This document shows, piece by piece, positions 1-42,949 of a stretch of 42,949 nucleotides of DNA. The stretch's first letter is position 1. Every line of letters starts with the position of its first letter. The notes below the pieces were generated by a model. It had not been told where the DNA came from, ran no database searches, and was given only the letters and a program-made list of their open reading frames with translations. Origin of the DNA: Nitrospirota bacterium (GTDB lineage: Bacteria; Nitrospirota; UBA9217); NCBI GenBank assembly GCA_021814615.1, contig JAKAHZ010000014.1, positions 1 through 42,949 on the forward strand, in the 5' to 3' direction. A program made the position numbers and the translations under genes.

Positions 1-36
1 CAGTTTCTTATGCGGTCGTTCGCTCATCTATCCAAA

Positions 37-178
37 TCACTTAATCTCTCAATCTCTAGATCCCGTTCTCTCAATCTTACTTTCCCAATTTTTTAATCTC
101 GATTTTCTTAATCTCTATTCTCTCAATTTCTCAATCTTTTCTTAATCTCTATTCACTCAATTTCTTAATCTCTCTTCT
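37..178. repeat. Degenerate TCTCAAT/TCTTAAT repeat array
   Basis: Pyrimidine-rich array built on TCTCAAT and TCTTAAT variants spaced at 8, 14, 15 and 22 bases, that is at multiples of 7-8. It abuts the stop codon of the MlaE gene on the minus strand. No reading frame here looks real. It belongs with the other stop-proximal short-word arrays of this window. Confidence 0.7.
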
Positions 179-967
179 TTACCCATAGAATGCCGCGGTC
201 AGAACCGTATCGAAGACGATGATGGCCATGGTCGACCAGACCACGGAGACCATGGTCGAGCGGCCCACCTCCTCGCCCGTGCCCTCGACCACGAAACCCC
301 GGTAGCAGGCGATCATGGCGATGAGCACGGCGAAAACCGATGCCTTCACGACGCCTGACACAACGTCGGTGAAATCGAGCACATCCAGGGCCTCGTGCAG
401 ATAGACATCAGCGCGGATGTCCAGCCGGGCCGTGCAGTAGAGAAAGCTGCCGGCAACGGCAGTGAAGCTGCCGAGCACGGTGAGCGCCGGCAGCGACAGC
501 ACCAGCGCAAGGAACCGCTGGACCACCAGGTATCGCACCGGATTGATCGCCATGGTCTCGAGCGCCAGGATCTCCTCGGTCACTTTCATCGTGCCGATGC
601 GGGCCGTATAGGTCGCTCCCACCCGCCCCGCAACGATGATCGCGGTGATGAGCGGTCCCATCTCCCGGAAGACCGCGATGCTCACGAAGCCGGCGATGAA
701 GGTCAGACCGCCGAGCTCCTTCAGCTGAAAGGAGATCAGCACGGCCATGGCGACGCCCAGGAGCCCCGAGACCGTGATCACCAGCGGCAGCGAGTGGGCC
801 CCCGCCTCGTCCACGTGGTCCAGGAGACGCGACTGGCGGATCCGCTTGCGGTCGCGGACCAGCGCGACGGCCTGCGTCATCGTCTCACGGAACAAGTGCC
901 AGATGCTCGACAGGTCCTGCAGGAAGGTGATGAACATCCTGCCGACGTATCCTGCCAGGTTTCTCAA
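179..967 (-). CDS. mlaE: MlaE-family ABC transporter permease
   Basis: Inner-membrane permease of an Mla-type ABC transporter that moves phospholipid between inner and outer membranes; MlaF (ATPase) and MlaD (MCE) are its usual partners. The 262 residues match the family length, with several hydrophobic segments from about residue 50 and the conserved stretch FREMGPLITAIIVAGRVGA around residues 100-117, typical of MlaE/TTG2B. The start is a TTG at 967 preceded by GAGG six bases upstream; an ATG ten codons in is the alternative. It is the last gene of a four-gene minus-strand run behind a PP2C phosphatase, a kinase and a STAS protein. MlaF and MlaD are not in the window and may lie past its left edge, beyond the repeat array. 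The family call is firm; the transported lipid is inferred. Confidence 0.93.
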   Translation of the reverse strand: MRNLAGYVGRMFITFLQDLSSIWHLFRETMTQAVALVRDRKRIRQSRLLDHVDEAGAHSLPLVITVSGLLGVAMAVLISFQLKELGGLTFIAGFVSIAVFREMGPLITAIIVAGRVGATYTARIGTMKVTEEILALETMAINPVRYLVVQRFLALVLSLPALTVLGSFTAVAGSFLYCTARLDIRADVYLHEALDVLDFTDVVSGVVKASVFAVLIAMIACYRGFVVEGTGEEVGRSTMVSVVWSTMAIIVFDTVLTAAFYG

Positions 968-1012
968 GCGCGACCTCGCTGGATGGAGTGCGCGACTGCC
1001 GGCGGTCCGGCG

Positions 1013-1357
1013 TTACAACCCCGCCTGCGCATCGCTTGCCTTCGGAAAGATCTCGAATATGCTGGAAAGCCGGGCGAGTTCGAAGACGTCCCGGACGGAA
1101 GGGCTCAATTCCGCGAGCCGCAGCTTCATTCCCTGCTTCATGCAGTTCTGCATGGCCTCGACGAGCGTGGCAATCCCCGAGCTGTCCATGTACCGCACGC
1201 CGGACAGGTCGATCACCAGGGCCTTCGCTCCCGGCCCCTGCTTGAAGACCTCCGCGATGCTGCCGCGCACGTCGGGCGACGAGTTCATGTCAACGTCGCC
1301 CTTCAGGACCACGAGATGCCCCACGCCGATCTTCTGGACCGTGATTTCGACTTTCAT
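1013..1357 (-). CDS. STAS-domain protein (RsbV/SpoIIAA-like, or MlaB)
   Basis: A 114-residue single STAS domain. The motif YMDSSGIATLVE near residues 56-67 holds the serine that RsbW-type kinases phosphorylate in anti-sigma-factor antagonists. It overlaps the upstream kinase gene by four bases (ATGA) and has AGGTG six bases before its ATG. The next gene, 45 bases downstream, is mlaE. In E. coli the transporter's own STAS subunit, MlaB, binds MlaF. The protein could therefore be a sigma-factor partner-switch antagonist, an MlaB subunit, or both. The sequence alone does not decide. Confidence 0.9.
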   Translation of the reverse strand: MKVEITVQKIGVGHLVVLKGDVDMNSSPDVRGSIAEVFKQGPGAKALVIDLSGVRYMDSSGIATLVEAMQNCMKQGMKLRLAELSPSVRDVFELARLSSIFEIFPKASDAQAGL

Positions 1358-1812
1358 TGGCTCACCTGCGGCTTTGTTTTCGCCATCGTCAACAGCGTTC
1401 CGCGATCCACGGAGGTATCGTACTGGACGTCATCGAAGACCGCTTTGATGAAGAAGGTGCCCAGGCCTCCGGGCCGGACATCCGCAAGATCGCGCGGCGC
1501 GATCTCCGAGGGATCGGCCTTCTTCCCGTAATCCCGCAGCCTGATGAGGAAGCGGTCCTCGGGGAATTCCACGGTAAGGGTGATCGGCTGATCGTCCTGC
1601 CCGCCATAGGCGTGGCGGATGATGTTCGAGCAGGCCTCATCCACGGCCAGCACCATTTTGGCTGCATCGCGCTTCCGGAAACCGGCATCGATGATCAGCG
1701 GATAGAGAGCGCTGCGGATCACATAGAGAAACCGGGGATGGCTCGGCACGGTCAGCGTAACGGTTTCCTGCCGGCTGTCAGTGTTCTCGATGGTCACGCC
1801 TCCCCCGCTCAC
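1354..1812 (-). CDS. ATP-binding anti-sigma factor / serine kinase (RsbW-like)
   Basis: GHKL-fold ATPase of the RsbW/SpoIIAB type, expected to phosphorylate the serine of the downstream STAS protein. Visible motifs are the N box (DEACSNIIRHAY, about residues 58-69), the G1-like RDYGKKADP and the G2-like GGLGTFFI near residue 115. Its 152 residues fit the family. It starts at GTG 1812, whose GTGA overlaps the stop of the PP2C gene, and its own stop overlaps the STAS start, so the three are translationally coupled. No sigma factor gene lies nearby, so the final target is unknown. Confidence 0.9.
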   Translation of the reverse strand: MSGGGVTIENTDSRQETVTLTVPSHPRFLYVIRSALYPLIIDAGFRKRDAAKMVLAVDEACSNIIRHAYGGQDDQPITLTVEFPEDRFLIRLRDYGKKADPSEIAPRDLADVRPGGLGTFFIKAVFDDVQYDTSVDRGTLLTMAKTKPQVSQ

Positions 1813-3092
1813 CGCTCCGCGCCGAAACAGACCAGCGTCATGTCGTCGTGCTGCGGGCTCAAACCAGTGAACCGCGCAACATCGGCAATGATCGCCGCCT
1901 TGAGCCCCGCGGGATCCGACGGACCCTTGCGGATCACGTCCTCGAACCGCTCGTACCCGTAGAGGGCCTCTTTGGCGTCCATGGCCTCGACGATGCCGTC
2001 GGTGTAGAGCACCACCGTATCGCCCCGTCCGAGCGGCTCCGTGGCGTCGCTGAACTGCATGCCCGGCAACATGCCGAGCGGCGTACCGCCCGCGGGCTGG
2101 AGGCGCTTCACCGATCCGTCCCGCCGCTTGACCAGCGGCGGCAGATGGCCGGCATTGCAGACCGTGAGATTGCCGGTCACCGTGTTCAGCTCCGTGTAGA
2201 GAAGCGTTGCGAACATGCCGCGGCGGCTCCTTGCTGCCAGGAGGTCGTTCAGCTTGGCCAGGGCGATCGCCGGGGTCTGCTCCGTGTAGGCCAGGGTCCG
2301 GAGATCGCTGCCCAGCTTGGCCATGTAAAGCGCGGCAGGAACGCCCTTGCCGGACACGTCGCCGATCACGATGCCCGTGCGCACCTTGTCCAACTGGATG
2401 AAATCGTAGAAATCGCCGCCCACGTCCAGGGCGGGCGTGTAATGGGCGCTGAAGCGGTAGCTCTTGATGTCCGGCTCGAACTGGGGCAGGAAACTTTCCT
2501 GCACCGACTTGGCGAACTCCATGTCCTTCACGAGCCGCTGCTTCTCCATCAGGCTCTGGTGCATCTTGGCGTTCTCGATGGCGATGGCAGCAAGCCGCGA
2601 GAGCGCAATGAACAGCTCCAGCTCGTCCTTGTCGAAGGGATTACCGTCGAGGCGGTTGATCACCTGGGCGATGCCCGTGACCCGGTCGCCCACCTTGAGC
2701 GGAACGGTGATCATGGACTTGGTGCGGTAACCCGTAGCCTGGTCGTTGCCGCGGAAGAACTTGGGATGAGTGTAGGCGTCCTCGAGCAGTAGCGGCTTGC
2801 CTTCCTCGGCAACCGTACCGGCGATGCCCTGCCCCATCTTGAGCCGCACTTCCTTCTTCAGCTTCTCGCCCACCGTGCCGAGCGCGACCTGATAGACCAG
2901 CTCGTTCGTCCTCTCGTCGATCAGCATGAGGCTCGATGCATCGGCGTTCATGACCTTCTTCGAGATGGTCATGACGTTCTCGAGGATGGTATCGAGGTCG
3001 AGCGAGGAGCCGATCAGCTCGTTCACCTCGATAAGCGAGGAGAGTCGGGTGATCTTCGCGTTCAACCTCGCGATTTCACTCTGATTTTCCAT
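1809..3092 (-). CDS. GAF-domain PP2C (SpoIIE/RsbU-family) serine phosphatase
   Basis: Sensor phosphatase of 427 residues. A GAF domain occupies about residues 20-180, a helical linker about 180-210, and a SpoIIE-type PP2C domain about 215-425. Metal-binding landmarks are VGGDFYDF, GDVSGKGVPAAL, YTDGIVEA and the C-terminal HDDMTLV. It should dephosphorylate the STAS protein encoded two genes downstream, setting the phospho-state in response to whatever the GAF domain binds. There is no transmembrane segment, so it is cytoplasmic. It is the first gene of the operon and its promoter sits directly on its ATG, predicting a leaderless mRNA. Confidence 0.93.
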   Translation of the reverse strand: MENQSEIARLNAKITRLSSLIEVNELIGSSLDLDTILENVMTISKKVMNADASSLMLIDERTNELVYQVALGTVGEKLKKEVRLKMGQGIAGTVAEEGKPLLLEDAYTHPKFFRGNDQATGYRTKSMITVPLKVGDRVTGIAQVINRLDGNPFDKDELELFIALSRLAAIAIENAKMHQSLMEKQRLVKDMEFAKSVQESFLPQFEPDIKSYRFSAHYTPALDVGGDFYDFIQLDKVRTGIVIGDVSGKGVPAALYMAKLGSDLRTLAYTEQTPAIALAKLNDLLAARSRRGMFATLLYTELNTVTGNLTVCNAGHLPPLVKRRDGSVKRLQPAGGTPLGMLPGMQFSDATEPLGRGDTVVLYTDGIVEAMDAKEALYGYERFEDVIRKGPSDPAGLKAAIIADVARFTGLSPQHDDMTLVCFGAER

Positions 3093-3127
3093 GGCCTAAA
3101 AATAGCACAATGGTACGGTGATGGCAA
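3093..3127 (-). promoter_or_regulatory. Sigma70-like promoter, leaderless type, for PP2C-mlaE operon
   Basis: On the minus strand TTGCCA (3127-3122) is followed by a 17-base spacer and TATTTT (3104-3099). Six bases separate the -10 box from the ATG at 3092, so the predicted transcript begins at or next to the start codon. Confidence 0.6.
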
Positions 3128-3138
3128 TGAGAAAAACA

Positions 3139-3273
3139 GGGGTCAGAAGCCAGAATTCAGAATACAGGAGAAGAACCAAGACCTATCTAAAAAGTTAATG
3201 CAGTAAAGCGAGCAGAATGCTTTGTTCCTGGCTCCTGACTACTGGCTCCTGGCTCCTGTTCTCAGACTCCGGA
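3139..3273. repeat. Inverted pair of heptamer arrays (TCAGAAG/CTCCTGG words)
   Basis: The left arm (3142-3169) reads in phase as GTCAGAA, GCCAGAA, TTCAGAA, TACAGGA. The right arm (3225-3273) reads TTCCTGG, CTCCTGA, CTACTGG, CTCCTGG, CTCCTGT and continues into the M48 gene. The arms are roughly complementary, so the RNA could fold into a long imperfect hairpin. The same words occur in the array at 33029-33108. Confidence 0.8.
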
Positions 3274-4483
3274 TCCTCTCCACCACCGGAGGATGGGAGT
3301 AGTAGAAGGCCGCGTAAAGCGGATGGGGATGGAGGTTCGAGAGGTTCTCTTTGGTCAGCTTGACCAGGGCCGATGCCATGGCCTTGCTGTCGCCGGTCAG
3401 CTCGACGGCAAAGCGGTCAGCCTCGTGTTCGTCCTTCCGCGACAGCCAGCTGAAGAGCGGCGTGAGCGGGAAGAGGATGATCGAGGAAAGGAATCCCAGG
3501 ATCACGACGCGGGCGAAGAACGACGCCTGGCCCATGCCCAGGACCGCAGGCAGGGACGGCGATTTGATCAGGAGGTATGCCAGGTAGAGGCCGATAAAGG
3601 CCATCGCCTCGGTCATGATGATGCGCTTCAGCACATGTTTCTTCTTCCAGTGGCCCACCTCATGGGCAAGCACGGCCAGGATCTCCTCCTGCGTCATCTG
3701 CTCCAGGAGCGTGTCGAAGAGCACGATGCGCTTCACTTTGCCGATGCCGGTGAAATAGGCGTTCGAATGCTTGCTCCGCTTCGACGCGTCGACCTGGAAC
3801 ACGCGGCTCACCCTGAGGCCCGCCTTGTCCATGAGCTGCCGGATGCGGTCTTCCAGCCCCTCGACCTTGAGAGGCTCGAACTTGAAGAAGAGCGGCTCGA
3901 TCAGGACCGGCGAGATGTACATGAGGAAGACGCTCACGACGAGGAAGAAAAGCCAGACCCAGAGCCACCAGAGGCCGGAGCTCCAGGTGACCAAGAGCAG
4001 CGCGCCGGAGACCATGACCGCTCCGATCACCGTGCCGATGGCGAGCTCCTTCAGGAGATCGGTGATCCAGAGCTTGATCGTCATGGTGTTGAATCCGTAT
4101 TTGTTCTCGATCCGGAAGGTGCTGTAGAGGCTGAAGGGAGCGCCGATGACCGTCTGGATATAGGAGAGGACAAGCGCGAAGAGCACGCCGTCCCAGAGAA
4201 AGGAGTTCGTCAGGCGAAGGATCCAGCGGTCATAGACAGCGAGCAGCCCGCCGAAGAGGAACAGGATGAGGACCGCATTATCGAAGAGGGACTCGATCAG
4301 GCCGAACCGGCTGTGCTCCACCGTGTAGTCGGACATCTTTGCCAGCGTTGCGGGATCCACGGCGCCCGCGAACTCGGGCGGCACTTCGTGGCCGTGGGCC
4401 TTGAGATGGGAAAGATTCAGGTATTTGAGCCAGTAACCGACAGCGACGACAACGAGGAACGCGAGCAGGACGATGGTTTTCAT
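3239..4483 (-). CDS. M48 family metalloprotease, CaaX protease 1 / Ste24-like
   Basis: Integral membrane zinc protease of 414 residues. The zinc motif HEVGH is at residues 274-278 and the third ligand lies in the DEHEAD motif near residue 354. Hydrophobic segments flank the catalytic domain at roughly 4-20, 65-85, 98-115, 145-200, 290-306 and 322-342, as in Ste24-type enzymes. In bacteria these usually act in envelope protein quality control, since prenylated substrates are absent. It is monocistronic with its own promoter immediately before the ATG. The last ten or so codons lie inside the heptamer array, so the C-terminal tail is probably repeat-derived. Confidence 0.92.
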   Translation of the reverse strand: MKTIVLLAFLVVVAVGYWLKYLNLSHLKAHGHEVPPEFAGAVDPATLAKMSDYTVEHSRFGLIESLFDNAVLILFLFGGLLAVYDRWILRLTNSFLWDGVLFALVLSYIQTVIGAPFSLYSTFRIENKYGFNTMTIKLWITDLLKELAIGTVIGAVMVSGALLLVTWSSGLWWLWVWLFFLVVSVFLMYISPVLIEPLFFKFEPLKVEGLEDRIRQLMDKAGLRVSRVFQVDASKRSKHSNAYFTGIGKVKRIVLFDTLLEQMTQEEILAVLAHEVGHWKKKHVLKRIIMTEAMAFIGLYLAYLLIKSPSLPAVLGMGQASFFARVVILGFLSSIILFPLTPLFSWLSRKDEHEADRFAVELTGDSKAMASALVKLTKENLSNLHPHPLYAAFYYSHPPVVERIRSLRTGARSQ

Positions 4484-4518
4484 GAACCTATCTTAACCGC
4501 GGGACCGGGGTGAGTCAA
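4484..4518 (-). promoter_or_regulatory. Sigma70-like promoter, leaderless type, for M48 protease
   Basis: TTGACT (4518-4513), a 17-base spacer and TAAGAT (4495-4490) on the minus strand, with only six bases before the ATG at 4483. An AGG lies in those six bases, but the start of transcription would fall at about the ATG. Confidence 0.65.
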
Positions 4519-4538
4519 GAAGGGCCCGGCAGGCAGGG

Positions 4539-5501
4539 TCATGACTCGAGGAACCGGAGAGCGCGCCGTTCGGACCAATAGACCCAGTGCCTGTTGATCT
4601 CCATGAATCCCACATGGCCGCCCCATCGCGGCGTCTCGAGATGCAGGAACTCGCTGGATGCGGCAGTGTCCCTCGGAAAACAGCTTTCCGCCAGAAAGGG
4701 ATCATCCAGTGCGTTCACGAGCAAGGTCGGTATCGCGATCTTATGCAGGACCCTTCCGCTGCTGCACTTCTCCCAGTAGTCCTCGGCGCTCGCGAAGCCG
4801 TGGATCGGCGCGGTGTACCGGTCGTCGAAGCCCTTGAAGTCCTTGATCGCTTCATAGCCCCGGTCGTCGATCATGCCGGGAAAGTCGGCCATCTTGGTGC
4901 GAACCTTCTGATGCAGCGACACCAGGAACTGTTTCATGTAGAACCAGTTCGCGGGCCGCGCCAGTTCCCGGGCGCCTGCCGCAAGGTCGCAGGGAACGGA
5001 GAATGCCACGGCGGATCGCACCCGCTCGTCGATCATGCCGCTGTTCCTGCCGAGATAGAGCAGCGTGAGATTGCCGCCCAGGCTGAATCCCAGGAGCGCC
5101 GCGCGCGAATAGCCGCCCCGGTCCAGAACATGCCGCACCACCGTATCCAGGTCGTCGATGCACCCGTTATGGTACATCCGGAGTTTCCGGTTCTTCTCGC
5201 CTGAACAGCCACGGTAATTCCATGCCACCGCGTCCCAGCCGTAGCGATTCAGCATGCGCGCCATGCCGATCATGTAATGCCGGTGGGAGTCGCCCTCGAG
5301 CCCATGGGACAGCACCGCGACCTTGTCGCTCCCCTGCCCCGCCCAGTCGAGGTCCAGGAAATCGCCGTCCGGCGTTTCGATCCGCTCCCGGCGGTAGAGG
5401 TTCGGTTTGAAGCGGCGATGGAATGTGGGAAGGACGGTCTGGAGATGTCTGCTCGACAGCAGACAAGGTGCCCGGTAATCGGAGCGAGGGATGATCGGCA
5501 T
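4539..5501 (-). CDS. YheT-family alpha/beta hydrolase
   Basis: A 320-residue alpha/beta hydrolase of the YheT/EMB8 group (predicted esterases of unknown physiological substrate). The nucleophile elbow GFSLGGN places Ser at residue 140. The acid is likely the Asp of the NALDDPFL segment and the base the His of GGHVGF near the C-terminus. The N-terminal LSSRHLQTVLPTF is characteristic of the family. No signal peptide is visible, so it is probably cytoplasmic. It stands alone with its own promoter. Confidence 0.9.
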   Translation of the reverse strand: MPIIPRSDYRAPCLLSSRHLQTVLPTFHRRFKPNLYRRERIETPDGDFLDLDWAGQGSDKVAVLSHGLEGDSHRHYMIGMARMLNRYGWDAVAWNYRGCSGEKNRKLRMYHNGCIDDLDTVVRHVLDRGGYSRAALLGFSLGGNLTLLYLGRNSGMIDERVRSAVAFSVPCDLAAGARELARPANWFYMKQFLVSLHQKVRTKMADFPGMIDDRGYEAIKDFKGFDDRYTAPIHGFASAEDYWEKCSSGRVLHKIAIPTLLVNALDDPFLAESCFPRDTAASSEFLHLETPRWGGHVGFMEINRHWVYWSERRALRFLES

Positions 5502-5538
5502 GATGTTGAATCATACCGGCATCGTGATGATCAGTCAA
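5502..5538 (-). promoter_or_regulatory. Sigma70-like promoter, near-leaderless, for YheT-like gene
   Basis: TTGACT (5538-5533), a 17-base spacer and TATGAT (5515-5510) on the minus strand. Eight bases separate the -10 box from the ATG at 5501, leaving room for at most one or two untranslated bases and no Shine-Dalgarno site. Confidence 0.65.
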
Positions 5539-5576
5539 GGAAAGGAGCCATCAATGACATCGTAAATAGTCATCTT

Positions 5577-5640
5577 TTCTCACGAAGCCACAAAAGATCA
5601 CGAAGAATAAAGCAAAACAATATTCGCATTGATCTTCGTT
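5577..5640. repeat. CACGAAG-type short repeat, copy 1
   Basis: Degenerate 7-8 base repeats around CACGAAG and CACAAAAG. A related copy in the same orientation lies at 5963-6040, so the two bracket about 320 bases of palindromic non-coding DNA. Confidence 0.6.
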
Positions 5641-5655
5641 CTATCAGTTAACCTC

Positions 5656-5834
5656 CACCCATGCGACCATTCCCGGCATGCGACGGAGTCCGAAGGAAAA
5701 GCATTTCGGATGTCCGAAGCCCGAAGGGCAAGTTTCCGAAATGCCCTGAGGACGACCGAGCATGACGGACGAGAATGGTCGCCGGGGTGCCATTCTTTGG
5801 CGCCACCTTTCTTCGGGCAAACAAGAAAGGTGGC
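5656..5834. repeat. Nested inverted-repeat element, possible MITE or structured RNA
   Basis: Nested stems: CACCC (5656) and CGACCATTC (5664-5672) pair with GAATGGTCG and GGGTG (5773-5789); inside, GCATTTCGG (5701-5709) pairs with CCGAAATGC (5736-5744); at the tip GCCC-GAA-GGGC (5719-5729). A separate perfect 12-bp stem GCCACCTTTCTT/AAGAAAGGTGGC lies at 5802-5834. No credible protein is encoded in this gap. Whether it is a transposable relic or a transcribed RNA cannot be told here. Confidence 0.6.
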
Positions 5835-5888
5835 TGGAAGGTTGTCTCAAACTCACGTGAAGCTCGGAAGAGCATTGCTTAAGGTACT

Positions 5889-5930
5889 ACGAGATTGCTT
5901 CGTCGCAATGTCGCTCCTCGCAATGACCAT
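5889..5930. repeat. Short palindromic repeat (ATTGCTTCGTCGCAATG type)
   Basis: The stretch ATTGCTTCGTCGCAATGTCG followed by CTCCTCGCAATGAC contains overlapping inverted copies of ATTGC/GCAAT. Sequences of this kind are common dispersed intergenic palindromes in many bacterial genomes. Confidence 0.5.
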
Positions 5931-5962
5931 CCTGGACTTTTCTGCAAACTCTTAGAAAATCA

Positions 5963-6050
5963 ACTTCTCACAAAGCCGCAAAGATCACAAAGAGAAGCAA
6001 AACACATTCACGTATAATTCTTCGTGCGTTCGTGATCTTCATGTGATAAC
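5963..6050. repeat. CACAAAG/CACGAAG-type short repeat, copy 2
   Basis: Degenerate 7-8 base repeats (CACAAAG, CGCAAAG) followed by a partly complementary TTCGTG-rich segment. It lies just beyond the stop codon of the C45 gene on the minus strand and is related to the copy at 5577-5640. With the element at 5656-5834 it fills the 565-base gap 5502-6066, in which I see no gene. Confidence 0.6.
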
Positions 6051-6066
6051 GTTTTTTGCGAAGTTG

Positions 6067-7137
6067 TCACACCTGATATTCCACGAATTCGTTCTCGCAC
6101 GGCGGGCCGGCGGCTATATACATCTTCCCTTCCGCGGGGAGCATCACGAAGGACGCAACCGAAAGGCTCGCGAAGACCGCGGGAACCTTCGGATCCACAT
6201 GAGTGCAGACGGATTTGGGATGGCCACGATGATCGGTCAGGATCACCATCATCTTCTCCGGCGTGAGCGTGCCGTGGGCGGATGCGATGAGTTCCCGCAT
6301 CCTGCCCGATCGGTGGAAGGAGTCCTGGATATACGTGTAGGCGAGATCGTGCTTCTTGAACCGGTCAGTCTCGTAATGGTTCCCGTGTACGAGCACGCCC
6401 TTCACCGGTTCCATCAATTGGCATTCATGGTAATTGCTCTCGATGCCCTGCATCGTGCCGTCGGCGCCCGCGATGTGGATATACCCCACGCCGCGGGAAA
6501 TGTTTTTCAGCACCTCCATGGCTTCTCTGGCCGTCTTCTGACGCATGGCGACGTAGTGATAAAAAGCGAACGGAACATGGTTCGTCACCGCTGCCGGCGG
6601 GCAGAGCGTCAGGTTCGCGCAGTTGCCGATCCCTTCCGATGTCAGATAATAGGCCGCGTACCCGCAGAGGAAGAGGACCAGCATGCGAAGCCCATCCTTG
6701 CGCGTGATGCGAACCAGATCGATAGTCGCGTCGGGATGCCAGTCAACGTTCTGGCCGATGATCGTCCTCCCGTCCGACGTCGCGGAACCGGTCACGCCAA
6801 AGGAGGTGCACAGCGCGGCAAGACGCGGATAATTCACGAACAACTCGCTGTAGCACTGGAGGGCGAATATCTCATCGAAGGACATCCCCGATCCTTCGGC
6901 CATCCCCTTGACGCGGTCCAGGGCTTCGGGATCGAAGGAACGGACATTGTTCAGGTAGGCCTTGCTGGCGGCGAGGACGGCGTTCTTCTCCGCCATGTAG
7001 GGCATGGCGATCATGGTGGAGCACATAAGCGAAACGGACTCGCGGATGTGGTCAGCCGCCTGCTCGCCGTATTGCCTGCCGATCTCGTATTCGCTTCCGA
7101 AGCATTCGATCACCGGAAGGATGGTTCGTTTTTTCAT
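6067..7137 (-). CDS. C45 family autoproteolytic acyltransferase/hydrolase
   Basis: Ntn-hydrolase related to acyl-CoA:6-aminopenicillanate acyltransferase, 356 residues from the ATG at 7137, which has GAGGTG six bases upstream; a longer form from 7188 lacks such support. The expected nucleophile is Cys110 in LAALCTSFGV, where self-cleavage would free the Cys as a new N-terminus, followed by the family motif IGQNVDWHP. Members hydrolyse or transfer acyl groups on small amides; the substrate is unknown. It lies downstream of a YceK-like lipoprotein gene in the same direction. Confidence 0.88.
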   Translation of the reverse strand: MKKRTILPVIECFGSEYEIGRQYGEQAADHIRESVSLMCSTMIAMPYMAEKNAVLAASKAYLNNVRSFDPEALDRVKGMAEGSGMSFDEIFALQCYSELFVNYPRLAALCTSFGVTGSATSDGRTIIGQNVDWHPDATIDLVRITRKDGLRMLVLFLCGYAAYYLTSEGIGNCANLTLCPPAAVTNHVPFAFYHYVAMRQKTAREAMEVLKNISRGVGYIHIAGADGTMQGIESNYHECQLMEPVKGVLVHGNHYETDRFKKHDLAYTYIQDSFHRSGRMRELIASAHGTLTPEKMMVILTDHRGHPKSVCTHVDPKVPAVFASLSVASFVMLPAEGKMYIAAGPPCENEFVEYQV

Positions 7138-7205
7138 AGAGCACCTCGATAAATCCACCACAGAGACACGGAGAGAAATGGTTCCCATGGAGAATTACCG
7201 CAACA

Positions 7206-7499
7206 TCACTTCTCGAATATCACTTCATAGAGCGTGACGGACAAGGTAATCGGAAGAATGATCGTATCCAGAAGAGCGCTGAAGGGCATGTCCAGCACGG
7301 GGGAATCCGGCGATTCGGACTTGAACTCCTCCAGTTTCACCGTGTCCCCTGTTGCGGCGTTGTAGTCGAGCCGCGTGCCGCTGTACAGCTTCGGCGTGCC
7401 GTAGCTGCCCAGGTTCGGCATGGTTTTGACCGTAGCGCAACCCTGGTGGCTGAGTGAGATAATGATAAGCATAACAAACGGAAGCAAAGAGTTACGCAT
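7206..7499 (-). CDS. YceK/YidQ-family putative lipoprotein
   Basis: A 97-residue protein with a hydrophobic N-terminus ending in a weak lipobox (SHQGC, Cys near residue 21). A MPFSALLDTIILPITL segment follows near the C-terminus and is typical of the YceK/YidQ (DUF1375) family of small outer-membrane or periplasmic lipoproteins of unknown role. No clear Shine-Dalgarno is seen; the gene follows 20 bases after a larger membrane-protein gene and may share its transcript. Confidence 0.75.
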   Translation of the reverse strand: MRNSLLPFVMLIIISLSHQGCATVKTMPNLGSYGTPKLYSGTRLDYNAATGDTVKLEEFKSESPDSPVLDMPFSALLDTIILPITLSVTLYEVIFEK

Positions 7500-7519
7500 T
7501 TTTTTAAGCTACTATCGGG

Positions 7520-8644
7520 CTACTGTTTACCGGAGTGGCTCGATATTCCTTTCGTTTTTTGTTTGGCAACTATGCAACCATGCCCTCTCGCTATCAACGC
7601 AATTCTTTTCTTCAAGGGATCAAGTATGCAGATTTGATCATCTCCAATCTGCAGAACTACGCTATCTCCCTCAAGATGAGTAGCGTTTCGAGCGATCCAC
7701 GCAACATAGGGCGTTTCCATCGAAAAACGGAAATGCAACTTTAGCTTCTCGTTCTCACCGCTGATGCCCTCCGCGGGCCAAAAGCCTGTGTGATACTTCC
7801 AGTCAGTAACTCTCGCTAATGACGGAACAGATCCAAAATTAAACCACGTCCCACCAGCATCGTCCGAATTTTCTTTGCTGTGCCGCCAATCAAGCGGTGC
7901 TTGGTCTGAAAAATCCGACTTTACAATCTCGTTTCGTTCTTTTTCACGTTCACGTGCGGCCGCATGGACATACAAATCGTATTTCCCTTGCGCATCCTTC
8001 CGCGCATAAAGCCTGCTATCGCTGTTCTTTGCCGAGATCACTTTAATCACTCTCGGTGCATTCCCGAACAAATCCGATTCGATGACTTGGCTACCATCCG
8101 ATGTTAAATAGTACAAGTTATATCCGGTCGCAGGGACAATATCTCTTGGAGCGACAATCGCTAATTCCGTCATTAGGCTTCCCTCGCCTGCATTCCAATA
8201 CCATCCAAAGATAACGATGTAGCTGATGCTGTGAATCACAACAACAGCTTTTAATGCAGTCATTACCGGTCGTTGCTTTGAACGCAGAGCATACCAGATG
8301 AAAGGAAACTCTATGATTAACGTGACCGCAAAGGCTGCCACGACAAGAAGCCAAAACCATAGTCGCACATTTTCGATTGTAATATCTGGTATTCCCTTTA
8401 CTGAACCGATAATCCATACGCCACCAGTCCAAGCAGAGGCATAATTTGCAGCAACAAGCACGGTTACCGTTTGCCAACGAGGTACTTTATACATCCACGA
8501 AAGCAACAGTCCTTCAAACAATCCAATAATTGCATTGCCGATAATTAAATGAAGTATAGAAGCCCACATCAGCGGCGTGCCTGCATTTGCGTGAGCCGAT
8601 GATGGAGTAAATAGAAAAACAAGTATCAATAAGAATACGTGCAT
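7520..8644 (-). CDS. Hypothetical membrane protein, AT-rich gene
   Basis: I do not recognise this 374-residue protein. It has a signal-peptide-like start (residues 1-19), three or four further hydrophobic segments between about 25 and 165, then a soluble domain of about 200 residues rich in charged and aromatic residues. The gene is visibly richer in A and T than its neighbours and uses A/T-ending codons, which suggests recent acquisition. It is followed directly by the YceK-like gene. No catalytic motif is evident. Confidence 0.75.
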   Translation of the reverse strand: MHVFLLILVFLFTPSSAHANAGTPLMWASILHLIIGNAIIGLFEGLLLSWMYKVPRWQTVTVLVAANYASAWTGGVWIIGSVKGIPDITIENVRLWFWLLVVAAFAVTLIIEFPFIWYALRSKQRPVMTALKAVVVIHSISYIVIFGWYWNAGEGSLMTELAIVAPRDIVPATGYNLYYLTSDGSQVIESDLFGNAPRVIKVISAKNSDSRLYARKDAQGKYDLYVHAAAREREKERNEIVKSDFSDQAPLDWRHSKENSDDAGGTWFNFGSVPSLARVTDWKYHTGFWPAEGISGENEKLKLHFRFSMETPYVAWIARNATHLEGDSVVLQIGDDQICILDPLKKRIALIARGHGCIVAKQKTKGISSHSGKQ

Positions 8645-8817
8645 TTTATTTAAAGATATCGAGAATGCTGATTAGTGACCGATATTCCCGACTCTATCAG
8701 ATTTCCTTCTGCCTGTAAATCAAAAGTAGACGCGATTCCCCGGCAGATTCTTCTGTGCTGCTCGCGACAATGCCGGCACCTTCATATTGCATGCACAAAA
8801 CAATGCATTAAATTTCC

Positions 8818-8846
8818 TTGACTCTTGCTCCGACTTTCTATATATA
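8818..8846 (+). promoter_or_regulatory. Sigma70-like promoter of padR operon
   Basis: TTGACT (8818-8823), a 17-base spacer and TATATA (8841-8846). It leaves a leader of about 25 bases before the padR ATG at 8878. Confidence 0.7.
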
Positions 8847-8866
8847 CTTTTATCTATATACGAAAG
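8834..8866. promoter_or_regulatory. Candidate PadR operator overlapping the -10 box
   Basis: Imperfect inverted repeat: CTTTC then a TATATA block on the left, and a TATATA block, C and GAAAG on the right. It covers the -10 element and the start of transcription. PadR-family repressors usually bind inverted repeats in their own promoter, so autoregulation is likely. Confidence 0.5.
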
Positions 8867-8877
8867 GAATACGCTCA

Positions 8878-9423
8878 ATGTCGGTAAAGTACGCCATGCT
8901 CGGCATCCTTGCGCAGAAGGACCTGCACGGATACGAGCTCAAGAGCAGCTTCGACGAAAAAGTAGGCGAGTTCTGGAGCCTGAATTACGGCCAGATCTAC
9001 ACCACCCTCGACCGGCTGGAAAAGGAAGACCTGGTCACCTACGACCGCCAGGCACAGGACAAACGGCCGGACCGGAAGATCTACAGCATCACGCGCAAAG
9101 GCAGGAAGGAACTGGACGAGTGGCTCGCAACGCCGGTCAACCGCGTCCGGGCTCTCCGCGACGAGTTCTTCGTCAAACTCGTGTTCATGGACAAGGACGA
9201 CCCCGCTCCGGTCCTGGAACTGATCGAGAAGCAGAAAGCGCTGTATCTGAAGCAGATGAACCGCCTCACGCTCCAGAAAGTGGCGCTCAAAAAGCAGCCG
9301 AAGAAGCCCGACACGCTGACCACCGAACTCTTGATGGACGCGGGCCTGTTCCATGCCGAAGCGGACATCAAATGGCTCACTCTGTGCGAGTCGAAGATCA
9401 AGGCGGCGATGAAGAGCAAATAA
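8878..9423 (+). CDS. PadR-family transcriptional regulator
   Basis: A 181-residue regulator with an N-terminal winged helix (about residues 1-85), including LHGYELKSSF and GQIYTTLDRLEKEDLV, the standard PadR signature, and a helical C-terminal dimerisation domain (Vir_act_alpha_C-like). The start at 8878 is chosen for AAGGA upstream and for the usual position of the first helix; a longer in-frame start at 8818 would fall inside the promoter. It heads an operon-like run with an ABC exporter, which it probably represses until a hydrophobic ligand binds. Confidence 0.93.
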   Translation: MSVKYAMLGILAQKDLHGYELKSSFDEKVGEFWSLNYGQIYTTLDRLEKEDLVTYDRQAQDKRPDRKIYSITRKGRKELDEWLATPVNRVRALRDEFFVKLVFMDKDDPAPVLELIEKQKALYLKQMNRLTLQKVALKKQPKKPDTLTTELLMDAGLFHAEADIKWLTLCESKIKAAMKSK

Positions 9424-9426
9424 CGA

Positions 9427-9512
9427 TGTTGAGAGGATGCGAGGTTGCGAAGTACGAGTATTTGTCGCTCCCACAACTTCAGAGCTTCCCCTCCTCGCAA
9501 CTTCATCTTCAA
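9427..9512. repeat. Inverted heptamer-like array (GTTGCGA words)
   Basis: Begins right after the padR stop codon. The left arm carries GATGCGAGGTTGCGAAGT and the right arm, read in reverse complement, carries GAAGTTGCGAGGAG-like words, giving a long imperfect hairpin that ends just before the Shine-Dalgarno site of the ATPase gene. Confidence 0.6.
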
Positions 9513-9524
9513 ACGAGGTGACTC

Positions 9525-10214
9525 ATGATCGAACTCAAGAACGCAAGCAAGTCCTACAAGCAGGGTTCACGGGAAGTGCACGCATTGCGGAATGTGTCGC
9601 TCACCATCAGGAAAGGCGAATTTCTCTCGATCATGGGGCCGAGCGGTTCGGGCAAGAGCACGCTGTTGAACCTCGTCGGCGGGCTTGACCAGCCCTCGCA
9701 GGGCGAGATCTTCATGGACGGCAAGCCGCTCCACGGAATCTCGGACGATGAATTGACGCTCATCCGCAGGCGGCGCGTGGGATTCATTTTCCAGTTCTTC
9801 AACCTCCTGCCCATCCTGACCGCCGTGGAGAACGTGAGCCTTCCCCTCCTGCTCGAAGGCACGCCGTTCAACCAGATCCAGCCCCGGGCCGTCGAACTAT
9901 TGAACCAGATGGGCCTCGGCAACCGCGTGGAGCACCGGCCCGAGCAGCTCTCGGGCGGCGAAATGCAGCGGGTCGCCATCGCCCGGGCACTGGTGACGAA
10001 CCCCGCCGTGCTGCTTGCCGACGAGCCCACGGGCAATCTCGACTCCCACACCAGCGAGGAGATCTTCATGCTCCTCAAGACGCTCCACGATAAAGGCCAG
10101 ACCATCGTCATGGTGACCCATGACCCGCGCGCGGCTGCTTACGGCTCGCGCATCATCACGCTCAAGGACGGTTCGCTTTCGGAGGACATCGCCATCGGCG
10201 GACAGGCCGCGTAA
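9525..10214 (+). CDS. ABC transporter ATP-binding protein, LolD/MacB type
   Basis: A 229-residue ATPase of the MacB/LolD class that powers FtsX-type permeases. Walker [10 protein letters not shown] lies at 38-46, the signature LSGGE at 142-146 and Walker B LLADEPTG at 163-170, with the switch His in MVTHD. GAGGTG lies just upstream of the ATG. The partner permease starts 126 bases downstream. Together they should form a mechanotransmitting exporter of lipid, lipoprotein or hydrophobic compounds. Confidence 0.95.
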
Positions 10215-10340
10215 TGAAAGCTGACAGACAAACAATACGTGTAACATATCTTGGAAATCATATCTCTTCAAAAGAGCAGTCATCACGTTAAGATCTTTAT
10301 CGAAGCTCCCAGGAAAGCCCTACAGTAGACGAGGTAACCC

Positions 10341-12929
10341 ATGACGCTCACCACCTTGCTTCGCCGCATCAGCCTCAAACACATCCGGCACCAGAAGATG
10401 AGAACGGCAATGGCGCTCTTCGGCGTCGCCCTGGGCGTCGCTGCCATGACCTCCATCGACATCGTGAACTCGAGCGTGATCCGGTCGCTTGAGGATTCGA
10501 TCAACCGCATCACCGGCAGGGCCGTACTCCAGATCACGGGCGCGGAGTCGGGATTCCCCGAGGAGATGCTCGAAAAGGTCCAGAAGGTGCCCGGCGTGGA
10601 ATATGCGGTGCCGGTGATCGAAACGAACGCCTCCCTGGCAACGGGCAGCGAGCGCTCCTTTGTAGTCCTCGGCGTGGACGTGCTGCAGGACAGCAACATG
10701 CGCGACTACAGCGTGACCGGCGACAGTTCCGACATCCCCGATCCCCTGCTCTTCCTCGCCAAGCCCGACTCCATCCTGCTTACCCGGGAGATGGCGCAGC
10801 GGGAAGGCATCAGCATCGATCAGAAGATCGAGGTCCAGACCGTACAGGGTCTGAAAACCTTCACGGTTCGCGGACTCCTCGAACCGGACGGTCCGGCCAA
10901 AGCACTCGGCGGCGATATCGCACTCATGGACATCTATGCGGCCCAACTGGCCTTCGGCAAGAATGCCCGCATCGACCGGATCGACGTGAGCGTGCTCCGT
11001 GGCGAGACCCTGGATTCGGTCAAGACCCGGATCCAGGCCGCCCTGCCGAGCGGGTACAATATCGACACGCCCGCCGGCAGGTCCCGCCAGATCGAGAACC
11101 TCATGGGCCGGTTCCGGAAGAGCATGGACGTGATCAGCTTCATGGCCCTCTTCGTCGGCATGTACCTGATCTACAACACCGTGTCCATCTCCGTGGTCCA
11201 GCGCAAAAAAGAGATCGGCATCCTGCGCGCCATCGGCGCAACGCGGGGTCAGATCATCGGGCTCTTCCTCGCGGAAACCGTCGCTCTTTCCCTCATTGCG
11301 TCCTTTCTGGGCGTTGCTCTCGGCTGGGTCCTCGCAAAGCTCTCGATCAACGCCGTGGCCCAGACCGTCTCGTCCATGTACGGCAGGTCTTCGGTCACGG
11401 GCCTGGACCTTTCCCTCGCGAGCGTCCTCAGGAACATCGCGACGGGCATCGTCGCCAGCCTGGCGGCCGCAGCCTTCCCCGCATACTCAAGCACCCATGT
11501 GGCACCGGTGTCGGCCATACGCTCACTTGCCTACACCTCGAACGGCACGGTGCTGCGCCGGCTTCAGAAGATTCTCGCTCTGTCCTTCATCCTCCTTGCC
11601 GGGATCATCATCGCCGTCTATAAGACCGTGGGCGTCGCCTCGCCGCTCCGGAACTCCTCAATGACCACCCTGGCAATGTTCTCCCTTACCCTGGGCGTTT
11701 CGCTCGCCGCGCCGCTCTTTCTCAAGTGGTTCATCAGGGCGTACCGCGCTGTTCTTGCCCCCCGTCTCGGCGCGGGAGGCAGGCTCGCGGGCCTGAACCT
11801 GGAAAAGAACCTTACGCGGAACGCCGTAGCGGTTGCGGCGGTCTTCTTCAGCATTTCCCTGTCCGTAAGCTCGTCGAGCATGATGAACAGCGCCCGCAGG
11901 GGCGTGATGGATTACATCGATTCCGTGGATAACAGCGATATCCTGATCACATCGGGACATCCCCTGGCGTCCGCCGGGGCTCCCACCATCCCTATGCCTC
12001 TCTCCATGCGGCAAGAGCTCGAATCCATCCCCGGCGTGCGGTCCGTGGACCCCTTCCGCAAGCTCTTCATCAACATCGACGGCAGGCGCGTGCTCCTCGA
12101 AATGATCGACGTGGTAACCTGGCCCAGGAACAACACCTGCACGATCATCGAGGGCGCGATGCAGGACATACCGCTGATCCGGGGAAAGGACGAGGTCACC
12201 GTGAACGAGAACGTCGCCATGCGCATGGGCCTCAAAAAAGGCAGCACCCTCGTCCTGCCCACGCCCTCCGGCCCCCGCCCTTTCAGGGTGGCGGCGGTCA
12301 TCGTGAGCTATGCGTCGGACTCCGGCGTCATCTTCATGGACATGCCGACCTACGAGAAATACTGGAACGATCATGTGTCCGACATGTTCTCGATATACGT
12401 GGAGAAGGGCCGTGACATCGCCGCGGTACGCACCGCGATCCAGAAGCGCTATCAGGGAACGCGGAAGATGTTTGTCCTTGCCGCGCTGGAATTCCGTCAG
12501 GAGATCAAGAAGATGCTCGACCGTTCCGTGGTCATGAACGACGCCGTGAACGTGCTCACGCTCTTGATCGCCGGCTTCGGCATCATCGTGACCCTGCTGG
12601 CCTCGGTGCTCGAACGCACGCGCGAGATCGGTATCCTGCGCTCCATCGGCATGCAGCGGCGCCAGGTGTCCGGCGTGGTGCTGATCGAATCGGCGCTCAT
12701 CGGCGCGGCGGGCGGATTGCTCGGCATTTGCGCCGGCGTGATCACGGGATGGATCAATCTGGAAGGGTTCTTCCGGATCGATTTCGGGCCGAGCATGGCC
12801 TACCACATCCACTACCCCTCGATCGCCACGGCCCTGCTGTTCGCGGTCGGGCTCTCCATCCTGGCAGGGCTTTACCCCGCGCGCCGCGCGGCGAAGACCA
12901 ACATCACGGAGGCGCTGGCGTATGAATAG
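10341..12929 (+). CDS. FtsX-like ABC transporter permease, double-length
   Basis: Inner-membrane permease of 862 residues. An N-terminal membrane anchor (about 18-38), a MacB-type periplasmic domain (about 40-245), an FtsX transmembrane domain (about 255-390), further central helices (about 405-510), a second periplasmic domain (about 520-730) and a second FtsX domain (about 735-855) are visible. The repeated KKEIGILRAIGATRGQI and TREIGILRSIGMQRRQV segments mark the two cytoplasmic coupling regions. Both halves are thus on one chain, unlike LolC and LolE. GAGGT precedes the ATG. The stop overlaps the start of the next gene by eight bases. Confidence 0.93.
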   Translation: MTLTTLLRRISLKHIRHQKMRTAMALFGVALGVAAMTSIDIVNSSVIRSLEDSINRITGRAVLQITGAESGFPEEMLEKVQKVPGVEYAVPVIETNASLATGSERSFVVLGVDVLQDSNMRDYSVTGDSSDIPDPLLFLAKPDSILLTREMAQREGISIDQKIEVQTVQGLKTFTVRGLLEPDGPAKALGGDIALMDIYAAQLAFGKNARIDRIDVSVLRGETLDSVKTRIQAALPSGYNIDTPAGRSRQIENLMGRFRKSMDVISFMALFVGMYLIYNTVSISVVQRKKEIGILRAIGATRGQIIGLFLAETVALSLIASFLGVALGWVLAKLSINAVAQTVSSMYGRSSVTGLDLSLASVLRNIATGIVASLAAAAFPAYSSTHVAPVSAIRSLAYTSNGTVLRRLQKILALSFILLAGIIIAVYKTVGVASPLRNSSMTTLAMFSLTLGVSLAAPLFLKWFIRAYRAVLAPRLGAGGRLAGLNLEKNLTRNAVAVAAVFFSISLSVSSSSMMNSARRGVMDYIDSVDNSDILITSGHPLASAGAPTIPMPLSMRQELESIPGVRSVDPFRKLFINIDGRRVLLEMIDVVTWPRNNTCTIIEGAMQDIPLIRGKDEVTVNENVAMRMGLKKGSTLVLPTPSGPRPFRVAAVIVSYASDSGVIFMDMPTYEKYWNDHVSDMFSIYVEKGRDIAAVRTAIQKRYQGTRKMFVLAALEFRQEIKKMLDRSVVMNDAVNVLTLLIAGFGIIVTLLASVLERTREIGILRSIGMQRRQVSGVVLIESALIGAAGGLLGICAGVITGWINLEGFFRIDFGPSMAYHIHYPSIATALLFAVGLSILAGLYPARRAAKTNITEALAYE

Positions 12930-13788
12930 AACATCGTACCAAGTACCAAGTACCGAGTACAAAGTAAGAGTCTCGCCTTCCCCTACTGCGACTCGTAGGG
13001 AAGCTGCGCTTCTAATCCGTTTCATACTATGTACTTTGTACTTGGTACTCAGTACTTACTCTTCTTCTTTTGCTTTTGCCATGTCCGGCCGCGAGGTATT
13101 CGAGAAGGTGCACGACGTAAGCATGAAGAGTTTGGATCATGAGATCGAGATGACCATGGTGCTCTTCGACAGGGGCGGCGGCAAGCGCACGCGCTCGCTC
13201 ACATCCTACAGCAAGAAGGCCGATCCGGAGGCGTACAAGGCGCTGGCGGTCTTCAACTCGCCGCCGGACCTCAAGAACGTCGGCTTTCTCGTGCATGCCC
13301 ATACCTTCTCGGATCGCGACCTCTGGGCCTATTTCCCCGAGTTCAAGCGCGTGCGGCGCATCGCGAACACGTCCCAGGACGATTCCTTCTTCGGATCCGA
13401 CCTTTCCTACGACGATTTCACCGGTCCGCCGAACCTCGACGATTTCAAGTTCGACATCCTGAAGGAGGAAACCGTCGACAACAAGCCCTGCTATGTCGTG
13501 GAGGTAACGCCGAAAACGCACCGCAAGTACACGAAGTACATCGCCTGGGTCGCCAAAGACCTCTGGATCCAGCTCAAGATCGAGTATTACCAGGACAAGG
13601 AGATGTATCGTACCGGTTCATTTCAGGATGTACGGAACATCGACGGAATCCCCACGCCCTTTCACAGCGAGATGACGAACAAGAAGACGAACCACCGCAC
13701 GGAACTGACGATCGACAGCATCAAGTATCACACCCGCTTCGGCGACGAGCTGTTCACGCAGCGTTCGCTGGAACGGGCGGGAAAGTAA
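12922..13788 (+). CDS. Outer membrane lipoprotein-sorting protein (LolA-like, PF17131 type)
   Basis: Periplasmic carrier of 288 residues. The mature part (from about residue 54) resembles the LolA-like family, with a DRDLWAYFPEFKRVRRI segment and a YDDFTGPPNL motif. Its ATG overlaps the permease stop and has GGAGG nine bases upstream. The first 53 residues are unusual: residues 5-16 and 35-47 are encoded by the two arms of a GTACTTG heptamer array, and the second supplies the hydrophobic core of the signal peptide, followed by an AFA cleavage site at 51-53. An internal ATG at 13081 has no ribosome site. By context it carries the exported lipid or lipoprotein across the periplasm. Confidence 0.85.
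   Translation: MNRTSYQVPSTEYKVRVSPSPTATRREAALLIRFILCTLYLVLSTYSSSFAFAMSGREVFEKVHDVSMKSLDHEIEMTMVLFDRGGGKRTRSLTSYSKKADPEAYKALAVFNSPPDLKNVGFLVHAHTFSDRDLWAYFPEFKRVRRIANTSQDDSFFGSDLSYDDFTGPPNLDDFKFDILKEETVDNKPCYVVEVTPKTHRKYTKYIAWVAKDLWIQLKIEYYQDKEMYRTGSFQDVRNIDGIPTPFHSEMTNKKTNHRTELTIDSIKYHTRFGDELFTQRSLERAGK
12936..13062. repeat. Inverted GTACCAA/TACTTGG heptamer arrays within a coding region
   Basis: The left arm (12936-12968) reads GTACCAA, GTACCAA, GTACCGA, GTACAAA. The right arm (13025-13062) contains TACTTTG, TACTTGG, TACTCAG, TACTTAC. The arms are complementary. It starts seven bases after the permease stop codon but is read through as the 5' part of the LolA-like gene. The same word forms the array at 26858-26897. 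Confidence 0.88.
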
Positions 13789-13793
13789 GATTA

Positions 13794-13849
13794 GTTCGGA
13801 GTTCGGAGTTCGGTGTTCGGAGTTGGGAATTCGTAGTTCGAGGTGCGGA
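13794..13849. repeat. GTTCGGA heptamer array, eight in-phase units
   Basis: Eight consecutive seven-base units from 13794: GTTCGGA twice, GTTCGGT, GTTCGGA, then more degenerate GTTGGGA, ATTCGTA, GTTCGAG and GTGCGGA. It starts six bases after the stop codon of the LolA-like gene and runs into the possible GTG start of the next gene. Confidence 0.9.
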
Positions 13850-15267
13850 GAATTGTGGTAGATATGTTTTCTATTCTTCCGATTGTCAAAAGCGATTGCC
13901 GTCGCCTTTTCATTACAGTTGCGGCACTGCTTTGCGCCCCATTCTTCGATTCATCCTCTCGCGCAGACACTCCTCTTTCCGCAACAGGGAGACTGGATCT
14001 GTCCGGCGTCCAGGCGCTCGAGAGCGATTCGGCGAAGGAAGACCCGGGCTTTCAGGGGCAACTCAAGGTCGATGCGAACGGTTCTTCACTGCGCTTCCAT
14101 TCCTGGCTCGAAGGCGTATGGGACGGAAGCGTTGCCCGGCCCCCGAAGGACCACCGGCTCTTCAAGGATTATGACCGGGTCTATCAGAGCAACACGCCCT
14201 ATCTGGAGTTCAAGGAACTTTATGTATCATGGTCCGCGAACAGCGCAGATCTCCGTGCAGGCATCCAGCGCTTTGCCTGGGGAAGGATCGACGAATATCC
14301 CTCCAACGACCTCCTGAATCCCTGGGACTTCAGCAAGTTCCCGGCAAAACCGCTGGAAGACCGGAAGATCGGCGTCCCTTCCCTTTCCGCATCCCTGACC
14401 CGCGGCGACTGGACCGTGGACACGGTATGGGTCCCCGTGTTCGTTCCCTATCGCCTTCCCCTGCCTCAGGAACGGTGGTCCGGCAGCCAGATCGCAGCCG
14501 CCCTGCTGCAGGTCCCCGGCGCGGACATTGAAGTGAAAGAACCCGACCTTCCTGAAAGAACGGTCCGGAACAGCACCGTCGGCATGCGCGCAAAGTATCT
14601 GGGCGCCGTGGAATGGACGCTCAATCTCTTTCATGGGTACGATCCCCGTCCGATTTTCAAAACAACAACGCTCTCGATCGTGCCTGCCGGCAATACGCTC
14701 GTGATCGATCCCGGCTATGTCCCCGATTTCCACCGGATAACGACTGTGGGCATCGACGCAGCAGCGGTCAAAGGCGACTGGAGCCTTCGTGCTGAGGCAT
14801 CCTACGGCTTCCATCGCTATTTCAATATCAGGAATGAGCTCTGGGGATATCCCGAGGCGCCGGCGCCCGGCATCTATCCGCTCAATGAGATCGAGCAGGT
14901 GCATGATTCGGTGGAATACGGGCTCGGAGCGGATTATCGCTTGTTCGAGGACGGTCAGCTGACCCTGCAGGCGCAGCAAAGCGCTGTTCTGGGCAATATC
15001 GATCTGTTGTACGAGAAACGATTCGAGACGATCCTGTGGGCCAACCTGAAGGCGGGATACATGAACCAGAAGATCGAGACGAACCTCAGCCTTGCCTGGA
15101 ACCCGGAGCATGATGACCATATGATGAAGGCGAACGCCTGGTACGTGTTCACCGATGCATGGAAGGCAGGATTGACCTATACCGCCTTCAACGGAAGCGG
15201 CCAGTCCTATTTCGGCAGGTATAGCCGGAACGACGAAGGAGAGGCGGAGATCAGGTATTCCTGGTAG
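13843..15267 (+). CDS. Outer-membrane beta-barrel protein (DUF1302-like)
   Basis: Predicted outer-membrane protein of up to 474 residues with a signal peptide ending near SSRADTPL, then alternating amphipathic strands and a terminal aromatic (IRYSW), the usual C-terminal signature of barrels. Segments such as FKELYVSWSANSADLRAGIQ and RFAWGRIDEYPSNDLLNPWD resemble DUF1302/alginate-export-type barrels, which often sit beside LolA-like carriers. The start is uncertain: GTG 13843 lies in the repeat array, and ATG 13864 is an equally good candidate. It is the last gene of the export run and ends eight bases from a convergent gene. Its cargo is unknown. Confidence 0.8.
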   Translation: MRRIVVDMFSILPIVKSDCRRLFITVAALLCAPFFDSSSRADTPLSATGRLDLSGVQALESDSAKEDPGFQGQLKVDANGSSLRFHSWLEGVWDGSVARPPKDHRLFKDYDRVYQSNTPYLEFKELYVSWSANSADLRAGIQRFAWGRIDEYPSNDLLNPWDFSKFPAKPLEDRKIGVPSLSASLTRGDWTVDTVWVPVFVPYRLPLPQERWSGSQIAAALLQVPGADIEVKEPDLPERTVRNSTVGMRAKYLGAVEWTLNLFHGYDPRPIFKTTTLSIVPAGNTLVIDPGYVPDFHRITTVGIDAAAVKGDWSLRAEASYGFHRYFNIRNELWGYPEAPAPGIYPLNEIEQVHDSVEYGLGADYRLFEDGQLTLQAQQSAVLGNIDLLYEKRFETILWANLKAGYMNQKIETNLSLAWNPEHDDHMMKANAWYVFTDAWKAGLTYTAFNGSGQSYFGRYSRNDEGEAEIRYSW

Positions 15268-15275
15268 GGAGAATC

Positions 15276-15686
15276 TCAGGACACTTCCTGTCCTGCCCTT
15301 CGTCGCCGTATCAGAAGCCAGAGCAGGAGCAACAGCAGAAGGCCGGCAGGCAGCAGCGGCAGGTCAGGCCCAACCGTCACCGCAGCGGCTGCGACCGGTC
15401 TTACTGTTGCGGGATGAGCGGCAGGCTGAGCGCTTTCAGCAATTGCCGGAGCCTCCGGGACAACGGCAGGTTCCGGCTCCTGCTTCGGTTTCTTCCCCTG
15501 ACGCTTCGCAGGCACGCGGATCGGCTTCCCGTCCTTGTCATGGAGGTGGTATTCCGCGTAATAGAGATCCCATTCCGCGCATTTTTTGAGGCACCGGTGA
15601 CCGCCGTGAAGGTCCGTTTTCCCGGGATGTGCGTATGCTGAGGGGGCGTACAGAAGCAGGGCAAGGAGAACCATGATGATCGGCAT
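15276..15686 (-). CDS. YHYH-like motif protein with C-terminal membrane anchor
   Basis: A 136-residue protein: signal peptide (about 1-19, ending SAYA), a short His/Cys segment with HGGHRCLKKC and YYAEYHLHDKDGK resembling YHYH-type domains, a Pro/Ala-rich linker, then a very hydrophobic leucine stretch and RRRR near the C-terminus. The topology resembles a sorting-tag tail (PEP-CTERM-like: hydrophobic segment then basic cluster), but I see no PEP motif. The ATG at 15686 is chosen because a promoter ends seven bases before it; a longer TTG start would lie in the -35 box. The function is unknown. Confidence 0.7.
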   Translation of the reverse strand: MPIIMVLLALLLYAPSAYAHPGKTDLHGGHRCLKKCAEWDLYYAEYHLHDKDGKPIRVPAKRQGKKPKQEPEPAVVPEAPAIAESAQPAAHPATVRPVAAAAVTVGPDLPLLPAGLLLLLLLWLLIRRRRAGQEVS

Positions 15687-15722
15687 GGCGGTGAGTCTAG
15701 CGGCAATAGCGGAGGATGTCAA
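15687..15722 (-). promoter_or_regulatory. Sigma70-like promoter, leaderless type, for YHYH-like gene
   Basis: Perfect -35 TTGACA (15722-15717), a 17-base spacer, TAGACT (15699-15694) and seven bases to the ATG at 15686. No Shine-Dalgarno site is present. Confidence 0.6.
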
Positions 15723-15776
15723 TGCTATTCTGCGTCTGCAGCAGCGTTGACCTTGCGGTTAACCCTTTGGATGCGC

Positions 15777-15791
15777 TTGGTGGAGCTGAGG
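15777..15791. repeat. Direct repeat of the tRNA-Ala 3' end (possible att scar)
   Basis: Fifteen bases (TTGGTGGAGCTGAGG) are identical to 15962-15976, which covers the CCA end and acceptor stem of tRNA-Ala. An inverted 12-base copy of the neighbouring tRNA segment lies at 15908-15919. The 170 bases between hold GC-rich hairpins and no gene. It may be a scar of integration at the tRNA 3' end. Confidence 0.5.
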
Positions 15792-15925
15792 AGGGAATCT
15801 TACGCGCTTCGTTTCCACAGGGGGGCCAGCCCCCAATGGCGGCCGATGAATCCGGCCTGTGACCCCCGAAGCCTGGGAGAGCCTCTCTCCCAGACCCTCT
15901 TGTTCGCTCCCCCTCAGCTAAATAG

Positions 15926-15955
15926 AAAAAGGCTAATCTTTCGATTAGCCTTTTT
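15926..15955 (-). terminator. Rho-independent terminator of tRNA-Ala
   Basis: A perfect 13-bp stem (AAAAAGGCTAATC and its complement) with loop TTTC. It is flanked by A and T runs and so works in both directions. It lies seven bases beyond the tRNA CCA end. Confidence 0.9.
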
Positions 15956-15962
15956 GATTTTT

Positions 15963-16038
15963 TGGTGGAGCTGAGGGGGATCGAACCCCTGACCCCAAGA
16001 CTGCCAGCCTTGTGCTCTCCCAGCTGAGCTACAGCCCC
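15963..16038 (-). tRNA. tRNA-Ala (anticodon GGC)
   Basis: A 76-base cloverleaf with genome-encoded CCA. The acceptor stem GGGGCTG pairs with CAGCTCC with one G-U, the D arm holds AGCTGGGA, the anticodon loop CTGGCAG gives GGC, and the T arm is AGGGG-TTCGATC-CCCCT. GGC reads GCC and GCU alanine codons. It has its own promoter and terminator. Confidence 0.97.
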
Positions 16039-16064
16039 ACGTTTTTCCTGCAATTGCGAGCAGT

Positions 16065-16093
16065 AATGTAACATCGAAGGCTGGGGTTGTCAA
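16065..16093 (-). promoter_or_regulatory. Promoter of tRNA-Ala
   Basis: TTGACA (16093-16088), a 17-base spacer and TACATT (16070-16065) on the minus strand, about 26 bases before the mature 5' end of the tRNA. Confidence 0.75.
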
Positions 16094-16155
16094 ATGAAAA
16101 AATGCAGTTTTTTTGAGAAAACTACGACCTTAATGCGTCTTTAGCGCTCGTCTTT

Positions 16156-16956
16156 TCATCTCGCGTCGTCGAGCTTCTGGGTTCCCTTGCACTTCGGATA
16201 ACCGGTGCAGCCCCAGAACTGCGATCCGGCGTTCGCGCCCTTTCGCGCGGTCCGAAGGACCATCAGGCTCCCGCACTGCGGGCAAGTTAATGCCTTTCCA
16301 GCAGTCTGATCCGGCGGATCGGCCTGATCTCGCTTGCGCTTCTCGATCCTCGCCTTTGCCAGCTGCTCGGAGTAGCCTCCGCCTTCGACGAACTGCCGTT
16401 CCAGCGCCGTGATCTGCTGGTCGAGCAGGTAATTGGCCTGGTGGATCAAGCAGATGAGAGCATTGGCAACAACCGCCGGGTCTTTGCTGTTCAACCATGC
16501 AGCGTACGCCGCATGATCCGTCCGATCCGTCGGATCCGTCTGATCGCCGAGCCGCTTTCCCACGGCCCGCACCTCCCGAGCTTGGGGATCGTCCTTGTTC
16601 CATTGCGGGAGTCCGCGCTGTCGAAGGAAATCCTCGTAGTCCAGCAGCAGCTCGTCCAGACTAGCCCGTGCGACATTGAGCAACCGTAATTCGGTTTGGG
16701 ACGAGGTCGCCGATGCGCGGCTGCCTTCCGCGATATTCTGCCGCCCGCTTCGGCCGGCCTGCACCATCTGGTCGACCGTGCGCGAGCGCTTGTCCACAAA
16801 GCGGTCGCAGAACGATACAGTGGCGTCGTAAATCACGGTCGCGGTCTGGAATGAGCGGAGCGTCCGGTAACCGCCGCTCGGCCGCAGCCGCATCCGCTGC
16901 TTTTGGCAGTCCTGTCCCGTCAACTGCGCATCTTTGCTATTCCTATCGTTCGTCAT
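16156..16956 (-). CDS. Four-helix-bundle protein with suffix domain and topoisomerase-type zinc ribbon
   Basis: A 266-residue protein in three parts. Residues about 40-120 form an S23/IVP-type four-helix bundle (VDQMVQAGRSGRQNIAEGS is the hallmark). About 130-210 correspond to the four-helix-bundle suffix region (INYLLD-like ANYLLDQQITALE). The C-terminus carries a C4 zinc ribbon of the topoisomerase I tail type (LTCPQCGSLMVLR ... FWGCTGYPKC). The family function is unknown; such genes are often found in variable loci. It starts 49 bases after the restriction-modification gene in the same direction, so the two probably form one unit. Confidence 0.85.
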   Translation of the reverse strand: MTNDRNSKDAQLTGQDCQKQRMRLRPSGGYRTLRSFQTATVIYDATVSFCDRFVDKRSRTVDQMVQAGRSGRQNIAEGSRASATSSQTELRLLNVARASLDELLLDYEDFLRQRGLPQWNKDDPQAREVRAVGKRLGDQTDPTDRTDHAAYAAWLNSKDPAVVANALICLIHQANYLLDQQITALERQFVEGGGYSEQLAKARIEKRKRDQADPPDQTAGKALTCPQCGSLMVLRTARKGANAGSQFWGCTGYPKCKGTQKLDDAR

Positions 16957-17005
16957 GCCTATGTCATGCTCGAATGTTAAGCTGGAGCCTGCCCCGCTGC
17001 TCCCC

Positions 17006-20000
17006 CTATTTCCCCGGCCACGGATAGGTTTCCTTGATCACCTGCCGGTAGTTCTCATCCAGCGCCGGCTGCATGGCGATAAGCGACGCAATGCGGCGGG
17101 CCATCTCGGTCACGTAGCGGACCTCTTCCGGCGTCAGTCCCCTCCCGAGCAAGTCCTTCTCGCGGTACGAAAGCCATTTTTTGATCACCTGATACCCGCC
17201 GATCGTGTATTCCCAGACTTCTTTCGGCACATTCCGCCAACGGCAATTCTGGTTCAGATAGATATCGAGGCTGCCGCCGTTCTCGCGGACAAGACCTTTG
17301 CCCGGCATGGTGATGCCGCCCTTGCCCGCGTGGCCCCAGCCGGCGGTCAGATCGAGATCGCCGGCGGTCGGGTTCGCCTGCTTGCCGTCTGTGCGCTCGA
17401 ACACACCTATGGTCTTGAGATCGTCCTGTATCTTGCCAGTCGTCACGCCAGGCACGGGCGTTTCGGTATCGAGTAAAGCGGCAACTTGTTTCCCGAGTTC
17501 AGCCGATGCGAGCAAGACAGACTTTCCTTTCGGCAAAGGAATGCGTGGCCAGTCTTGACGAATAGCGTCTGCGTTTCCGTTGAGGTACTTCGGCGAGTAA
17601 CCGATAGCCAGCGCGTGATACCATATCAGTTCAGTTTTTACCTTATCAGACCGATTATCCAGCCCTTGGCTTACAAGATAGTTAGTTGCTGAGAGAGATA
17701 GATTGCCTTGATCCTCAGCATTATCTCTTTCTTGAGTGAATAAATTTGGTCTCTCCACATAAGCTGCGCTGGGAATGTAGGATGGGAAACAAACACTTCC
17801 CGGGCGTGTGAGGTGTCGATCCGGCAGATGACGGCTTACAAAAAATGGCGTGCCTTCTTCGGTTCGCTCTCCCCTCGCCCGACTCGTCATGAAAAATACA
17901 TCACTACAGCTATATCGAAATAACTCTTCCCGTTTTTCATCCAACAGTTTCGTTTTAGGATGCCAGTAAACGTAACGATTATCCAAGGGTCGATAAGCAT
18001 AGCGCACAACACGACCTGATGAAATGCCTGCATTTAAGAGTACACGTCTCGTTTCGTGAGGATCAAATCGCCCTGAAGATAGCATAAGAGACGGCGTCAA
18101 ATCGTGAATTTCTGCATCGGTGATATGTGAATCAAAATAGGCTTGCATCTTTTTCTCGACCACTTCGCGCTCAATTGCCACTAGATCTGCGTCCCGACTT
18201 GTGTTCACGCCAGGCGATGATTTCTCGAACAATCCAGAAAGTAGTGGCCAGTTAAGGTAAGCTGTCTCTACCGTGGTCGGCATAAATGGCAAGCCAAGCG
18301 GCAATGTGGGATTATGATTTTCATAGTTCGCATCAACCGCTAATAGCAATTCATCCCGTTTATTTCTTCCCCAGAAGTTACGAAATTTCACGACAGCGGA
18401 TGCCGCGTCTGATTTCCCAGTTTTCTTCACCAGCGTCGCTATCGCCGTACCGACCTGGATGCCTTCGCGATTGAACTCTGTGGAAAATACACTCGGATCA
18501 GGCTCGCCTTCCGGCGTAAGCTTGCCGGTCTTGTACTTGTCGCCGTTCATGCAGTCAATGGCGATATTGTCAAATGCTTCCAGATATTTTTCCCTCATCC
18601 CGGTATACGACAGTCCGTCGAGCCACGAGTAATTCGAGATGAAGCAGACAACGCCTTTGCCGGCTTTCTCCACGATCCTGCGTTCCGCCATGCGGAAGAA
18701 CCGGACAAAGAGATCGTTCAAGCCCTGCCCTTGAGGAGCCGCGACTTTCTTCACGCTGCGGTATGCATTGGACAGGTCCCGTTCCTCGTCCATGGCAATT
18801 CCCGCGAAACCGTTATACGGCGGATTTCCGAGGATCACGAGGATCGGCTTTTCCTGCTTCACCTTCCCCGCAGCATCGCGTTCTTCAGCGAATCCCGGAA
18901 AGGCGATCTGCTTCGGCTTCTCCTTGGGCGGCTCCCAGCCGGTGAGCGCGTTCGTGAGATACACGCCTGCGCGCTCTGGCGGATCGATGGTATCGCTCAA
19001 CGGCGCGCCGAGGGTTTCGAGCTCCAGGCCGATCTGGAGATGGGCGATCACGAAGGGCGCGGGAAGGATCTCGAAGCCGAATACCCTCTCCATCGCGGCC
19101 TTTTTGAGGTCATTGGCGATAAGCGCGTCGCCGCCCTTGTCATGGAGCGTCGCGGCGATACGGCGAAGCACCGCGCGAAGATACGCGCCGGTGCCGCAGC
19201 AGGGATCGAGCACCACCACATTCGGGTCGGCGAGGCCGTCGGGCAGATTCAGCTCCGAGCGGAGCACGGCATCCACGCGCTCGACCTGGTATTTGACGAT
19301 CTCCTCGGGCGTATACCAGACGCCCAGTTCCTTGCGCAGCTCGGGATCGAAGGCGTGCAGGAAGGGCTCGTAGAAATACTGGACCGCATGTCCCTCGTCA
19401 AAGGACTTGAAGAACGCTGTCCGGTCCACGCGATTAAGCGCCGCCGCTGACCAGTCGAGGACCTCGATCAGCCCGAGCGAGCCCAGCCGGGCCGGATCGG
19501 CGACCTGCATGAACAAGGCGCGCAGCATCGGAACGCGCAGAAGCCAATGCGAGGTTTTCCAATCGAAGGGGCCGGACACCGCATAGGCCGCGGACGAGTC
19601 GTGGATCTTGTCGGCAAAGGATTTCTGTGGCTGCTTGACGTCCCTGCGGCGCGCCCAGAGCACCCAGGAGGAGAACACGCAGTAAAAGAGCGTCTGGACC
19701 AGCGTGGAACGGAAGAAATGCTCGCCTTTATCTCCCTCGAACTTGAGCCCGAGCGCGTCTTCGAGTGCGTTCCGGAGGCTTTCGAGGGCGGGCATATCCG
19801 CCCGTTCGATCCGGAGCCGCGCGTCGTGGGCGTAGGACGCAAGAATCGTCGCAACATCCTTCGGTTCGGCAAGCGGCGCATTGTGCAGCAGCACGCGGCG
19901 AAGATACTCCGCCATCCGTTCTCCGTGCTCGGCGGCGGCTTTCTTCGGATGGGCGGCAAGCTGCCAGAATTCCTTTTCTGAATCCGCCAGGGAGAAGGCT

Positions 20001-20446
20001 TCGAGAATGGACGGCTGGCCCGACGCGTTCCTGCCGATGAGCGCAAAGGCCCGGAAGTTGGTCACGAGCACCATGCCGTATTTCTTCCAGTACCGTTCAA
20101 CCTGCTCGGTGCCGGCGATACGATCGATGTCGTCGCCCGGCGGCTTGGCCTCGATCACGCCGCGGGAAGGATTTTGAGCGAGGAAGGGATTTGCCTTGTC
20201 CTCGGCGTCCTTCGGCTTGCGGTTGAATTGATCGGCGGTGAAGAGCCCGCCGTCGGGCAGGCCCGCGCCGCGGTTCGCGATGTTGATAACGCAGCGGACT
20301 TTCGGATTAAGACCCTTGCCGACGGAGGTCAGGAGATGTTCCAGGGCGGGATAAAAGGAGGTTTCCGGCGCGTTGGAGCGAGTGCCGCGCACTTCCAGCA
20401 GGTCGGTCAGATAGGTTTCGATCAGGGCATGCAGTTCTTTCGACAA
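17006..20446 (-). CDS. Single-chain restriction-modification enzyme (type ISP/IIG-like)
   Basis: A 1146-residue enzyme combining nuclease, N6-adenine methyltransferase and target recognition. A PD-(D/E)xK-like site is visible at LPDGG (Asp65) and GVIEAK (Glu99, Lys101). Methyltransferase motif I DPCCGTG lies at 414-420 and motif IV NPPY at 541-544. The remaining 500 residues resemble the type ISP C-terminal specificity domain. The helicase domain of true type ISP enzymes such as LlaGI is absent, so it is closer to a type IIG/IIL layout. The start is a TTG at 20446 with GGAG about eleven bases upstream. The reading frame is intact. The specificity part is AT-richer than the rest, suggesting transfer or recombination. 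Confidence 0.9.
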   Translation of the reverse strand: MSKELHALIETYLTDLLEVRGTRSNAPETSFYPALEHLLTSVGKGLNPKVRCVINIANRGAGLPDGGLFTADQFNRKPKDAEDKANPFLAQNPSRGVIEAKPPGDDIDRIAGTEQVERYWKKYGMVLVTNFRAFALIGRNASGQPSILEAFSLADSEKEFWQLAAHPKKAAAEHGERMAEYLRRVLLHNAPLAEPKDVATILASYAHDARLRIERADMPALESLRNALEDALGLKFEGDKGEHFFRSTLVQTLFYCVFSSWVLWARRRDVKQPQKSFADKIHDSSAAYAVSGPFDWKTSHWLLRVPMLRALFMQVADPARLGSLGLIEVLDWSAAALNRVDRTAFFKSFDEGHAVQYFYEPFLHAFDPELRKELGVWYTPEEIVKYQVERVDAVLRSELNLPDGLADPNVVVLDPCCGTGAYLRAVLRRIAATLHDKGGDALIANDLKKAAMERVFGFEILPAPFVIAHLQIGLELETLGAPLSDTIDPPERAGVYLTNALTGWEPPKEKPKQIAFPGFAEERDAAGKVKQEKPILVILGNPPYNGFAGIAMDEERDLSNAYRSVKKVAAPQGQGLNDLFVRFFRMAERRIVEKAGKGVVCFISNYSWLDGLSYTGMREKYLEAFDNIAIDCMNGDKYKTGKLTPEGEPDPSVFSTEFNREGIQVGTAIATLVKKTGKSDAASAVVKFRNFWGRNKRDELLLAVDANYENHNPTLPLGLPFMPTTVETAYLNWPLLSGLFEKSSPGVNTSRDADLVAIEREVVEKKMQAYFDSHITDAEIHDLTPSLMLSSGRFDPHETRRVLLNAGISSGRVVRYAYRPLDNRYVYWHPKTKLLDEKREELFRYSCSDVFFMTSRARGERTEEGTPFFVSRHLPDRHLTRPGSVCFPSYIPSAAYVERPNLFTQERDNAEDQGNLSLSATNYLVSQGLDNRSDKVKTELIWYHALAIGYSPKYLNGNADAIRQDWPRIPLPKGKSVLLASAELGKQVAALLDTETPVPGVTTGKIQDDLKTIGVFERTDGKQANPTAGDLDLTAGWGHAGKGGITMPGKGLVRENGGSLDIYLNQNCRWRNVPKEVWEYTIGGYQVIKKWLSYREKDLLGRGLTPEEVRYVTEMARRIASLIAMQPALDENYRQVIKETYPWPGK

Positions 20447-20634
20447 GACGATCAGAGCTCCAAAATAGGTTTTTGCAGCCTGTCACAGAAGGGCGGAGAA
20501 ATACGAAGAGTCTTGAAGACAGTACTATAAGTTGCGGAAAAAGTCCAGCACCAATCCCTTGCTGCAAACTTCATCCATTCAGTCTATGGGGTCGGGTACA
20601 AATTCGAACCGGAACCATGATCAGCGGGGCCAGA

Positions 20635-21072
20635 CTACGCATCCCGGTCCAATATGACATCGAGCATCGCCATCCTGGGCTGACAGAACAGCTTTTTCAC
20701 CCGGCTGCGGTATTCCTCGGGCGTCACCTGCTCCTCATGAGTTCCGATCACAACCCTTATGCCGGGAAAGGCATTTTCCAGCGCAGCCTGATATTTCTCT
20801 TTGAAGGGGCATAAGGCCTTGATGCAGTAAGTGAAATGAATAACATCGATCTTGAACTCCGTCAGCGCGCGTATCCGCTGAAGCAGCTTGTCCGGGCCGG
20901 TGAGCGTCGGACAGCCCGGACAATTGATGATCCCCACGAGAGTGAGTTTTTCTTCCTGTGGATAATCAGCAAAAGCCCCTTTTCGCTTACGGAAATCCGC
21001 CAGACAGCTGACCGACGAGCAACCGAGGTCCTGCGTCGCGTTGGAGCAGGTCAGAATGCCGATCCGTGCCAT
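20635..21072 (-). CDS. CGGC-domain protein
   Basis: A 145-residue cytoplasmic protein of the CGGC family, small Cys-rich proteins of anaerobes thought to bind metal. Cysteine pairs appear in LTCSNATQDLGCSSVSC, GIINCPGCP and TYCIKALCPF; the NCPGCP motif is the family mark. The ATG at 21070-21072 has GGAGGG seven bases upstream. The downstream 188 bases to the restriction gene hold nothing I recognise. The function is unproven. Confidence 0.85.
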   Translation of the reverse strand: MARIGILTCSNATQDLGCSSVSCLADFRKRKGAFADYPQEEKLTLVGIINCPGCPTLTGPDKLLQRIRALTEFKIDVIHFTYCIKALCPFKEKYQAALENAFPGIRVVIGTHEEQVTPEEYRSRVKKLFCQPRMAMLDVILDRDA

Positions 21073-21111
21073 GCCAATCCCTCCCCTGCCGGAAGTTTGC
21101 TTGGTAATGCT

Positions 21112-21265
21112 TAGAACTTATCTCACAATTGAACTTGCAGTAATAGTTCGTCATGCCCGCGGAAGCGGGCATCCAGGAAACATCAGAAAACCCCTGGATT
21201 CCCGTTTTCACGGGAATGACCATCAACAAACAAAGCATCAGGATTTGATTTTGAGATAGGTTCTA
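21112..21265. mobile_element. MITE-like element with 14-bp terminal inverted repeats
   Basis: A 154-base element. The left end TAGAACTTATCTCA (21112-21125) and the right end TGAGATAGGTTCTA (21252-21265) are inverted repeats with one mismatch, and similarity continues a few bases further inward. Inside lies a palindromic pair of GTCATGCCCGCGGAAGC and CCTGGATTCCCG ... GGGAATGAC sequences (21149-21220), a dispersed repeat type seen in many genomes. There is no transposase. The outer TA could be a target duplication or part of the repeat. Confidence 0.65.
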
Positions 21266-21296
21266 GTATACAGCTGACGTGAGATCAGGGAAATGA

Positions 21297-21330
21297 AAAA
21301 AAGCCGGTCTTCTCTTGACCGGCTTTTCTT
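21297..21330 (-). terminator. Rho-independent terminator of DUF134-NifX-DsrE operon
   Basis: The stem AAGCCGGTC (21301-21309) pairs with GACCGGCTT (21317-21325) around a seven-base loop, with A/T runs on both sides. It lies 31 bases beyond the DsrE stop codon. Confidence 0.9.
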
Positions 21331-21356
21331 TCTCATGCGCGACGACGACCCGTTCT

Positions 21357-21725
21357 TCAGAACGTCAGGTTCTGGCGCTTCATGAGCATCTCGCCCAGGA
21401 AGGAACCCGGCTTGACCTCGGCGTTCTTGATCCATTCCGCTCCTTCGAGCCCATAAGGCTTCACGCAGGAGGCGCAGATGTAGAACTTGCAATCGAAATC
21501 CTCGACAAGGCTCCGAATGAGCTCCGCCACCGGAGAAAATCCCTTCTGCCACGTCATTGATTCGGCAAACCCCTTCCGCGCAAGGTGCACGCCTTCGTTC
21601 ATCAGGAAGAAATCGATCTTAGCGTCGAAGGCTGCCATGTTGGTGGCCAATTGGAGCGCCGCCGCCGCCCGCTCGATTGCATCGTAGGAATGCGTGAGAA
21701 TGAATACAAATTCCTTGTTTTCCAT
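21357..21725 (-). CDS. DsrE/DsrF-like family protein
   Basis: A 122-residue protein of the DsrE-like sulfur-relay fold. The cysteine pair in YICASCVKPYG is in the position of the sulfur-carrying Cys of DsrE. AAGGAG lies six bases before the ATG. It is the third gene of an operon with a DUF134 regulator and a NifX-like protein, ended by a strong terminator. It probably transfers or binds sulfur in metal-sulfur cofactor handling; the substrate is not evident. Confidence 0.88.
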   Translation of the reverse strand: MENKEFVFILTHSYDAIERAAAALQLATNMAAFDAKIDFFLMNEGVHLARKGFAESMTWQKGFSPVAELIRSLVEDFDCKFYICASCVKPYGLEGAEWIKNAEVKPGSFLGEMLMKRQNLTF

Positions 21726-21762
21726 CGCAGTCTCCTTTATGAGAACAGTCTTTGATGCCGAT

Positions 21763-22143
21763 TTAATGCGCGCAGCCTCCGCCGTGGCCGTGGCCGCCGC
21801 AGCAGCCCTGGAGCGTGAGCTCCGGGAGGCTGTTTGCGTCGAAGAGCGCCACGTTCTCCGCGATCCTTTCCGCCTGTGCCCGGTGCACCCGAATGCCCAG
21901 CTGATTCAGCTTGCCGAGCGCTCCTGCGCCGATGCCTCCCACCACGACAGCGTCCACACTCTGGTTGTCGAGCGCCTTGATGGGATTGCACGCGCCGTGG
22001 ACATGGTGCTGGTCGCGGTTATTCACGGCAAGGATCCCCTTCGTCGCGGTGTCGTAGATGAGAAATAGCGGGGCGGACCCGAAATGCCCGTAGACTTCGC
22101 TGGTAAGGCCTTCATCCTTCTGCACAGGAAAACAGATTTTCAT
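21763..22143 (-). CDS. NifX/NifB-associated dinitrogenase cofactor family protein
   Basis: A 126-residue protein of the NifX/NafY-type family that binds iron-molybdenum cofactor or other Fe-S clusters. It has the fold start MKICFPVQKDEG, the GHFGSAPLF segment and a Gly/His/Cys-rich tail (GCCGGHGHGGGCAH) suited to metal binding. AGGAGG precedes the ATG. No nif structural gene is nearby, so a role in general Fe-S cluster or metal handling is more likely than nitrogen fixation. Confidence 0.88.
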   Translation of the reverse strand: MKICFPVQKDEGLTSEVYGHFGSAPLFLIYDTATKGILAVNNRDQHHVHGACNPIKALDNQSVDAVVVGGIGAGALGKLNQLGIRVHRAQAERIAENVALFDANSLPELTLQGCCGGHGHGGGCAH

Positions 22144-22173
22144 TGTGTTTTCCTCCTTCCGATCGTGATAAGG

Positions 22174-22449
22174 TTATTTAAAGACTATCGCGCCGCCCCC
22201 GGACAGGGCTCGGGCTACTTTCTTTCTCGCGGCAGCCAGGATCCGCTGGATGGTCCCCCGCGACACCCCCATCCGCACTCCTGCTTGTTCCTGGGTCAGG
22301 TCGTCGGCATCGCAAAGTTTCAGGGCTTCGAGCTCGTCCCGGGAAAGCTCGATCTGCGCCAGCTCGGACATCGGCGTGCCCGTGGGCTTGAAAGCCTTCC
22401 CCTTGAACGCGCAGCGGCAATTCCTCGGTTTCTTACAGCGCGGCGACAT
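22174..22449 (-). CDS. DUF134 family DNA-binding protein
   Basis: A 91-residue protein with a Cys-rich N-terminus (SPRCKKPRNCRC) and a sigma-70 region-4-like helix-turn-helix (LTQEQAGVRMGVSRGTIQRIL), the DUF134 layout. The ATG at 22449 has GGGGAG upstream; a longer start at 22509 would lie in the -35 box. It is the first gene of an operon with NifX-like and DsrE-like genes and very likely regulates it, sensing metal or redox state through the cysteines. Confidence 0.88.
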   Translation of the reverse strand: MSPRCKKPRNCRCAFKGKAFKPTGTPMSELAQIELSRDELEALKLCDADDLTQEQAGVRMGVSRGTIQRILAAARKKVARALSGGGAIVFK

Positions 22450-22464
22450 GACGCTCCCCTGTAT

Positions 22465-22478
22465 TGTGCATATGCACA
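22465..22478. promoter_or_regulatory. 14-bp perfect palindrome, candidate DUF134 operator
   Basis: TGTGCATATGCACA, a perfect palindrome, begins two bases downstream of the -10 box, at the start of transcription. Its position suits a repressor site for the first gene of the operon. Confidence 0.55.
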
Positions 22479-22480
22479 GA

Positions 22481-22509
22481 AGAATACCGTCGCCGTAAAT
22501 GTTTGTCAA
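22481..22509 (-). promoter_or_regulatory. Promoter of DUF134-NifX-DsrE operon
   Basis: TTGACA (22509-22504), a 17-base spacer and TATTCT (22486-22481) on the minus strand. It leaves a leader of about 25 bases with a Shine-Dalgarno site. Confidence 0.75.
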
Positions 22510-22762
22510 GAGAAAGCGGCAGACTCTTCCAAAATATAACGCGGTTATGATCCACAGGTTGTATCCGCACGGATTTCACAGACGGCAATGTTCACCTGAT
22601 CTTCTACGACGAACAGGGGCTCGGATGGTTTTACGCGGCATGACGGTATCCATTCCCCTACGCTCGTTATTGGGCCCCGCATCCTCCGGCCTTCCGAGCT
22701 ATCATATGGTTACGTATTCGCCGGATATCCTTCACATCAAAAGAACGTACAGGAGGAACGGT

Positions 22763-23113
22763 ATGCAACACATCTTCAGGATTATACTGCTTGGACTAGC
22801 ACTCGCCTGCACCGCCACGGTATCAGCAGCACAACAGACACCTGAAGAGCGCGGAAAAGCGCACTTCAACGATCCCAAGCTCGGCGGCGGAACATCGGGC
22901 CGATCATGCAACACCTGCCACCCCGGAGGCAAGGGGCTCTTCGGCGTTGCGGACAAAATGGGATGGGCCACACCTGCTGGGCGGTCCAGAACGCTGGAAG
23001 ACGCGATCAATATCTGCATTACCAAGGCGCTTAACGGCAAACCGCTCGGCGTGAAATCCCGGGAAATGCAGGATCTCATCGCCTATCTCCGCACCCTGAA
23101 ACCGAAACCGTGA
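22763..23113 (+). CDS. Monohaem c-type cytochrome
   Basis: A small periplasmic cytochrome, 116 residues from the ATG at 22763, which has AGGAGG seven bases upstream. The signal peptide spans about 1-23 (ending TVSAAQQ). One haem site, CNTCH, lies at 49-53; the axial Met is probably in DKMGW or SREMQDL near the C-terminus. It has the class I fold and size. It stands alone between opposed and independent units; the electron partner is unknown. Confidence 0.9.
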   Translation: MQHIFRIILLGLALACTATVSAAQQTPEERGKAHFNDPKLGGGTSGRSCNTCHPGGKGLFGVADKMGWATPAGRSRTLEDAINICITKALNGKPLGVKSREMQDLIAYLRTLKPKP

Positions 23114-23193
23114 TGCATCCGCTGCTTTGCTCCCGCGCCGACAAAGGCTCGTGTTTTCGTCGTATTATCAATACATTGCAGCATACGCTTTAC

Positions 23194-23222
23194 TTGACAG
23201 ATTTCAGGGAACGAGATATATA
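23194..23222 (+). promoter_or_regulatory. Sigma70-like promoter of hsp20
   Basis: Consensus TTGACA (23194-23199), a 17-base spacer and TATATA (23217-23222). It implies a leader of about 180 bases before hsp20. Confidence 0.7.
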
Positions 23223-23255
23223 GAAAATAGATTCAAGTGCAGGAGGTGATGTCCG

Positions 23256-23282
23256 GTGACTGAAAAGGAGAAGAACTCCTGA
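23256..23282 (+). other. Possible 8-codon leader ORF upstream of hsp20
   Basis: GTG at 23256 opens an eight-codon frame (MTEKEKNS) with a full AGGAGGTG ribosome site (23241-23248) seven bases upstream and a TGA stop. It lies between the hsp20 promoter and an inverted repeat, as a regulatory leader peptide would. It is too short to prove by sequence. Confidence 0.35.
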
Positions 23283-23285
23283 GGG

Positions 23286-23377
23286 AGCATTTTACAGCAT
23301 GTGCATCGGAAATCCTGCGAGCTTCACCAGCTCATAAGTCTCCACAAATGCTGTCCGGAGCGCCATTTCCGATGCAC
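23286..23377 (+). promoter_or_regulatory. Structured 5' leader of hsp20
   Basis: A perfect 13-bp inverted repeat, GTGCATCGGAAAT (23301-23313) with ATTTCCGATGCAC (23365-23377), encloses a small hairpin GAGCT-TCACC-AGCTC (23319-23333) and a CTCC/GGAG pairing (23340-23360). An alternative helix AGCATTT (23286-23292) with AAATGCT (23346-23352) would exclude the inner pairings. A switching RNA is plausible but unproven. Confidence 0.5.
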
Positions 23378-23409
23378 TAAAATAACCACACGTCAAGGAG
23401 GGGATTTCT

Positions 23410-23922
23410 ATGAAGAGTCTTACACGGTGGGATCCTTTCCGGGCCATAAGGCGGCTGGATCCCTTTGAGGAGCTTCGTTCAATGCAGCATGAGATGGACA
23501 GATGGTTCGAACGGGTCTTCGAAACCGGAACGGAAGATGAGAATATGATCCGTTGGATGCCGTCGGTCGAAAGCTATGTCAAGGATAATCAGCTTGTGTT
23601 CAAAGCTGAATTGCCCGGCGTCGATCCCAAGGATCTGGATGTGAGCATCACCGATCGCGAACTGATCATCAAGGGTGAACGGAAGGCGGACAAAACCGAG
23701 AACAAGGAGAACTACCTCTATCGCGAGATCAGCTATGGTTCCTTCGAACGCCGGTTTGTCCTGCCCGAAGGAGCAAAGACCGATGACCTGAAAGCAAGAT
23801 TCTCGAACGGGATTCTGGAGATCACTGTACCGGCGCCGGCGGCAAGCAGGGCGCGGAAGATCAGTATTGAATCGCCGAAAGAGGAGAAGAAGCTGATCGA
23901 CACGGTGAAGAAAGCCGCATAA
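23410..23922 (+). CDS. Hsp20 family small heat-shock protein
   Basis: A 170-residue ATP-independent holdase. The N-terminus (SLTRWDPFRAIRRLDPFEEL) is typical of bacterial class A proteins, the alpha-crystallin domain spans about 45-145, and the GILEITVP motif is present. AAGGAGG precedes the ATG at 23410. It is preceded by an unusually long structured leader and followed by a strong terminator, so it is a single-gene unit. Confidence 0.95.
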   Translation: MKSLTRWDPFRAIRRLDPFEELRSMQHEMDRWFERVFETGTEDENMIRWMPSVESYVKDNQLVFKAELPGVDPKDLDVSITDRELIIKGERKADKTENKENYLYREISYGSFERRFVLPEGAKTDDLKARFSNGILEITVPAPAASRARKISIESPKEEKKLIDTVKKAA

Positions 23923-23971
23923 AATGCATAGCAGCGTTTGCTGCGGTCCCGCTCCCGGGGAGCGATACGGA

Positions 23972-24007
23972 GCCATCCGGATCCATGATATCCGGATGGC
24001 TTCTTTC
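23972..24007. terminator. Rho-independent terminator after hsp20
   Basis: An 11-bp perfect stem, GCCATCCGGAT with ATCCGGATGGC, around a seven-base loop, followed by TTCTTTC. It lies between convergent genes and may serve both. A smaller GCTCC-CGG-GGAGC hairpin precedes it. Confidence 0.75.
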
Positions 24008-24020
24008 ATGCCCTTTCGTT

Positions 24021-24380
24021 CTAGCGTTTCTCGCCCAGCATGAGCGGAACGCCCCGGCGAAGGGCGTCGAAGTACATCTCGAGCAGGCTTTTCAGGTCGC
24101 CGGTATAGTTCTTCACGAGGAGATATGCGGCGGGGCCGGCATCCTTTCCGTCGGCATTGATGCGGAGGCTGAAGGAATGCGTCGCGAGATAGTATTCCAG
24201 ATTGGCCTGGAGCCGCGGAAAGAGCGCGCCCTTGGGCCTGACATAGCGGGCCCGGAAGGACATGTCCCGGCTCGCGTCCGGATCGTTCAAGGCAAGCTGG
24301 AAACCTGCCTCCTGCATGGCAGCATCGAGTGCCGCTGATTTGAAACTCAGTTCTTCGATGGGTGTGCGCTCTGGCAGCAT
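24021..24380 (-). CDS. Hypothetical protein, about 120 residues
   Basis: I do not recognise this protein. It has no signal peptide or membrane segment. The visible pattern is a helix-rich C-terminus (GDLKSLLEMYFDALRRGVPLML) and a central segment with RARYVRPKGALFPRLQANLEYY. The start at 24380 has GAGGA eight bases upstream; ATG 24395 gives five more residues but a poorly placed ribosome site. A clear promoter (24420-24448) and convergence with hsp20 at a shared terminator support its being real. Confidence 0.7.
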   Translation of the reverse strand: MLPERTPIEELSFKSAALDAAMQEAGFQLALNDPDASRDMSFRARYVRPKGALFPRLQANLEYYLATHSFSLRINADGKDAGPAAYLLVKNYTGDLKSLLEMYFDALRRGVPLMLGEKR

Positions 24381-24419
24381 GGGTCCGGTCCTCATACTTC
24401 TTGCTCGGCAATGCCGTGT

Positions 24420-24448
24420 ATTATAGTAAAAAAGAGCGCAACTGTCCA
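24420..24448 (-). promoter_or_regulatory. Promoter of the hypothetical gene at 24021
   Basis: TGGACA (24448-24443), a 17-base spacer and perfect TATAAT (24425-24420) on the minus strand. Confidence 0.7.
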
Positions 24449-24476
24449 TTGCCGCAACACTCATTCTGCCACAAAG

Positions 24477-24505
24477 TTGCAACAGAACGCGCCATTCCCT
24501 ATAAT
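24477..24505 (+). promoter_or_regulatory. Promoter of M20 peptidase gene
   Basis: TTGCAA (24477-24482), a 17-base spacer and perfect TATAAT (24500-24505), giving a leader of about 58 bases before the ATG at 24570. It diverges from the promoter at 24420-24448. Confidence 0.75.
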
Positions 24506-24569
24506 GTTCCCTGCTGACTGAGGAACGAATCCAGCAGAGCAGGCCATTCTTTCGAAGCAAGGAGTCAAT

Positions 24570-25973
24570 ATGGAAACGAATCTCGTGTCGCAGGCGCTCG
24601 CTCGTTTTACCACATCCCGCAACGATCTGCTCCAGGAACTCAAGGACCTCGTAAGCATGCCGAGCGTCAGCTTTCCGGGATTCGACGCGAAACCGGTCCG
24701 TTCCTGCGCAGAGGCCGTCGCAGCGCTTCTCAGAACGAACGGGATCGAGGATGTGCGGATGCTCGATGCGGGCACGGGATATCCTTCCGTCTTCGGCCAG
24801 TGGACCCAGGCTCCGGACATGCCCACCGTGCTCCTCTACGCCCACTATGATGTACAGCCCGTGGGCCGTGAAGAGCTCTGGACGACGCCGCCTTTCCGGC
24901 CTGCGGTGCGGAGCAACAGGCTCTATGGCCGGGGCGCTGCCGATGACAAGGGCGGCGCCATGATGCACGTGGCGGCGATCTCTTCCTTTCTCCGGGGGCC
25001 CGGCCGGCTTCCGATCAACGTCAAGGTTTTGATCGAGGGCGAGGAGGAAGTGGGTTCGTCCAATCTCGAGAAGCTGCTGAAGAGCCACAGCGATCTCCTG
25101 TCGGCGGACGCCGTGGTGATCGCGGACAGCGAGAACTTCGACACAGGCCACCCTTCCCTTACCGCCTCGTTGCGCGGCATCGTCACCGTCACGGTGGAGG
25201 TGCGCTCGCTCGGTTCGAGCGTTCATTCCGGCACCTGGGGAGGTCCCCTGCCCGATCCCGTCATGGCGCTCGCGAAGATGATCGCCACGCTTGCCGACGA
25301 TCAGGGCCGTCCCGCAATCCCCGGCATTATGGACAGGGTCCGCACCCTCTCCGGCCGGGACCGGCAGAGCATGGAATCGTTGCCTGCGCGCGAAGAGGAT
25401 TTCCGGAAGCAATCCAGGCTCCTGGAGGGAGTGCCGATCATCGGCGGTCCGGGAACGGTGTACGAAAAGATGTGGTACCGCCCCTCCATAGCCGTGAATG
25501 CCTTCGAGGCGAGCAGCAGGAAACAGGCGGCAAATATCGTCAATGACACGGCCTGGGCGCGCATCGGCATCCGCATCGTGCCGGACATGGACCCGCAGGA
25601 AACGCTCGATATGCTCCGGAACCACCTCGTGAAGCAGGCTCCCTGGGGCGTGCAGGTCGATGTGCGGCCGGAATCGCCCTCGAACTGGTGGCGAACGGAC
25701 ACATCAGGCCCCGTGTTCGCAGCCGCACTCCAGGCGCTTGAGGCGGGCTACGGCAGGAAGCCGGCCATCGTCGGCGCCGGCGGCTCCATCCCCTTCGTCC
25801 GCACGATCACCGAGACCCTGGGAGGCGTGCCTGCGCTCCTCTTCGGCGTGGGAGACCCCTATTCCGCCGCGCACTCGGAGAATGAAAGCCTGGATCTTTC
25901 CGATTGGGAGAGCGCCTGCAAAAGCATGATCCACTTCCTCGGGAACCTGGCGAAAGCCGCTGGAAAATCCTGA
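24570..25973 (+). CDS. M20 family metallopeptidase (dipeptidase)
   Basis: Cytoplasmic di-zinc peptidase of 467 residues, ArgE/DapE/CNDP-like. Metal ligands are visible in YAHYDVQPVG (His, Asp), GRGAADDKGGA (bridging Asp), EGEEEVGSSN (catalytic Glu and ligand Glu), IADSENF (Asp) and, near the C-terminus, AAHSENE (His). The lid/dimerisation domain sits between about 205 and 350. AGGAG lies five bases before the ATG. It is monocistronic. The likely substrates are dipeptides; other M20 activities cannot be excluded. Confidence 0.93.
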   Translation: METNLVSQALARFTTSRNDLLQELKDLVSMPSVSFPGFDAKPVRSCAEAVAALLRTNGIEDVRMLDAGTGYPSVFGQWTQAPDMPTVLLYAHYDVQPVGREELWTTPPFRPAVRSNRLYGRGAADDKGGAMMHVAAISSFLRGPGRLPINVKVLIEGEEEVGSSNLEKLLKSHSDLLSADAVVIADSENFDTGHPSLTASLRGIVTVTVEVRSLGSSVHSGTWGGPLPDPVMALAKMIATLADDQGRPAIPGIMDRVRTLSGRDRQSMESLPAREEDFRKQSRLLEGVPIIGGPGTVYEKMWYRPSIAVNAFEASSRKQAANIVNDTAWARIGIRIVPDMDPQETLDMLRNHLVKQAPWGVQVDVRPESPSNWWRTDTSGPVFAAALQALEAGYGRKPAIVGAGGSIPFVRTITETLGGVPALLFGVGDPYSAAHSENESLDLSDWESACKSMIHFLGNLAKAAGKS

Positions 25974-26030
25974 GATCGCCGGGGCGATGCGCGCTCCCGA
26001 GCGCCGCAGAAATCACGCTTTCCTCGTGGC

Positions 26031-26066
26031 AAATAAAAAACGGCATGGCCGCGCTGGCCATGCCGT
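26031..26066 (-). terminator. Rho-independent terminator after SurA-like gene
   Basis: ACGGCATGGCC pairs with GGCCATGCCGT around a short GC-rich loop and is followed on the minus strand by TTTTTTATTT. It also faces the M20 gene and may end both transcripts. Confidence 0.9.
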
Positions 26067-26094
26067 CTGTTTCGTTTCCGTTGAGGGAAGCGAA

Positions 26095-26784
26095 CTACGA
26101 CTCCATGGACTTTCCCTTGACGATGGTGGCCTTCTTCGCGAGCTCCTGCACATAGGCTTCGAGCGCGGAGTTCCGCTTCTCCGAGAGCATCTGCTGTTTG
26201 AAGGTGGTCTTGTTCTTCTCGAAATCGCCGGGCTTTGCCTTCGGATTCCGTGACGCATAGGCCGACGCCACCTCGAGGTCCGTCACCGCCACGCTGTCCT
26301 CGACGAGCCGCTCGATCTTCCGCTTCAGCAGGTAATCCCGCTGCGTCTCCTCGAACACGCTCGGCTTCATATTGATGTAATCGAGGTACCGCTCGTATTC
26401 CGCCTGGCTGAACTGCCCCTGGGGAGCGAAAGACGGCACGGACATGATCGCGCGCCGGACTTCGTCGTCGGACACCGTGATGCCGATGCGCTTCGCCTCC
26501 TGGACCAGGAGCCGGTTCTGGATCAGATCGCGGAGAGCCTGGTCCTGCAGCGTCTTCGCCATCGAATCGTTGAACTGGTCCTTGAAGATCTGCCGGTAGG
26601 TCTCCACCATGTTCCGGTACACCCGGCCGACCTCGCTCGACGTGATGATGTCTCCGTTCACCTTCGCAGCCACGCCCTGCCCGCTCTGGGACGGATAGAT
26701 CCCGAAGAACAGGAACGTCACGATGATCACCGCAAGAATGCCCCACATGATCCAATTCATGTGTTTCCGCATTTGTTCCAGCAT
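26095..26784 (-). CDS. SurA N-terminal domain protein (PpiD/SurA-like chaperone without PPIase domain)
   Basis: A 229-residue membrane-anchored periplasmic chaperone. A cytoplasmic stub and one transmembrane helix (about 11-28) are followed by a SurA_N-type domain (VNGDIITSSEVGRVYRNM ... LIQNRLLVQEAKRIGI). The protein ends with a helical tail and has no parvulin domain, unlike full PpiD (about 620 residues). GAGGGGG lies about ten bases before the ATG. It follows gatB in the same direction across a heptamer array and is ended by a terminator. A role in folding secreted or outer-membrane proteins is inferred. Confidence 0.87.
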   Translation of the reverse strand: MLEQMRKHMNWIMWGILAVIIVTFLFFGIYPSQSGQGVAAKVNGDIITSSEVGRVYRNMVETYRQIFKDQFNDSMAKTLQDQALRDLIQNRLLVQEAKRIGITVSDDEVRRAIMSVPSFAPQGQFSQAEYERYLDYINMKPSVFEETQRDYLLKRKIERLVEDSVAVTDLEVASAYASRNPKAKPGDFEKNKTTFKQQMLSEKRNSALEAYVQELAKKATIVKGKSMES

Positions 26785-26857
26785 GCTCTATACCCCCTCA
26801 CTGATTTCTTTCGAAATAGTTCCCAGCAAAGTTAACGATGCTTCTGAAGTTGCTCTG

Positions 26858-26897
26858 TACTTGGTACTTGGTACTTGGTACTTGGTACTTGGTACTG
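26858..26897. repeat. TACTTGG heptamer array, five perfect copies
   Basis: Five exact tandem copies of TACTTGG (26858-26892) followed by a partial unit. It lies four bases beyond the gatB stop codon on the minus strand. The word is the same as in the array at 12936-13062. Confidence 0.95.
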
Positions 26898-26901
26898 TCT
26901 T

Positions 26902-28332
<1,431 letters not shown>

Positions 28333-28353
28333 AGATCAAGAGCCTCCAGAACC

Positions 28354-28437
28354 TTTTCGCCACGAAGACACGAAGGCTCGAAGAAAGACCGCCTCAATCT
28401 TCTTCGCGTCTTTGCGGCTTTGTGGCAGGGTTTTGTT
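28354..28437. repeat. CACGAAGA/TCTTTGCG octamer arrays, inverted pair
   Basis: The left arm has CACGAAGA, CACGAAGG, CTCGAAGA units and the right arm TCTTCGCG, TCTTTGCG, GCTTTGTG. The arms are complementary. It abuts the gatA stop codon on the minus strand and ends shortly before the gatB ribosome site. Confidence 0.75.
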
Positions 28438-29895
28438 TTACAGTTTCGCTCGCCTCTTATGCCAGTCCGTCGCCTGTTCGTAGGCGAAGGAGGCGCGGAA
28501 CACCGATTCTTCGTCGAAGTGGCGCCCCAGGATCTGCAGCCCGATGGGCAGGTTGTTCTGCGTGAATCCGCAGGGAATCGAGATGCCGGGAATGCCAGCC
28601 AGGTTCACGCTGATCGTGAAGATATCGGACAAATACATCTGGAGCGGATCAGCCGACTTTTCGCCGATCTTGAAGGCCGCCGTCGGCGCCGTGGGCGTGG
28701 CGATTACATCCACCTTTTTGAATGCCTCGTCGAAATCGCGCTTGATCAGCGTGCGCACCTGCTGGCCCTTCTTGTAGAAGGCGTCGTAATAGCCCGCGGA
28801 AAGCGCATAGGTGCCGAGCATGATCCTGCGCTTCACTTCCGGGCCGAAGCCCTGGCTGCGCGACTGCAGGTACAGATCCAGGAGGTCCTTCGCGCCGGAA
28901 GCGCGGACCCCGTACTTCACGCCGTCGTACCGCGCCAGGTTGGAACTCGCCTCGGAAGTCGCCAGGATGTAATAGGTCGCGACCGCGTAGGCCGTATGGG
29001 GCAGGGACACATCCACCACCGACGCGCCGAGCGATTCCAGCGTCTTCACCGCATCGCGGACGGCTTTTTCCACCGCCGGGTCCATGCCATCGATGAAATA
29101 TTCCTTCGGGATGCCGATCTTCATCCCCTTCACGTCCCTGGCGAGCGACGCCGTGTAATCGGGCACCGGCAGATCGACGGAGGTGGAATCGCGCCGGTCA
29201 TGTCCGGCGATAAGGTTCATAAGGATAGCTGCGTCGGTCACGTCCTTGGTGATCGGACCGATCTGATCGAGCGACGATGCGAAGGCAACGAGGCCGTAGC
29301 GCGACACGCGGCCGTAGGTCGGCTTCAAGCCCACCACGCCGCAGCAGGCGGCGGGCTGGCGGATGGACCCGCCGGTGTCCGAACCGAGGGCAGCGATGCA
29401 TTCTCCCGCAGCCACTGCAGCCGCGGATCCGCCGCTCGATCCGCCGGGGATGCGCTCGAGGTCCCAGGGATTCCGCGTGATGAAGAAGCCCGAGTTCTCC
29501 GTGGACGAGCCCATGGCAAATTCGTCCATATTCACCTTGCCCGGCATGACAAAACCGGCGCCCTTCAGTTTCGCAACGACTGTAGCGTCATAGGGCGGCA
29601 CGAAATTCCCGAGGATCTTCGAAGCGCAGGTGGTGAGCGTTCCCTCGGTGCACATGTTGTCCTTGATCGCCACAGGAATGCCCAGAACCGGCGATGCGGA
29701 TCCCGACGAGCGTTGTTTATCCGCGGCATCCGCCTGGGAGGCAGCCGCGGCCTCGGTAACGGTGATGTATGCCTTCACCTTCCCGTCCACGGCCTTGATG
29801 CGCGCCTGGACGGAGTCGGAGATCGCCCGCGACGTGGTCTCGCCTTTCTTCAGCATCTCCTGCAGTTCGTGGATCGTGAGGCTGTATAACTCCAT
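28438..29895 (-). CDS. gatA: Asp-tRNA(Asn)/Glu-tRNA(Gln) amidotransferase subunit A
   Basis: The 485-residue amidase subunit of GatCAB, releasing ammonia from glutamine. The amidase signature is clear: GIPVAIKDN carries the catalytic Lys near residue 77, and [14 protein letters not shown] with the following [11 protein letters not shown] carries the two catalytic serines. AAGGAG lies upstream of the ATG at 29895. The order on the minus strand is gatC-panD-gatA-gatB. Presence of the set implies that Asn-tRNA or Gln-tRNA is made by the indirect route. Confidence 0.98.
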
Positions 29896-29931
29896 GATTG
29901 CTCCTTCGGAACGGGAAAAGTGACGGCAGCG

Positions 29932-30282
29932 CTACGGCTTGATCCTGTTGTTCTCGTCGACGTAGACGAGTTTTGGCTTGAAGGTCTTGAGTTCCTGCTC
30001 GTTGTAGTATTCGTAGCAGAACACGATGACCTTGTCGCCCTTGGCGCCCTTCCGCGCCGTGGGACCGTTCAGGACCATCTCGCCTGCGCCGCGCTTGCCC
30101 GGGATGACGTAGGTCTCGAACCGCTCGCCGTTGTTCAGGTTCGAAACGCTCACCTGCTCGTAGTGCAGGATGCCCGCCTCTTCCAGCAGGATCGGGTCCA
30201 CGGTCAGGCTTCCCTCGTAATCAAGGTTCGCGTCCGTCACCGTTGCGCGGTGAATCTTGGATCGAAGCATTAAACGTAACAT
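29932..30282 (-). CDS. panD: Aspartate 1-decarboxylase
   Basis: A 116-residue pyruvoyl enzyme making beta-alanine for pantothenate and CoA. Self-cleavage occurs between Gly24 and Ser25, both present in DYEGSL at exactly those positions. The N-terminus [16 protein letters not shown] aligns with the family start, and AAGGAG precedes the ATG. It is inserted between gatC and gatA, an unexpected place; no other pan gene is in the window. Confidence 0.97.
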
Positions 30283-30300
30283 GGGTCTCCTTATAAGTCC

Positions 30301-30373
30301 GTCAGGCGCTAGACGTCAGGCGAAAAGCATTTCGCCCTATCGCCTTTGCTCCTGCCGCCTTGCGGCTTCTGTC
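30301..30373. repeat. GTCAGGC-type heptamer array
   Basis: Seven-base words (GTCAGGC, GCTAGAC, GTCAGGC, GAAAAGC, then TGCCGCC, TTGCGGC, TTCTGTC) in two partly complementary arms. It touches the gatC stop codon on the minus strand. Confidence 0.65.
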
Positions 30374-30659
30374 ATTCGATAATTTTCGGCACCTTGTAAT
30401 GGCCGGCGGCCTTTTCCGGAGCGTTCGCCAGCGCGCGCTCCTGCGAAAGGCTCGGTTCCACCGCATCGTCGCGCATGACGTTTTTCATATCCAGCACATG
30501 CGCCGTGGGTTCGACGCCCTTCGTGTCCAGCTCGTTCAGTTTCTCCACATAGGTGAGAATGTTCGACAGCTGGTCAGTGAGCTTTGCTTTTTCCTGGTCC
30601 GAAAGCTCCAGCCTCGCCAGCTTGGCTACGTGCTCCACTTCCTGTTGTGAGATCTTCAT
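30372..30659 (-). CDS. gatC: Asp-tRNA(Asn)/Glu-tRNA(Gln) amidotransferase subunit C
   Basis: The 95-residue helper subunit that stabilises GatA and bridges to GatB. The family start MKISQQEVEHVAKLARLEL and the DTKGVEPTAHVLDMKNVMRDD segment are diagnostic. GAGGT lies upstream of the ATG. It is the first gene of the gatC-panD-gatA-gatB run, separated from pcrA by a repeat array. Confidence 0.97.
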   Translation of the reverse strand: MKISQQEVEHVAKLARLELSDQEKAKLTDQLSNILTYVEKLNELDTKGVEPTAHVLDMKNVMRDDAVEPSLSQERALANAPEKAAGHYKVPKIIE

Positions 30660-30672
30660 GATCTACCTCTTT

Positions 30673-30760
30673 TCGACACTGATGACACTGAGAAAACCGA
30701 TGATGCATCGGCACGGATCAATGCCTTTTCATACGTTTCTGGCGGTGTCCTCAGTGTCTG
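30673..30760. repeat. GACACTGA-type short repeat, inverted arms
   Basis: GACACTGATGACACTGAG on the left and GTGTCCTCAGTGTC on the right, complementary, with degenerate words between. It lies seven bases beyond the pcrA stop codon on the minus strand. Confidence 0.6.
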
Positions 30761-30766
30761 AAAAAA

Positions 30767-33016
30767 TCAAATAACTTCCAGATTCGCGTACTTTTTCGCC
30801 AGGACCTTGACCCCATGCCCGGGAAAACTGACCACGATCTTGAGATCGTCGCCCGCGCCCTCGGTCCGTTGCACCGTGCCCATGCCGAATTTCGCGTGCT
30901 TCACCACCGCGCCGTTGTAAAAGGGATTCTTCGTTGACGGTGCTGCCGGCCGCACTACGGTCTCCGAAGCCATGGCCTTCTGCGGCGACCACGCGCTCTT
31001 GGCCGGCACCGACGAGTCCGCATCCTCCCAGCTCACATACCGCCTGCCTGATGGCGACGTATAGGTCGGGACGCCCGCCTCGCGGTCCAGGAGCTCCTGC
31101 GGGATCTCCTCGATGAACCGCGAGACCAGGTTCGCCTGCGGATAGCCGTAGAGTCTCCGCTCCGAGGCATGGGTCACGATCAGCCGCTCCCTGGCCCGTG
31201 TCATGCCGACATAGCAGAGACGGCGCTCCTCTTCCAGCTCGTCGTCGCTCTCCGCCGAGCGCGAATGGGGGAAGAGCCCTTCTTCCATGCCCACCATGAA
31301 GACCAGGGGAAACTCCAGTCCCTTGGCATTGTGCAGCGTCATGAGCGTGACGCTGTTCGCATTCGCCCGTTTTGCGCCGTCCGAGGCGGTCTGCTGCTCC
31401 ATGTCGGTGATCAGCGCCACCTGATCGAGGAACATGGCGAGGGTCGCGTCCTTGTTCTGCTCGGTGAAGTCCTCCGTTGCCGTGAGCAGTTCGTTCAGGT
31501 TCTCCACGCGCATCCTGCCCTCGATGGTCCGCTCCTCTTCGAGCGCCCGCGTGTACCCCGAATCCTGCAGCACGCGTCGGACAAGCTCCGTCAGCGTAAC
31601 AGCGGACATCTCCTCGCGCAACCGCTCCATGAAACCCGTGAAGTCGCGCAGTTTGCGTGCAGCCGCGGCGGTCAGCCCTGCTTCAGCCGGGTCCAGCGCG
31701 GCGGCATAGAGCGTCCTCCCCTGCCGCGATGCAGCCTCTTCCAAACGTTCGATCGTCGTGTCGCCGATCCCGCGCGCAGGCACATTGATAATCCTGCGCA
31801 GGCTCACCGCATCCGCCGGGTTGTGCAGCACCCGGAGATAGGCGATGATGTCCTTGATCTCCTTGCGGTCGTAGAACCGGAGGCCGCCGAAGATCCGGTA
31901 GGGGATGCCCCGCTGGCGCAGCGCGTCTTCGATGGCGCGGGACTGCGCGTTCGTCCGGTACAGGACGGCGATCTCGGAGAGCGCCCGCCCCTCGTCCACC
32001 CCCGCCTGGATCGAGCGGCAGAGGAACCGGGCCTCGTCCTTCTCGTCCGTTGCGGTGTAGCAGAGGATCTTCTCGCCGCCCCGGCGGTCGGTCCAGAGCG
32101 TCTTGCCCTTCCGGCCCAGATTGCGCGCCACCACGGCGCTCGCCGCGCCCAGGATGTTCTCCGTGGAGCGGTAGTTCTGCTCCAGCTTGATGACCACGGT
32201 CTCGGGAAAATCCTTCTCGAAGTTCAGGATGTTCGCGATGTCCGCGCCCCGGAACCGGTAGATGCTCTGGTCGTCATCGCCCACCACGCAGAGATTGTGA
32301 TGCGCCCCGGTCAGCAGCCGCACGAGCCGGTACTGGGCGTGGTTCGTGTCCTGGTACTCGTCGATCAGGATGTGCCGGAACAGCCGCTGAAAGGACGCCA
32401 GCACGTCGGGATGGCGCTCGAAGAGCTGCACGGTCAGCATCAGGAGGTCGTCGAAGTCGAGTGCATTGGCTTCCCGGAGCCGTTGGGCGTAGAGACCGTA
32501 CACCCGCGAAACGGCGTCGTCGAACCCGAACCCCGCGGCGGATTTCTCGAATTGGTCGTGGTCCTTCAGATTGTTTTTGAGGCTGCTGATCCTGCCCGCC
32601 ACGGCGCGCGGCTGATACTGCTTGTCGTCGATGCGCAGGTCCTGCATGCAGGTCTTGATCAGCGCGTTCCGGTCCGTCTCGTCGTAGATCACGAACTGCC
32701 GCTTGTACCCCAGCCGGTCGATGTACTGCCGCAGGATCCGCACGCAGGACGAATGGAAGGTGCTGATCCAGAGCCCGGCCAGGGGGATCCTGAGGAGCCG
32801 TTCCACGCGCTCCCGCATCTCGTTGGCAGACTTGTTCGTGAACGTGACGGCAAGGATGTTCCCCGGCGCCACGCCGCGCTCCCGGATCAGGTGCGCGATC
32901 CGGTAGGTGATCACCCGCGTCTTGCCGCTTCCCGCCCCTGCGAGGATCAGGAGCGGCCCGTCGCCATGCAGGACCGCCTGCTGCTGAGGCGGATTGAGAT
33001 CCTTCAAATAATCCAT
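30767..33016 (-). CDS. UvrD/PcrA-family ATP-dependent DNA helicase
   Basis: A 749-residue superfamily 1A 3'-5' helicase used in excision repair, replication restart and removal of RecA filaments. Walker A AGAGSGKT lies at 27-34, the Q-motif LNPPQQQAV at the start, Walker B as LIDEYQDTN, QSIYRFRGAD (motif III), and motif V/VI segments LMTLHNAKGLEF and CYVGMTRAR. The C-terminal VKHAKFGMGTV ... tail is the Tudor-like RNA-polymerase-binding module of PcrA, which favours PcrA over Rep. The ribosome site is weak. Confidence 0.96.
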   Translation of the reverse strand: MDYLKDLNPPQQQAVLHGDGPLLILAGAGSGKTRVITYRIAHLIRERGVAPGNILAVTFTNKSANEMRERVERLLRIPLAGLWISTFHSSCVRILRQYIDRLGYKRQFVIYDETDRNALIKTCMQDLRIDDKQYQPRAVAGRISSLKNNLKDHDQFEKSAAGFGFDDAVSRVYGLYAQRLREANALDFDDLLMLTVQLFERHPDVLASFQRLFRHILIDEYQDTNHAQYRLVRLLTGAHHNLCVVGDDDQSIYRFRGADIANILNFEKDFPETVVIKLEQNYRSTENILGAASAVVARNLGRKGKTLWTDRRGGEKILCYTATDEKDEARFLCRSIQAGVDEGRALSEIAVLYRTNAQSRAIEDALRQRGIPYRIFGGLRFYDRKEIKDIIAYLRVLHNPADAVSLRRIINVPARGIGDTTIERLEEAASRQGRTLYAAALDPAEAGLTAAAARKLRDFTGFMERLREEMSAVTLTELVRRVLQDSGYTRALEEERTIEGRMRVENLNELLTATEDFTEQNKDATLAMFLDQVALITDMEQQTASDGAKRANANSVTLMTLHNAKGLEFPLVFMVGMEEGLFPHSRSAESDDELEEERRLCYVGMTRARERLIVTHASERRLYGYPQANLVSRFIEEIPQELLDREAGVPTYTSPSGRRYVSWEDADSSVPAKSAWSPQKAMASETVVRPAAPSTKNPFYNGAVVKHAKFGMGTVQRTEGAGDDLKIVVSFPGHGVKVLAKKYANLEVI

Positions 33017-33028
33017 GGTAACACCGAA

Positions 33029-33108
33029 GGAGCCAGGAGACAGGAGCCAGAATTCAGAAGAACTGCTTCTCTTCTGACTCCTGACTACTGGCTTCTGACT
33101 CCTGCTTC
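33029..33108. repeat. Inverted heptamer arrays (AGCCAGG / TCCTGAC words)
   Basis: The left arm in phase is AGCCAGG, AGACAGG, AGCCAGA, ATTCAGA; the right arm is TTCTGAC, TCCTGAC, TACTGGC, TTCTGAC, TCCTGCT. The arms are complementary. It ends exactly at the glmS stop codon and begins 12 bases before the pcrA start. It has the same words as the array at 3139-3273. Confidence 0.88.
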
Positions 33109-34938
<1,830 letters not shown>

Positions 34939-35005
34939 AATTCACTGCTCTCCAATTCCATGACGACGCTCTTCCAAGATTACTTCGAACCGCCGGCCCG
35001 CTTCG

Positions 35006-36406
35006 TCACCTGTTCCCGGCAGCCTTCTTATCCTGAAGCATCTTTCTTCGCCTGCCGGCCACGCCTTCCTTGTTTTCCTGCGGCACGCGGGTGATCGCCA
35101 GGGCGTCGGGGGGCACGTCGCGGGTAATCGTCGCTCCCGCCGCAACCAGCGCGCCTTTTCCGATCCGGACCGGGGCCACGAGCTGGGCGTCGCTTCCTAT
35201 GAACACATCATCCTCGATCACGGTCCGGGACTTCGTGAATCCGTCGTAATTGCAGGTGATGACGCCGGCGCCGATATTCACGCCGCTGCCCACCGTCGCG
35301 TCGCCGATGTAGGACAGGTGGTTCGCCTTGCTCCCCTCGCCGATAACGGATTTCTTCACCTCGACGAAATTGCCGATCCTGGCGTTCACGGCGATCACCG
35401 TGCCCGGCCGGAGATGGGCAAAGGGGCCCACGGAAACGCGGTCGGAGATCGTCGACTGGTCGATCACGCAGTGATCCTTCACCGTCACGCCGCTCCCCAG
35501 AGAGCTGTCGGTGATCCGCGAGCCCGGGTAGACGACGCACCCTTCGCCGAGGGAGGTGGCCCCTTCGAGGCGCGTATGGGAATAGAGCACCACGTCGCGG
35601 CCGATGGTCACCTCAGGTCCGATGAACACCGTCGCCGGGTCCAGGAGCGTGACACCGTCGCGCATCCACCTCGCATTCGTCCGGTCCTGCAGGAACCGCT
35701 CCGCCCTGCTCAGGTCCTGCCGGGAGTTGATCCCCATTACCTCGTCCGTGTCGGAGCAGACCACCGACTCGACGCGCAGTTTCTTTTTCCTCGCCAGCGC
35801 GATGGTGTCGGGCAGATAGTACTCGTTCTGGGCATTCCGGTTCGAAAGGCCGCCGAGCGCGCCAAGCAGGAAGTCGCCGCGGAAACAGTAGATGCCTGCG
35901 TTCACCTCGGCGATCTTCTTCTGCTTCGCCGTGGCGTCCTTCTCCTCCACGATGCCGGTCACGCCGCCTTTGCTGCGCACGATCCGTCCGTAGCCCTGGG
36001 GCGCGTCCACGATCGCGGTCAACAGCGTGATTGCCGCCTTTTTCTTCCCATGAACATCGAGCAACGACCGGAGCGTCGCGGCGGAGAGGAGCGGCGTATC
36101 TGCACAGAGGACCATAACCGGCCCCGTTGCCGCTGCGATGGCGCCCGCGGCCTGCCGGACGGCGTGGCCCGTGCCGAGCTGCTGCTCCTGCAGCACCGTC
36201 TCGACGGGATAGCCGGCCAGGGCCTGCCGGACGCGGTCCGCCTGGTGTCCCAGGACCACCACGGTCCGTTCCGGATCGGTCCCGCCCACGGCGTCCAGCA
36301 CATGGAGCAGCATCGGCTTCCCGGCCACGGGATGGAGCGCCTTGGCAAGGGAGGACTTCATGCGCGTGCCCAAACCCGCTGCAAGGATAATGACGGTCGG
36401 TCTCAT
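35006..36406 (-). CDS. glmU: Bifunctional UDP-GlcNAc pyrophosphorylase / GlcN-1-P acetyltransferase
   Basis: A 466-residue bifunctional enzyme for the last two steps of UDP-GlcNAc synthesis. The N-terminal uridylyltransferase domain (about 1-230) has LAAGLGTRMKSSLAKALHP and the LCADTPLL metal site; the C-terminal left-handed beta helix (about 250-450) has the acetyltransferase motif KANHLSYIGDATVG. The ATG at 36406 overlaps the stop of the DUF502 gene (ATGA), so they are translationally coupled. It precedes glmS. Confidence 0.98.
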   Translation of the reverse strand: MRPTVIILAAGLGTRMKSSLAKALHPVAGKPMLLHVLDAVGGTDPERTVVVLGHQADRVRQALAGYPVETVLQEQQLGTGHAVRQAAGAIAAATGPVMVLCADTPLLSAATLRSLLDVHGKKKAAITLLTAIVDAPQGYGRIVRSKGGVTGIVEEKDATAKQKKIAEVNAGIYCFRGDFLLGALGGLSNRNAQNEYYLPDTIALARKKKLRVESVVCSDTDEVMGINSRQDLSRAERFLQDRTNARWMRDGVTLLDPATVFIGPEVTIGRDVVLYSHTRLEGATSLGEGCVVYPGSRITDSSLGSGVTVKDHCVIDQSTISDRVSVGPFAHLRPGTVIAVNARIGNFVEVKKSVIGEGSKANHLSYIGDATVGSGVNIGAGVITCNYDGFTKSRTVIEDDVFIGSDAQLVAPVRIGKGALVAAGATITRDVPPDALAITRVPQENKEGVAGRRRKMLQDKKAAGNR

Positions 36407-37038
36407 GCGGCCCCCCCGCCGGTCGCACCTTTTTTCAGGCGGAGCGCCTGGCGTTCGCTCAGGCTCACCAGCCCCAGGGAGATGATGAACTTCATGCCCT
36501 GTTCCACGGTCATGTCGAGATGGCAAACCTCGCTCTTCGGCAGAATCAGCAGGAAGCCTGCAGTGGGGTTGGGCGTCGTCGGAACAAACACCGTTTCATG
36601 GTCACCCGAAAATCCCAGGGACTGGCCGTCGATTTTCCCGGTGACGAACCCGATGCTATAGCACCCTTTCCGGGGATATTCAACCAGCGCAACACCGCTG
36701 AAGTTGTGCTTCACCGAGAAGGTCTCCATGACCTGCTTGACCGTGGAATAGACGCCCCGCACCAGCGGTACATGGGTCATCGCCCGGTCCCACATCCGCA
36801 CGATCCGGTTCCCGAAATAGTTCGCAGAAACCATGCCGACGATCAGGATGATCAGGATCAGGGTGATGATGCCGAGACCGGGGAACTTGTACCCGATGAC
36901 GTAACTGGGCAGGTCCCCGAGGATGCGGTCGATCCATCCGAGGATAAGCCGGAGAACGAAGATCGTTGCGCCGACGGGAACGACAACGAGCAGGCCGGTG
37001 AAAAAATACTTCTGCAGAAGATTCTTCAATTTTTTCAC
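36403..37038 (-). CDS. DUF502 family membrane protein
   Basis: A 211-residue protein of the DUF502 family. Two transmembrane helices lie at about 12-33 and 57-77, followed by a soluble region with the family motif TVKQVMETFS and GFVTGKIDG. The function is unknown in bacteria. The start is GTG at 37038, only six bases after a -10 box, so the mRNA is predicted to be leaderless. Its stop overlaps the glmU start, so it drives glmU and possibly glmS. Confidence 0.93.
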   Translation of the reverse strand: MKKLKNLLQKYFFTGLLVVVPVGATIFVLRLILGWIDRILGDLPSYVIGYKFPGLGIITLILIILIVGMVSANYFGNRIVRMWDRAMTHVPLVRGVYSTVKQVMETFSVKHNFSGVALVEYPRKGCYSIGFVTGKIDGQSLGFSGDHETVFVPTTPNPTAGFLLILPKSEVCHLDMTVEQGMKFIISLGLVSLSERQALRLKKGATGGGAA

Positions 37039-37073
37039 GACGTAATATTACTGATTTTGGCGGGACCGTGCAA
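37039..37073 (-). promoter_or_regulatory. Sigma70-like promoter, leaderless type, for DUF502-glmU
   Basis: TTGCAC (37073-37068), a 17-base spacer and TAATAT (37050-37045) on the minus strand, six bases before the GTG at 37038. No Shine-Dalgarno site is present. Confidence 0.6.
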
Positions 37074-37201
37074 GCATTATTTCTCGGAAGTCGTTGAAAA
37101 AACGCGGGAGTAGACGCTTTCCCGCAGGATCGGGCCACTCCGGCAGCTGTCCGAGGAAGGCTGACCTCTTGTCGGGAAAGTCAGACAGGTCCCGGACCGA
37201 A

Positions 37202-37678
37202 TCACCAGGTGTTGTACGCCGTATTGTCACTGCCGATCAGATCACTTGCGCTGTGCACGTCGAAAATGCCAGCATCCTCGCCTTCCAGGGATACGGTGAT
37301 CCAGTCCTTTGCCTTGGTAAAGGGATCAACCGGGATCTCGCGAAGGTAGCTCTTGGTCTTGTCCGACTGGCTCACGAGGTCGTCGAGTGCGGCGGGATAC
37401 TTCCCGTTGTCCGCGTAGTACTGATCCAGCGCTTCGCGCATCTGGAACAGGTCCTCCTTGAGAACCGACTCTTTCGCCCGGACAACGGAATTGCTCAGAT
37501 TGGGTTGCGCGATGGTTAGGAGCACCCCCATGATGGCGAGTACGATAATTAACTCAATAAAGGTGAATCCCCGCTCGCTCCGAAGATGTCCGGTTCCCGG
37601 GGACACTCGCTTGATAGAATGTATTCCTGCGCCGTTCATCTCCGGCATTGTCTTCCCGATCCCGTCACCACGTAGCAT
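37202..37678 (-). CDS. Type II secretion/type IV pilus-like pseudopilin, second copy
   Basis: A GspG-like pseudopilin of about 158 residues. The prepilin peptidase site is RSERG|FTFIELIIVLAIMGVLL, with Glu5 present, followed by an N-terminal helix and a small soluble domain. ATG 37678 overlaps the preceding pseudopilin's stop; ATG 37648 and 37639 are alternatives with shorter leaders. The C-terminus (FDVHSASDLIGSDNTAYNTW) matches that of the neighbouring pseudopilin, so the two are paralogues. It is the last gene of the pilMNO-secretin run. Confidence 0.88.
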   Translation of the reverse strand: MLRGDGIGKTMPEMNGAGIHSIKRVSPGTGHLRSERGFTFIELIIVLAIMGVLLTIAQPNLSNSVVRAKESVLKEDLFQMREALDQYYADNGKYPAALDDLVSQSDKTKSYLREIPVDPFTKAKDWITVSLEGEDAGIFDVHSASDLIGSDNTAYNTW

Positions 37679-38165
37679 ATTTTGATCCGTCCAGTGCTTC
37701 GGCTTCGCTCTTCGAATAGACATCGAAGACATTCCCCCCGCCCCACTGCGTGGAGTCAGGAGCGTCGCCATAGGACCGCAGGCCCCAGTTGTTCGTCTTA
37801 TCCGGCGATTCCAGCGGCATCATGGGATCCCGGGGAATCCGCCGGAGATACTTCCGCGTTTTTTCAAGCGACCCGCTCAGCGTGAGCGGTTCCGTCAGCT
37901 GTTCCAGGGACTCGGGATAATAATCCTGGTCCATCTTGCAGTAATCGCTCGAAAGAGCCTTTACCTTGGGATCGCAGTCGCGCCGGAAAGCGTCGATGGC
38001 CGTGCGGATCGTCCGGAGAGCGCTCCGGAGCTCCATTTCCCTGACCCGTTTCACCGTCATACGGGAGAAGGGAACGACCGCCGACGCCAGGATACCCACG
38101 ATGGCGATGACCACGAGAAGTTCGAGGAGCGTCATCCCTCCTGCTGATGCAACTGCACGCTTCAT
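37665..38165 (-). CDS. Type II secretion/type IV pilus-like pseudopilin, first copy
   Basis: A 166-residue pseudopilin with a short leader: cleavage after SAGG, then MTLLELLVVIAIVGILASA with Glu5. The soluble domain has a Cys pair (RRDCDPK, SDYCKM) absent from its paralogue and ends FDVYSKSEAEALDGSKYATW. It begins six bases after the secretin stop codon. Together with the second copy it probably forms a short pseudopilus or major/minor pair. Confidence 0.9.
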   Translation of the reverse strand: MKRAVASAGGMTLLELLVVIAIVGILASAVVPFSRMTVKRVREMELRSALRTIRTAIDAFRRDCDPKVKALSSDYCKMDQDYYPESLEQLTEPLTLSGSLEKTRKYLRRIPRDPMMPLESPDKTNNWGLRSYGDAPDSTQWGGGNVFDVYSKSEAEALDGSKYATW

Positions 38166-38171
38166 GCTCGC

Positions 38172-40556
38172 CTACTTCACAACGACCTGAGCGCCTTTCA
38201 AGGATGTCTTGATCGGCTCCCGGTTGAAATTGCTGAGTTTGACGCTCTTGACCGTCACCGGGCCCTGACCGGCAGCCTTGCCCTGGAACACGACAGTGCC
38301 GAGCGTTCCCGTCCCCATCACGCCGCCCACGTCGCCGATGCGCGTAATGTAGAGGTCCACGGTTCCCGCCTTGATGTTGCTCGAAAAAAGGAACGATGTC
38401 TGCTGGCCGTCTTTCTTGAGAAAATCCCCTTCCGCGGCGGACTTGAAGTCCATTACTTTCGGATCGTAGGACAGCGTGAGGATCGCTCCGTAGAGATCCT
38501 TCACGTTCGTCGCCGCGATATCGAAGCGTATATCCTGTCCCACCGCCGATGTGGCGTCGGCGGGTTTGAGTTCGACGGTCGCCGCCGCCTGCTCACCCGT
38601 AACGGTGGGCAGGGACACCGGGCCCTCTTCCTTCGCTTCGCCGGGTTTCAGCGGCGCGGGCTGTTCCCGCCTGGCCAGCTGGTCGAGAATGGCGGTCTTG
38701 TCGATCGGTTTCTCCGGAGCCGGCTTGGAGCTCTTGGCCGTGTTGGTCACGAACAGCGGCTTCACATCGAAAGCCTCTTCCGTTCCCGACCAGAAGGACT
38801 GGCTGTCCTTGTCGGGGACTTCCAGCCCGCGAACGATATTGGGGGTGATGGACATGAGAATGTCGGTCTTGACGGTCCCGTCATCGGACGACGAAAAGAG
38901 CTTGCCCAGGATCGGGATATCGCCCAGGAGCGGGATCTTGTTCTCCGCCCTCCGCTCCTCGTCCTTGATCAGGCCGCCGATGATCACCGTCTCGCCGTCG
39001 CGGAGGTTGATGGTCGTATCGGTGTTCCGTGTGCCGAACTTGTACTGCTTCTGACCGTTGCCGAAATCAATGGCATCGCCGAGGCTGCTGATCTCCAGGC
39101 TCATCTTGAGCGTCACCGTGTTGTTCAGGTGGATCGTCGGTTCGATGTTCAGCTTGATGCCCACGTCCTTGTATTCGAAGGTGGACGTGACGGCCACCGT
39201 GGCCGTGGACTGAACGGTCGAGGTCTGTACCGGGATCTTGTCGCCGATATGGAACTTCGCCTGCTTGTTGTTCAGCACGCGAACCCGCGGGTTTGCCAGG
39301 GTCTGGGCGTCGGAATCCTGTTTGATCAGCCGGAGGAGCACGGTGGGGAGGGACAGCATGACGTTGCTGCTGTTCATATTCTGGAGATCCTTGAGCGTGA
39401 ACACGGCGCTCGAGGTTGCCGTTCCCGCCACCGTCGTGCCCTGCGCGGTGGTTCCCACGGCCGTCGTCGACGTGCCGAGCTGGGCGCCGACCTGCAATCC
39501 GGGCTGGAAGCTCCAGCCGTACTGCAGGGACTTCGTGCGCGAGATCTCCAGGATCTCCACGTCCAGGATCACCTCCGCCTCCTTGAGGTCGTTGGCCGAG
39601 ATGACCTTTTCCACCAGTTTCATTTTTTCCGGCGTATCGCGCACGGTGATCGAGTTCAATACCTCGTTCACGTACACTTTTTTGGTATCCAGCATGGACC
39701 GGAGCAGATTAACGATGTCCTTGGATTTCGCGTTGTTCAGGTAGAAGGTCTTCATGACCAGATCCTGGTACTGGTCCATCTTTGCCTTCGTTTTCGGGAT
39801 GATGATGATCGTGTCGGCGCTGATCTTTTTCATGAACAGTTTGTTCGTCGAGAGCAGAAGGTTCAGCGCGTACTGGAACGACACGTCCTTTACGAAGATC
39901 GTGACCGGTTGCGCCTTGACCTCCTCGTCGAAGAGGATGTTGATGCCCGAGAGCTTCGAGAGCAGCTCGAAGACCTCCTTGATGTTCGTGTTCTTGAAGT
40001 TCAGCGTGATCGGTTTGTCCGAGGCAAGCGTCAGAGCGTCCTCGGGTTCCACCTCGCTCCGCTTCTTGTTGAGCTTATCCAGAGCGTCCTGGTACTTGAG
40101 GTTCTCGGGATCGAGGTCCACGGCCCTGCCCAGCTCGGTCGTCGCATCGGCGAGGCGGTTCAGCTCCATGAAGGTCAGGGCGGCACGGTAATGCTCCTCC
40201 GCCTGTTTCATGTTCAGCACCGATTTGAGGGCGCTCTGGATGGCCGCGTTCGTCGGATTCAGGTAGATGGCCTGCTGCAGCTCCACGATGGCCTGATCGA
40301 GCTTGCGCTCCTTCAGGAAGCTCTTTGCCCGCTTGTAATGTTCGTTCGCAGCCGTTTCCTCGGCGCGCAGCAGCGCGGAACGGTATTCGATGTCCTGGGG
40401 GCTGCTCTTGAGCGCGTCGCGGTATTCCTTGACCGCCAGGTCCCAGTCGCCGCGCTTCGCGTACTGTTCGCCCCGCTGGAACGCCCGGGAGCCGGCGCAA
40501 CCGGCTGCCCCGGCCAGCAGGACCACCGTGAGTAGAACGATCCCGAATCTTTTCAT
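38172..40556 (-). CDS. TPR-secretin-cohesin lipoprotein (PilQ/GspD family)
   Basis: Outer-membrane secretin of 794 residues with an unusual architecture. A lipoprotein signal (VVLLAGAAGC, Cys20) is followed by TPR-like repeats (about 24-165), an STN/N0 domain (about 185-240), an N1-type domain (about 265-330), the secretin core (about 385-575, with DVGIKLNIEPTIH and LLGDIPILGKLFSS), a Pro/Ala/Lys linker, and a cohesin-like domain (about 655-794, with ILTLSYDPKVMDFKSA). The built-in lipidation and TPRs may replace a separate pilotin. GGAGGATGGA precedes the ATG. Confidence 0.95.
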   Translation of the reverse strand: MKRFGIVLLTVVLLAGAAGCAGSRAFQRGEQYAKRGDWDLAVKEYRDALKSSPQDIEYRSALLRAEETAANEHYKRAKSFLKERKLDQAIVELQQAIYLNPTNAAIQSALKSVLNMKQAEEHYRAALTFMELNRLADATTELGRAVDLDPENLKYQDALDKLNKKRSEVEPEDALTLASDKPITLNFKNTNIKEVFELLSKLSGINILFDEEVKAQPVTIFVKDVSFQYALNLLLSTNKLFMKKISADTIIIIPKTKAKMDQYQDLVMKTFYLNNAKSKDIVNLLRSMLDTKKVYVNEVLNSITVRDTPEKMKLVEKVISANDLKEAEVILDVEILEISRTKSLQYGWSFQPGLQVGAQLGTSTTAVGTTAQGTTVAGTATSSAVFTLKDLQNMNSSNVMLSLPTVLLRLIKQDSDAQTLANPRVRVLNNKQAKFHIGDKIPVQTSTVQSTATVAVTSTFEYKDVGIKLNIEPTIHLNNTVTLKMSLEISSLGDAIDFGNGQKQYKFGTRNTDTTINLRDGETVIIGGLIKDEERRAENKIPLLGDIPILGKLFSSSDDGTVKTDILMSITPNIVRGLEVPDKDSQSFWSGTEEAFDVKPLFVTNTAKSSKPAPEKPIDKTAILDQLARREQPAPLKPGEAKEEGPVSLPTVTGEQAAATVELKPADATSAVGQDIRFDIAATNVKDLYGAILTLSYDPKVMDFKSAAEGDFLKKDGQQTSFLFSSNIKAGTVDLYITRIGDVGGVMGTGTLGTVVFQGKAAGQGPVTVKSVKLSNFNREPIKTSLKGAQVVVK

Positions 40557-40673
40557 TCCATCCTCCGCAACCGCTTCAGCCGTCTCCTGCAGGGAGCGGC
40601 CGATCGCCGGCGCCTTCCGTCACTGCCTGAATGGATTTTTACCGACCATCAACCGCAGCGCGGCTTGCTGCTG

Positions 40674-41234
40674 CTAGGCGCTCCGGATATAGGTCACCAG
40701 CTTCATCTCCAGCTTGAGCCGGCCCTTGTCCTTGAACAGCTTCAGATCCTGGATGCCCACCAGCCGGTCCGTGGTCTCCACCTCGTAGATGAACCGCTTC
40801 AGGTCCTGGTAGGGGCCGGAGACCGGCACCGTCAGCATGAGCAGGGTCTGGCTGCCGGCATCCTGCTTGGGGATGTCGGAGCTGATCGCGCCCGTGGTCA
40901 GGTTGAGCTTTCGCGCGGACTGGATCAGGTCCTTGATGATCAGCGGCACGTCCTTTTGTGTGGGCATCCCCGTTTTGAGCCCCGCAAAGGCCTGGCGCTG
41001 CTTCTGGAACAAGAGCGCCTCGGTCTGCCGTTTTCTGAGCTCCGAAAGGGCCGACCGCTGACCGTGTACGCGGGACGCGGCAGGAGACACCACCGCTGCG
41101 TACAACACGACGTTCAAGGCCGCCATGACGGCGAACATCCAGAGCGCGGCAAGAAAGAGCTTATTTTTCCTGCCCGCGCGCAGGTCCTGCAACCACGGCA
41201 GGCTGCTGATAACTGATCGCCACATTGAATGCAA
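40674..41234 (-). CDS. PilO-like inner-membrane assembly protein
   Basis: A 186-residue bitopic protein: a short cytoplasmic tail, one transmembrane helix (about 27-48), a coiled-coil stretch (about 55-85) and a ferredoxin-like periplasmic domain, as in PilO or GspM. The start is inside the upstream gene: ATG 41234 or 41225 gives an overlap of 65-74 bases with the PilN-like gene. The segment PVSGPYQDLKRFIYEVE is typical of PilO. No PilP gene follows; the secretin comes next. Confidence 0.85.
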   Translation of the reverse strand: MHSMWRSVISSLPWLQDLRAGRKNKLFLAALWMFAVMAALNVVLYAAVVSPAASRVHGQRSALSELRKRQTEALLFQKQRQAFAGLKTGMPTQKDVPLIIKDLIQSARKLNLTTGAISSDIPKQDAGSQTLLMLTVPVSGPYQDLKRFIYEVETTDRLVGIQDLKLFKDKGRLKLEMKLVTYIRSA

Positions 41235-41730
41235 GGTTTCCTTTTTCCATGGATTGGCGCTTCAAGAGCGGGTTCGTGAAGACCTGCGACTGCTGCAAAC
41301 CGATCATCAGGCTGCTGAGCGCCTCCGGGGAATTGGCGATGCCCTCCAGCGAGGCGGTATGATCCTTGATGTTGAACTCCACCTTCTCCAGAGCGATGCC
41401 TGCAGGGAAAGCCTCTTCGATCCCCGTCAGGAGACGGGTCCAGGACATGCGGCGCGCATCGAGCAAGGCCGTCATGCCGGCAAGCGTCTTCGCAAGTTCC
41501 TCCCGCTCCTGCATCACGGGCCGCAGTTTCTCCTGTGACTTCGCCAGATCGCTCACCTGTCCGGCCAGCGCCGCGCTTTCCGCGCGATACGCCCGGGCAT
41601 ACCAGAGCGACGCCGCAGCGCCGAGAAGCAGGAAGAGCGAGAGCAGCGCGAGGATCGCCTGGATCCTGACGAGAAGCCGGTAATTGACGCCGGCGAAATT
41701 GATCGTGATGGACTGGCGCTTTTCGGTCAT
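41161..41730 (-). CDS. PilN-like inner-membrane assembly protein
   Basis: A 189-residue bitopic protein with the N-terminal segment ITINFAGVNYR (PilN-type, the site that docks PilM), a transmembrane helix (about 21-44), a coiled coil (about 45-85) and a ferredoxin-like domain with the LEGIANSPEALSSLMIGLQ motif. The start overlaps the PilM-like stop by four bases (ATGA). It partners PilM on the cytoplasmic face and PilO in the periplasm. Confidence 0.87.
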   Translation of the reverse strand: MTEKRQSITINFAGVNYRLLVRIQAILALLSLFLLLGAAASLWYARAYRAESAALAGQVSDLAKSQEKLRPVMQEREELAKTLAGMTALLDARRMSWTRLLTGIEEAFPAGIALEKVEFNIKDHTASLEGIANSPEALSSLMIGLQQSQVFTNPLLKRQSMEKGNLAFNVAISYQQPAVVAGPARGQEK

Positions 41731-42653
41731 ACCGCGCCTCCGGCGCCGAAAGCGGGCGCAACCGAAGCCAGATCGTTCCCTGCCGAGGGGATCACGGCCT
41801 GGGGCTGCAGAATGCGCACGTCCATGGTCGTCCCGGACTGCATACCTTCGGCTACCGCAGCCGTCATCTCTCCGTCGCCGGCCAGATAGAGGCGGCTGAT
41901 GTCGGCCTGCTGCTGGCGGTCCAGATGCGTATAGAAATGAATGGAGTCCTCCAGTTCGCCGGTCAGGCGGCCGGCCGCATCCGCTCCCGGGCCTCCTTTG
42001 ATCTCCCGCGACCGGTAGAACCGCGGTCCGCCTCGGTCCATGACGATCGTCACATAGGCTCCGTCAGCGATCCAGACGAACGTGAAGCCGGAACCGGAGG
42101 GATCCGCCATGACCGGGCTGTAAAAGTTCAACGCCTGAAAAGAGGCCAGGCCCACGGACCAGGGTTCCAGGCCCCGGTCAACAACAAGGGACTCGTATTC
42201 TGCAAGAATATCGGATTTCATGACACAAGCCAGCACCGTTGAGCCTTTCTCCGTGCGGCCGATGACCTGATAGCGGACGGTGGTTGACGTCATGTCGAAG
42301 GCAGCCCCCTTTTCGAGGCGCCAGCGGACGAGCCGGTCGCGGTCCGCCGTTCCCGCCGGCAATTCGTCGAAATCGAAGATCTGTACCCTGGCGATGCTGT
42401 CGGGGAGCGCAAGCCCGACGCGTCGGGAAGCATTCGATGCGCGGCCCAGGACCTTCGTCAGAACGGCGGCGAGCCCGTCCCGGTCAGCGATATTCCGGGC
42501 AGCATAGCTCTCCGTTATCATGCCGGACGTCAGCGGCTCAGCAGCTGACGCAAGAAGGGTTGGTGTTCCACGAGAGGGAGAAAGGACTCCCATCCTGAGC
42601 GCCTTGGAAGACAGGGAAATCCCGATGGAAGGCCGCTGAAACATGGTGAGCAT
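41727..42653 (-). CDS. PilM-like actin-fold protein
   Basis: A cytoplasmic actin/FtsA-fold ATPase-like protein of 308 residues that links the pilus or secretion motor to PilN. Its start SIGISLSSKALRMGVL is the phosphate-1 loop region, and SVGLASFQALNFY with FVWIADGAYVTIVMDRGGPRFYRSREI follows the PilM pattern, though divergent. The ATG at 42653 is chosen because the -10 box ends seven bases before it; ATG 42662 would be upstream of transcription start and ATG 42644 is the other option. It is the first gene of the operon. Confidence 0.83.
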   Translation of the reverse strand: MLTMFQRPSIGISLSSKALRMGVLSPSRGTPTLLASAAEPLTSGMITESYAARNIADRDGLAAVLTKVLGRASNASRRVGLALPDSIARVQIFDFDELPAGTADRDRLVRWRLEKGAAFDMTSTTVRYQVIGRTEKGSTVLACVMKSDILAEYESLVVDRGLEPWSVGLASFQALNFYSPVMADPSGSGFTFVWIADGAYVTIVMDRGGPRFYRSREIKGGPGADAAGRLTGELEDSIHFYTHLDRQQQADISRLYLAGDGEMTAAVAEGMQSGTTMDVRILQPQAVIPSAGNDLASVAPAFGAGGAV

Positions 42654-42690
42654 TAGATGCATATTAGCAAAGGCCAGCAGGAGAAGTCAA
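42654..42690 (-). promoter_or_regulatory. Sigma70-like promoter, leaderless type, for pilM operon
   Basis: TTGACT (42690-42685), an 18-base spacer and TAATAT (42666-42661) on the minus strand, seven bases before the ATG at 42653. No Shine-Dalgarno site is present. Confidence 0.65.
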
Positions 42691-42773
42691 TTCTTTTCGA
42701 TACTTGCCCCCGGATTCCACAGGGTGATTGTTCGGTAAAAAATCGAAAAAGAGGCACCGTTTGCAGGCACAAG

Positions 42774-42808
42774 CATAAAAAGAAAGGCCTGGCAAATGCC
42801 AGGCCTTT
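42774..42808 (-). terminator. Rho-independent terminator of the gene at the right edge
   Basis: AAAGGCCTGGCA (42783-42794) pairs with TGCCAGGCCTTT (42797-42808). On the minus strand a T-rich run follows (CTTTTTAT). It lies 25 bases beyond the stop codon at 42834. Confidence 0.88.
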
Positions 42809-42833
42809 GAGATCATGGAAGTAACGCGTCCAG

Positions 42834-42949
42834 CTACCAGTTCCCCGTCACCGGTGTGACGCCCGTGAGGCCCACACCGAAGATACCGAAGGTATCGGTA
42901 GGTTCGCCGTCCCAGGCCCCGGACTGGTTCTTGTCCAGGTACCAGTAGC
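42834..42949 (-). CDS. 3' end of an unidentified gene (repeat-type C-terminus), partial
   Basis: The last 37 codons of a gene that enters from the right edge and stops with TAG at 42834-42836. The tail reads YWYLDKNQSGAWDGEP, then DTFGIFGVGLTGVTPVTGNW. This W-Y-L-D-x-N-x-x-G-x-W-D-G pattern resembles units of FG-GAP/VCBS-like repeat proteins that are secreted or surface-exposed. The position just upstream of the pilMNO-secretin operon makes it a candidate substrate, but the main body is not visible. Confidence 0.7.
   Translation of the reverse strand, partial: YWYLDKNQSGAWDGEPTDTFGIFGVGLTGVTPVTGNW

Follow-up and report, generated by a model that had tools for sequence, protein, structure and literature searches.

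What DNA gives rise to a new signal peptide? Signal peptides evolve quickly and the origin of new ones is rarely visible. The question is raised by a 42,949-nucleotide stretch of DNA (hereafter the window) from the 3.49 Mb genome of an uncultured Nitrospirota MAG, in which the leader of a LolA-like periplasmic carrier contains two arms of a seven-base repeat. Genomes are referred to below by G numbers.

Repeat arms in the window leader

The carrier gene follows those of an ABC transporter ATPase and an FtsX/MacB-type permease (Table 1). Its ATG (12922-12924) overlaps the end of the permease gene, whose TAG stop is at 12927-12929, giving a gene overlap of 8 nt. The reading frame is open from this ATG through to 13788, which bears out the proposal of the first-pass annotation that the repeat is read in frame. 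Residues 106-285 of the product belong to the LolA_like family (PF17131), with 183.7 bits against a gathering score of 30.

The 7-bp unit, AGTACCA/TGGTACT, forms an inverted pair of arrays, in frame between the ATG and the mature domain. The left arm has its core at 12936-12960 and reaches about 12966 when partial units are included. The two arms are complementary at 82% over 34 nt, or at 88% over 26 nt, and tested for period 7 the leader scores 15 (p = 0.001 against shuffles). The pattern GTACTTNGTACTTNGTAC has 28 matches genome-wide, compared with 0 for a reversed control, and copies of the array elsewhere in the genome match with E values down to 2.7e-7. The window has other heptad arrays at or near the ends of genes (3226-3258, 13793-13840 and 26857-26896), and a period-9 array, GATCCGTCC, is present at 16515-16545 within a reverse-strand ORF (16156-16956).

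The leader contains a positive n-region, a hydrophobic core and an AFA end, and cleavage is predicted after AFA, making M54 the mature +1 residue. The h-region following R33 is FILCTLYLVLSTY, to which the right arm contributes residues 35-45, preceded by AALLIRF encoded by the spacer. The signal peptide is probably functional. The right arm had previously been assigned to residues 35-47 and the left arm to residues 5-16, with the ribosome-binding site placed at 12907: the roles in h-core and n-region hold, as does the GGAGG upstream of the ATG, while the arms are somewhat shorter (35-45 and about 5-15) and the site begins at 12908, one base later.

The only alternative in-frame starts, TTG39 and TTG41, are 15 and 13 residues before the cleavage site, too close for either to yield a signal peptide. 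In orthologues from other species the residue corresponding to M54 is Leu or Ile (ALSGRE, AISGRD), so that M54 is not the start. Judged from sequence, the overlap ATG is supported as the start of translation, since the frame is conserved in 16 orthologues.

Table 1. Features of the window locus, with the G004 genes that carry internal arrays
Feature	Position	Strand	Basis
ABC transporter ATPase gene of the operon	9525..10214	+	Pfam ABC_tran 1.3e-36
FtsX/MacB-type permease gene	10341..12929	+	Pfam FtsX 1e-39, MacB_PCD 7.9e-28
GGAGG ribosome-binding site	12908..12912	+	sequence; 9 nt 5' of ATG 12922
LolA-like periplasmic carrier gene, 288 aa, leader 53 aa	12922..13788	+	Pfam LolA_like PF17131 3.5e-54; frame in 16 orthologues
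Predicted signal peptide, MNRTSYQVPSTEYKVRVSPSPTATRREAALLIR-FILCTLYLVLSTYSSS-FAFA	12922..13080	+	leader boundary taken from orthologues
Left heptad arm, GTACCAA units, n-region, residues ~5-15	12936..12966	+	repeat and leader analysis
Right heptad arm, TTGGTAC units, most of h-region, residues 35-45	13025..13056	+	repeat and leader analysis
Predicted RNA hairpin, both arms	12936..13055	+	fold of region 12900-13090, -66.1 kcal/mol, z -6.3
Second heptad array (AGTTCGG), intergenic, LolA-like gene / next gene	13793..13840	+	period-7 score 20
G004 genes with internal arrays (HisA, CobB/CobQ-like, MoCF-domain)	L165:4072-4926, L175:11416-12948, L164:12467-13867

Leaders of orthologous carriers

Sixteen leaders, the window's included, were compared, drawn from the window's Nitrospirota family and from Deltaproteobacteria with one genome per species. 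In every one of them the frame is open from an upstream start into [SNT]GR, the first motif of the mature domain. The mature domains are 65-85% identical and the leaders unrelated. Leaders with an unambiguous start have lengths between 23 and 65 aa, and the leaders end in AxA or similar directly before [MLI][SNT]GR. The outcome that the first-pass annotation had named as telling against its reading, namely orthologues with the same N-terminal 53 residues and no repeat, did not appear. The examined orthologues also have the overlapping start of TATGAATAG type (in one case TATGACTGA), with GGAGG at the equivalent place except in a Syntrophobacterales sequence (CGAGAC).

Significant period-7 arrays (p <= 0.005) are present in 7 of the 16 leaders and comprise at least six unit types: an AGTACCA pair in the window, an ATTTCGG pair in G004, AGTTCAA in G011 and G013, AGTGCGG in G001, CTGTCTT in G007 and ATTGCGG in the deltaproteobacterium Delta_1637. 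In 48 control segments of the mature domain the period-7 score was never above 5. Others are ordinary signal peptides of 23-33 residues, and most Deltaproteobacterial orthologues have such a peptide, without repeats. The clearest array is that of the G007 leader, which has no other start codon; it encodes 11 of the 12 h-core residues. The G001 h-region includes CTCCGTGTCCTCTGTG, a 9-mer-type motif dispersed in 7 of the 8 genomes searched. A CTCTGCG-like leader from the Syntrophobacterales, with a score of 6 and p 0.055, fell short of significance and was dropped, and the lolA leader of G010 is ambiguous, having an internal ATG.

Leader units differ even within a genus: G000 and G001 carry AGTACCA and AGTGCGG, respectively, in the lolA leader, and AGTTCGG and AGTGCGG in that of the pseudopilin GspJ. 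Between G011 and G013 the lolA leader has 8 nonsynonymous and 2 synonymous codon differences, with the frame kept, compared with 1 and 14 at the end of the permease gene (p 3e-4 for the contrast). Two other arrangements were seen at these loci. In L052 (G003:C128, around 18797-19120) a deletion remnant has a sequence resembling the operon's PadR-type regulator directly ahead of the last part of a LolA-like gene; one lolA leader contains a different palindromic repeat, GGCGTATTGCAATACGCC (L039:2930-2965).

Dispersal of heptads and their presence in other proteins

Measured against a third-order Markov background, 301 kb of sequence has an excess of arrays of period 7 (nine arrays) and period 9 (three), the remaining excess being harmonics of 7 or 9, one other period and a run of N that scores everywhere. 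There are 26 period-7 arrays in 675 kb of G000, with nine in the first 301 kb where none is expected outside the N run; with a period of exactly 7 and many copies genome-wide, they are dispersed heptamers of the SSR/STRR type. Densities per 100 kb of the sampled stretches are 3.9 in G000, 3.1 in G001, 15.2 in G004 and 6.9 in G011, figures biased by the choice of the G004, G011 and part of the G000 stretches partly for their repeats. By a crude gene caller, intergenic arrays are the largest class in G000 (13 of 26), G001 and G011, and make up 16 of 49 in G004, where many others are in open stretches 5' of genes; this mostly intergenic placement is that of dispersed heptamer repeats.

Each genome of the family favours its own heptad units, and the leader units match the repertoire of their own genome: ATTTCGG/ATTGCGG in G004 (115 matches) and AGTGCGG in G001. 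A pattern search of 296 Nitrospirota for the junction together with the units returned arrays and no junctions, and bears only on the concentration of ANTGCGG arrays in the window's family, which are present in 7 of 14 family genomes compared with 2 of about 282 others. Arrays were present at 7 of 107 overlap junctions of exported proteins and 2 of 155 others (p 0.034), a weak sign of enrichment from a sample partly picked for arrays.

A second group of exported proteins has similar leaders. Across the type II secretion operons of 11 family genomes we considered GspJ, GspI and an upstream prepilin, the latter called GspH by position; in G000 GspJ scores above the Pfam cut-off and GspI below it. 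Significant heptad arrays (p = 0.003) are present in about 20 of 32 of these leaders. In many cases they form an inverted pair, with a right arm that stops immediately ahead of the G^F cleavage site and encodes SAIRNPQSKG, SALRTPHSKG or SELRTPNSQG, followed by G^FTLLE. Leaders consisting largely of heptad pairs are found at L112:18734-19946, L218, L221 and L223. In GspJ of G000, G006 and G008 the overlap ATG is the sole possible start, so that the array is translated if the gene is; several other pseudopilin leaders have internal start codons, and some of their arrays may therefore be untranslated. Short array-free leaders also exist, such as MKRNRRSG^F in G005 and MSSNPHSKG^F in G011, and the GspJ leaders of G005, G010 and G011 are without a significant array. 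The GspJ leader of G002 (L225) holds another palindromic repeat, CCTCTCCCTTTGGGGGAGAGG. In the region upstream of L229, AGTGCGG units carry GGAG six bases 5' of GTG, so that such an array might furnish both a ribosome site and a start codon for itself.

Arrays are not confined to exported proteins. In at least four species (G004, G003, G010 and G000) they occupy the interdomain linker of MutL, in frame at L168:9110-10858 (G004) and G000:C20:4280-6031, and as inverted pairs in G004 and G003. The MutL linkers of G001, G002, G007, G009, G006 and G011 lack significant arrays, that of G006 looking decayed. The right arms share a register in G000, G003, G004 and G010, as does the decayed one in G006, which suggests an ancient array with turnover of its units rather than independent landings. 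G004 also has in-frame ATTTCGG/ATTGCGG arrays within genes for HisA-, CobB/CobQ-like and MoCF-domain proteins. Leaders of M23 peptidases (G001, G004, G009, G006) were not counted as a recurrent case, since start codons preceded by ribosome sites lie downstream and it is doubtful that the array is translated.

Origin of the leaders and known precedents

We consider it probable that dispersed heptads, tolerated at overlapping genes and in disposable leaders, have repeatedly become leader peptides. The window array would belong to a dispersed and rapidly changing type of 7-bp repeat, built of tandem heptads that mostly fit ANTNCRR, often in two inverted arms with a spacer of roughly 30-90 nt, and residing in this family mostly in intergenic DNA. 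The overlap of permease and carrier genes leaves no intergenic DNA at the junction, and where genes abut in this way a cleaved leader may be the least costly site for repeats. A stop-free insertion that keeps the frame would be translated as additional n-region. Whichever frame is read, an array encodes one and the same cyclic heptapeptide, since seven is not divisible by three. Purine-rich strands encode polar peptides (STKYQVP, SSEFGVR), and some units have a T-rich strand that encodes hydrophobic ones (WYLVLGT, SVFCLLS), so that an array can also supply an h-region. An inverted pair could furnish both regions, as it appears to do in the window.

The arrays probably arrived by insertion or copying, and were probably tolerated rather than selected; at lolA, where the leaders have diverged beyond alignment, they may instead have come by replacement or grown by slippage. 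Domestication of intergenic repeat DNA had been proposed for this locus. A repeat-derived leader survives from that proposal; an intergenic origin does not, because the permease and carrier genes overlap, as they do in the orthologues examined, and the repeats would thus have entered or partly replaced an existing cleaved leader. Nor was there a single domestication, given that the same leader holds different heptad families and that pseudopilin leaders and the MutL linker do likewise: this is better explained by capture that recurred and was tolerated than by a single adaptive event.

The strongest alternative, unlikely though a real contender, is that one ancestral array occupied the leader in this family and that today's units reflect concerted change in place. 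The common register of the MutL arms, the position of GspJ arms at two shared sites in G000, G001, G006 and G009, and the single lolA array common to G011 and G013 all point this way. Against it, lolA arrays vary in place and strand, lying in the n-region in G004, G001 and G011 and, in G007, forming an h-region that is T-rich, and one of the Deltaproteobacteria has a lolA array of its own. Turnover of this kind overlaps with repeated capture, repeats being the source of the leader in both, so that the likelihoods attached to the two are not exclusive.

REP elements have been proposed to act between operon genes through mRNA hairpins, and the arms could similarly be kept as an intercistronic RNA hairpin for operon coupling, processing or stability, with the leader peptide as a by-product. 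Paired arms do fold strongly (z -6.3 in the window, -8.1 for G001 GspJ, -3.4 for G000 GspJ and -3.3 for G004 lolA), and their complementarity is retained despite species-specific units, yet template switching within a hairpin could also produce complementary arms. Moreover, a conserved hairpin at lolA was tested for and is absent where arrays are direct only (G001, G007, G011 and Delta_1637, z above 0), most Deltaproteobacterial orthologues have no array, and the three GspJ leaders noted above are without a significant one. We regard this explanation as distinctly unlikely. Also unlikely is a dedicated process of the family by which species-specific heptad pairs are written or made uniform where operon genes overlap, with hairpin and leader used jointly; if real, it might for example tune the relative amounts in which pseudopilins and the LolA-like carrier are made.

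Phase variation, in which gain or loss of heptads would shift the frame and switch the carrier off, is highly improbable: seven-base units do alter the reading frame, and phase variation of HMW1A in Haemophilus influenzae is reportedly linked to heptanucleotide repeats (PMC8262952), but the units here are imperfect and few (3-5) and all sampled species are in frame, where some off-state genomes would be expected. There is similarly little to recommend an untranslated array with a downstream start, for although the codon-usage caller picks M54 and the leader composition is not coding-like, M54 is the mature +1 residue (Leu or Ile in orthologues), no ribosome site precedes it or TTG39/41, and the overlap ATG, GGAGG and frame are widely conserved.

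On repeated capture, the source DNA of a new signal peptide would be legible here, and a single leader can be compared with various fillings and with none. Protein segments removed by cleavage would offer repeats a route into tightly packed operons. There is also a warning that gene callers may misplace the starts of genes with array leaders, as the choice of M54 illustrates.

As to known systems, the domain and operon partners match those of LolA-like lipoprotein-sorting proteins (PF17131) with FtsX/MacB-type transporters; the leader alone is unusual, the mature protein being ordinary. Dispersed bacterial heptamers and in-frame palindromic elements are already known, whereas heptads as export leaders, of which we found no report in the open-access literature, are apparently new. 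Like the GGGNATC heptads of Xanthomonas and Nostoc, which are of G-quadruplex type and are reported to be under-represented in coding regions (Rehm et al. 2015, PMC4692102), and the cyanobacterial STRR, the arrays are genome-wide and mainly intergenic. The closest precedents are two. The TAACTGA heptamers of Beggiatoaceae (MacGregor 2015, PMC4679880) are likewise intergenic 7-bp tandem repeats 5' of genes, with about 25 ORFs overlapping them, mostly at protein ends; they differ in having a single unit, which contains stops in forward orientation, and only one indirect repeat, and no leader peptides or recurrence at orthologous sites, appear to be reported for them. The palindromic elements that Rickettsia carries within its coding genes (Ogata et al. 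2000, 2002, summarised in PMC10969869) are dispersed palindromic repeats translated in frame in unrelated proteins at tolerated positions, and the inverted pairs in lolA, GspI, GspJ and MutL behave in the same way. However, those elements form families of about 150 bp, while here the arms are 7-bp tandems with changing units, many in cleaved export leaders; given this build homology is unlikely, and the likeness to the Rickettsia elements is one of behaviour, with no membership of their family claimed.
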